From a virus: a DNA stretch of 27,124 nt. The stretch spans positions 1 to 27,124 of the IMG/VR virus record IMGVR_UViG_3300038619_000085; one strand, written 5' to 3'. Position 1 is the first letter of the stretch; every line of letters starts with the position of its first letter. A program made the position numbers and the translations under genes. The notes under the pieces were generated by a model. That model did not search any database, had not been told where the DNA came from, and was given only the letters and a program-made list of their open reading frames with translations. Below are positions 1 to 27,124 of the stretch, piece after piece.

Positions 1-299
1 CTTGCGGTCCCACCCGCACGTCCACATGCAGGAACCCGCGCTCATCGTCCACACCTAGCCCGCCGAAGCCCACCAGCCCCGCCGCCACCGCGTACATCTG
101 CCGCGCGTTCAAGCTCCAGATCCGGATTCTCGAACCACGCAATCTCGCGCCCGCCCTGATAGCACCAGCGCACTTGCGGTCCCACCCGCACGTCCACATG
201 CAGGAACCCGCGCTCATCGTCCACACCTAGCCCGCCGAAGCCCACCAGCCCCGCCGCCACCGCGTACATCTGCCGCGCGTTCAAGCTCCAGATCCGGAT
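1..299. repeat. Exact 127-bp direct repeat (1-127 and 173-299)
   Basis: Bases 1-127 and 173-299 are identical, and the first base after each copy differs (t at 128, g at 300). The copies are separated by 45 bp, so the period is 172 bp, which is not a multiple of three. One copy starts at the very first base of the window. A repeat length of 127 equals a common maximum k-mer size in de Bruijn assemblers, so this is probably a graph loop or contig-end artefact rather than a biological duplication. It disrupts the C-terminus of the M15 peptidase gene that crosses it. Confidence 0.95.
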
Positions 300-521
300 G
301 TCCGCCGCCCTCCCCAAAACATGTTGCGAGTGCGCCGCCCCTCCCACCGCCGCGTTATGCTTCGCACACCGGCAGCCGCTCAATATCGAGATCCCGATTC
401 CCAAGTGATCCCGCAGCCGCTGCAGCTCGCCCACCAGCTCCATCGAGATGTCCGCGAACCCGCACCCGCACTGGCACGCGAATTCCCCGCGCCGAAAATT
501 CTTCGCCAATTGGTCGCTCAT
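42..521 (-). CDS. M15 family peptidase (phage endolysin), C-terminus unreliable
   Basis: Zinc D,D-carboxypeptidase-like endolysin that would cut peptidoglycan cross-links at lysis. The M15_3 signature is complete: a C-R-C-x2-H-N motif near residues 50-55, then S-x-H-x3-G-x-A-x-D with ligands H67 and D74, and the late H108-x-D110 followed by R-W at 118-119. The start at 521 is preceded by a GGAGGGG ribosome site; a second ATG at 524 is possible. It lies 13 bp after the gpG-like gene. The family usually ends soon after the R-W motif. Here the frame runs on through residue 132 into the second copy of the 127-bp repeat, in a shifted frame, and stops at 42, so the last 28 or so residues are probably not native. 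Function is confident; the end is not. Confidence 0.85.
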   Translation of the reverse strand: MSDQLAKNFRRGEFACQCGCGFADISMELVGELQRLRDHLGIGISILSGCRCAKHNAAVGGAAHSQHVLGRAADIRIWSLNARQMYAVAAGLVGFGGLGVDDERGFLHVDVRVGPQVRWCYQGGREIAWFENPDLELERAADVRGGGGAGGLRRARCGR

Positions 522-534
522 CATCCCCTCCGCC

Positions 535-1086
535 TTATTCCCCAGGCAGGTATCCCTTCCAGCCCGCCCACTTCTCTCGCCAGCCCACGTCGCTCGGCCG
601 CATTCCGCTCCGGAATCCCAACTGGTTCGCCATCTGCACCAGGTATTGCTGCGCATGGTGCATCGTCGTACGCTTGAACGCCTCCGTCAATTGGATCTCC
701 GGCCTGGCCGGCATTTTCTTCGTCCCCGTCTGGTGGAAAATCGCATACCCGATCCGCGATCCCAGCGTCAGCGTCTTCCGCTCCTCGATCCGCACCGTGT
801 TCGGATCGTTTGGATTGGTGAGCGACGCCCGCAGATCCCCCGTCCGCACCAATATTGCCGTCCCCGGAAAGTGCGCCTCTTTGTAGCCGGCGTAGTCCGG
901 CGACAAAGGCGCCCACTTCGCCCCGCCTTCTTCCCCCTCCGTCTTGAATTGATCCTTCACCTGCGCATAGAAATCGTCTTCGATGATCGGCCACAGCGGC
1001 CTGTAATCGCTCAGTCCGTCCGCGAAGCGGGCGATGCCTCTGTCCATCTGAACCTCGCCCGCGACCTCCAATCGAAAACGAAACAC
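535..1086 (-). CDS. Phage virion morphogenesis protein, Mu gpG-like
   Basis: A 183-residue protein with the pattern of the phage virion morphogenesis (Mu gpG/gp31, tail completion) family: W-x-P-L-S-P followed by a Y-x-G-Y-K stretch, I-L-V-R-T-G-D-L-x2-S-L, then a G-Y-A-x-x-H-Q-x-G-T block, and P-A-R-P-E near residues 127-131. In Mu such proteins act in tail or head-tail completion. Translation starts at a GTG with AAGGAG four bases upstream. Spacing to the small membrane protein gene upstream is only one base, so the two are co-translated. In Mu this gene sits among the head genes; here it is next to the endolysin, a local rearrangement. Confidence 0.8.
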   Translation of the reverse strand: MFRFRLEVAGEVQMDRGIARFADGLSDYRPLWPIIEDDFYAQVKDQFKTEGEEGGAKWAPLSPDYAGYKEAHFPGTAILVRTGDLRASLTNPNDPNTVRIEERKTLTLGSRIGYAIFHQTGTKKMPARPEIQLTEAFKRTTMHHAQQYLVQMANQLGFRSGMRPSDVGWREKWAGWKGYLPGE

Positions 1087-1087
1087 G

Positions 1088-1273
1088 CTACTCCTTGGTG
1101 CCCGCGGCCGCCGCGTTCTTATCGAAGTTCGCCAGCAGGTTCTGCGCGAACTTGTAGAGCCAGAGATACACTCGGCTCCCGCCTTGCGTGGGCACGGGTA
1201 ACGCCCGCGCCGCGGCCGACAATACGATCGCCGCCGCCGCCCCCGTTGCCCACGCTGGAATTGTCCAATGCAT
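1088..1273 (-). CDS. Small membrane protein (possible holin or spanin partner)
   Basis: A 61-residue protein with one hydrophobic segment at about residues 5-25 (IPAWATGAAAAIVLSAAARAL) that could be a signal anchor, followed by a short polar tail ending in K-E. The start at 1273 has GGGGGG upstream. It lies between a 111-residue small protein and the gpG-like gene in the same operon, and an endolysin gene follows two genes on. That context is compatible with a lysis accessory protein such as a holin, but no family is recognised and a minor structural role is equally possible. Confidence 0.6.
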   Translation of the reverse strand: MHWTIPAWATGAAAAIVLSAAARALPVPTQGGSRVYLWLYKFAQNLLANFDKNAAAAGTKE

Positions 1274-1282
1274 CGATCCCCC

Positions 1283-1618
1283 CTACGCCGTCTTGGCCGC
1301 CGGCTTGATCGCCGCCGCCACCGACTTAACCGCCGTCACCACGTCCTGGTCGAGCGTCACGTTGATGCCGCCCGCTGCCGACGCCGCCGCCCCCGCCTCG
1401 ATAACCTTGATCGCCCACGCCAATAGCGCCAGCGCTACCTGCGCCGCTTCCGAGGCCGCCGGTCCCGCCAGGCCGGCGATCCCTTGGATCGTCGCCGCAT
1501 CGCCGGAAATCTTTTCCAGATCCGGCAGGATCTTCCCCACCACGAACTCGGCCGCTTTAACCACGTCCGATTCCCCCGTCTCCAGAAACGCCTTCACTTT
1601 GCTGACTACCGTGCTCAT
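1283..1618 (-). CDS. Small helical protein of unknown function
   Basis: A 111-residue, alanine-rich, predicted mostly helical protein with no cysteines and a fairly hydrophobic central stretch (about residues 45-78). It starts at an ATG with GGAGGGAG about ten bases upstream and ends ten bases before the next gene. Not recognised. Its place in the operon between the connector region and the gpG-like gene suggests a virion or assembly accessory protein, but nothing in the sequence fixes a role. The central segment could be membrane-associated. Confidence 0.65.
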   Translation of the reverse strand: MSTVVSKVKAFLETGESDVVKAAEFVVGKILPDLEKISGDAATIQGIAGLAGPAASEAAQVALALLAWAIKVIEAGAAASAAGGINVTLDQDVVTAVKSVAAAIKPAAKTA

Positions 1619-1652
1619 TCTTGTGCTCCCTCCTCCCGGTTCGCCGGGCCGG

Positions 1653-1832
1653 TTACCGTGCGCCCTTCGCCAGCCGCTTCAACGCTTCCAGCGGCGTCTC
1701 CTCGCGGATCTCATCCGCTAATGCGGTCCCCTCCACCGGCGTCAATTCCACCGCCGCCACCGCCATCTCCCCCATCGTCGATCCCGATCCCGGCGGCGCT
1801 TCAAATCCCTTCGGCAACTTCGCGGTGGGCAT
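1653..1832 (-). CDS. 59-residue conserved-context small protein
   Basis: A short gene reading M-P-T-A-K-L-P-K-G-F at its start and ending L-K-R-L-A-K-G-A-R before a TAA at 1653. Its ATG follows immediately on the TAG of the 101-residue gene upstream (TAGATG), the tight junction seen between most genes here, so translation is probably coupled. It is acidic in the middle and basic at the end. No family recognised. It is supported by junction geometry and by closing a 214-bp gap between called genes. Confidence 0.6.
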   Translation of the reverse strand: MPTAKLPKGFEAPPGSGSTMGEMAVAAVELTPVEGTALADEIREETPLEALKRLAKGAR

Positions 1833-2138
1833 CTATTTCTTTCCCACGGCGCCGGTTTTGGGCCCCCTCAAGCGTATTGTCACCGGCGGTATCACGATTG
1901 GCGGCATCTCCACCGTCAACGTCCAGCCGTCCAATCCCGCGATTGACTTGGCCAGGTTCACCCAGATCGCGTCCGCCATCGCCTGCAATCCCACCAGCGT
2001 CCCGTGCAGGACGTTCGAGGCCTCCGCCAGAATCGCATCCGCCTGCGCCTTGAGCTCCGGAATCACTTCCTTCTCGATCCGGTCCAGCGCCGGGTCCACC
2101 AGAGAATCCTTCAACTTCTGCTCGTTGAGTATGTCCAT
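1833..2138 (-). CDS. Small phage protein of unknown function
   Basis: A 101-residue protein whose first 75 residues are predicted helical with heptad-like spacing, followed by a beta-prone, proline-rich end containing P-P-I-V-I-P-P-V-T-I. The start at 2138 has GGAGGG about nine bases upstream, and the gene overlaps the end of the 57-residue gene by 28 bp. Not recognised. It belongs to a run of seven small genes between the exported nuclease and the gpG-like gene. Confidence 0.65.
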   Translation of the reverse strand: MDILNEQKLKDSLVDPALDRIEKEVIPELKAQADAILAEASNVLHGTLVGLQAMADAIWVNLAKSIAGLDGWTLTVEMPPIVIPPVTIRLRGPKTGAVGKK

Positions 2139-2284
2139 CTTGATCGCCCTCCGCCCCCTTCCGCCCCCTCCGCCACGAACGCCAATCGCTTCGCCGCGCA
2201 GCTCGCCTCGTGCAGCCCCCGCGTCGCTGGATGATCCGTCCCGAGCGCCTCGATTGCCTCGCTATTCGCGATTATGATAATCAT
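2111..2284 (-). CDS. 57-residue hypothetical protein
   Basis: Begins with M-I-I-I-I-A-N-S-E-A and continues through a region with charged and histidine residues to a stop at 2111, inside the start of the next gene. No strong ribosome site precedes the ATG at 2284; a TATAAA box lies only four bases upstream of it. The last 14 residues are glycine- and serine-rich and read in an alternative frame of the next gene. The call rests mainly on filling a 170-bp space in a tightly packed operon. It could be spurious. Confidence 0.4.
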   Translation of the reverse strand: MIIIIANSEAIEALGTDHPATRGLHEASCAAKRLAFVAEGAEGGGGRSRWTYSTSRS

Positions 2285-2307
2285 GGGATTTATAGACTTA
2301 AGTACAT

Positions 2308-2526
2308 TTACGTTCCTGGCTTGCGAAGCGTGAACATCTTCGCATCGAAAACCCGCAGCACGAACGCTTCGAGCGATTGAACGCATCCCTGGATCGTGTT
2401 CTTGGGGTTCATCTCGTCGATTTTCGCCGCAACATCCGGCGTATCGGCGGACGGTAAATCTACCTCGTGGATGGTTTTGGACGCTTCGTTTCCCATTACG
2501 TCCGAGACTGTGATTTTGATTGTCAT
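2308..2526 (-). CDS. 72-residue phage protein of unknown function
   Basis: Starts at an ATG that overlaps the stop of the 30-residue ORF (ATGA), with AAAGGAACGACAAA just upstream as ribosome site. The N-terminus is beta-prone (M-T-I-K-I-T-V-S-D-V) and the remainder looks helical, with one cysteine at residue 48. No family recognised. Its ATGA coupling and normal composition argue that it is real. The stop is followed by a 23-bp AT-richer spacer. Confidence 0.6.
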   Translation of the reverse strand: MTIKITVSDVMGNEASKTIHEVDLPSADTPDVAAKIDEMNPKNTIQGCVQSLEAFVLRVFDAKMFTLRKPGT

Positions 2527-2615
2527 ACTTTTGTCGTTCCTTTCAGCGTGCGATGCGCCTCGGCCTCCATGCGCCCGAGCAGGCCCCAGATCGCGGGCCG
2601 CGCAACGACGCTCAT
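2523..2615 (-). CDS. 30-residue ORF coupled on both sides
   Basis: A very short reading frame whose ATG overlaps the stop of the nuclease gene (ATGA at 2612-2615) and whose TGA overlaps the ATG of the 72-residue gene (ATGA at 2523-2526). GAGGAG lies about nine bases before the start. The peptide is basic with a hydrophobic middle (R-P-A-I-W-G-L-L-G-R-M). Two-sided overlap is the usual sign of translational coupling, so it may be translated even if it only carries ribosomes across. Function unknown. Confidence 0.45.
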   Translation of the reverse strand: MSVVARPAIWGLLGRMEAEAHRTLKGTTKV

Positions 2616-3313
2616 GGTTTCCGCTCCTCGTTCAGCACGCGCAGCGCCGGGAAGAATCGCAACCCCGTTGCCTTCTCGATCGACCCGATCGGCAACCGAT
2701 AATCCGTGTATGGCCCAGGCGCATCCACGTTCGGTAGCTCATAGCCGAATGCGATCGCCGATTCCTTGCCCTTGATCACCCATACCTTCCAGAACCCATC
2801 CGGAATCGCGATCCGTCCGTTCAGATATGGCGCATCCACCCACACCACCGGTCCCGTGAACACCCACACATCGGCGTCTTCCGCCGCCCGTCGCACCGCC
2901 GCCTCGAGGCGCGCCCACGGCCCGCGATTCAATTGCGGTGTCTGCGGGCACATATTCGAGAGCAAGAAACTCGCGCTCATTGCCTCCGCCGAATACGCGA
3001 AGTCCGCCGCCGGCGCCTGGTGGCCGCGATCGTACCCTCCGTCTTCGTAATCCGGCAGCTCCGCCCTGTCGGCGTGCGCCAGCTCCCGGTCCGCCCGGAA
3101 ATCGTCCTTTCGCGTCACCCGCCGCGCCCGCATCTGCTCCGGCGTCAGGTGCTCGCCTACCCACTGCGGCTCGCGCCAGGTCGCCTTGTAGCAGATCACA
3201 TAGGCGCCCTTATCCATCACCGTGCATGTCCCGCCCGTGGGCGCGCCCACCGGCGTCAGGTCCAGCCCGAAACACGCGCCCGAGAAAATCAGAATCGCCG
3301 CAATCCGTCTCAT
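2612..3313 (-). CDS. Exported DNA/RNA non-specific endonuclease
   Basis: A 233-residue beta-beta-alpha-metal nuclease of the NucA/Serratia type (Endonuclease_NS). The catalytic D-R-G-H is at residues 95-98 in the context G-G-Y-D-R-G-H-Q-A-P. The following S-F-L-L-S-N-M-C-P-Q-T-P-Q-L-N-R-G-P-W carries the conserved metal-binding asparagine region (about residues 115-133). The first 16-20 residues (M-R-R-I-A-A-I-L-I-F-S-G-A-C-F-G) form a Sec signal; a lipobox is weak, so cleavage to a soluble periplasmic enzyme is more likely. The start overlaps the stop of the connector gene by one base. Such a nuclease in a phage structural operon is uncommon; roles could be degrading host or incoming DNA outside the cytoplasm. 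Confidence 0.88.
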   Translation of the reverse strand: MRRIAAILIFSGACFGLDLTPVGAPTGGTCTVMDKGAYVICYKATWREPQWVGEHLTPEQMRARRVTRKDDFRADRELAHADRAELPDYEDGGYDRGHQAPAADFAYSAEAMSASFLLSNMCPQTPQLNRGPWARLEAAVRRAAEDADVWVFTGPVVWVDAPYLNGRIAIPDGFWKVWVIKGKESAIAFGYELPNVDAPGPYTDYRLPIGSIEKATGLRFFPALRVLNEERKP

Positions 3314-4044
3314 CAGAACACCATGTCCTTCCGGAACGCCGGCCGCTCCCCGGTCGACGCCCCCAACTGCGGCAGCACGTCCACCGTCGCCGCCGCCGGG
3401 TTGAACATCTTGTCGCAATCGCCGTCGCGCAGCGCGCGCAGTTGGTCCTGATATCGCCCCTCCAGATCCTTCGTCACCGACCACGCCTGCCCACCCTGCC
3501 CGAATTGCGCTCCCACCGCCGCCGCCAGGCACGCCGCCGCGCCCAGCCGGTTGATCGTTTCGAGCACGTCCGCCGGATCCGGCTCCGCATTCGTCCCCGG
3601 CTGCTGCCACGCACTCGGATTCAGGCTCAGCCCGCGCCGCAGCAGCTCCGCCGCCACGTTCTGCGCGATCGTCTCGATCCAGTTGGTGATCTGATCGTCC
3701 GCGATCCGGAAGCCGCGCTTGAATCCCGGTATCTCGCCCACTACCTTCTCGATCGTGGTCCAGCTCTGCAGCTTCGCCGGGCCGAAGACCACCCCGAACA
3801 GCACAACCCCCGACACAGATCCGTCGTCGCCTAAAACAAACACCCCAATCTGTGTCGTCGTCCCATCGGCCCCCGCCAGGTCCGCCGGAATGTTCGCCAT
3901 CAGTTGCGTCGCCGACACGTACGCAGTTGGGACCAATACGGGGCACGCCGCTTGGGAGCCGGCACTGAAGCCAGCTCCCGTCAGCGTGATCGCCGTCCCA
4001 GGGGGACCGGAAGACGGCGAAACCGTGCTAAGTGAAACCGCCAT
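3313..4044 (-). CDS. IPT/TIG domain fused to head-tail connector-like protein
   Basis: A 243-residue, two-part protein. Residues 1-85 are an immunoglobulin-like IPT/TIG domain: L-S-T-V-S-P-S-S-G-P-P-G-T-A-I-T-L-T-G opening, G-F-S-A-G-S turn, and Q-L-M-A-N-I-P-A-D-L near residue 50. Residues about 105-243 (G-F-K-R-G-F-R-I-A-D-D onward) are helical and resemble small head-completion or connector proteins encoded after the capsid gene; this assignment is by position and fold impression only. The start has AGGGG six bases upstream, nine bases after the fibre-like gene. Ig-like additions on capsid or tail proteins usually display weak carbohydrate-binding surfaces. Confidence 0.65.
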   Translation of the reverse strand: MAVSLSTVSPSSGPPGTAITLTGAGFSAGSQAACPVLVPTAYVSATQLMANIPADLAGADGTTTQIGVFVLGDDGSVSGVVLFGVVFGPAKLQSWTTIEKVVGEIPGFKRGFRIADDQITNWIETIAQNVAAELLRRGLSLNPSAWQQPGTNAEPDPADVLETINRLGAAACLAAAVGAQFGQGGQAWSVTKDLEGRYQDQLRALRDGDCDKMFNPAAATVDVLPQLGASTGERPAFRKDMVF

Positions 4045-4053
4045 GGCAAGCCC

Positions 4054-5124
4054 CTAGTACAGCTCCGCCACCGGCGCATAGGCCGCCGTGAACGTCGTCG
4101 GCACGCTCGCAATCGTCGCCGCCGGCGTCGCCCCGCCCGCCGCCTGCACCCCCGTGAACCCCGTCCCTAGCGGCACCGTGCGGATGTGCGCCGTGGTGCC
4201 GTTGGTCTGAAGCGTGATCCAATAGAGCGCTGGCCCCACCGCCGCATAGGGCGTCGTGAAGGCGAGCGCCTGCGTAGTAGCCAAAGTGCCCACCACCGTC
4301 CCTGCGCTCGCCGTGGTCGAGTTGGCGAGCAGCGTCGTTCCGGCCGCGTTATACAGCGCCGCGATCGCGCGGTCCGTCCCGCCCACCGTTCCGATCAGGT
4401 ACGATACCCCATTGATCGTCGTGTTCGCAGGCACCCACACCGGTGCGATCCATTGCTGATTCGCCACCCCCGTCGTGTCCGTCCCGCTCGTCAGCGTGCT
4501 CGGCACATATCCCGCCGCCCAGATCCCCATCGATGGCGTGGTCCCCGCCGTTGGCGGAAAGGTCACCGCCCCCGTGAACGTCCCCGTGGTGCCCGATACC
4601 GCGCCCGAGAACGTGCCAGCCACTCCGGCAACTGTGCCCGCCGACGTCAGCGAGGAGACCGATAACGCCGATGCCAGCGATACCGTATTGCCGATCGGCT
4701 GCGCGCTCGTCCGCACCATCGTCGCCGCGATCGCCGTCCCCGAATAGGCCGAGGCCCTCACTCGCAGCGATCGTATGCCCACCACATTCACCTGCCAGAT
4801 CCCGGCCGCCGTCGCCGATGTTACCCCAGCCCCGCCCGCCACCGGAATCGCCGGAACCGCGATGTAATTCGTCGAGTCCACCGATCCTTCGAATTGCACC
4901 GTCCCTGTGAACGATCCCGCCAACTGGATCTCCACCGCCCCCGACGCCGTCACCACCGGCATCACCAGACAGTTCGTCGCCAGGCAGGACGCGCTCGCCG
5001 CCGTCAGCGACGCACTCGTGTACAGATAGGGCGGAGGCGTGACTTGGGCCGCCATCGGAATTGTCGCGAGCGCCATCAGCGCCGCCATCGTCAGAATGAT
5101 CGAAATCTTGCTGTCGTTTTTCAT
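4054..5124 (-). CDS. Exported fibre-like protein
   Basis: A 356-residue protein starting with a clear Sec signal (basic M-K-N-D-S-K, hydrophobic core to about residue 25, A-M-A-A-Q-V cleavage region). The mature part is rich in Thr, Ala, Gly and Val. Around residues 165-195 it carries alternating G-T-F-S-G-A-V-S-G-T-T-G-T-F-T-G-A-V-type repeats, typical of trimeric tail fibre shafts and long surface adhesins. A beta-rich C-terminal half follows, with W-V-P-A-N-T-T-I-N-G-V as in fibre tip or receptor-binding domains. It follows the major capsid gene after an 88-bp spacer and has AAGGAGAG as ribosome site. A signal peptide on a fibre-like phage protein is odd; surface adhesin or lysogenic conversion protein are alternatives. 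Confidence 0.65.
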   Translation of the reverse strand: MKNDSKISIILTMAALMALATIPMAAQVTPPPYLYTSASLTAASASCLATNCLVMPVVTASGAVEIQLAGSFTGTVQFEGSVDSTNYIAVPAIPVAGGAGVTSATAAGIWQVNVVGIRSLRVRASAYSGTAIAATMVRTSAQPIGNTVSLASALSVSSLTSAGTVAGVAGTFSGAVSGTTGTFTGAVTFPPTAGTTPSMGIWAAGYVPSTLTSGTDTTGVANQQWIAPVWVPANTTINGVSYLIGTVGGTDRAIAALYNAAGTTLLANSTTASAGTVVGTLATTQALAFTTPYAAVGPALYWITLQTNGTTAHIRTVPLGTGFTGVQAAGGATPAATIASVPTTFTAAYAPVAELY

Positions 5125-5212
5125 GGTCGTTTTCTCTCCTTAGTGGGGCAGGTCACCGCGGCTGCCAACCGGCCGTAGGCCGGAAGCATGTCGGCAACCG
5201 CCCCCGTTTTCC
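5125..5212. other. Spacer between capsid gene and exported fibre-like gene
   Basis: This 88-bp gap contains the B1 copy of the family B palindromic repeat at 5143-5183 and the ribosome site of the downstream gene. The second hairpin, CCGGCC-GTA-GGCCGG at 5169-5183, is perfect and could act as an mRNA 3' stabiliser after the capsid gene. No T-run follows it, so it is not a standard intrinsic terminator. Confidence 0.6.
5143..5183. repeat. Family B palindromic repeat, copy B1
   Basis: GTGGGGCAGGTC start, degenerate first hairpin centre, GCTGCCAACC, then a perfect second hairpin CCGGCC-GTA-GGCCGG. Intergenic, directly before the ribosome site of the exported fibre-like gene. Confidence 0.85.
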
Positions 5213-6205
5213 CTAGGCCCCCGCCGTCCCGCCGCAGCCCGTGTACAGGCACCCCAGTTGCGGCATGAAAATCTCCTGGTCGTAGTTGCGGTGCACCACG
5301 ACGTAATCCGCGATCTCCGGCTCCCAGAAGTATTGCTGCACGAACGAGTCGCCCATGCCGTCCATTCCCGGAACGCTCGCGAGACCCGTTACCGTCGACA
5401 GCGCCTTCGTCCAGATCGGCGTGTATCCCAGCGCCGGCGTCCGCAGTCCCGGATTCGATGGCCGATGGAACAACATCGCCTTCTGCCCCCAGATCCACTG
5501 CTTCGCCCCATTCAGCGTCGTCGCGTATTTGCGCCGCCCGACGATCACTTCGTCGATCCCCAGCAGCTCCGCGAATTGCGCGAGCGAAACCATCGCGTTC
5601 GTCACTTGCGGCGCGCCCGAGATCAGCCCGGTCACGTTCGGGTTCGTTCTCACCGCCGTCCAGATCGGCGGCGCAATCATGAGCACGTTCACGTCGATTC
5701 CGCCCTGCAGGCTCACCCGGTCCACTTCGCTCTTCAGGAACCGATAGGGATCGAAGTCCGACGTGTTCCATGGGCTCTTCGATTGATCGAGCACGTAGCC
5801 GGCATTCGTCATCGCCGTCGTTAGCGCGGCAGCGCCGGTCACCTCTTCATTCAGACTCGATTTCACCGTCAGCGTCGTCACGCTGTCCGCCAGCAGGTCC
5901 AGCGGAGCGTCCGCCATGTTGCCCCGTTCGCGCGGGATCTTCGTCGACTGCGCATGGCTGCTGATGCTATAGGCCACGGTCGAAACCGTCCAGTCCGTCT
6001 GGTTGGCTTCCGCGCCATATGCCCGCGCGTCGTTTTCGCTGAGAAAGATCTCGTTGCCATAGACAAAAATCAGGTCCGATGGCTTCTCGCTCGGAAACGG
6101 CGGCAGGATTTTGCGAATGATGTTCTTTGCCGACTCCCCTTGATCCAACGCCCAAAGGCTGATGTTCGAGAGTGGCGCGTCTATATGGATTAACCCGTAA
6201 GGCAC
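5213..6205 (-). CDS. Major capsid protein (Mu gpT position)
   Basis: A 330-residue protein that by size and position is the major head subunit forming the icosahedral shell. It follows the protease/scaffold and decoration genes, the standard order in Mu-like and related phages. Recognisable capsid traits are an N-terminal acidic and helical region, the D-A-P-L-D-L-L-A-D-S segment near residues 98-107, a central N-V-L-M-I-A-P-P-I-W-T-A-V stretch, and a C-terminal Y-F-W-E-P-E-I-A-D-Y-V-V strand. It starts at GTG with AAGGAG nine bases upstream. The 151-bp leader holds two strong hairpins, which suggests separate control or processing of its mRNA, as expected for the most abundant virion protein. 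Confidence 0.85.
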   Translation of the reverse strand: MPYGLIHIDAPLSNISLWALDQGESAKNIIRKILPPFPSEKPSDLIFVYGNEIFLSENDARAYGAEANQTDWTVSTVAYSISSHAQSTKIPRERGNMADAPLDLLADSVTTLTVKSSLNEEVTGAAALTTAMTNAGYVLDQSKSPWNTSDFDPYRFLKSEVDRVSLQGGIDVNVLMIAPPIWTAVRTNPNVTGLISGAPQVTNAMVSLAQFAELLGIDEVIVGRRKYATTLNGAKQWIWGQKAMLFHRPSNPGLRTPALGYTPIWTKALSTVTGLASVPGMDGMGDSFVQQYFWEPEIADYVVVHRNYDQEIFMPQLGCLYTGCGGTAGA

Positions 6206-6356
6206 TGTGATGTTCTCCTTATCTCGGTGAGCCGCGGCTTCCGGCGGCCCGTTCCGCCGGAGATCCTGGCAATAGCCGCTTTGCTCTTCGCCGGCGCGCG
6301 CTATCCAGGTCGCGCGCCGGGCCGCCTACGGGCCTCTTTGTCTCGCTCGCCGCCCG
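6206..6356 (-). promoter_or_regulatory. Leader of the major capsid gene with two hairpins
   Basis: Two perfect inverted repeats lie in this 151-bp gap. One is TCCGGCGG (6240-6247), loop of six, CCGCCGGA (6254-6261). The other is CCGGCGCGCG (6291-6300), loop of ten, CGCGCGCCGG (6311-6320). No T-run follows either on the minus strand, so they are more likely mRNA processing or stability structures than terminators. I see no small gene in the gap. Confidence 0.55.
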
Positions 6357-6785
6357 CTAACTCGCGGCGGTCTGCACTACGAATTCTTGCGTGGTCAGGT
6401 AGAACTGCGCGCCCGCTCCCGAGCAGTCGGTCTCCGCCTTGCCCACCACGTTCACCTCCGCCGCCGTTCCCGGCGCCGCGTCCACCTGCGTCTGGCAATC
6501 CTCGAATTGCCCGGCCGCGTTGGCGATCCGCACCCAATGCCCGTGCGTAATCACCCCGGCGCCAATCGCCGGGATCCGCACCCCACGGACCAGCGACACC
6601 GTTGGCTGCGTCGCGTAAGCGCATTGCGCCGTCGTCAACGAGTCCGTCGTGATTCCCACGAATCCCGCCGCGTTTTCCGCCGCCGGCAGGTTCGCCCCCA
6701 GCGCCGCCGCGCCCGCCACCAGGGCCAGGCCGCGGCCCACTCCCGCGACGCCCTCGAATCGATAGCTAGAGTAGTAGTTTGGCAT
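6357..6785 (-). CDS. Capsid decoration / stabilisation protein
   Basis: A 142-residue beta-rich protein between the protease/scaffold gene and the major capsid gene, where related phages encode a DUF2190-like or gpD-like decoration protein. It opens M-P-N-Y-Y-S-S-Y-R-F-E-G and has G-F-V-G-I-T-T-D-S-L near residue 42 and G-V-I-T-H-G-H-W-V-R near residue 77, resembling the conserved small-barrel pattern of head decoration proteins. GGAGGGGG about ten bases upstream fixes the start. It is separated from the upstream stop by only four bases. Assigned from position and beta-rich glycine turns; no catalytic motif is expected. Confidence 0.7.
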   Translation of the reverse strand: MPNYYSSYRFEGVAGVGRGLALVAGAAALGANLPAAENAAGFVGITTDSLTTAQCAYATQPTVSLVRGVRIPAIGAGVITHGHWVRIANAAGQFEDCQTQVDAAPGTAAEVNVVGKAETDCSGAGAQFYLTTQEFVVQTAAS

Positions 6786-6789
6786 GGAA

Positions 6790-7941
6790 CTATTGCCCCC
6801 TCCGGTTCATTTCCGCCGCGTATTCGCGCGCCAGCGCCACGTTCTCCGAGAGCACCAGGCGCAGCGCTTCCGCTGCCGGCGTCTTCCCCTTGCTCGCCGT
6901 AATCTTCGCCCTCACCAGCTCGGCCACTTGCGCGCCCGCGCCCACCGCCGCATCGCCTTCCGAGGCCGCCGTTCCCCGCGTCCCCATGTCGATCTGCGGC
7001 TTCATCGATTCCACCAGCGATTGGAGATCGCCCAGCGCCATCTTCTCGTATGCGTCGCGCTGCGACGGCAGAATCTTCCCCGCCTTAATCGCCTCGCTCA
7101 GCAGCATCTGCGTCTGCTGCGCGCGGAATACTTCGCCCGCCACCAGCACCCCTTCGCCGCTCACATCGAGCGATCCGAAGTCATAAGCCTTCGACGTCGG
7201 ATCGCGCTTCACGTCGGACAATCGCAGCACTTTCGGCGGAGCCTCCAGCCCCTCCAGTTGGATCTGCGCTTCCGTGCCATCGTCCAGGACCGCCCGCACC
7301 GTGCCGGCGACGCGATCCGTTAAGATCACCTTCGAAACTTTCACCGCTTTCTCCTTTTTCCCCGCGTCGCCGCGGCTTGCCTGCTCGTCCAAATCCCACC
7401 CGCGTTCGCTCAGCACCAGCGCCGGCATCCCTTGCAGCACCGGCGTGTTCGTCAGCGCCGCGCTCGACAATGTCCAGCCCTGCGCTTCCCCCGTCTTGTT
7501 GTCCCGCACCGTCGGATCGATCACCGGCGAAACGTACTTGTATTCGCCCGCCGCGATCATCCCCGCCGCCCTCGGCGTCCATTGCACCGTGCCCCACAAA
7601 ATTCCTTCCGGATCCGGCCCGTCGTCGATTCCTTTGATCCAGCCCGCCGCCGGCACCGCGTCTCCCGATCCCGCCGCCAGCTCGATCGCGTGCTCGTAAT
7701 CGATCGGCACTTCGCCCGTGTCCCGTTTGCGGAAGTTCTTTACCACGTCCGCCAGCATCGAGCGCGTGATCTCGATCCGCTGCTTGCCCTTGTATCGCAC
7801 CCCGAGCTGCGCGATCGGCAACCGCCCCGTCCGCGCCATCGCCGCCGTCAGCGCGATCGCATACGACGCCGCCGGCGTCAGTTCGGTAGCGCCGGCGGTC
7901 TTGCCGCCGGTGTTCTTCTCGTCCGAAATCTCCGCCGTCAT
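6790..7941 (-). CDS. Mu I-like prohead protease / scaffold protein
   Basis: A 383-residue protein of the Mu-like prophage I family, a protease domain followed by a scaffold tail. The family landmarks are present at about residues 80-155: V-P-I-D-Y-E-H, then G-W-I-K-G-I-D-D-G-P-D, L-W-G-T-V-Q-W-T-P-R-A, and Y-K-Y-V-S-P-V. The C-terminal 150 residues are helical and charged, as expected for the scaffold that fills the prohead and is then degraded. The ATG at 7941 overlaps the portal stop (ATGA). Residues 10-20 (N-T-G-G-K-T-A-G-A-T) come from family A repeat copy A1, so the N-terminus has been extended by the repeat. Confidence 0.87.
   Translation of the reverse strand: MTAEISDEKNTGGKTAGATELTPAASYAIALTAAMARTGRLPIAQLGVRYKGKQRIEITRSMLADVVKNFRKRDTGEVPIDYEHAIELAAGSGDAVPAAGWIKGIDDGPDPEGILWGTVQWTPRAAGMIAAGEYKYVSPVIDPTVRDNKTGEAQGWTLSSAALTNTPVLQGMPALVLSERGWDLDEQASRGDAGKKEKAVKVSKVILTDRVAGTVRAVLDDGTEAQIQLEGLEAPPKVLRLSDVKRDPTSKAYDFGSLDVSGEGVLVAGEVFRAQQTQMLLSEAIKAGKILPSQRDAYEKMALGDLQSLVESMKPQIDMGTRGTAASEGDAAVGAGAQVAELVRAKITASKGKTPAAEALRLVLSENVALAREYAAEMNRRGQ
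7885..7913. repeat. Family A palindromic repeat, copy A1
   Basis: GGTAGCG lead-in, then stem CCGGCGG (7892-7898), loop TCTTG, stem CCGCCGG (7904-7910). This copy has a G:C pair at the stem base where other copies have A:T, on both arms. It encodes T-G-G-K-T-A-G-A-T near the N-terminus of the protease/scaffold protein. Confidence 0.93.
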
Positions 7942-10379
7942 GCCGCTTTGCTCCCTTCGTCCTTGAACACCGCCACAATCACGCACCGGCACAAATCCCC
8001 GCCATCGCAATCCGGATTTGGCGCGCCCGGCAGCTCGTCTTCCGTGTCCGCTTCCGCCCCGTCCGCGTTCGCGCAGTTCCCGCACGTATTCAGATCCAGC
8101 AGCGCCGATTGAATGTAGTGGTCGATCTCGTCGGCGAATTCCGCGAACCCCGCGCTGCGCCCTTCCGCGAACGCCTCGTTCGCCCCCTTCCCCGCCACGT
8201 TATCGATCCACTTGTCCGATTGCCCATCGAGATCCTCGTGCACCCCCTGGATAATCTCGCCGTCCGTCCCGCCCTTCCGCTTCCGGTCGATCGCCGCATT
8301 CGCCGCCCGCGCCCCCAGCGTGTTCGTGTACTGCGATACCACCCCGTCCGCGTACAGCCCAATCGCATCCTGCGCCGCCACAATCTTGGTGGGGCATGCT
8401 TCAGCTTGCCAACCCGGCGTAGCCGGGCTTTGTTCGCTCTCATCGGCCGCGCCGCCTCGGATCTTCGCCGCGTCCTCAACCGCCCCGCCGCCCCTCTGCT
8501 TCGCCCTTTCCTTCACCACTTGCCCGTGCCCGAACCGCGCTACCCCGTCCAGTATCCCCGCCACTTCCGCCAGCAGTTTCGGATCCGCTTCCACGCTGGC
8601 CCTGTGCATCTGCCGCACCGGCCGGTTCAGCACCTTGTGGACGATCTCCGCCTGCACCCGCCCGCGCGCTGCACGCAGCGCCGCCGCCACATCGTCGCGC
8701 CCCTTGTCGAGCGCCCCAACGATTTCCGACAGCGACATGCACCGTTCCGCCCCACGCGGCTCGCGCTTCAGAGGTAGATCCCGATCCGCCCCGCTCCGCC
8801 GCCAGCCGTCCTCCGCCCCCTTCACCTTCTCGCCCTTTTCCGGCCCTTCGCCGGTCTTCCCAGGACCGCCCGCGCTCGCGCTCTGGGCCGGTTCCTTGCC
8901 CCCGCCAGGCGCCCCGCCCTCTTGCCCTGGCTCGGCCGCGCCGGCCGCCCCCTGCCCCGGCTTCCGCGGCTGTTTCCCCATCGTCACCGCGGCCTGGCGG
9001 ATCTTCACGATTTCCGCCCGCTCCACTTTCGGCGCGCCCATCTTCTGCCGCACCCACATCTCGAGATCCGGGTCCGGCGTCAGCACTTGCGCCAGGCCCA
9101 GCTTCGACAGCGCGTCCACCACGCTCTCGAATTTCATCGCGATGATCTGCTGCGGCACCAGCTTCGGCGCGCGCACTTTCGCCCCGAAGTTGTAATAGGC
9201 CAGCCGCGCGATCGTGTTCCGCGTGTACGCGTCTCCCACCTGGTTGGCCAGCGATTGCAGGCTCAGAAAGAAGAAGTCCGACATCGTCTCGCCCAGGCTC
9301 CGGTTCCCCCCGCCGCGCGATCCTTGCCCCATCAGCATGAACGTGTTCAACGCGGCCATCGAAATCTGCATGTTGTGGTGTTGGATCGATTCCTTGCAGT
9401 CCCGCACCTGCCCCACCACTCCCTGCAGTCCGAATTTGTAGCCGCTCGGATACATCACGTACGCGCTCTGGCTCGCCGCCACGCTTTTCAGAAACGCCTC
9501 GAACGCGTTCCGGTCCTCGACCTTCGCCCCCGGCCCCAGCTCGCCGAATGGCACGCCCATTCCGTTCCGCTCCAGGCTCATCGCGTCGATCTTGTACAGC
9601 GCCGATTTCGTGTACCAGTGCTGGTACATCTCGCGTTGAATCGCCCGCCCCGCGAAGTTCGAGCCCTCCCGCCGGAACGTGAACAGCGCGATCTTATTCG
9701 CCGGCAGCGGATACGATGTGAAGCTCCCCCCGTGGAATCCGTGCTGCACCAGTTCGAGCAGATCTTCGTTCTGGTCGATCGTCCAGGTGTAGAACGTCAG
9801 CGGCATCCGCGGCGCCATCCGCGCCAGGCGAATCTGCCCGTTCGTCGACGTCCATATGTCCTCGTGGCACGCCGAACCGAAATCGAGCGCGAGCAACTGG
9901 TTTTCGAGCGAGCGGTCAAAGTCGCAATCATCGAACAGGCAATCCTCGATGAATTCTGCGCAGTCCTTTTCGTCGGGGCTGGCATCGTCCGGGGGCTGCA
10001 CCGCCCACTCCGCGCAGCGCACCGGCGCTTTCATCGCCATCAGCGTCGCAGACACTTGCGCATCCGACCGCCGCATCTTCTCATACGTCTTATACGCCGT
10101 GAACGGACCGCCCGAAAACAGCTCGTTATATTCCCCCAGCTCGCGTATGTAGCCCTGCCCGAAGATCCCTGTGCCGGTAGTCCCCATCTCGACCATCGAT
10201 GGCTCCGGCGGCACTTGCTTAAGCTGCGACCCATCGAGCGCCGTCCGCGCCGCCGGCCCCACCGGCCCCGTCACGGCTACCGGCACTGCGGCGCCCGCGC
10301 TCTTGCCTGTGGCGCCGGCGATCTCGTCGCCGGTGGCTCTTGCCGGTCCTCCCGCGATTCCCAATGAGAGCAGCGCCAT
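7938..10379 (-). CDS. Portal protein (Mu gp29/DUF935) fused to MuF head-morphogenesis domain
   Basis: An 813-residue fusion. Residues about 45-460 are the DUF935 portal: Y-I-R-E-L-G-E-Y-N-E-L-F, A-Q-V-S-A-T-L-M-A-M-K-A-P-V, and later R-N-T-I-A-R-L-A-Y-Y-N-F-G-A. It forms the DNA channel of the head. A low-complexity Gly/Pro/Glu linker follows (about residues 475-540). Residues about 660-813 are MuF-like: helical, then a cysteine cluster L-N-T-C-G-N-C-A-N near 770 and G-D-L-C-R-C-V-I near the end. In Mu these are separate genes H and F. Two repeats have entered: A2 encodes residues about 15-24 (A-T-G-D-E-I-A-G-A-T), and B2 encodes about 651-664 just before the MuF domain. The gene starts directly after the terminase TAG. 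Confidence 0.88.
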   Translation of the reverse strand: MALLSLGIAGGPARATGDEIAGATGKSAGAAVPVAVTGPVGPAARTALDGSQLKQVPPEPSMVEMGTTGTGIFGQGYIRELGEYNELFSGGPFTAYKTYEKMRRSDAQVSATLMAMKAPVRCAEWAVQPPDDASPDEKDCAEFIEDCLFDDCDFDRSLENQLLALDFGSACHEDIWTSTNGQIRLARMAPRMPLTFYTWTIDQNEDLLELVQHGFHGGSFTSYPLPANKIALFTFRREGSNFAGRAIQREMYQHWYTKSALYKIDAMSLERNGMGVPFGELGPGAKVEDRNAFEAFLKSVAASQSAYVMYPSGYKFGLQGVVGQVRDCKESIQHHNMQISMAALNTFMLMGQGSRGGGNRSLGETMSDFFFLSLQSLANQVGDAYTRNTIARLAYYNFGAKVRAPKLVPQQIIAMKFESVVDALSKLGLAQVLTPDPDLEMWVRQKMGAPKVERAEIVKIRQAAVTMGKQPRKPGQGAAGAAEPGQEGGAPGGGKEPAQSASAGGPGKTGEGPEKGEKVKGAEDGWRRSGADRDLPLKREPRGAERCMSLSEIVGALDKGRDDVAAALRAARGRVQAEIVHKVLNRPVRQMHRASVEADPKLLAEVAGILDGVARFGHGQVVKERAKQRGGGAVEDAAKIRGGAADESEQSPATPGWQAEACPTKIVAAQDAIGLYADGVVSQYTNTLGARAANAAIDRKRKGGTDGEIIQGVHEDLDGQSDKWIDNVAGKGANEAFAEGRSAGFAEFADEIDHYIQSALLDLNTCGNCANADGAEADTEDELPGAPNPDCDGGDLCRCVIVAVFKDEGSKAA
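8389..8428. repeat. Family B palindromic repeat, copy B2
   Basis: GTGGGGCATGCT, TCAGCTTGCCAACC, then a perfect hairpin CCCGGC-GTA-GCCGGG. Both arms of the hairpins differ from other copies in a paired way. It sits in frame in the linker between portal and MuF domains and encodes P-G-W-Q-A-E-A-C-P-T. Confidence 0.85.
10309..10337. repeat. Family A palindromic repeat, copy A2
   Basis: Stem CCGGCGA (10315-10321), loop TCTCG (one base different from the usual TCTTG), stem TCGCCGG (10327-10333). It encodes A-T-G-D-E-I-A-G-A-T about 15 residues after the portal start. Confidence 0.93.
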
Positions 10380-11921
10380 CTAGAACACCGCCTCCGCCAA
10401 TTCCGCCGCCACCGGACGCCCGCCCACCGCGCCCCATTGCGCCACCGATTGGTAGCGCGCCGCCCCTTCCATCGCTCCGCACAGCAGCGCCGCTGCCCAA
10501 AACCAGTCCGCGTGGCCGCCCTTGTCCGTCCGCTGCGCGTCCAAGCGCACCGCCCCCGTCGGCCCCACGTACCGCTTCACCGCCTGGAACTCCCGCCGCA
10601 GTTGCACCGATTCCGGCAGCCAGATCATACGATCCTCGCACCGCCGCTTCAGTATCCCCGCCAACCGTTCCTTCACCCCAACCTTCATCGGTTTGTTTTC
10701 CGCGTCCAGCAACCCCGATTCGACCGATGTGGAGAAGTTTACCGGCTCCACGCAATCGAACCGCCGCCGCTTGCCGCTCGCGTCCGTGTACCCCGTGCTT
10801 AACTCTTCCCCGAGCTGCATCCCCAGCCCCGTCGCATCCATCGCGAAACGGCCGCCCGATTCCGTCACCACTTCCGCCACCTGCGCGCAAATCTCCCTCT
10901 GCTGCTCGAAGCGCATCTGCGATAGGATGATCACCCCGCAGATCACCAGCAACGGCCCCACCGGGTATCCCAGGATAATCAGCGATCCGTCCCTCTTCCG
11001 CGCCACGTCGTAGCCCGCGCTCAGGCCCGGCCGCGCCTGGCCGTCCCAATCCATCGTCGCCTCGCTCGATTCGCACTCCAGCACCAGCGATAACGGGATG
11101 TACTGCGATCCGTCCTCCATCGGCACGTTGCAGAAATCCTGCATCCATATGTCGTCGTCGGCGATCGCCCGCCGCATCTCTTCGAGATCCACTGGCGCGC
11201 CTTGCCGCACCGCCATTTCCGCGGATACCCAATATCCGTGCCATGCCTCGCGGATCACCGGCTGCGCTTCCGGCTCGGCCCCATCCGCCAGGCCCAGGAT
11301 CTTCGCCATCTCGCCGAACTTGTTCGTCGTGCCGTTCAAGGTGCTCGCCACGCGCATCTTGAACCCGCGGCTCACGCGCGTCATCGCCGCCGCCCACACT
11401 TCCTTCTGATTGCGCGATCGCCCGAATTCGTCGAGAAACAAATCGCCTGAATATCCGCGCGCCGTGTCCGGATTCGATGCCAGCGCCAGCAGCCGCTTTC
11501 CGTTCGGAAACACGAACCTCCGCTCCAACATGCTGGTGTCCGCGAAGTAGCCGTCCTCGAACGCCACGCTCCACGCCCGAACGTGCATCTTCACCTTTTC
11601 CACGACTTCGTTCGATTGCGGCTGCGATGCGCTCAATATGATTCCGAGCTGCGCGGACGCCGATCCCTCCTTCATTCGATCGAGCGCCATATCGAGCGAC
11701 CCGGTGAACGATTTCCCCGCGCTCTGCGATGCCCCCACCACGAACTTGAACCGGTACTCGTCCTCGATCCACTGCTTCTGCCAATCCAGCAGCTTCACCA
11801 CCGGCCCGTTCGCCCCCAACGCTTCCCGCAACGGCGCGGCCGCAGTGGCGCCGGCGATCCCAGTGGCGCCGGCGATCTTGTCGCCGGTGGCCTTTCCCCC
11901 CGCTCTGGCCCTTCCCGCCAC
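10380..11921 (-). CDS. Terminase large subunit, Mu gp28-like
   Basis: A 513-residue packaging ATPase/nuclease. Walker A is G-A-S-Q-S-A-G-K-S at about residues 63-71, and Walker B with catalytic Glu is L-F-L-D-E-F at 161-166. The nuclease domain shows A-G-Y-D-V-A-R-K-R-D-G-S, R-F-A-M-D-A-T-G-L-G and, near the end, D-K-G-G-H-A-D-W-F-W, consistent with an RNase H-like metal site. The start is a GTG at 11921 overlapping the upstream TAG (TAGTG), with AGAGGA seven bases before it; a longer N-terminal reading frame exists but overlaps the upstream gene. Residues about 11-26 are one full and one partial family A repeat in tandem. It pairs with the DUF3486 gene upstream. Confidence 0.9.
   Translation of the reverse strand: MAGRARAGGKATGDKIAGATGIAGATAAAPLREALGANGPVVKLLDWQKQWIEDEYRFKFVVGASQSAGKSFTGSLDMALDRMKEGSASAQLGIILSASQPQSNEVVEKVKMHVRAWSVAFEDGYFADTSMLERRFVFPNGKRLLALASNPDTARGYSGDLFLDEFGRSRNQKEVWAAAMTRVSRGFKMRVASTLNGTTNKFGEMAKILGLADGAEPEAQPVIREAWHGYWVSAEMAVRQGAPVDLEEMRRAIADDDIWMQDFCNVPMEDGSQYIPLSLVLECESSEATMDWDGQARPGLSAGYDVARKRDGSLIILGYPVGPLLVICGVIILSQMRFEQQREICAQVAEVVTESGGRFAMDATGLGMQLGEELSTGYTDASGKRRRFDCVEPVNFSTSVESGLLDAENKPMKVGVKERLAGILKRRCEDRMIWLPESVQLRREFQAVKRYVGPTGAVRLDAQRTDKGGHADWFWAAALLCGAMEGAARYQSVAQWGAVGGRPVAAELAEAVF
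11845..11859. repeat. Partial family A repeat next to A3
   Basis: GTGGCGCCGGCGATC, the left half of a family A element, ending three bases before the full copy A3. The pair encodes a doubled I-A-G-A-T in the terminase N-terminus, suggesting slippage or a nested insertion. Confidence 0.85.
11863..11891. repeat. Family A palindromic repeat, copy A3
   Basis: Stem CCGGCGA (11869-11875), loop TCTTG, stem TCGCCGG (11881-11887). It encodes A-T-G-D-K-I-A-G-A-T about ten residues after the GTG start of the large terminase. Confidence 0.94.
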
Positions 11922-12151
11922 TACGCCATCCTCTTCAATTCCGCCGCCGTCTCCGTCAATTCCGCGCCGCGCCCGTGAAACCGCATATAACTCCGCGTGA
12001 TCGCCGCATGCTCCGTCCACCCCGTCGCCATCACATCCGTCCCGCAAGTGGGGCAGGTCGCCGACCTGCCAACCGGCCGTAGGCCGTCCGTGGTAGCGCC
12101 GGCGGTCTTGCCGCCGGTGGCCTTTGCCGCCGCCTCAGTTGCGCAGCCCAT
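11921..12151 (-). CDS. 76-residue zinc-finger-like protein with repeat-derived N-terminus
   Basis: Small gene between the DUF3486 and large terminase genes. The ATG at 12151 lies inside the end of the upstream gene, with GGGAG about five bases before it; the TAG overlaps the terminase GTG. Residues 1-9 are unique. Residues about 10-20 (K-A-T-G-G-K-T-A-G-A-T) come from repeat A4 and about 22-35 (R-P-V-G-R-S-A-T-C-P-T) from repeat B3. The remaining 41 residues look native: C-G-T-D-V-M-A-T-G-W-T-E-H, and R-F-H-G-R-G later. C33-P-T-C36 with H47 and H59 could bind zinc, and C33 is supplied by the repeat. Function unknown; position suggests a packaging accessory. Confidence 0.65.
   Translation of the reverse strand: MGCATEAAAKATGGKTAGATTDGLRPVGRSATCPTCGTDVMATGWTEHAAITRSYMRFHGRGAELTETAAELKRMA
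12048..12086. repeat. Family B palindromic repeat, copy B3
   Basis: GTGGGGCAGGTC-GC-CGACCTGCC with 7-bp arms GCAGGTC and its partial complement, then AACCGGCC-GTA-GGCCG. It lies four bases from A4, so the two families sit side by side inside one small gene. It encodes P-V-G-R-S-A-T-C-P-T. Confidence 0.9.
12091..12121. repeat. Family A palindromic repeat, copy A4
   Basis: Stem CCGGCGG (12099-12105), loop TCTTG, stem CCGCCGG (12111-12117), with the GGTAGCG-type lead as in A1 and A7. It encodes A-T-G-G-K-T-A-G-A-T. Confidence 0.93.
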
Positions 12152-12662
12152 AAATCTCCCGAATCTCCCGCAGCCGCTCTTCCGCCGATAGCTCCGGCTT
12201 GTCCACGCCCAGCACCGCAACCGCCCGCGCTTCCCGCGCCTCCACCATCGCTATCCGCCGCTCGTCGATGGCCAGCGCCCGCTCCTTCGCCGCCACTTCC
12301 CGCTCCTTCAACGCCACCTTCTTCGATTCAATCCCGAGGCCGTGAAATTTGATCGGGTCCGCCCCCGTCAGCTTCGTCGGGTCGGTCAGCAGTTGCTCGA
12401 ATGCCAGTGCCTCGATCATCTGTCCGCCATCGAGCCCCGCTTCCTTCATGGCTCGGAAGTTATCTTTCGCGCGCTCGAACTGGTCCCGCGCCCCGCGCCA
12501 TTCCGCCGCCCGCCGGGCCATCGTCCGCTCCGACACCGCCTCCCCGGTCGCCTCCTTCACCGCGCCGATCAGCCACAGCGCCGTCCGCCCCGCCGTGAAT
12601 CCCGCCAACATGATCCGCTTGGCTTCCTCGCTCAGTTCGTCCGTCTTGGGTTTCCGCGCCAT
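12135..12662 (-). CDS. DUF3486 protein, Mu gp27-like (probable small terminase)
   Basis: A 175-residue helical protein directly upstream of the large terminase locus, with the DUF3486 arrangement: a basic N-terminus (M-A-R-K-P-K-T), a helix-turn-helix-like first 50 residues containing R-T-M-A-R-R-A-A-E-W, and a long charged coiled region (K-V-A-L-K-E-R-E-V-A-A-K-E-R-A-L-A) at residues 110-150. In Mu-like phages this protein is thought to serve as the small terminase or DNA-recognition partner. It starts three bases after the upstream stop; the ribosome site is weak, which fits reinitiation. Confidence 0.82.
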   Translation of the reverse strand: MARKPKTDELSEEAKRIMLAGFTAGRTALWLIGAVKEATGEAVSERTMARRAAEWRGARDQFERAKDNFRAMKEAGLDGGQMIEALAFEQLLTDPTKLTGADPIKFHGLGIESKKVALKEREVAAKERALAIDERRIAMVEAREARAVAVLGVDKPELSAEERLREIREIYGLRN

Positions 12663-12665
12663 GGC

Positions 12666-13007
12666 TCAAAAACTCACACTCGGATCGGCCGCTATCTGGC
12701 CATCGATCAGTTGCATCCCCTTCGGCAACAACTTGGCAAACGCAATCTCGGCCCCATCTATGCCCATCTCGCGATCCGTCCGGAAGCCCGGCATGTCTTC
12801 CTGCCGCCACAGCCGCAAATACCCCGACGCCTCCAGCAGCGACAAGTGGTATCGCAGTCCGTCCGGCGTGATCGCGCAACCCGTCAGAAAAAGCGCGTGC
12901 CCGAGCACCCGCAGGCTGGTCATCCGGTGCGTGTAGTCCTGCTGCAGCGCGTGCAGAATCGCCCCGCGCTCTTCCGCGTGCCGCGCTTGCGTCATCTCGC
13001 TAATCAT
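12666..13007 (-). CDS. Winged-helix protein, Mu gp26-like
   Basis: A 113-residue protein with the pattern of the Mu gp26-type ArsR-like small protein found before DUF3486: H-A-E-E-R-G-A-I-L-H-A-L, then V-L-G-H-A-L-F-L-T-G-C-A-I-T-P-D-G-L-R-Y-H-L-S-L-L-E-A-S-G-Y-L at residues 34-64. That is a recognition helix followed by the turn into a wing. The ATG overlaps the stop of the gp25-like gene (ATGA). It is likely DNA-binding, possibly part of packaging initiation or late regulation. The family function in Mu is not established. Confidence 0.75.
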   Translation of the reverse strand: MISEMTQARHAEERGAILHALQQDYTHRMTSLRVLGHALFLTGCAITPDGLRYHLSLLEASGYLRLWRQEDMPGFRTDREMGIDGAEIAFAKLLPKGMQLIDGQIAADPSVSF

Positions 13008-13348
13008 CCCTGTCTCTCGCGCGCCGCCGCGCCCCCTTCCCGCTCCCGGACAAACTGGTCGATCATCTGCAAACATTGCCGCTGCACATCCATCCGGTCC
13101 GCCAGCATCCGGACCGCGATCAATACCTCGCCTTGCTGCCCGCTCGATTTCTCGCTGATCTGCACAAGCTGTGTCACCGCGCACGCCTGTTGCACCATAG
13201 CCCTGGTCTGCTCGCGCTGTGCTTCGATGAATGCCATGCCCCACTTATCCGCCAGCCGGTAGAGCATGCCCATCCCGATCGCGAGCACCCCGACGCCGCC
13301 GAAGTCGGCCACCCCCTTCGCAATCGTCACTGGCACATCGCTCATCAT
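13004..13348 (-). CDS. DUF2730-like small membrane/coiled-coil protein, Mu gp25-like
   Basis: A protein of about 114 residues with one hydrophobic segment at residues 15-33 (F-G-G-V-G-V-L-A-I-G-M-G-M-L) followed by a predicted coiled coil (Q-R-E-Q-T-R-A-M-V-Q-Q, then V-R-M-L-A-D-R-M-D-V-Q-R) and a basic tail. This layout matches the DUF2730/gp25 proteins that precede gp26 in Mu-like phages. The start is one of two consecutive ATGs at 13348 or 13345, overlapping the stop of the fibre-like gene by one base; there is no clear ribosome site, so coupling is likely. Confidence 0.7.
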   Translation of the reverse strand: MMSDVPVTIAKGVADFGGVGVLAIGMGMLYRLADKWGMAFIEAQREQTRAMVQQACAVTQLVQISEKSSGQQGEVLIAVRMLADRMDVQRQCLQMIDQFVREREGGAAARERQG

Positions 13349-15393
13349 CAGTGATGCACGCTCGCATGATATAGAGTCAACTGAAACCGGTCCCCAAGAG
13401 ATCCAGTCAGGCATCCGATCCCAAAGTATGTCGGAGAGGCAATCTGAAACGTGTCACTGGCCGAATATTGCAGTTGCCACCCCGACCCGGTGTTCAGATA
13501 CCAATTGCGGTTTACCCCGTCATCCACCATCTCGGAACGAATCACGGGCTCCGCGAAAACGCGCGGCGCGGCTGGGGCGCCGGTATATCCGGCGCAGAAA
13601 TTGTTAAAGAGCGAAGCGCATATCGTCAGGCTGGCGCTGCCTCCGTAGCCGTTGTTCCAGACCGGGCCAAAGAATGCCGATGTTGCCGCGTTCCCATTCG
13701 CGACTCCCCAAGCGCAGCTGGCATAACCACCCAAGTCTGCGTCCACCGTGAAAGCGATCTCTATCGTGTAGGGCGTCGAGATCGAAATCGGAGTCAGCAT
13801 ACCCAGGAAGTTATACACGTTGGTGTTTGTGCTCGCTCTCACTCCCGACAGTTGCACTGCGCCGGCTACGTTGGCAATAGTGGGAGTGTCTGTGCCGGCG
13901 CCGACCACGGGCGTCCAGGTCAGTGCCGTAGGCTCGACCACCTGCATGTCGAACGCCACCGGTTGCCACGTCGCCCCATCGCATTCCCAGTGCTTATTGC
14001 TCACATCCGAGGCATGGAACAATTGCCCGACGTTCGCACTCATGCACGTTCCCCGACTAGCATACGTCCCGAACACCGGCGCCGGCGCGCTTCCGCCTCC
14101 GCCGCCCGATCCCGCCACCTGCTGCGTCCACGTATTCGCCGCCGAACATTCGTAGATCTGCTGCCCTGCCGTCGCCCCCGAAACAAACGCCAGTTCACCC
14201 GCCGCGCACGTCCCCGGCAACGCTCCCGTCGTCGCCGCCACGATCACCGGCCGCGTGTGGGATGCGCCCGAGAAATCCTGCGTCCCCGCCGTGAATGTGT
14301 TGCTCGCATTTGTCGCCGCGGCGTAAGTCACTTGTGCCGCCGTGTAGTCGCCGCTCGCCGCCGCTACCGCGCCCGTGCGCCCAAAGACACTCGACACTCC
14401 ACTTACCGCCGCGTTCGTCGGTCCCATGAAGCACCACACTAAGCCGCTGAACCGTACCTGCCGCATCACTCCCGCCACAATGTCGGAGGATGTCGGGTTA
14501 GTCGCGCAATCCGCTTGCTTTAGAGAATGACTTCCCAGTGTGTCGATATTCAATGTGGTCGCTCCGCCGGCGCCGCTCACATCGGACACGAAGTTAATCA
14601 CCATCCCCGGAGTATAGGCGGTCAAAACGGGCGACATGGAACACGTATAAGTCGTGGCCGATGCGCTCTCGGTCGCGCAGAGCAGCGCATTACCGGATTG
14701 CACCGCCGCGATCGTCTCCATCACGCTTGTGTCCACCGCCGGCTCGACCTCTATTTTGCTCCCCGCTTGCGATATTGCGAGAGTCACGCCGAACCCACTG
14801 ACGAACTCGACGGCCGACGTCGCTCCCACTAACGTCGCGCCGTTGTAGATACTCTCAATGCCGCCCTCTAGCGTCCACACGTTGCCCGCCGTGCAGCCAT
14901 ACAAATTCGCGCCCGCCGCCGCGTCCGTCGCAAAGTACGTCTGCCCCGCCGCGCATACGCTCGGCATCCCCGCCAGCGTCCCTTGCAATGTCATCGTGAG
15001 TGCCCCGGCCGCCGGCGTCACCGCCACGTCTTTTGGCGCCAGCACGTTCGTCGTCGTCGGCACCGCCCACGTTTCCGTTCGCTCCGTCGCCCCCGTGATC
15101 TGCCATCTCACCGTGTACGTCGCCGCCGGCGTGCTCGTGTCCGTCGGCACCAGGCCCACCGCGAACGCTCCATTCACGAGCGTGATCTTCAGCGCCGCCA
15201 GTTCCACCTCGGTGCCGTCGCCCGCGGTGAACGCATTCGATGGCGTGATCGTCAGCGTCCCCGTGGCGAGCTTCCCAGCCGCGTTACGCGCCGTTCCAGC
15301 CACTGTCGTGGTCACCGGCGCCGCCGCGCTCGCCGCCCACGTCAGCGCCAGTAGCGCCAGTAGCGCCGCGAGCCGTCCAAAATGCCCCGCCAT
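13348..15393 (-). CDS. Large exported fibre-like protein
   Basis: A 681-residue protein from the ATG at 15393 (GGGGA eight bases upstream; an alternative ATG at 15408 adds five residues). It begins with a Sec signal (H-F-G-R-L-A-A-L-L-A-L-L-A-L-T-W-A-A-S-A). The mature chain is Thr/Ala/Gly-rich and carries S-S-V-F-G-R-T-G-A-V-A-A-A-S-G-D-Y-T-A-A near residue 340, a motif widespread in phage tail fibres. Several short cysteine-containing repeats of the type C-A-A-G-x2-Y/F...W-T follow or precede it. The C-terminal 190 residues look like a lectin/laminin-G-type beta-sandwich (I-E-I-A-F-T-V-D-A-D; N-W-Y-L-N-T-G-S-G-W-Q). Position right after the early/late boundary is unusual for a fibre. Virion fibre, or a cell-surface protein of the lysogen, are both possible. 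Confidence 0.7.
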   Translation of the reverse strand: MAGHFGRLAALLALLALTWAASAAAPVTTTVAGTARNAAGKLATGTLTITPSNAFTAGDGTEVELAALKITLVNGAFAVGLVPTDTSTPAATYTVRWQITGATERTETWAVPTTTNVLAPKDVAVTPAAGALTMTLQGTLAGMPSVCAAGQTYFATDAAAGANLYGCTAGNVWTLEGGIESIYNGATLVGATSAVEFVSGFGVTLAISQAGSKIEVEPAVDTSVMETIAAVQSGNALLCATESASATTYTCSMSPVLTAYTPGMVINFVSDVSGAGGATTLNIDTLGSHSLKQADCATNPTSSDIVAGVMRQVRFSGLVWCFMGPTNAAVSGVSSVFGRTGAVAAASGDYTAAQVTYAAATNASNTFTAGTQDFSGASHTRPVIVAATTGALPGTCAAGELAFVSGATAGQQIYECSAANTWTQQVAGSGGGGGSAPAPVFGTYASRGTCMSANVGQLFHASDVSNKHWECDGATWQPVAFDMQVVEPTALTWTPVVGAGTDTPTIANVAGAVQLSGVRASTNTNVYNFLGMLTPISISTPYTIEIAFTVDADLGGYASCAWGVANGNAATSAFFGPVWNNGYGGSASLTICASLFNNFCAGYTGAPAAPRVFAEPVIRSEMVDDGVNRNWYLNTGSGWQLQYSASDTFQIASPTYFGIGCLTGSLGDRFQLTLYHASVHH

Positions 15394-15408
15394 TTTGTGC
15401 GTCCCCAT

Positions 15409-15488
15409 TCGCTGGCTTATTCTATCTCATCGCCCGATTCCGAAACGTGGATATTACGGAATGTTTTCATGAAAACATTCCATAACAA
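15409..15488 (-). promoter_or_regulatory. Candidate late promoter region with 24-bp perfect palindrome
   Basis: The 80-bp gap between the early cluster and the late operon is AT-rich against its surroundings. It holds a perfect 24-bp palindrome at 15458-15481 (half-site GGAATGTTTTCA), extended to 15454-15485 with one mismatch. On the minus strand a TAGAAT box lies at 15424-15419 without a recognisable -35 box. The palindrome centre is about 48 bases upstream of that box, a class I activator position. This resembles the activator-dependent middle/late promoters of Mu, but the activator is not identified. Confidence 0.6.
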
Positions 15489-15776
15489 CTATTCCCGCCT
15501 GGTGGCGCCCGTGACGCTGCCTGCCCGTGCTCCATCCGGGCCCGTGGCGCCGGTGATCTTGTCGCCGGCGTTTTCTCCCCGCTCCACCATCCGCGCGTCC
15601 ATCTTCCGCATCTGCGCATACGTCCCCCGCGCCGCCCGCCGCGCGGCCGCCAGGCTCATCAGCAGCGCCGCCATCCAGTCCGCCATCTCCGTCCAGTTCG
15701 GCAGCAGATACCGGCCGCCGAAATAGAGCGCCAGCACCCCCGCCCCGTACAATGCCACGTCGATCCCTTTAGTCAC
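15489..15776 (-). CDS. Small membrane protein (holin candidate) with repeat-derived tail
   Basis: A 95-residue protein starting at a GTG that overlaps the GemA stop. It has a hydrophobic segment at about residues 5-25 (I-D-V-A-L-Y-G-A-G-V-L-A-L-Y-F-G) and a second, weaker one at 33-47 (W-M-A-A-L-L-M-S-L-A-A-A), then a basic region. In Mu the lysis genes lie between the early region and gp25, so a holin-type role is plausible. The last 25 residues read N-A-G-D-K-I-T-G-A-T and, after a gap, S-V-T-G-A-T. These come from repeat A5 and a degenerate second copy, so the original C-terminus was probably shorter. Confidence 0.65.
   Translation of the reverse strand: MTKGIDVALYGAGVLALYFGGRYLLPNWTEMADWMAALLMSLAAARRAARGTYAQMRKMDARMVERGENAGDKITGATGPDGARAGSVTGATRRE
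15502..15515. repeat. Degenerate partial family A repeat
   Basis: GTGGCGCCCGTGAC resembles the left half of a family A element with one inserted C. It encodes the terminal S-V-T-G-A-T of the small membrane protein, 28 bp from the full copy A5. Confidence 0.55.
15544..15570. repeat. Family A palindromic repeat, copy A5
   Basis: Arms CCGGTGA (15550-15556) and TCGCCGG (15562-15568) around loop TCTTG. One G:T-type mismatch breaks the stem, an intermediate between the A3 and A6 sequences. It encodes A-G-D-K-I-T-G-A-T in the small membrane protein. Confidence 0.9.
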
Positions 15777-16273
15777 CGCACCGCTCCTTCCCTTGTGGCG
15801 CCGGTGATCTTGTCACCGGTGGCTTGTCCGGCGCCTGGCCCCCCCCCGCCTCTCCGATTCATCGCGCGCACTCCCGCCACCACCGCGCAGAATTCCCGCC
15901 GCGTTCTAACTACCGGTCGGCCTTCTAACTGCCTTCTTATAAAGGCTTCTCTCTGCGCCTCGTCGAGCCCGCGTTTCGCGAACTCTTGCGCTAACTCGCA
16001 CAACTCGTCCTCGCTCACCAGTCTTACTTCGCCAGGTCGCGACTTAGCCGCCTCTCCGCGCGCCGGTAAGTTGCATCTGCGTCTGAGTGTCTTCCCCGTC
16101 CAGCCGTGGTAAATCTCGAATAAGTTGTTGTCCGTCATCTCCGAGAGCGAGTGTATGCCATAAGTCGCGTGGCACATGTCCCGTAACTCGTCGTGGCTCA
16201 TCCCGCGCCGCCGCGCTTCCGCGTGTACCGCCCGCATCAGCCGCGCCTTATAACCCGCTCGTGGTCCCGCCAT
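15773..16273 (-). CDS. gemA: GemA/gp16-like regulatory protein
   Basis: A 166-residue protein resembling Mu GemA (gp16, DUF1018). The N-terminal half begins R-A-G-Y-K-A-R-L-M-R-A-V-H-A-E-A-R-R-R-G-M and continues to L-S-E-M-T-D-N-N-L. The C-terminal half has L-V-S-E-D-E-L-C-E-L-A-Q-E-F with R-R-E-F-C-A-V-V-A-G-V-R-A-M near residue 140. Mu GemA alters host gene expression through DNA supercoiling. The start at 16273 has GGAGGG eight bases upstream and is one base after the previous stop. The final 18 residues, including A-T-G-D-K-I-T-G-A-T, derive from repeat A6. The stop overlaps the next GTG (GTGA). It is more divergent than a typical GemA. Confidence 0.72.
   Translation of the reverse strand: MAGPRAGYKARLMRAVHAEARRRGMSHDELRDMCHATYGIHSLSEMTDNNLFEIYHGWTGKTLRRRCNLPARGEAAKSRPGEVRLVSEDELCELAQEFAKRGLDEAQREAFIRRQLEGRPVVRTRREFCAVVAGVRAMNRRGGGGPGAGQATGDKITGATREGAVR
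15795..15823. repeat. Family A palindromic repeat, copy A6
   Basis: Stem CCGGTGA (15801-15807), loop TCTTG, stem TCACCGG (15813-15819). Both arms carry the substitution, restoring full pairing relative to A5. It encodes the C-terminal T-G-D-K-I-T-G-A-T of the GemA-like protein. Confidence 0.93.
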
Positions 16274-16274
16274 C

Positions 16275-16748
16275 TTAAATCCCTCCCCCGCCTCGCGCCC
16301 AGGCGCGCTGATAGTGCACCGAACACAATCCCTTCGCATATACTGGCTCGCCGCAGACCGTGCAGCGCGCTTCCGATTTCACCCCGCCGCCCTTGCGCTT
16401 CTCCGGGTCTCCGTGCCGCCGCCAGCGCTGGTAGTGGATGTAACACCAGCCTTTTATGCGCGCTCGCTCACTGCACTCTTCCGCCGCGCATTTCCGGACT
16501 TCCTTCGGCTCTGGCGCCCTCGCCGCGCTTCCATACTTGTGCTGATATTGCCAGTGCCGCGTGCAGAGCCCCTTCGAGCGCGCCACCTGCTCGCATCCCG
16601 CGATTGAGCACAGCTTCTTTCCTATCCCGAGCAACCGCTGCCGCTCCGCCGCTTGCCGCTCCCGGAGCGCTTCGGCCTCGGACGCAATCGCCGCATCCAG
16701 CTCCCGAAACCGTTCCTCCCGGCATTCCCCCTTCTCCGTCCGATACAT
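16275..16748 (-). CDS. Triple CCCH zinc-motif protein
   Basis: A 157-residue protein with a charged helical N-terminus (residues 1-42) and three tandem cysteine/histidine units. Unit 1 is C-S-I-A-G-C ... K-G-L-C-T-R-H-W-Q. Unit 2 is C-A-A-E-E-C ... K-G-W-C-Y-I-H-Y-Q. Unit 3 is C-T-V-C ... K-G-L-C-S-V-H-Y-Q. Each unit has the form C-x(2-4)-C-x(7-9)-G-(L/W)-C-x2-H-(W/Y)-Q and would bind one zinc. Such motifs occur in phage proteins of unknown role and beside HNH nucleases; nucleic-acid binding is the likely function. No good ribosome site precedes the ATG at 16748, and the 82-bp leader contains repeat A7, so expression may have been altered. Confidence 0.7.
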   Translation of the reverse strand: MYRTEKGECREERFRELDAAIASEAEALRERQAAERQRLLGIGKKLCSIAGCEQVARSKGLCTRHWQYQHKYGSAARAPEPKEVRKCAAEECSERARIKGWCYIHYQRWRRHGDPEKRKGGGVKSEARCTVCGEPVYAKGLCSVHYQRAWARGGGGI

Positions 16749-16830
16749 ATAAAGATGTGGCGAGCGCGCCCGTCTTGGTAGCGCCGGCGATCTTGTCGCC
16801 GGTCCTAGGCCGGGCGCGCTCCCCCTCCCT
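16749..16830. other. Spacer with nested inverted repeats
   Basis: Repeat A7 (16777-16803) is enclosed by a second perfect inverted repeat, GAGCGCGCCC at 16762-16771 and GGGCGCGCTC at 16812-16821. On the minus strand GGGAGGGGG precedes it, so a good ribosome site is now separated from the downstream ATG by about 75 bases of structured sequence. No gene seen here. Confidence 0.6.
16777..16803. repeat. Family A palindromic repeat, copy A7 (only non-coding copy)
   Basis: GGTAGCG lead, stem CCGGCGA (16784-16790), loop TCTTG, stem TCGCCGG (16796-16802). It lies in the leader of the zinc-motif gene. Confidence 0.93.
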
Positions 16831-17388
16831 CTACGCCGGCCGCCCCGTCGCCCCGCGCGGGCTCAATCCATACCGTCCCCCATCGCGCGCCACCACCAGT
16901 CCATCCTTCACGCATTGGTCCAGGATCAGCTCGGCAATGATCGCATCGCACGTCGCATCGCCCGATTCGCGAATCTTGAATGCGATCTCCTGCTTCGTCT
17001 TCGGCCCCGTCTTCAGCAACTCCAGCGCTTTCTCCCGCCGCGTTCCGCGCAAATCGTCCGCCAACAGTCCGTCGAATCGCACGTACAGCTTGCCCTTCGC
17101 CTCCGCGAACGAGACGCGATAGCCCAGCTTCTTCGACCGCGCTCCAACCGATGCCTTTGCCCGCGCATCGTCGAATTGCGCCCACTGCCCTTTCGAATCC
17201 GCCAACTGCCGCAGCAGCGCGTCGTATGGCGATGCCTTCCGCTGTCCGCGCCCGAACTCCAGGCCCTTCACGACGTCTTCCGGCAGATCCTCCGGCCGCA
17301 CCAGCCGGCACGCCACTCCCGTCATGTTCGGCCTCACGCCCTTCTCCGGCGCCGGCAGCTTCCCGTCCACCTGTCTCGCTATCCTCAT
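16831..17388 (-). CDS. Early protein with C-terminal winged-helix domain
   Basis: A 185-residue basic protein. The N-terminal 50 residues include N-M-T-G-V-A-C-R-L-V-R-P-E-D-L-P, and the middle has beta-prone Y-R-V-S-F-A-E-A-K-G-K-L-Y-V-R-F. The last 65 residues (A-L-E-L-L-K-T-G-P-K-T-K-Q-E-I-A through K-D-G-L-V-V-A-R-D-G-G-R-Y-G-L-S) have the three-helix and wing pattern of a winged-helix DNA-binding domain. The start at 17388 overlaps the upstream stop (ATGA). A longer in-frame extension runs back through the neighbouring gene and is rejected. Probably a DNA-binding early protein, and a candidate for the late activator; no family named. Confidence 0.68.
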   Translation of the reverse strand: MRIARQVDGKLPAPEKGVRPNMTGVACRLVRPEDLPEDVVKGLEFGRGQRKASPYDALLRQLADSKGQWAQFDDARAKASVGARSKKLGYRVSFAEAKGKLYVRFDGLLADDLRGTRREKALELLKTGPKTKQEIAFKIRESGDATCDAIIAELILDQCVKDGLVVARDGGRYGLSPRGATGRPA

Positions 17389-17792
17389 TCCTTTTGTCCC
17401 TCTCCCGGAGCCTCCAGCCCCGCGTCCACGCTCATTGCGAGCTGGCCGCATAGTTCCGCCAGCGCGTGTTTGCCCATCAGCACGCGCAACCGTCTGAACA
17501 TCGAGAAGATCTGCCTTCGATACGGCCGCACGGCCGCCGCCTGATCTTCCAAATCCACCACCATGAAGTACCCGCCTGGCTCCCCGCGCCGGCCGCCGAT
17601 CCGCATCCGGTGCGTCACCACCAACCGCTCCACAATTGCCTTGATCTCGCGAATCGGCCATCCCGTCGCCGCCGTCAGTTCCGCGATCGAAATCGGATGC
17701 TCCCTTCCTTCGTGTTCCCAGATCAGCCATGCCAGCTTCACTTCCCGCGCCGTCGGCTCAACCTTCGATTCCGCGAACGGCGCCGCCGCCAT
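17385..17792 (-). CDS. Winged-helix / MarR-like early protein
   Basis: A 135-residue protein starting at 17792, where its ATG overlaps the stop of the TonB-domain gene (TAATG), with GGGAGGGGAG upstream. Residues about 15-75 form a helix-turn-helix with wing: V-K-L-A-W-L-I-W-E-H-E-G, S-I-A-E-L-T-A-A-T-G-W-P-I-R-E-I-K-A-I-V, then R-M-R-I-G-G-R-R-G-E-P-G-G-Y-F-M-V. The C-terminal part is helical. It is likely a transcription regulator. Together with the next gene it makes a pair of winged-helix proteins in the early operon, ahead of the late promoter. Confidence 0.72.
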   Translation of the reverse strand: MAAAPFAESKVEPTAREVKLAWLIWEHEGREHPISIAELTAATGWPIREIKAIVERLVVTHRMRIGGRRGEPGGYFMVVDLEDQAAAVRPYRRQIFSMFRRLRVLMGKHALAELCGQLAMSVDAGLEAPGEGQKE

Positions 17793-18220
17793 TACCGCTC
17801 CCCTCCCACCCAGCGCAGCGTGATCCACAGCTCTTCCGCGACCGGCCGCCCGTCGAGCGTCGCTGGCTCGTACCGCCATTGCCGCACCGCCCCGAGCGCC
17901 GTCTTCCGGAACGCCCGCGCGCCCATCACGATTTGCGCCCGCTCCACTCGTCCTTCGGCGCTGATCTCGGCCGTGATCGTCACCTCGCCCGTCAGCCCGC
18001 GCTCCTTGGCCGCCGGCGGATAGGCCGGAATCACCTCATGGATCAGCCGCGCCTCTTTCACGTCGCCGCCAACCGGCGCCGTTATCCGCTCCATCTCGCG
18101 CCCCCGGTCGCGCTGCTCTACCGCCCGGCAGTATTGCGCCGTCTCGATCCGCTTCGCCGCCCGCTCCGGCGCGCCCTGTTGCCACGCCGCCATCGTCAGG
18201 AATACCGTTATCAACATCAT
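17792..18220 (-). CDS. Exported TonB C-terminal domain protein
   Basis: About 142 residues. After a short hydrophobic N-terminus (M-M-L-I-T-V-F-L-T-M-A-A-W, best read as a signal or weak anchor) comes a TonB_C domain at about residues 60-138. It shows L-I-H-E-V-I-P-A-Y-P-P-A-A, G-L-T-G-E-V-T-I-T-A-E-I-S-A-E-G-R-V, A-L-G-A-V-R-Q-W-R-Y-E-P-A and E-L-W-I-T-L-R-W, the full consensus. True TonB proteins have a specific ExbB-contacting helix and a long Pro-rich spacer; both are absent. The gene is coupled to gam (stop overlaps a GTG at 18229; the ATG at 18220 has AAGGGG eight bases upstream and is preferred). It is atypical for a Mu early operon. A periplasmic TonB decoy is one idea; host-derived cargo is another. 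Confidence 0.83.
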   Translation of the reverse strand: MMLITVFLTMAAWQQGAPERAAKRIETAQYCRAVEQRDRGREMERITAPVGGDVKEARLIHEVIPAYPPAAKERGLTGEVTITAEISAEGRVERAQIVMGARAFRKTALGAVRQWRYEPATLDGRPVAEELWITLRWVGGER

Positions 18221-18225
18221 CGTCG

Positions 18226-18747
18226 TCACCCCTTCGCCGGCGCGCGCGTCGGCTCCGCGTAAAAAGTCTCTCCAGCCTCGGTCTTCAATCCGACCTTCTT
18301 CAACGCTTCCGCGTCCAGCTCCTTCAATTTCTCTTTATCCAGCTCCGGCTCTTTCGCCTCGTGGAAGTATTTCAGCCCGTGCTCCGCCCGGACCATCCGC
18401 TTGATGTCTTCCAGCTTCCAGCTACGGTTCAGCGGCTTTATTGCCGGCGGATCGTCACGCCGCCCAATCACTCCGCCCGCGAGCTGCAGATGCTTCGCGC
18501 CGTTGGCTTCGATCTCCACCAGGTGCGCATAGTAGTAATTCCGCAGCGCCAGCTCCGCCTCGATCTTGCGCCCCTTCGCATCGTTCATCTCGGGCTCGAT
18601 CTCGGCCGATGCCTGCGCCACTAGCAATCCGTGCCGCGCTTCCAATACCTCGATCTGGACGATCGCAACCAACAACTCCGCCATCGCCCGCTCGCAATCC
18701 TCCACCGTCGCCAGTTCCGCCCCCGTCCCTTTCCTCGGTCGCCCCAT
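18226..18747 (-). CDS. gam: Host-nuclease inhibitor Gam, Mu-type
   Basis: A 173-residue protein of the Mu Gam family, a Ku-like dimer that binds DNA ends and shields them from RecBCD-type exonucleases. The N-terminus has a long helix (E-R-A-M-A-E-L-L-V-A-I-V-Q-I-E), followed by the charged helix E-A-E-L-A-L-R-N-Y-Y-Y-A-H. The central strand is L-Q-L-A-G-G-V-I-G-R-R-D-D-P-P-A-I-K-P, the family hallmark. The C-terminal part contains Y-F-H-E-A-K-E-P-E-L-D-K-E-K-L. GGAGG lies seven bases before the start. An upstream gene reads through across its first 293 bases in another frame. Confidence 0.85.
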   Translation of the reverse strand: MGRPRKGTGAELATVEDCERAMAELLVAIVQIEVLEARHGLLVAQASAEIEPEMNDAKGRKIEAELALRNYYYAHLVEIEANGAKHLQLAGGVIGRRDDPPAIKPLNRSWKLEDIKRMVRAEHGLKYFHEAKEPELDKEKLKELDAEALKKVGLKTEAGETFYAEPTRAPAKG

Positions 18748-18961
18748 TAGCGCGCCTCCCCCCTGTGGCGCCGGCGATCTTGTCGCCGGTGTTCTCCCGC
18801 AACTCCCGCAGCTTCACTTCGATCCGCGCGTCAAGCGCAAGAAGCAGCCGCGCCCCTGCTTCGCGCGTCCATTGCGATTCGCCCGGCCACATCATGGCCT
18901 GCGCCTGTTCCCGCCGCTCCGCCATCTCGCGCATCTCGTCGTATCGATTCATCGCCGCCAT
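18455..18961 (-). CDS. Small early protein, frame-shifted by repeat insertion and reading into gam
   Basis: The first 56 residues (M-A-A-M-N-R-Y-D-E-M-R-E-M-A to K-L-R-E-L-R-E) look like a normal helical protein. Then N-T-G-D-K-I-A-G-A-T from repeat A8 follows, and the frame continues out of register through the start of gam for about 97 codons of Gly/Arg/Ala-rich shadow sequence. A TAA that would form the usual TAATG junction with the gam start is out of frame now. It would be back in frame if a 29-bp (or 26-bp) element were removed. So the original protein was probably about 60-65 residues. AGGGGG five bases upstream supports the start at 18961. Confidence 0.65.
   Translation of the reverse strand: MAAMNRYDEMREMAERREQAQAMMWPGESQWTREAGARLLLALDARIEVKLRELRENTGDKIAGATGGRRANGATEERDGGGTGDGGGLRAGDGGVVGCDRPDRGIGSAARIASGAGIGRDRARDERCEGAQDRGGAGAAELLLCAPGGDRSQRREASAARGRSDWAA
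18765..18790. repeat. Family A palindromic repeat, copy A8
   Basis: Stem CCGGCGA (18771-18777), loop TCTTG, stem TCGCCGG (18783-18789). It lies 18 bases upstream of the gam start codon, at the former end of the preceding gene. It encodes T-G-D-K-I-A-G-A-T. Confidence 0.93.
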
Positions 18962-19187
18962 CGCTGCCCCCTATCGCCTCGAAATGCTCGGGCATCCGCT
19001 CCCCGCGCTTCACCATCTCCGCGATTCGCACCATCAGTGCTTCCTGCGCGCGCACCAGCCGCGCTCGCGCCTTCGCTGCGTACGCGTGCGCGCCGCGCTC
19101 CCGATACCGGATCAGGTCCGCTTCCGCGCATCGAATCTCCGCGTACAACCGCATGACCGTCGTTTCCCTCGTCCCCGTCCTTTCCAT
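18831..19187 (-). CDS. Small helical early protein
   Basis: Starts at an ATG with a near-perfect GGAGGTGA ribosome site, three bases after the previous stop. Residues 1-70 are helical and charged (Y-A-E-I-R-C-A-E-A-D-L-I-R-Y-R-E-R-G-A and A-L-M-V-R-I-A-E-M-V-K-R-G-E-R-M-P-E-H-F). From about residue 76 it overlaps the next gene in another frame and becomes Gly/Asp/Arg-rich with no structure, so only the first 75 residues look native. Unknown function. Confidence 0.6.
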   Translation of the reverse strand: MERTGTRETTVMRLYAEIRCAEADLIRYRERGAHAYAAKARARLVRAQEALMVRIAEMVKRGERMPEHFEAIGGSDGGDESIRRDARDGGAAGTGAGHDVAGRIAMDARSRGAAASCA

Positions 19188-19190
19188 CGT

Positions 19191-19772
19191 TCACCTCCCG
19201 AAATACTTGGCGAGCGGATACAGCCCCGCCTCCAGCAATCCGCGCCCCAACCGCTCCTGCATCCGGTACAAGGCGTGGAAGAAATTCCCCCGGTTCATTC
19301 CCAGCCGCGGACCGCACTCGAACCACGGCCGGCCCTCTTCGCAATGCAGCCGCCACAGCAGCCGCTCCGCCGGCGGCAACACCCGCTCGATCACGCCCGC
19401 AAAGTCCACGCGATACTCGATCGTCTTGTAGTTCAACGCCCACCCGTAGCCAGCAACTGGCTCGATGAAAAGAAGCGCGCTGCCCGCAACCAGCGATTCC
19501 CGCACCTTCCGCTCTTGATCCCAGCACGCCCGCAAGATCCCTCTGTATGCGCACCCGCAAACACGCAGGCTCCAATCGGGCCGCCGCACTTCGCCGAATC
19601 CGAAGCAGATATCGCACCCGCCACGCGCGACGATCGCGTAGTTCCCGCCGCCGAATCGCGGCGCGCCCATCGCCGCCGTCTCCGGCAAGGTGGGGCAGGT
19701 CACCGACCTGCCAACCCGCATCCCCGTCGCCGCTTGCCCCGCCTCGTCGATTTCCGCCCGCACCGTCGCCAT
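19191..19772 (-). CDS. Cysteine-rich early protein with repeat near N-terminus
   Basis: A 193-residue protein. Residues 44-75 hold a probable zinc site: C-D-I-C-F-G-F-G-E-V-R-R, then V-C-G-C-A-Y-R-G-I-L-R-A-C. The spacing C-x2-C-x-G-x-G resembles half of a DnaJ-type zinc finger. The C-terminal half is helical and ends F-F-H-A-L-Y-R-M-Q-E-R-L-G-R-G-L-L followed by L-Y-P-L-A-K-Y-F, which has the look of a conserved phage protein tail, but I cannot name the family. Residues about 19-28 (V-G-R-S-V-T-C-P-T) are repeat B4. The original start may be M35 (M-G-A-P-R-F-G-G-G), with the N-terminus added by the repeat. Confidence 0.68.
   Translation of the reverse strand: MATVRAEIDEAGQAATGMRVGRSVTCPTLPETAAMGAPRFGGGNYAIVARGGCDICFGFGEVRRPDWSLRVCGCAYRGILRACWDQERKVRESLVAGSALLFIEPVAGYGWALNYKTIEYRVDFAGVIERVLPPAERLLWRLHCEEGRPWFECGPRLGMNRGNFFHALYRMQERLGRGLLEAGLYPLAKYFGR
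19690..19718. repeat. Family B palindromic repeat, copy B4 (short form)
   Basis: GTGGGGCAGGTC-AC-CGACCTGCCAACCCG. The first hairpin is intact (GCAGGTC pairing with GACCTGC) and the second hairpin is missing. In frame within the cysteine-rich early protein. Confidence 0.88.
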
Positions 19773-19784
19773 AACCCGTCATCT

Positions 19785-20054
19785 TCACGCCGCTGGCCGC
19801 TGCTCGCCGCCCACGATGTAATCCCACGCTGCCTCGAAAGTCTCGAACTGAATCGCCCAAACCTCCGTCTGCTCCGGCGCGCCCGCCTCCTTCGCCCCGG
19901 CCGCTTCCGTCAGCGCGATCGTTCCATCCGACCGGAATGCCAGCGCGAACTCCGCATCGTTCGCTTCCGCGAAAATCTCGAGAGCGCCCAGAATCTCCGT
20001 CGCGCCCGCCGTCGCCAGTAGCCGTGATTCAATCTCGCTCGTCGATTGGCTCAT
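19785..20054 (-). CDS. Small early protein of unknown function
   Basis: An 89-residue acidic protein starting at 20054, with GGAGG six bases upstream; an ATG at 20075 gives a seven-residue longer form without a better ribosome site. Residues 10-55 mix helix and strands (E-I-L-G-A-L-E-I-F-A-E-A-N-D-A-E-F-A-L-A-F), and the C-terminus has I-Q-F-E-T-F-E-A-A-W-D-Y-I. No family recognised. It lies between the small membrane protein and the cysteine-rich protein in the early operon. Confidence 0.62.
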   Translation of the reverse strand: MSQSTSEIESRLLATAGATEILGALEIFAEANDAEFALAFRSDGTIALTEAAGAKEAGAPEQTEVWAIQFETFEAAWDYIVGGEQRPAA

Positions 20055-20075
20055 ACCCGCCCTCCGTGTCCGCAT

Positions 20076-20327
20076 TCAGAATCTCCACCCGCGCGCCAAC
20101 CGCACCAGCCAGCCGGCAACCGCCAGCGGCCACAGTGCCAGGATCAACGCCAGCGACACCACGATCGCCACGTCCACCGCCAACTCGGGCAGCTCGGACC
20201 ACGCTCCAGCCTCCCTGTCCTCCGCCATGCAAAGGGCCTCGAAGAGCGCCACCACTCCGCCAGTCAATGCGTACAATATCCAGAGCATCTCTGTGTCGCC
20301 CGGCAACACCGGTGTCAGGAAATGCAT
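20076..20327 (-). CDS. Small early membrane protein
   Basis: An 83-residue protein with two predicted membrane helices, at about residues 14-33 (M-L-W-I-L-Y-A-L-T-G-G-V-V-A-L-F) and 50-76 (A-V-D-V-A-I-V-V-S-L-A-L-I-L-A-L-W-P-L-A). It starts with AAGGAG five bases upstream and overlaps the end of the preceding gene by 13 bp. It could be a toxin-like Kil or a membrane accessory of the lysogen. Unknown. Confidence 0.65.
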   Translation of the reverse strand: MHFLTPVLPGDTEMLWILYALTGGVVALFEALCMAEDREAGAWSELPELAVDVAIVVSLALILALWPLAVAGWLVRLARGWRF

Positions 20328-20644
20328 GGTGGCTCCTTCGGCTCGTCCGGCTCGTTCGCTTCACGCGCCATGGCGAGCAGGATCGAATTCAGCACTGCCT
20401 CGCCGGCCGCGTTCACCTGCACCTGTATCGTGGCGTTCGCTTGTTCCTCGACTGCGTCGAATTTTGCCGCCACGCCGGCATCGAACCACAAGGGGTCGGT
20501 CTTCACCGCCTCCACCAGGTCCAGCACGTCCGCGCGCATGAAGGTCTCCCGCTCTGAGGCGAACAGCAGCGAGCGGAGATAGCCCAGCACCGTTTGCGCC
20601 GCCATCTGCTCGCCCAGCGTCAATCGCACCGCGCTCTCCGTCAT
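20315..20644 (-). CDS. Early protein following the MuB-like gene
   Basis: A 109-residue protein starting at 20644, where its ATG overlaps the MuB-like stop (ATGA). GGAGGG lies six bases before it, which favours this start over the ATG at 20650. It is predicted helical throughout (T-L-G-E-Q-M-A-A-Q-T-V-L-G-Y-L-R; V-L-D-L-V-E-A-V; A-A-K-F-D-A-V-E-E-Q-A). Unknown function. Its operon position just after MuB suggests a role early in replication. Confidence 0.65.
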   Translation of the reverse strand: MTESAVRLTLGEQMAAQTVLGYLRSLLFASERETFMRADVLDLVEAVKTDPLWFDAGVAAKFDAVEEQANATIQVQVNAAGEAVLNSILLAMAREANEPDEPKEPPCIS

Positions 20645-21675
20645 ACGCATCCCTCCACGTTCATCCCCCACAGGTGCGCCGCCACGCCGATGATCGTCTT
20701 CTCCGTCACCGGCTTGCCCGCGTGCTTCGCCTTCAGCAGATCGAGCGACCGCATTAACCGCCGCATCGAGCCCGCGCAGGCCTTGTACCAGAAGTCGAAG
20801 CCCGCCGCGTCCACTTGCTCGATTCCCTCCTGCTTCGCTACCGCCGCCATCTCCGCCCGCGTCAGCCCGCTCAACGTCGCCCAGATCCCTATCCGCGACG
20901 TCAGCGCACCCAGGTCCGCCCCTTTCCCGCCCCGCAATCGCAGCAGCAGAATCGGCGCCGCCAACATCACCACGCCCACCCCGGAATCGTGCGTGTGGTC
21001 CCACATCTGCCGGATCACCTGGCACACCCTCGGCCGCAGCATCTCGCACTGGTCGAAGATCAGCAGGCATGGGTTCGCGTTCAGAAACGCGCACAGCTCG
21101 CGGAACAAGCTGCCGCCGCGCTGCGGCCCCACATGAACGGATAGCCCGAACTGCCGCGCCAGCATCAGCACGAAGTCCACCACGTTCGAGCGCGAGAATT
21201 CATCGAACTCGAACGTCATGCTCTCGATCGACCCCGCCCGCCGCCGCCGCCACTCTTTCACCGCCTCCGTTTTCCCCACTCCGAAATCGGCCGCCACCAT
21301 GCCGATCGTCCCCTGCTCCGCGCAGTAGTCCAGCACTTCCCAAATCTTCCGCACCGTCTCCGTTTCGTAAAACGTCCCGCGCCGCGCCACCCTCCGCACC
21401 CGCCGCGTCATGTCTTCCGTCAGCGTCATCGCATCCGTCGCGCCGCCCGGCATCAGGATCTCGCCCGCCTTCGCCAGCAGCAGCACGCGCTGCATCTCGC
21501 TCACAACCTCCTTACCGCCCGGACAGTGCCCGCTCAGAAAGTTCCGCACCGTCGATTGGCTCAACGTCGTGTATTGCGCGAAGTCGATCGGCAACAGATC
21601 CGGCCGCGCCCGCATGTATTCGGCATAGTCCGCCCGCAACCTGTCCGCAACCTCTTCCGCCAGTTGTGTCGTCAT
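20641..21675 (-). CDS. MuB-like transposition target-selection ATPase
   Basis: A 344-residue AAA+ ATPase. Residues 1-75 hold an N-terminal helix-turn-helix (T-T-L-S-Q-S-T-V-R-N-F-L-S-G at about 36-49), as in Mu B. Walker A is D-F-G-V-G-K-T at residues 130-136 and Walker B is C-L-L-I-F-D-Q-C-E at 203-211. In Mu, B binds target DNA, activates the transposase and gives target immunity. The order transposase, two small genes, B-type ATPase matches Mu-like phages. It starts with GGAAGG eight bases upstream and overlaps the previous stop. Confidence 0.9.
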   Translation of the reverse strand: MTTQLAEEVADRLRADYAEYMRARPDLLPIDFAQYTTLSQSTVRNFLSGHCPGGKEVVSEMQRVLLLAKAGEILMPGGATDAMTLTEDMTRRVRRVARRGTFYETETVRKIWEVLDYCAEQGTIGMVAADFGVGKTEAVKEWRRRRAGSIESMTFEFDEFSRSNVVDFVLMLARQFGLSVHVGPQRGGSLFRELCAFLNANPCLLIFDQCEMLRPRVCQVIRQMWDHTHDSGVGVVMLAAPILLLRLRGGKGADLGALTSRIGIWATLSGLTRAEMAAVAKQEGIEQVDAAGFDFWYKACAGSMRRLMRSLDLLKAKHAGKPVTEKTIIGVAAHLWGMNVEGCV

Positions 21676-21965
21676 GAGCGCACCTTCCTCGCCGGCGGCA
21701 AGAGATCCAGCACGAACCTGGCGGCCGTGGCCGCGATCTGGAGCGCCTTCTCCCTCACCAGCCGGTCATCGCGCTCCGTGTCGCCTTTCGTTGTTTCCGC
21801 CCACAATTCGTGGTCGGCATCGGTGATTGCCAGGCGCCCCTCCTGCATCGATCGGAGCGCCCCGTATATTGCCCGCGCGCGGCGCACTTCGCCCGCGATC
21901 GCGACCAGCACATCCAACTCTTCCGGCGGCAATTCCGCCAGGAACACCAAGCCTTTTACCGGCAT
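21672..21965 (-). CDS. Small protein between transposase and MuB-like genes
   Basis: A 97-residue helical protein starting at 21965, with AAGGGGG about eight bases upstream; the stop overlaps the start of the B-like gene by four bases. It contains P-P-E-E-L-D-V-L-V-A-I-A-G-E-V-R-R-A-R and ends with a basic P-P-A-R-K-V-R-S. Many Mu-like phages carry a small gene at this place. No function can be read from the sequence. Confidence 0.65.
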   Translation of the reverse strand: MPVKGLVFLAELPPEELDVLVAIAGEVRRARAIYGALRSMQEGRLAITDADHELWAETTKGDTERDDRLVREKALQIAATAARFVLDLLPPARKVRS

Positions 21966-21992
21966 GTTTCATCCCCCTTAAAATCGACTGCT

Positions 21993-22026
21993 GCCCTTTA
22001 TAAGGGCGCCTGTCAGTCGGCGCCCT
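21993..22026. promoter_or_regulatory. Inverted repeats upstream of the small gene before MuB
   Basis: GCCCTT-TAT-AAGGGC at 21993-22007 is a perfect 6-bp stem with a three-base loop. It is followed by GGCGCC at 22006-22011 and a second GGCGCC at 22019-22024, eight bases apart. They lie in the 77-bp gap ahead of the 97-residue gene. They could be an operator or an mRNA processing site; no promoter boxes are clear. Confidence 0.4.
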
Positions 22027-22042
22027 GTCTTCCGGTCCGCAT

Positions 22043-22198
22043 TTACTCCGTTGTGGGTTGCTGGCCCTGCACTTGTGCTTTGCTTCCGCAGTTGACTGCG
22101 GCCGCTGACCCGGTATCGAGGCGTTGACCCTGCAGATCGCAACGCGCATCACCTTCCAGTCCCAGCCCACGGACCCGCTCATCGTTGTGGTATGTCAT
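22043..22198 (-). CDS. 51-residue ORF coupled to the transposase
   Basis: The ATG overlaps the transposase stop (ATGA at 22195-22198) and the frame runs M-T-Y-H-N-D-E-R-V-R to a TAA at 22043. The peptide is polar, with two cysteines. No ribosome site of its own is clear, so translation would depend on termination of the transposase. It may be real or a fortuitous frame in a 229-bp gap. Confidence 0.4.
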   Translation of the reverse strand: MTYHNDERVRGLGLEGDARCDLQGQRLDTGSAAAVNCGSKAQVQGQQPTTE

Positions 22199-24360
22199 GA
22201 TTTCCCAAAAAACTGAAACTCTTCGTCCACTTGCGGCGCCGCCGCTTCGGTTGCGTTCACCGCATCCGCCGGCGCCCGAAAATCGAAACTCTTCTCTTTC
22301 CGATCCGCCGCCGCGGCCGCTTCCACGCCCGCCGGCAGCTCCACCGGAATCTCCACCCGCGCCGCACCTGGTCTGTCCGGCAGCACGTCCGCCCTCCGGT
22401 TCAATCGCTCTTCGAGCGAGATCCCCGGTGCCGCCGCCACCGCCGCCAGAATCGCTTTCCGCACTTCGCGCCGCGCCGCGCGCCGCGCCCGCTCGTCTTC
22501 CACGAACCCCTGCTCGCCCATATGCCGCAGTTGCACGCAATGCACGAGCCCAAAGAATCGGTCCTCGTAGTACACCGCGCCCTCGCCCATATCGAGCGGA
22601 TCGTACGCGTAGTCCACCACTTTCCCGTTCAGCAGATTCAGCCGCTGCGTCCCGTCCGACATGCGATAGAAATAAGGCTGCCCATCGTGCGTTGTCCGCA
22701 GCTCACCGTGTTGCACCGTGATCTGTTTCCGCTTCGCAAAGCACATGTGCAGCACGTCCGCCGGCACGCTGCGCCGCTCCACCCGCCCTATCTGGTCTTC
22801 CCACGCTTCGTTCGGGCACTTCCAGCCGTGGCCGAGCGGAGTCACTTTGCGCATCCCCTCGCCTTCCACCGGCCGCTCGTTTAGATCCCTCAGCACCGCG
22901 TCGTACAGCCGTCCAATCTCCTCGATCGTCCGGAATGGCGTCGTCTCCGCCGTCCCCGCCGCAAACGCTTCATGCCGCTTCACCAGCTCCGGATAATGCT
23001 CCGGACGCGCGCCCGGCTTATGTCCGCACCACTCCGGCAGCGTTCGGTCGACGTTCGACACGCGATTGAAATTCGCCTCGATCAGCTTCGCTCGCGCGTT
23101 ATAGGGGATCGCGTGCCGCACCCGTATTCCCAGCGTCCCTAGCACCCCGCACCAGGTCGGATCGAGATCCGCGATCCGCTCCGCCTGGCGCGCCTTCCGC
23201 GCCTTCCCCTCGAACCATTCGCAGCGAAAATCCTTGCCGTTGTCCCAGTACAGTTCCTTCGGCAGTCCGAAATTCAAAAACACTTTCTTCAGCACCACCG
23301 CGATCGAGTCGCTTGATGGCGTTTCCACAATCGCCCAGCCGAGCCATTTCCGCGTGCGCATGTCGATCGCGGCCGTCAGCCACGGCCGCGCCAGTTTCCA
23401 GCCCGCGCGCCCGTCCCGCACCATACAGAACAAGTCCAGTACGCGGTGATCCATCACCACGTACTCCATCGGCTCCAGGCTCAGGTAATCCCTGTGTGAG
23501 AGGATCTCTTGCGAGTCCCTGTAGGCGTCTTCGCCCTCGCGCCCCAGCGTTCGGATCATCTCCGGTATCCGCTGGAACCATGTGCAGAAAGTCCTGTAGG
23601 CCACTGCCGGCAATTGCGCTGCTGGCGCCAACCGCCCTTCCGTATCGATGTATTCCGCGTACTTGTCGCGCTCGAATTCGCCCATCGGCCGCGTGACGTG
23701 CGCGTCCCGCCACACACGCTCTTCCTCGTACACGCGCCACATGTCCGCCACGCGCAGAATGCCGTACACGCCCTTCTGTGGCAGTGAGAGCTTCAACAGC
23801 AGTGCCCGCGCCGACGCCGTCATCACCTTCGACCCGCCCTTGTCCGCGCGGTCCTTGCGCACCAGGCCCGGCAGCCCGCCCATCCGCCAGCGCTCGATCC
23901 AGCGCCGTATCGTGCGCACCGATACCTTGTGTTTCTCGGCCGCAGTCGCCTGGCCAGCCAGAAACGCGTAGAGCGCGCTCTGCCGCGGATATTGCGCGTG
24001 CAGCGCCGGGTACTTTTCCGCGTCCACCACCGGCGCGATCGCGTCGTATCGCCGCTCCGCTTTCGCCCGGTCTTTCGCGCTCAGGTTCGGCCCCTCCGGC
24101 GCAGTCAGCGCTAGCGTCAATTGCCCCGCGTCCACGGCCGCCGGAACCAGCTCGACCACTTTCCTATGGAGCGTCGCCGCCCACCGCCGCTGCGCTTCCG
24201 CCGGCAGCAGCGCCACATCGTATACCGGCGCCGGCTTCCCGTTGCGCGCGATCTCGCCTTCCACCGGCTGTAGTTCGTCCGCGCGTCGCCGGACCGATCG
24301 GCGCGATCGCTCCATTAGCTCGGCAGCCTGCTCTTGCGTCAGCTTCGCGGTGTTCGGCAT
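22195..24360 (-). CDS. MuA-like DDE transposase
   Basis: A 721-residue transposase that integrates and replicates the phage by transposition. The N-terminus has DNA-binding winged-helix regions (residues 1-60 and about 140-180, V-R-T-I-R-R-W-I-E-R-W). The RNase H-like core has D304 in V-M-D-H-R, D373 in Y-W-D-N-G-K-D-F and E428 in K-L-I-E-A-N-F-N-R. The spacings 69 and 55 are close to those of Mu A (67 and 56). The C-terminal part is the Mu-type beta barrel and a charged tail. The start at 24360 overlaps the previous stop (TGATG), with GGGAG eight bases upstream; an upstream ATG at 24375 lies inside the previous gene. Confidence 0.93.
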   Translation of the reverse strand: MPNTAKLTQEQAAELMERSRRSVRRRADELQPVEGEIARNGKPAPVYDVALLPAEAQRRWAATLHRKVVELVPAAVDAGQLTLALTAPEGPNLSAKDRAKAERRYDAIAPVVDAEKYPALHAQYPRQSALYAFLAGQATAAEKHKVSVRTIRRWIERWRMGGLPGLVRKDRADKGGSKVMTASARALLLKLSLPQKGVYGILRVADMWRVYEEERVWRDAHVTRPMGEFERDKYAEYIDTEGRLAPAAQLPAVAYRTFCTWFQRIPEMIRTLGREGEDAYRDSQEILSHRDYLSLEPMEYVVMDHRVLDLFCMVRDGRAGWKLARPWLTAAIDMRTRKWLGWAIVETPSSDSIAVVLKKVFLNFGLPKELYWDNGKDFRCEWFEGKARKARQAERIADLDPTWCGVLGTLGIRVRHAIPYNARAKLIEANFNRVSNVDRTLPEWCGHKPGARPEHYPELVKRHEAFAAGTAETTPFRTIEEIGRLYDAVLRDLNERPVEGEGMRKVTPLGHGWKCPNEAWEDQIGRVERRSVPADVLHMCFAKRKQITVQHGELRTTHDGQPYFYRMSDGTQRLNLLNGKVVDYAYDPLDMGEGAVYYEDRFFGLVHCVQLRHMGEQGFVEDERARRAARREVRKAILAAVAAAPGISLEERLNRRADVLPDRPGAARVEIPVELPAGVEAAAAADRKEKSFDFRAPADAVNATEAAAPQVDEEFQFFGKS

Positions 24361-24812
24361 CAGACTGTCTCCCATAGTTTTTCCGCGAGCTTCTTCCGCC
24401 GCAGCTCGGCCCTGCCCAGTTCCGCGAAGTCCCTGTCCTCCGCCGTCGCCAGAGACAACCGGGCCGGCCGGAACACCGCCTCCGCCAGCCGCGAGCTTTT
24501 CAGCACCATTACCCACGCCGCCAATAACTCCACCGGGAAGCGGTGCCCCGCTTTCGTCTCCGACATGTACGCGTCGATCATCGCCAGGCTGATCGGCCGC
24601 CCCATCATCCAACTGATCTCGATCGCGATCTCCGCGCGCGAAAGTCTCGATTCCTTCACGTCCGCCCGCAGAGCTTCGCGGATCGCCGCCTGCATGCCCG
24701 ATAACGCGCCATTTACCTCTCCCGGCGCCGCGGTGATATCCAATTTCGCCTCGCCTTCGGACGTGGCTTTCTGCCCCGCTTCTGGTTTACCTTTGGAATC
24801 GGAGGTGTTCAT
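24360..24812 (-). CDS. Early protein preceding the transposase
   Basis: A 150-residue protein starting at 24812, its ATG overlapping the stop of the Ner-like gene. The first 45 residues are low complexity and charged. The rest holds S-R-A-E-I-A-I-E-I-S-W-M-M-G-R-P-I-S-L-A-M-I-D-A-Y-M-S-E, then G-H-R-F-P-V-E-L-L-A-A-W-V-M-V-L, a helix-turn-helix-like segment common in proteins encoded before MuA in Mu-like phages of environmental bacteria. Probably a DNA-binding accessory of transposition or regulation. The family function is not known to me. Confidence 0.72.
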   Translation of the reverse strand: MNTSDSKGKPEAGQKATSEGEAKLDITAAPGEVNGALSGMQAAIREALRADVKESRLSRAEIAIEISWMMGRPISLAMIDAYMSETKAGHRFPVELLAAWVMVLKSSRLAEAVFRPARLSLATAEDRDFAELGRAELRRKKLAEKLWETV

Positions 24813-25057
24813 GCGGCTTTCTTTCGGAGTTCGAATCCAGGCGCCCGCAGCCGGCGTAACGCTCTTTCGACTCGCGCCGACCGCCGCCGGCCCCAGTACA
24901 CCTCCCGAACGAATTGCCGGGAGCAATGGCGATATCTGGACAGTTGTCTGGCAACCTGTGAGAACACACCAGGGTTAGCCAGCAACCAGGCCTTTTCGTA
25001 GGCCACCGGCTGCGTCACCAGCGCGGTATGATTGGCTAGTAGGTTGTCGAGTCGCAC
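24809..25057 (-). CDS. Ner-like small DNA-binding protein
   Basis: An 82-residue basic protein, first gene of the leftward operon. The C-terminal half, Q-F-V-R-E-V-Y-W-G-R-R-R-S-A-R-V-E-R-A-L-R-R-L, resembles the recognition-helix end of small phage HTH regulators. It takes the place of ner in Mu, which turns down early transcription. The start is a GTG at 25057 whose codon touches the triple CTTAAG palindrome. There is no room for a normal leader, so either translation starts leaderless or a later codon is used. The stop overlaps the next ATG (ATGA). Confidence 0.68.
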   Translation of the reverse strand: MRLDNLLANHTALVTQPVAYEKAWLLANPGVFSQVARQLSRYRHCSRQFVREVYWGRRRSARVERALRRLRAPGFELRKKAA

Positions 25058-25086
25058 TTAAGCTTAAGCTTAAGTCTTATTGCGAC
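25051..25086. promoter_or_regulatory. Divergent operator: triple CTTAAG palindrome
   Basis: CTTAAG repeated three times without spacing at 25057-25074, a perfect palindrome of 20 bp including flanking A and T (25056-25075). It is enclosed by GTCGCA (25051-25056) and its complement TGCGAC (25081-25086). It sits in the 49-bp gap between the divergent repressor and Ner-like genes, the position of the lysis-lysogeny operator in Mu-like phages. The repressor of the neighbouring gene is the obvious candidate binder. Confidence 0.75.
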
Positions 25087-25106
25087 GCGCAGGCAAGAAC
25101 TATCTC

Positions 25107-25520
25107 ATGGGGGACTTTGTCCGCACTCTCCGCGAGCGCCTCGGGCTAACGCAACAGCAATTCGCTGAGCGGTTCAAGATGTCCTATGGCGCCATCCAAG
25201 GGTATGAGAGTGGCCGCAGCCCTAGCCGCGCCCGAATCGAGACACTGAAGTCGATCGCCGTCGACACCGGCCATGCCGATCTTATCTCTATGTTGTCCGG
25301 GGAGTTACCGCCCACCCCGCCTCCCACGACACCGGCCGAAAAACAGCGATGGCTGAACATGCTCGCGGCCATACTGGACAGCGGGGATAAGGATGCCATC
25401 CCCGCCGTGCAGTCCAATTTGGTCACCTTTGATGCGCTGATTCAGGCCCGGAAAGAACTGGCGAAACGCCGTAAGGGGGTAACTCACACCCCGCAAAAAA
25501 GGTCCTCCACCCCCCCTTAA
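25107..25520 (+). CDS. XRE/Cro-CI family phage repressor
   Basis: A 137-residue protein and the first plus-strand gene. Residues 4-58 are a classic HTH_XRE: V-R-T-L-R-E-R-L-G-L-T-Q-Q-Q-F-A-E-R-F, then M-S-Y-G-A-I-Q-G-Y-E-S-G-R-S-P-S. A Pro-rich linker (L-P-P-T-P-P-P-T-T-P) leads to a helical C-terminal part that may oligomerise. It replaces Mu c as the immunity repressor and is divergent from the transposition operon. The ATG at 25107 is favoured over an in-frame TTG at 25080. The stop lies in a second CTTAAG-containing palindrome (CCCTTAAGGG at 25514-25523). Confidence 0.85.
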   Translation: MGDFVRTLRERLGLTQQQFAERFKMSYGAIQGYESGRSPSRARIETLKSIAVDTGHADLISMLSGELPPTPPPTTPAEKQRWLNMLAAILDSGDKDAIPAVQSNLVTFDALIQARKELAKRRKGVTHTPQKRSSTPP

Positions 25521-25523
25521 GGG
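25514..25523. promoter_or_regulatory. CCCTTAAGGG palindrome at the repressor stop
   Basis: A perfect 10-bp palindrome with the same CTTAAG core as the operator 440 bp away. CTTAAG is scarce in this GC-rich window, so it may be a secondary operator. It could also be chance. Confidence 0.35.
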
Positions 25524-25561
25524 AACACGAACGTGCCGCGCTGAAGCGGTACTTTGTGAAA

Positions 25562-25804
25562 ATGCAGACTGGAATTCACATCATCAATCCCAGCTCTGAA
25601 CCGGCAATCTCCCAAATTGAAGTGGGAGCAATTATCGCTATGGCGAACCAGATTCGGATGCTGACAAAAACGTATGAACTCGCCTGCCAGGGGCTGCTCA
25701 CCAGGCTGCGCGACGGAGTAGTGGTCGATCCCGGCATGCACACCGCCGAGCTGGAGGAAGTGAACGAGGGGACGTCTCAAACTGTTCGCCTGATCCTGCA
25801 CTAA
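25562..25804 (+). CDS. Small accessory protein downstream of the repressor
   Basis: An 80-residue protein (ATG at 25562; an in-frame GTG at 25556 adds two residues) beginning M-Q-T-G-I-H-I-I-N-P-S-S-E-P. It has a helical centre (A-I-I-A-M-A-N-Q-I-R-M-L-T-K-T-Y-E-L-A) and an acidic end. It lies 41 bp after the repressor stop in the same direction and may share its transcript. Not recognised. It could belong to the immunity region or be the first cargo gene. Confidence 0.58.
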   Translation: MQTGIHIINPSSEPAISQIEVGAIIAMANQIRMLTKTYELACQGLLTRLRDGVVVDPGMHTAELEEVNEGTSQTVRLILH

Positions 25805-25863
25805 TTTCCTGTTTCTACTCCCAAACAAATAAGAGGATCGGCCCACGCGCCGCACTATCAATT

Positions 25864-26331
25864 GTGCGACTCGCGACTTCCATCCTTATATATGCTCTTC
25901 TCCCCGGTGGCTGGTCCAAGGCCAAGTGGTATATGACCGAGGCCCAGATCGCCGACGCCTTCGGCGCCGACCACATCGTGCGTGTTCCGATGGCCGATCA
26001 CTCGACCGCGCCTGGCGTCGATATCGACCTCGATGGCAAGCCGTGGCGCGCCGTCTTCAACCTCAAGGACGGTGGACTATCTAATGTCGGCCTCGCCCCG
26101 CGCGATGCCCAGGATCGCAACGGCCGCGTCTTCCAGTCGCTGGTCGACCTGCTCGTCCAGAAGTACGGCCGCCCCTGGAAATCCGAGCGAGCCCAGGAGT
26201 TCCGCACCATCGAATATCAGTGGTCCTTCCCTTCGACCGTCATCAGTCTTTCACTCACCACCGTGCCCGGCGTTTCCGGTGTCGCGATCCTCGATCTCAA
26301 CTACCACCGCGCCGCCGCCGACCCTCTCTAG
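25864..26331 (+). CDS. Accessory protein of unknown function, possibly exported
   Basis: A 155-residue protein from a GTG at 25864; an ATG at 25933 gives a 132-residue form. Neither has a clear ribosome site. With the longer start the N-terminus is moderately hydrophobic (S-I-L-I-Y-A-L-L-P-G-G). The rest follows a pattern seen in small secreted bacterial proteins: M-T-E-A-Q-I-A-D-A-F-G-A, beta strands around D-G-K-P-W-R-A-V-F-N-L-K-D-G-G-L, L-L-V-Q-K-Y-G-R-P-W, and Y-Q-W-S-F-P-S-T-V-I-S-L-S-L-T. Codon use is as GC-rich as the phage. Could be lysogenic conversion cargo or host DNA. Confidence 0.6.
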   Translation: MRLATSILIYALLPGGWSKAKWYMTEAQIADAFGADHIVRVPMADHSTAPGVDIDLDGKPWRAVFNLKDGGLSNVGLAPRDAQDRNGRVFQSLVDLLVQKYGRPWKSERAQEFRTIEYQWSFPSTVISLSLTTVPGVSGVAILDLNYHRAAADPL

Positions 26332-26367
26332 TGTCTTGCGCGTTTCCGCTTGAGCGACAGTTTTCTC

Positions 26368-26396
26368 TTGACATAGCGGCCCCATTGAAGTATAAT
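26368..26396 (+). promoter_or_regulatory. Consensus sigma-70 promoter
   Basis: TTGACA at 26368-26373, a 17-bp spacer, and TATAAT at 26391-26396: both boxes match the consensus at all twelve positions with optimal spacing. It drives the 86-residue gene starting at 26433. I see no other site of this quality in the window. Confidence 0.88.
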
Positions 26397-26403
26397 TAAG
26401 GTA

Positions 26404-26420
26404 GCTCGAATCCATCGAGC
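26404..26420 (+). promoter_or_regulatory. Hairpin at the mRNA 5' end
   Basis: GCTCGA (26404-26409), loop ATCCA, TCGAGC (26415-26420), beginning about eight bases after the -10 box, so at or next to +1, and followed directly by the GGGAG ribosome site. Either a transcript-stabilising 5' stem or a repressor operator. Confidence 0.55.
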
Positions 26421-26432
26421 GGGAGAAAAAAG

Positions 26433-26693
26433 ATGAAACACCAATACGGTCACGTGGTCAAGATCAGCAGCAGGCCGGCGGGAACGACCATGACATTGTG
26501 GACTTGTGGCGTGCATATTCTGGACGGCAAACTCTACGCCAGCAACCCAATCTGCCACATCGGGAACAACAGCTCGCCCTGTATGCACCGGACGCGCGAC
26601 GCAGCTAGATACTGCCAAAATCGCGCAGCCTATTTGCGCGGCGGCGAGGCAGTCCAAGCGCCGGACCTGCGGGGAACCATCGTGGCCGATTGA
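26433..26693 (+). CDS. Small cysteine-containing protein under a strong promoter
   Basis: An 86-residue protein with a good ribosome site (GGGAG, seven bases before ATG) behind a perfect promoter. It is beta-prone at the start (Y-G-H-V-V-K-I-S-S-R), has four cysteines (residues 25, 41, 50, 61), and ends in an acidic tail. It is not recognised as any family. Constitutive strong expression beside the repressor side of a Mu-like phage is what one expects of a lysogen-expressed accessory such as an exclusion or defence factor, but no direct evidence exists. Confidence 0.65.
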   Translation: MKHQYGHVVKISSRPAGTTMTLWTCGVHILDGKLYASNPICHIGNNSSPCMHRTRDAARYCQNRAAYLRGGEAVQAPDLRGTIVAD

Positions 26694-26797
26694 TCTTCGC
26701 CGGTGCCTCGCCGCATCGGCCTCCGCATCGGCGGAGCGCTGCCAGGCTGGATACCTGGCCATCGCCGCGGGCGTCACGCGCGGCTCGAAAGGACACT
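26694..26797 (+). other. Spacer with hairpins after the 86-residue gene
   Basis: Contains CTCCGC-ATCG-GCGGAG (26721-26736) and GCCAGG, loop of seven, CCTGGC (26741-26759). Neither has a following T-run, so termination is uncertain. The last bases carry GAAAGGA, the ribosome site of the next gene. Confidence 0.5.
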
Positions 26798-27124
26798 ATG
26801 CGCAGCTCACGACCCATCCCGCTTCCCCCTGGCACCATCGACGAGACCGGCCACACCTACGGATGCCTCACCGTCCGCGAATATGCCGGCGTTGATTCTG
26901 GCGGGGGCGCTCAGTGGGTCTGTGAGTGCGCCTGCTCGGATGCACAGTGCCGCGGCATAGTCCTTGCCCGTGGCGCGAAGCTCCGATCCGGCCGCGTCGT
27001 CTCTTGTGGTCGCCTCCGCGCAAATTCCGGCATCCGCCAAGCCGCACGGCTCCAGACGCCAGCCAAACGCCGCCGCCAAATCGCCAGCCTTGGCGGCCAT
27101 GCGAAAAAGGCCGCCGAGCCTCCC
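26798..27124 (+). CDS. Zinc-ribbon phage protein, cut by the window end
   Basis: An open frame of at least 109 codons with GAAAGGA five bases before the ATG at 26798. It has the pattern of a zinc-ribbon domain common at the N-terminus of phage HNH/AP2-type and related proteins: T-Y-G-C-L-T-V-R-E-Y, then W-V-C-E-C-A-C-S, V-L-A-R-G-A-K-L-R-S-G and V-V-S-C-G-R-L-R. The usual ending S-C-G-C is S-C-G-R here, so the fourth ligand is altered or supplied by another cysteine. The rest is basic (A-K-R-R-R-Q-I). The C-terminus and any nuclease domain lie outside the window. Confidence 0.7.
   Translation, partial: MRSSRPIPLPPGTIDETGHTYGCLTVREYAGVDSGGGAQWVCECACSDAQCRGIVLARGAKLRSGRVVSCGRLRANSGIRQAARLQTPAKRRRQIASLGGHAKKAAEPP

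Follow-up and report, generated by a model that had tools for sequence, protein, structure and literature searches.

REP elements of a Bryobacterales family within the genes of a Mu-like phage

The window, that is, the whole stretch of DNA analysed here, is a virus record of 27,124 bases. It carries Mu-type genes for an I protease (PF10123), a Mu-type portal (PF06074, Portal_Mu) and Gam (PF07352), which supports the earlier assignment to a Mu-like phage. The genes considered in the following are all encoded on the minus strand. They comprise the Mu-like prophage I protease/scaffold (6790..7941; PF10123, 4e-33), the portal (7938..10379; PF06074, 7e-41), the large terminase (10380..11921; PF03237, 5e-08), a 76-aa protein with a C..C motif (11921..12151; homologues in the related loci L140 and L168), a small membrane protein (15489..15776; homologue in L140, tblastn 1e-6), a GemA-like protein (15773..16339; homologues in L140, L141 and L168) and an ORF before gam (18455..18961). 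The name of the GemA-like protein was taken from the preliminary description, and the protein gave no Pfam match. Mu-like phages such as Pseudomonas phage B3 and Rhodovulum phage vB_RhkS_P1 have the same gene set of I protease, Portal_Mu, terminase and Gam, but the window terminase is at most about 32% identical to those of named Mu-like phages (best named phage among the matches listed). At the left end of the window, positions 1-127 and 173-299 form an exact 127-nt direct repeat, 172 nt apart, which is perhaps an assembly or end artefact.

Searching the whole window for the core of a palindromic repeat, with up to three mismatches allowed, we detected eight matches (at 7892, 10315, 11869, 12099, 15550, 15801, 16784 and 18771), versus 0.02 ± 0.14 (maximum 1) in shuffled windows, so that similarity by chance is excluded. 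All eight copies are on the same strand and, since the genes concerned all lie on the minus strand, they share one orientation relative to transcription. Seven of them are located within genes and one (at 16784) is intergenic; copy number, orientation and placement thus agree with the preliminary description. The unit common to all copies measures 25 nt; its coding-strand sequence is CCGGCGACAAGATCGCCGG and then either CGCTAC or CGCCAC. On the opposite strand it reads 5'-GTAG/GTGG-CGCCGGCGATCTTGTCGCCGG, with a GTAG head in three and a GTGG head in five copies, and the palindrome behind the 5' head comprises 19 nt. Folding of three short stretches gave a hairpin with a 7-bp stem and a 5-nt loop (-12 to -17 kcal/mol), and among the phage copies compared stem pairing was kept despite two-sided changes at two positions. 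No inverted pairs of the element were found in the phage window, and an Rfam search gave no match.

All copies lie on the minus strand. Within the protease gene, the element (7886..7910; GTAG head, G/C stem variant) occupies codons 11-19 after the ATG and is read TGGKTAGAT. The portal gene carries a GTGG-headed copy at its N-terminus (10309..10333; TGDEIAGAT) with a degenerate partial duplicate after it, and the N-terminus of the large terminase contains another GTGG-headed copy (11863..11887; TGDKIAGAT), after which a partial duplicate, IAGAT, is found. Both partial tandem duplicates, 11841-11870 in the terminase and 10280-10310 in the portal, keep the same frame (GIAGAT and GKSAGAA, respectively). 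Located between the small and the large terminase, the 76-aa gene harbours a second G/C stem variant with a GTAG head (12093..12117; TGGKTAGAT). Two GTGG-headed copies were identified at C-termini, one in the small membrane protein (15544..15568; AGDKITGAT) and one, with a compensatory T-A pair, in the GemA-like protein (15795..15819; TGDKITGAT). The last in-gene copy (18765..18789; GTGG head, TGDKIAGAT) lies at the 3' end of the gene before gam, where the ORF then continues over gam in another frame. A lost stop, as suggested previously for this gene, is plausible, and relatives have unrelated genes at that place. The intergenic copy (16778..16802) has a GTAG head and corresponds exactly to the consensus of the bacterial copies described below. 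It lies inside a perfect 11-bp outer stem (GAGCGCGCCCG/CGGGCGCGCTC) and forms the loop of this inverted repeat (16735-16830; about -49 kcal/mol, z -4.2); possibly it was inserted into an older hairpin or terminator.

The seven in-gene copies of the window are all read in the same frame, giving the nine residues T-G-(D/G)-(K/E)-(I/T)-(A/T)-G-A-T, with the A-G start in the membrane protein as the sole deviation. This had been claimed before, together with the statement that avoidance of stops does not force the frame, and both observations hold. All three sense frames of the element are open, which rules out stops as the cause of the single frame; on the antisense strand, one frame contains TAG in GTAG-headed copies. 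Every in-gene phage copy is found 18-55 nt from a gene end. We also considered that the N-terminal copies of the portal, the terminase and the 76-aa gene might be untranslated leaders, but this was ruled out, as relatives share the upstream start. For the portal, the start upstream of the copy is supported by homology (MA..LG...GP), the terminase start is marked by a conserved GTGGCGTAGTGG / GTGGCGTAATTGG junction, and the start of the 76-aa gene, MGC, is common to the window and L168. Judging from sequence variability only, the tag is probably placed in flexible parts of the proteins. The predicted terminase structure had a mean pLDDT of 37.5, too low to be informative.

Among viral contigs, we identified relatives whose terminases are 71-73% identical to that of the window. 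At orthologous junctions, empty sites were found in L140, L138, L141 and L168, and no copy of the element was detected at comparable orthologous junctions of related phages and prophages. For the portal, L140 reads MAWSPIQLGISGGPIETG and L168 MARIQTLGLPAGPVARPA, versus MALLSLGIAGGPARA-TGDEIAGAT in the window. In the 76-aa gene, MASVVKNVDPTICPKC (L140) and MGCEAGKDRVGGTGREACPTKATCPNC (L168) correspond to MGCATEAAAKA-TGGKTAGAT-TDGLRPVGRSATCPTC, and alignment of the terminases (A1) revealed 33-34 residues directly behind the start that are present in the window only. The C-terminus of the GemA-like protein is EQANNNTTEREGD in L140 versus GQA-TGDKITGAT-REGAVR in the window. Here the DNA is similar on both sides, and the gemA flanks ACAAGCC..AAGGGAAGGA are common to both phages, with L140 lacking the element. 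A reciprocal case was identified as well: L140 has a small gene whose C-terminus contains a copy (..GTGDKIAGVTGV, which overlaps an ATG), whereas the window orthologue ends ..GTKE without it. This L140 copy is in sense orientation and in the same frame as the window copies. For the protease, the membrane protein and the gene before gam, the termini are too diverged to define an exact empty site.

Because the comparable junctions of relatives are empty and L140 has its own copy where the window orthologue has none, the phage copies are recent insertions. The reciprocal insertion in L140 shows that gain of the element continued in this phage group after the lineages split. Empty sites and the distances of 18-55 nt bear out the proposal that inserted palindromes add an in-frame peptide at protein ends. 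Orthologues with the same peptide but no repeat, named in the preliminary description as the evidence that would speak against insertion, were not found at the junctions that could be compared.

When 84,980 genomes were scanned with a 22-base pattern, matches came mostly from Bryobacterales/Solibacteraceae MAGs (phylum Acidobacteriota, soil bacteria), while single matches in other groups mostly had no head and resemble coding sequence matched by chance. Six carrier genomes had 13 to 389 whole-genome matches with up to three mismatches, versus 0 for the reversed pattern. Applying a degenerate exact pattern, we found the element in 10 of the 101 genomes of the family, with 11 to 502 copies in the initial set of six carrier genomes and 3 to 30 in four more. 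Among about 250 host copies the heads were GTAG (193), GTAA (28) and GTGG (11). The G/C stem variant is common in hosts, and A/T and G/C stems are both major host variants. Coding sequence makes up 85% of the DNA sampled, and yet 210 of 247 host copies are intergenic. In addition, we observed 21 inverted pairs with their heads outward, mostly 12-27 nt apart, which resemble REPINs. In L118 and L123, inverted copies stand on either side of a short Y1-transposase gene; a third genome has two copies at the 3' end of such a gene. Two of these genes, in L150 and in L151 (the latter being the L118 gene), scored above the curated cut-off of NF047646 (REP-associated tyrosine transposase, RAYT), and a TnpA-REP structure was the sole PDB match. 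The element is thus a REP: a 25-nt unit with a GTAG/GTGG head that occurs in outward-headed inverted pairs, lies outside genes for the most part in its hosts and flanks RAYT genes. By every criterion tested (head, hairpin, copy number, extragenic bias, inverted pairs and RAYT link) we identified a GTAG-type REP.

These features define GTAG REPs and RAYTs (TnpA-REP) according to PMC2817692, PMC3733652 and PMC8266576, and the systems described there share with ours the head and palindrome, the high copy number, the extragenic bias, the inverted pairs and the flanking of RAYT genes. In contrast to them, the window element belongs to a Bryobacterales sequence family, which was not found in the consulted passages of the three papers, and it is present in a phage in eight copies, seven of them in coding frames, with most phage copies GTGG-headed. 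The likeness to Rickettsia palindromic elements that had been pointed out for the window holds in function only. Those elements, too, are mobile palindromes through which unrelated proteins gain in-frame peptides, according to PMC10969869 and PMC3733652, the latter of which counts RPE-4 and RPE-6 among intragenic repeats. As a family, however, they could be ruled out by length (25 nt versus about 100-150 nt; about 150 nt in PMC10969869), by head, by RAYT link and by the Bryobacterales host.

Among 2.9 million viral contigs, a clear headed copy was found only in the window, in the sister phage (two contigs) and in one 4.5-kb contig. We detected no RAYT homologue in the phage record, possibly a fragment, and the portal of the window was not found in the six carrier genomes. 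Two further prophages, more distant from the window than the viral contigs, sit in genomes of the same bacterial family. None of the genomes examined has both the window phage and REPs; the nearest prophage, G238 (terminase 59-63% identical), resides in a REP-free genome. With one REP per 3.4 kb in the window, versus one per 17 kb in the densest host genome, phage REP density exceeds that of any host genome examined.

To compare reading frames, host genes were taken from a hexamer-based caller trained on the loci of this set. Because its gene starts are unreliable, phase was counted only for copies with a coding signal on both sides. Counted by gene, the host in-gene copies used phase 1 in 9, phase 0 in 6 and phase 2 in 0 cases. 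Here, phase 1 (either strand counted) is that of the phage copies, phase 0 is Pro-rich and phase 2 Arg-rich. If the phases were equal, the probability of zero phase-2 genes among 15 would be 0.002. All host in-gene copies that did fall in phase 2 were either at gene edges of doubtful position or had a downstream stretch that is non-coding. The very sense phase of the phage is also used by in-gene copies of hosts, for example in L235, L243 and L245. At the host rate of 0.6, the probability that 8/8 phage copies (seven in the window, one in L140) fall in one phase is 0.017, and phage and host compared in phase use gave P=0.058 (Fisher). Since the host in-gene copies show a similar order of phases, the peptide tolerated by proteins goes far to explain the single-frame pattern. 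Two side observations concern host copies in coding DNA. In L150 (1272-1296) and L151 (near 439), the flanking REP supplies the C-terminus of the RAYT protein, read in the Pro-rich phase (..PAARPPALPG), and the 11.5 Mb carrier genome G069 (loci L228-L250) has an unusually large share of its REPs within long ORFs.

Orientation yielded a different picture. While 9/9 phage copies (eight in the window, one in L140) share one orientation, the host in-gene copies are 7 sense and 9 antisense (phage versus host, Fisher P=0.008), and tandem orientation in host intergenic DNA is 48 versus 68 (phage versus host, Fisher P=0.0006). A general bias in frame and orientation, as expected from the preliminary description, was not seen in the host survey. 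Since hosts use both orientations and two phases (9 and 6 genes), single frame and single orientation are not properties of the element, and a universal preference is ruled out. Uniform orientation is not predicted by passive insertion combined with peptide tolerance either, because AGDLVAG, the antisense phase-1 peptide, occurs in host proteins. Thus, the host data leave the single orientation of the phage copies without an explanation, and this is the least explained point of our analysis. One candidate cause is unidirectional replication of the phage, with insertions directed to the lagging-strand template. The heads differ as well, with GTGG in 5/8 phage copies versus 11 of about 250 host copies (Fisher P=2e-5). 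As the GTGG head is rare in hosts, the immediate source would be a sub-family outside this sample. The excess may go back to a host strain whose REPs have GTGG heads or to some spread inside the phage.

Taken together, these data make it probable that REPs of a Bryobacterales host lineage were delivered into the phage by RAYT and were kept near gene ends in a harmless Gly/Ala/Thr frame, which is the likeliest explanation. A host RAYT, a single-strand HUH transposase, would have supplied the REPs in trans while the phage was in the cell. Because phage genes overlap and leave hardly any intergenic space, insertions would survive only close to gene ends (about 55 nt or less), in variable regions of the proteins. 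The surviving phase would be the one that encodes the small, polar and flexible TGDKIAGAT, rather than the arginine-rich RRQDRRRH or the proline-rich PATRSPAP. The REPs would be passengers that extend proteins, and we found no evidence that peptide or hairpin serves the phage. Spread of the copies within the phage by recombination between them, instead of repeated transposition from the host, is doubtful. The otherwise rare GTGG head in 5/6 A/T-stem copies and a flank type, AR(G/A)(G/C)CCACCGG, common to four copies would fit such a spread. However, both major host variants (A/T and G/C stem) occur in the phage, and the gemA flank ACAAGCC is also found in the REP-free L140 site and is therefore ancestral, not part of a copied unit. 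Moreover, 25 nt without a longer common flank is a poor substrate for recombination.

We consider it unlikely that the hairpins act as RNA elements that tune translation, mRNA decay or termination at coupled junctions, so that selection spread them and fixed their orientation. Uniform orientation in 9/9 phage copies, positions within 18-55 nt of a junction or in intergenic DNA, stem pairing kept through two-sided changes and the very high REP density of the window phage are consistent with this reading, and bacterial REPs are considered to act as transcribed 3' elements (PMC3733652). But a near-palindromic hairpin should work either way round and needs no single reading phase, and REPs are missing at all compared junctions of relatives whose gene order is the same. 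Insertion tolerance gives the junction-only sites equally well, and the stem changes can stem from existing host sub-families, the G/C variant being common in hosts. Positive selection of TGDKIAGAT as a peptide module, as proposed for Rickettsia palindromic elements, is highly improbable. The sense orientation and single frame of 7/7 window copies and the 1/1 L140 copy, all of which keep T/A-G-D/G-K/E-I/T-A/T-G-A/V-T, would agree with a selected peptide, but the carrier proteins are unrelated (protease, portal, terminase, membrane and small proteins) and relatives do without the tag. In addition, the peptide is conserved no more than the DNA unit in hosts, host genes show a phase preference too, and the K/E and A/T replacements are non-synonymous. 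Similar peptides do arise by chance in unrelated proteins (TGSKITGAT in L145); nevertheless, chance similarity or a conserved phage protein motif instead of insertion is already refuted by eight matches versus 0.02 expected, in unrelated proteins whose homologues lack the peptide.

A second, GTGG-headed palindrome (GGCAGGTCGGCGACCTGCCCCAC) was observed on the minus strand of the window, in the 76-aa gene (12048..12070, read VGRSATCPT) and in gene 19191-19772 (19690..19712, read VGRSVTCPT). Its sequence is GGCAGGTCGG(C/T)GACCTGCCCCAC, the opposite strand beginning GTGGGGCAGG, and a third phage copy lies in L140 (11047-11069). Within phage genes, 3/3 copies use one frame, VGRS(A/V)TCPT. A closely related sequence, TTGGCAGGTCGGTGACCTGCC, occurs in three genomes of the family, two of which also carry the first REP. 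If both host REP families have colonised a phage lineage heavily, in one orientation and one frame at gene junctions, they could act as neutral linkers, and recombination between copies at different junctions would stay in frame and help module exchange; we regard this as very unlikely.

REPs are described as bacterial and mainly extragenic, with a poorly understood mechanism of dissemination (PMC8266576). Intragenic bacterial REPs have been known since 2013, some of them near N- or C-termini and possibly neutral in flexible parts (PMC3733652). Those examples come from bacterial genes (O. terrae, Xanthomonas, Thauera and others), and the consulted passages of that paper neither discuss phages as carriers nor describe a single frame and orientation. 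In the open-access literature searched, we found no report of REPs invading a phage. While REPs in bacterial genes are known, what is new is the Bryobacterales REP family, the fact that it has reached a phage, and the single frame and orientation that it has in the phage. Eight insertions, the empty sites of relatives and the reciprocal insertion in the sister phage form a record of REP movement and of its effect on proteins. Since phage genes leave little intergenic room, the phage reveals where within genes a REP can sit and in which frame, and the one-way orientation of its copies could serve to test RAYT insertion into the lagging-strand template.

Follow-up and report, generated by a model that had tools for sequence, protein, structure and literature searches.

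Accessory ("moron") genes of temperate phages, as defined in an excerpt of PMC4378225 and treated also in part of PMC7067206, are marked by a promoter of their own, a terminator after the gene, an insertion between adjacent phage genes, a composition unlike that of their neighbours and expression in the lysogen. The accessory ORFs of the D3112 group are mostly 34-100 codons long and lie mainly in the left arm, according to the excerpt of PMC4378225, while in KS10 the side of the repressor that faces away from the transposase holds many genes (PMC2628397, excerpt), so that transposable phages in general may have a longer arm. Transcriptomic work on Salmonella prophages shows that high expression can mark accessory loci beside the repressor or with a promoter to themselves; rexAB of lambda and bstA of BTP1 lie downstream of, and on the same strand as, the repressor gene (PMC7067206, excerpt). 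The ORF described here resembles rexAB and bstA in position and orientation but has a separate strong promoter and no known sequence relation to either locus.

The window, by which we mean the whole stretch of DNA that was analysed (IMG/VR record IMGVR_UViG_3300038619_000085, positions 1 to 27,124; 27,124 bases), carries an exact consensus sigma-70 promoter in front of an 86-codon orphan ORF [Table 1]. The observation is sound and its most likely reading is an ordinary one: we tentatively interpret the site, with a little less than an even chance of being right, as a strong and probably constitutive promoter that serves a small orphan accessory gene in the repressor-side arm of a transposable Mu-like phage. 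The ORF may be such a phage gene, may span a phage-host junction or may belong to flanking DNA. Should it be a phage gene, the many small repressor-adjacent accessory genes would gain one more orphan, one whose strong expression is signalled with unusual clarity, which makes it easy to test.

Table 1. Positions of the features discussed in the text, numbered from the first base of the window.
Feature	Position	Strand	Remarks
Mu-type transposase A	22195..24612	-	PHROG 310, E 6.1e-75
Palindrome ACTTAAGCTT/AAGCTTAAGT (ACTTAAGCTTAAGCTTAAGT)	25056..25075	.	Candidate c operator; perfect, CTTAAG; between Ner-like gene and c
HTH repressor (c)	25080..25520	+	Pfam HTH_31, E 3.2e-9; PHROG 8
p25864	25864..26331	+	Conserved repressor-side accessory gene; signal-peptide-like N-terminus; last phage gene in two relatives
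Gap after p25864	26332..26373	+	Candidate edge of phage left terminal region; overlaps -35 box; three TGTC/GACA copies
Consensus sigma-70 promoter	26368..26396	+	TTGACA, 17-nt spacer, TATAAT; exact match
Inverted repeat GCTCGA-ATCCA-TCGAGC (17 bp, 6-5-6)	26404..26420	+	As RNA, 6-bp stem at predicted transcript 5' end; as DNA, possible operator
Shine-Dalgarno-like GGGAGA and A-rich spacer	26421..26432	+	Read from sequence; GGGAGA 7 nt before ATG
ORF P0001	26433..26693	+	ATG, 86 codons; open reading frame; no relatives found
P0002	26798..27124	+	Cut by contig end; at least 109 aa; resembles N-terminal part of phage HNH proteins

Genomic setting of the promoter

The window encodes an endolysin, a portal protein, a terminase, Gam, B, A, a Ner-like protein and an HTH repressor, and therefore is a contig of a transposable Mu-like phage. 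The Mu order is present, with DDE transposase A, B ATPase, Gam, a Ner-like protein and the c repressor (PHROG 310, 296 and 491; HTH repressor), the Ner-like assignment being made from position and a weak HTH match. The repressor and the genes to its right are all on the plus strand and head toward the expected Mu-like left end, in the order 82-aa ORF, p25864, promoter, 86-aa ORF and P0002, which runs off the contig. The original prediction had placed the site at the repressor side of the phage, and this part of it stood, in that the contig is Mu-like, the site lies on the c side and p25864 occupies the same slot in two relatives; that the ORF itself is phage DNA found no support, the relatives suggesting a phage end near 26.3-26.7 kb and the ORF being absent from all 12 of them.

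These relatives are 12 distinct records obtained from transposase searches. Two of them, L003 (4-465) and L005 (4-555), encode homologues of p25864 that are 39% and 35% identical to it and of unknown family. Both records stop at the stop codon of this homologue, which looks like trimming at a gene boundary. The predicted fold of p25864 (mean pLDDT 75) had no match in the PDB at E <= 0.001, and its top matches in BFVD were all uncharacterised phage proteins (best E 4.8e-4).

On the other side of the ORF, a longer frame of P0002 (26690-27124) matches PHROG 374 with an E-value of 2.5e-11, and P0002 matches 11 phage records at E <= 0.01 and also L011. The part shared with phage HNH proteins is presumably of the AP2 type. 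This likeness favours mobile DNA as the source of the region; P0002 is absent from the 12 related records.

Promoter and leader

The -35 box (26368-26373) and the -10 box (26391-26396) both match the consensus exactly and are separated by 17 nt. The original prediction had called this promoter perfect and rare in the window, and on both counts it was right: an exact TTGACA-N15-19-TATAAT occurs only once in the 27,124 bases and in none of 100 dinucleotide shuffles of them, and about 0.0005 occurrences per window are expected from base composition. The match is far beyond chance. Searched whole, none of the 12 related phage records contains TTGACA and TATAAT at a spacing of 16-18. The promoter is placed to serve the 86-codon ORF, whose Shine-Dalgarno sequence lies at a suitable distance from the ATG, and the distance to the -10 box puts the probable start of the transcript near 26403.

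In the reading that we favour, RNA polymerase with the housekeeping sigma factor would initiate near this position without an activator, and transcription would run away from the repressor, with or just ahead of the HNH/AP2-like ORF. Lysogens would thus produce the 86-residue protein while lytic functions are shut off. The phage origin of the DNA, an active and unrepressed promoter, a stabilising effect of the stem and production of the protein are all inferences from the sequence. The palindrome between the Ner-like gene and c is likely to be an operator, and since inspection of the 26368 promoter revealed no copy of it there, expression from this promoter in a lysogen is plausible.

The original prediction also had the transcript start with a 6-bp stem, and the stem is indeed perfect and located at the predicted transcript start, beginning approximately 7-8 nt past the -10 box (predicted +1 or +2). 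It would be expected to slow decay from the 5' end and leave the Shine-Dalgarno sequence free. The 5' stem-loops that stabilise the ompA and papA mRNAs are comparable in this respect (PMC3997798, excerpt), with the differences that the leader stem has only 6 bp, that its start is a predicted one and that, as the minimum free energy structure of the 36-nt leader (-8.7 kcal/mol), it is equalled by 7 of 200 shuffles (3.5%). Given this share of shuffles, and with 86 inverted repeats of perfect 6-bp arms across the window, the stem alone is not significant and is ordinary. The 17-base hairpin sequence has 13 exact matches in viral contigs; these were judged to be due to chance because their flanks, where inspected, show no such promoter, and the hairpin was accordingly rejected as a conserved element.

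The transcription start is a usual position for an operator, and a perfect 6-5-6 inverted repeat lies exactly where transcription is expected to begin. The repeat, at +2 to +18, could thus be bound by a repressor that holds off the strong promoter until a signal arrives, making the gene a regulated rather than a constitutive one. We consider this very unlikely: a repeat of such size is expected about 0.06 times per 36 nt, its copies in viral contigs show no such promoter in the flanks inspected, the window holds no second perfect copy and no match with up to three mismatches overlaps the c/Ner operator region at 25056-25075.

The orphan reading frame

Whether the promoter drives a genuine gene is a separate matter. 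An 86-codon open frame is not remarkable at this base composition, the chance for a given frame being approximately 0.17. The frame is the best of the six for both codon score and amino-acid composition score, but weakly so, scores like its own being reached by 11% of 322 out-of-frame open stretches while 5% of 196 real stretches score equally low. It also ranks first of the six for codons in 26433-26495 and in 26496-26690 taken separately; the codon score is poor evidence here, because it does not recognise the real gene p25864 or P0002. The GC content of the ORF is 0.59 versus 0.646 for the window, and under a third-order model the ORF falls within the phage's own spread. Composition does not clearly set the stretch apart, 7 of 35 phage blocks being less typical.

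That the product has no recognised family, as originally proposed, is borne out by the absence of any match in Pfam, PHROGs, NCBIfam and PADLOC. There was no tblastn match among phages and plasmids, and none of the 12 related records contains the ORF, which the same search recovers in its own record. Peptide seeds gave three pattern matches in viral contigs, none a relative of the ORF, and 77 in genome contigs, of which one (L010) was reported. The latter was dismissed as a spurious homologue, its frame having a stop codon and the likeness being centred on the seed GEAVQAPD. A degenerate W-x-C-G-x-H ... YC-xx-RA pattern picked out two stretches in viral contigs, neither related to the ORF. Searches with peptide seeds detect close relatives only, and distant relatives of the ORF may exist. 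The best match among PDB sequences had an E-value of 0.2 and is not credible, and the single-sequence fold of the product (mean pLDDT 50) was too poor for a fold search. With four cysteines, five histidines and a weak beta-plus-helix prediction, the product might, at a guess, be a small metal-binding protein.

The proposal that the gene serves immunity or defence received no support from these searches, in which no homologues and no reliable fold emerged and in which PADLOC-DB returned no family for the 86-aa ORF, p25864, the 25556 ORF or P0002; a role of the product in defence against phages is unsupported. A check that had been suggested, for homologues at this position in other Mu-like prophages, yielded none in the 12 related records. 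Homologues confined to unrelated contexts were to count against the prediction; none of these turned up either, as no homologues were found at all.

Like morons, the ORF is a single short ORF with its own promoter, lies on the repressor side, is absent from relatives and has no known function. The exact consensus directly upstream of it supplies the promoter, of predicted activity. No intrinsic terminator-like site is found in 26368-27124, a search to which Rho-dependent ends are invisible, and in this the ORF differs from morons; its place inside the phage and its expression in lysogens are putative. As no terminator was found between the two, P0002 is perhaps carried on the same message as the 86-aa ORF. 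With regard to insertion between adjacent genes, the ORF is absent from 12 of 12 relatives, yet no relative shows a phage gene beyond the slot, which leaves the far flank of the ORF with nothing to be compared to.

Position of the phage end

The repressor-side arm is visible to its apparent end in four relatives (L007, L008, L009 and L023). L008 runs on into a host gene, which we take to be yfiH-like, and the other three stop within about 50 bases of a shared end motif. Alignment of the end regions revealed a start common to all four, TGGC followed by a G-rich stretch, and placed the apparent end some 300-340 bp beyond the last repressor-side gene. These last genes, on the minus strand, lie at 370-621 in L007, 371-667 in L009, 1685-1885 and 1900-2394 in L008, and 391-1245 in L023. 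As we read them, they encode small proteins of membrane or secreted appearance, not the same ones in each phage. Next to the left end, these four relatives have a variable slot for envelope genes; accessory genes are usual at this position, since p25864 homologues are found in two relatives and envelope-type genes in four more.

Between the last gene and the apparent end, the four records contain repeated sites of 11-18 bp (ATCCAAGCGACA, AATCCAACGGACAT) at 181-326 (L007), 184-345 (L009), 158-330 (L023) and 1534-1613 (L008). They start approximately 110-150 bp inside the apparent left end; the outermost copy has one orientation, and the two or more copies inward of it have the opposite one. They are likely to be transposase sites whose sequence differs among phages. 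In the D3112 group, for comparison, left sites occur at 10, 93 and 124 bp, the terminal bases being 5'-TGT (PMC4378225, excerpt). In L007, L009 and L023 no other repeat stretch of the locus ranks above the terminal array; in L008 the array is weak and is missed by the same measure.

Transferred to the window, the relatives suggest a phage end near 26.3-26.7 kb, and their spacing would put it at about 26.63-26.67 kb, inside the ORF. The phage could accordingly end within the ORF region (about 26.48-26.67 kb), with the promoter sitting in a non-coding left terminal region and firing outward into host DNA and the ORF being a chance or fused frame across the junction. We rate this as rather unlikely, though it has several points in its favour: p25864, which ends at 26331, is an envelope-type gene of the kind that precedes the 300-340 bp of terminal sequence with repeated sites in the four relatives; TGTC/GACA copies follow directly on its stop codon, one of them, TGTCGCT on the minus strand, being like the terminal sites of L007; the L007 site, a choice made after seeing the data, has six matches with up to three mismatches in 26300-27124 versus 1.5 expected; and an open frame of this length is not rare. 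Against it, the G-rich inward terminal strand of the relatives has no counterpart in the window in the end-region alignment, the ORF frame scores best for codons both before and after 26495 and, unlike in L007, L009 and L023, there is no array of repeats of 10 bp or longer in 26325-26644. By the array measure, no terminal array is seen in 25525-26644, and values up to 27124 are at or below the window's 95th percentile. Terminal transposase sites with a 5'-TGT end were not found in 25525-26644 either, and only weak candidates occur up to 27124. A phage end beyond the contig would leave no array in the window; the lack of one is also compatible with an end here, as the weak array of L008 escapes the same measure. 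Shared words between repressor-side and far ends of three records yielded nothing useful, these records seemingly being cut before the far end.

Were the promoter to lie in the left terminal region and point outward, each new insertion would switch on the host gene or frame beyond it, making the phage a mobile promoter that acts while its own lytic genes are silent. We hold this to be distinctly improbable; if true, random phage insertion would activate neighbouring host genes, a notable form of lysogenic conversion.

The phage may also end just past p25864, in which case the promoter, the 86-aa ORF and P0002 would be flanking host chromosome or another mobile element. In favour of this view, the L003 and L005 records go no further than the stop codon of their p25864 homologue, and relatives lack the ORF. 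Mu-like ends begin with 5'-TGT (PMC4378225, excerpt) and GACA ends exactly at 26373; in a variant of this view TTGACA is itself the phage terminus (5'-TGTCAA inward) and only the -10 box is flanking, giving a hybrid junction promoter. Outward hybrid promoters of insertion sequences have been published (excerpts of PMC9330008 and others), and a TTGACA at or near a transposing end with its -10 box outside would look alike, with the difference that the phage end is here only a candidate position. Flanking DNA is nonetheless an unlikely explanation in our view: the 36-42 bp past p25864 are too short for the multi-site end of the relatives and the D3112 group, random insertion rarely lands just before an intact promoter, P0002 resembles a phage protein and the composition is not clearly distinct. 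In particular, a host gene directly past p25864 is unlikely because a Mu-type end does not fit into the 36 bp that precede the -35 box.

The accessory-gene reading thus draws on the exact promoter, the frame scores of the ORF, the accessory slot of the relatives and the HNH-like next ORF; against it stand the absence of the ORF from all 12 relatives, the ends of L003 and L005, the 300-340 bp spacing and the lack of a terminator.

Two direct repeats were noted elsewhere in the window. An exact 127-base repeat is present at its start (1-127 and 173-299), and the contig probably breaks at this repeat because 127 is a usual assembler word length. An exact 27-base repeat, which holds a GGCGATCTTGTCGCC-type inverted repeat, occurs at 11863-11889 in the terminase gene and at 18765-18791 just before Gam.
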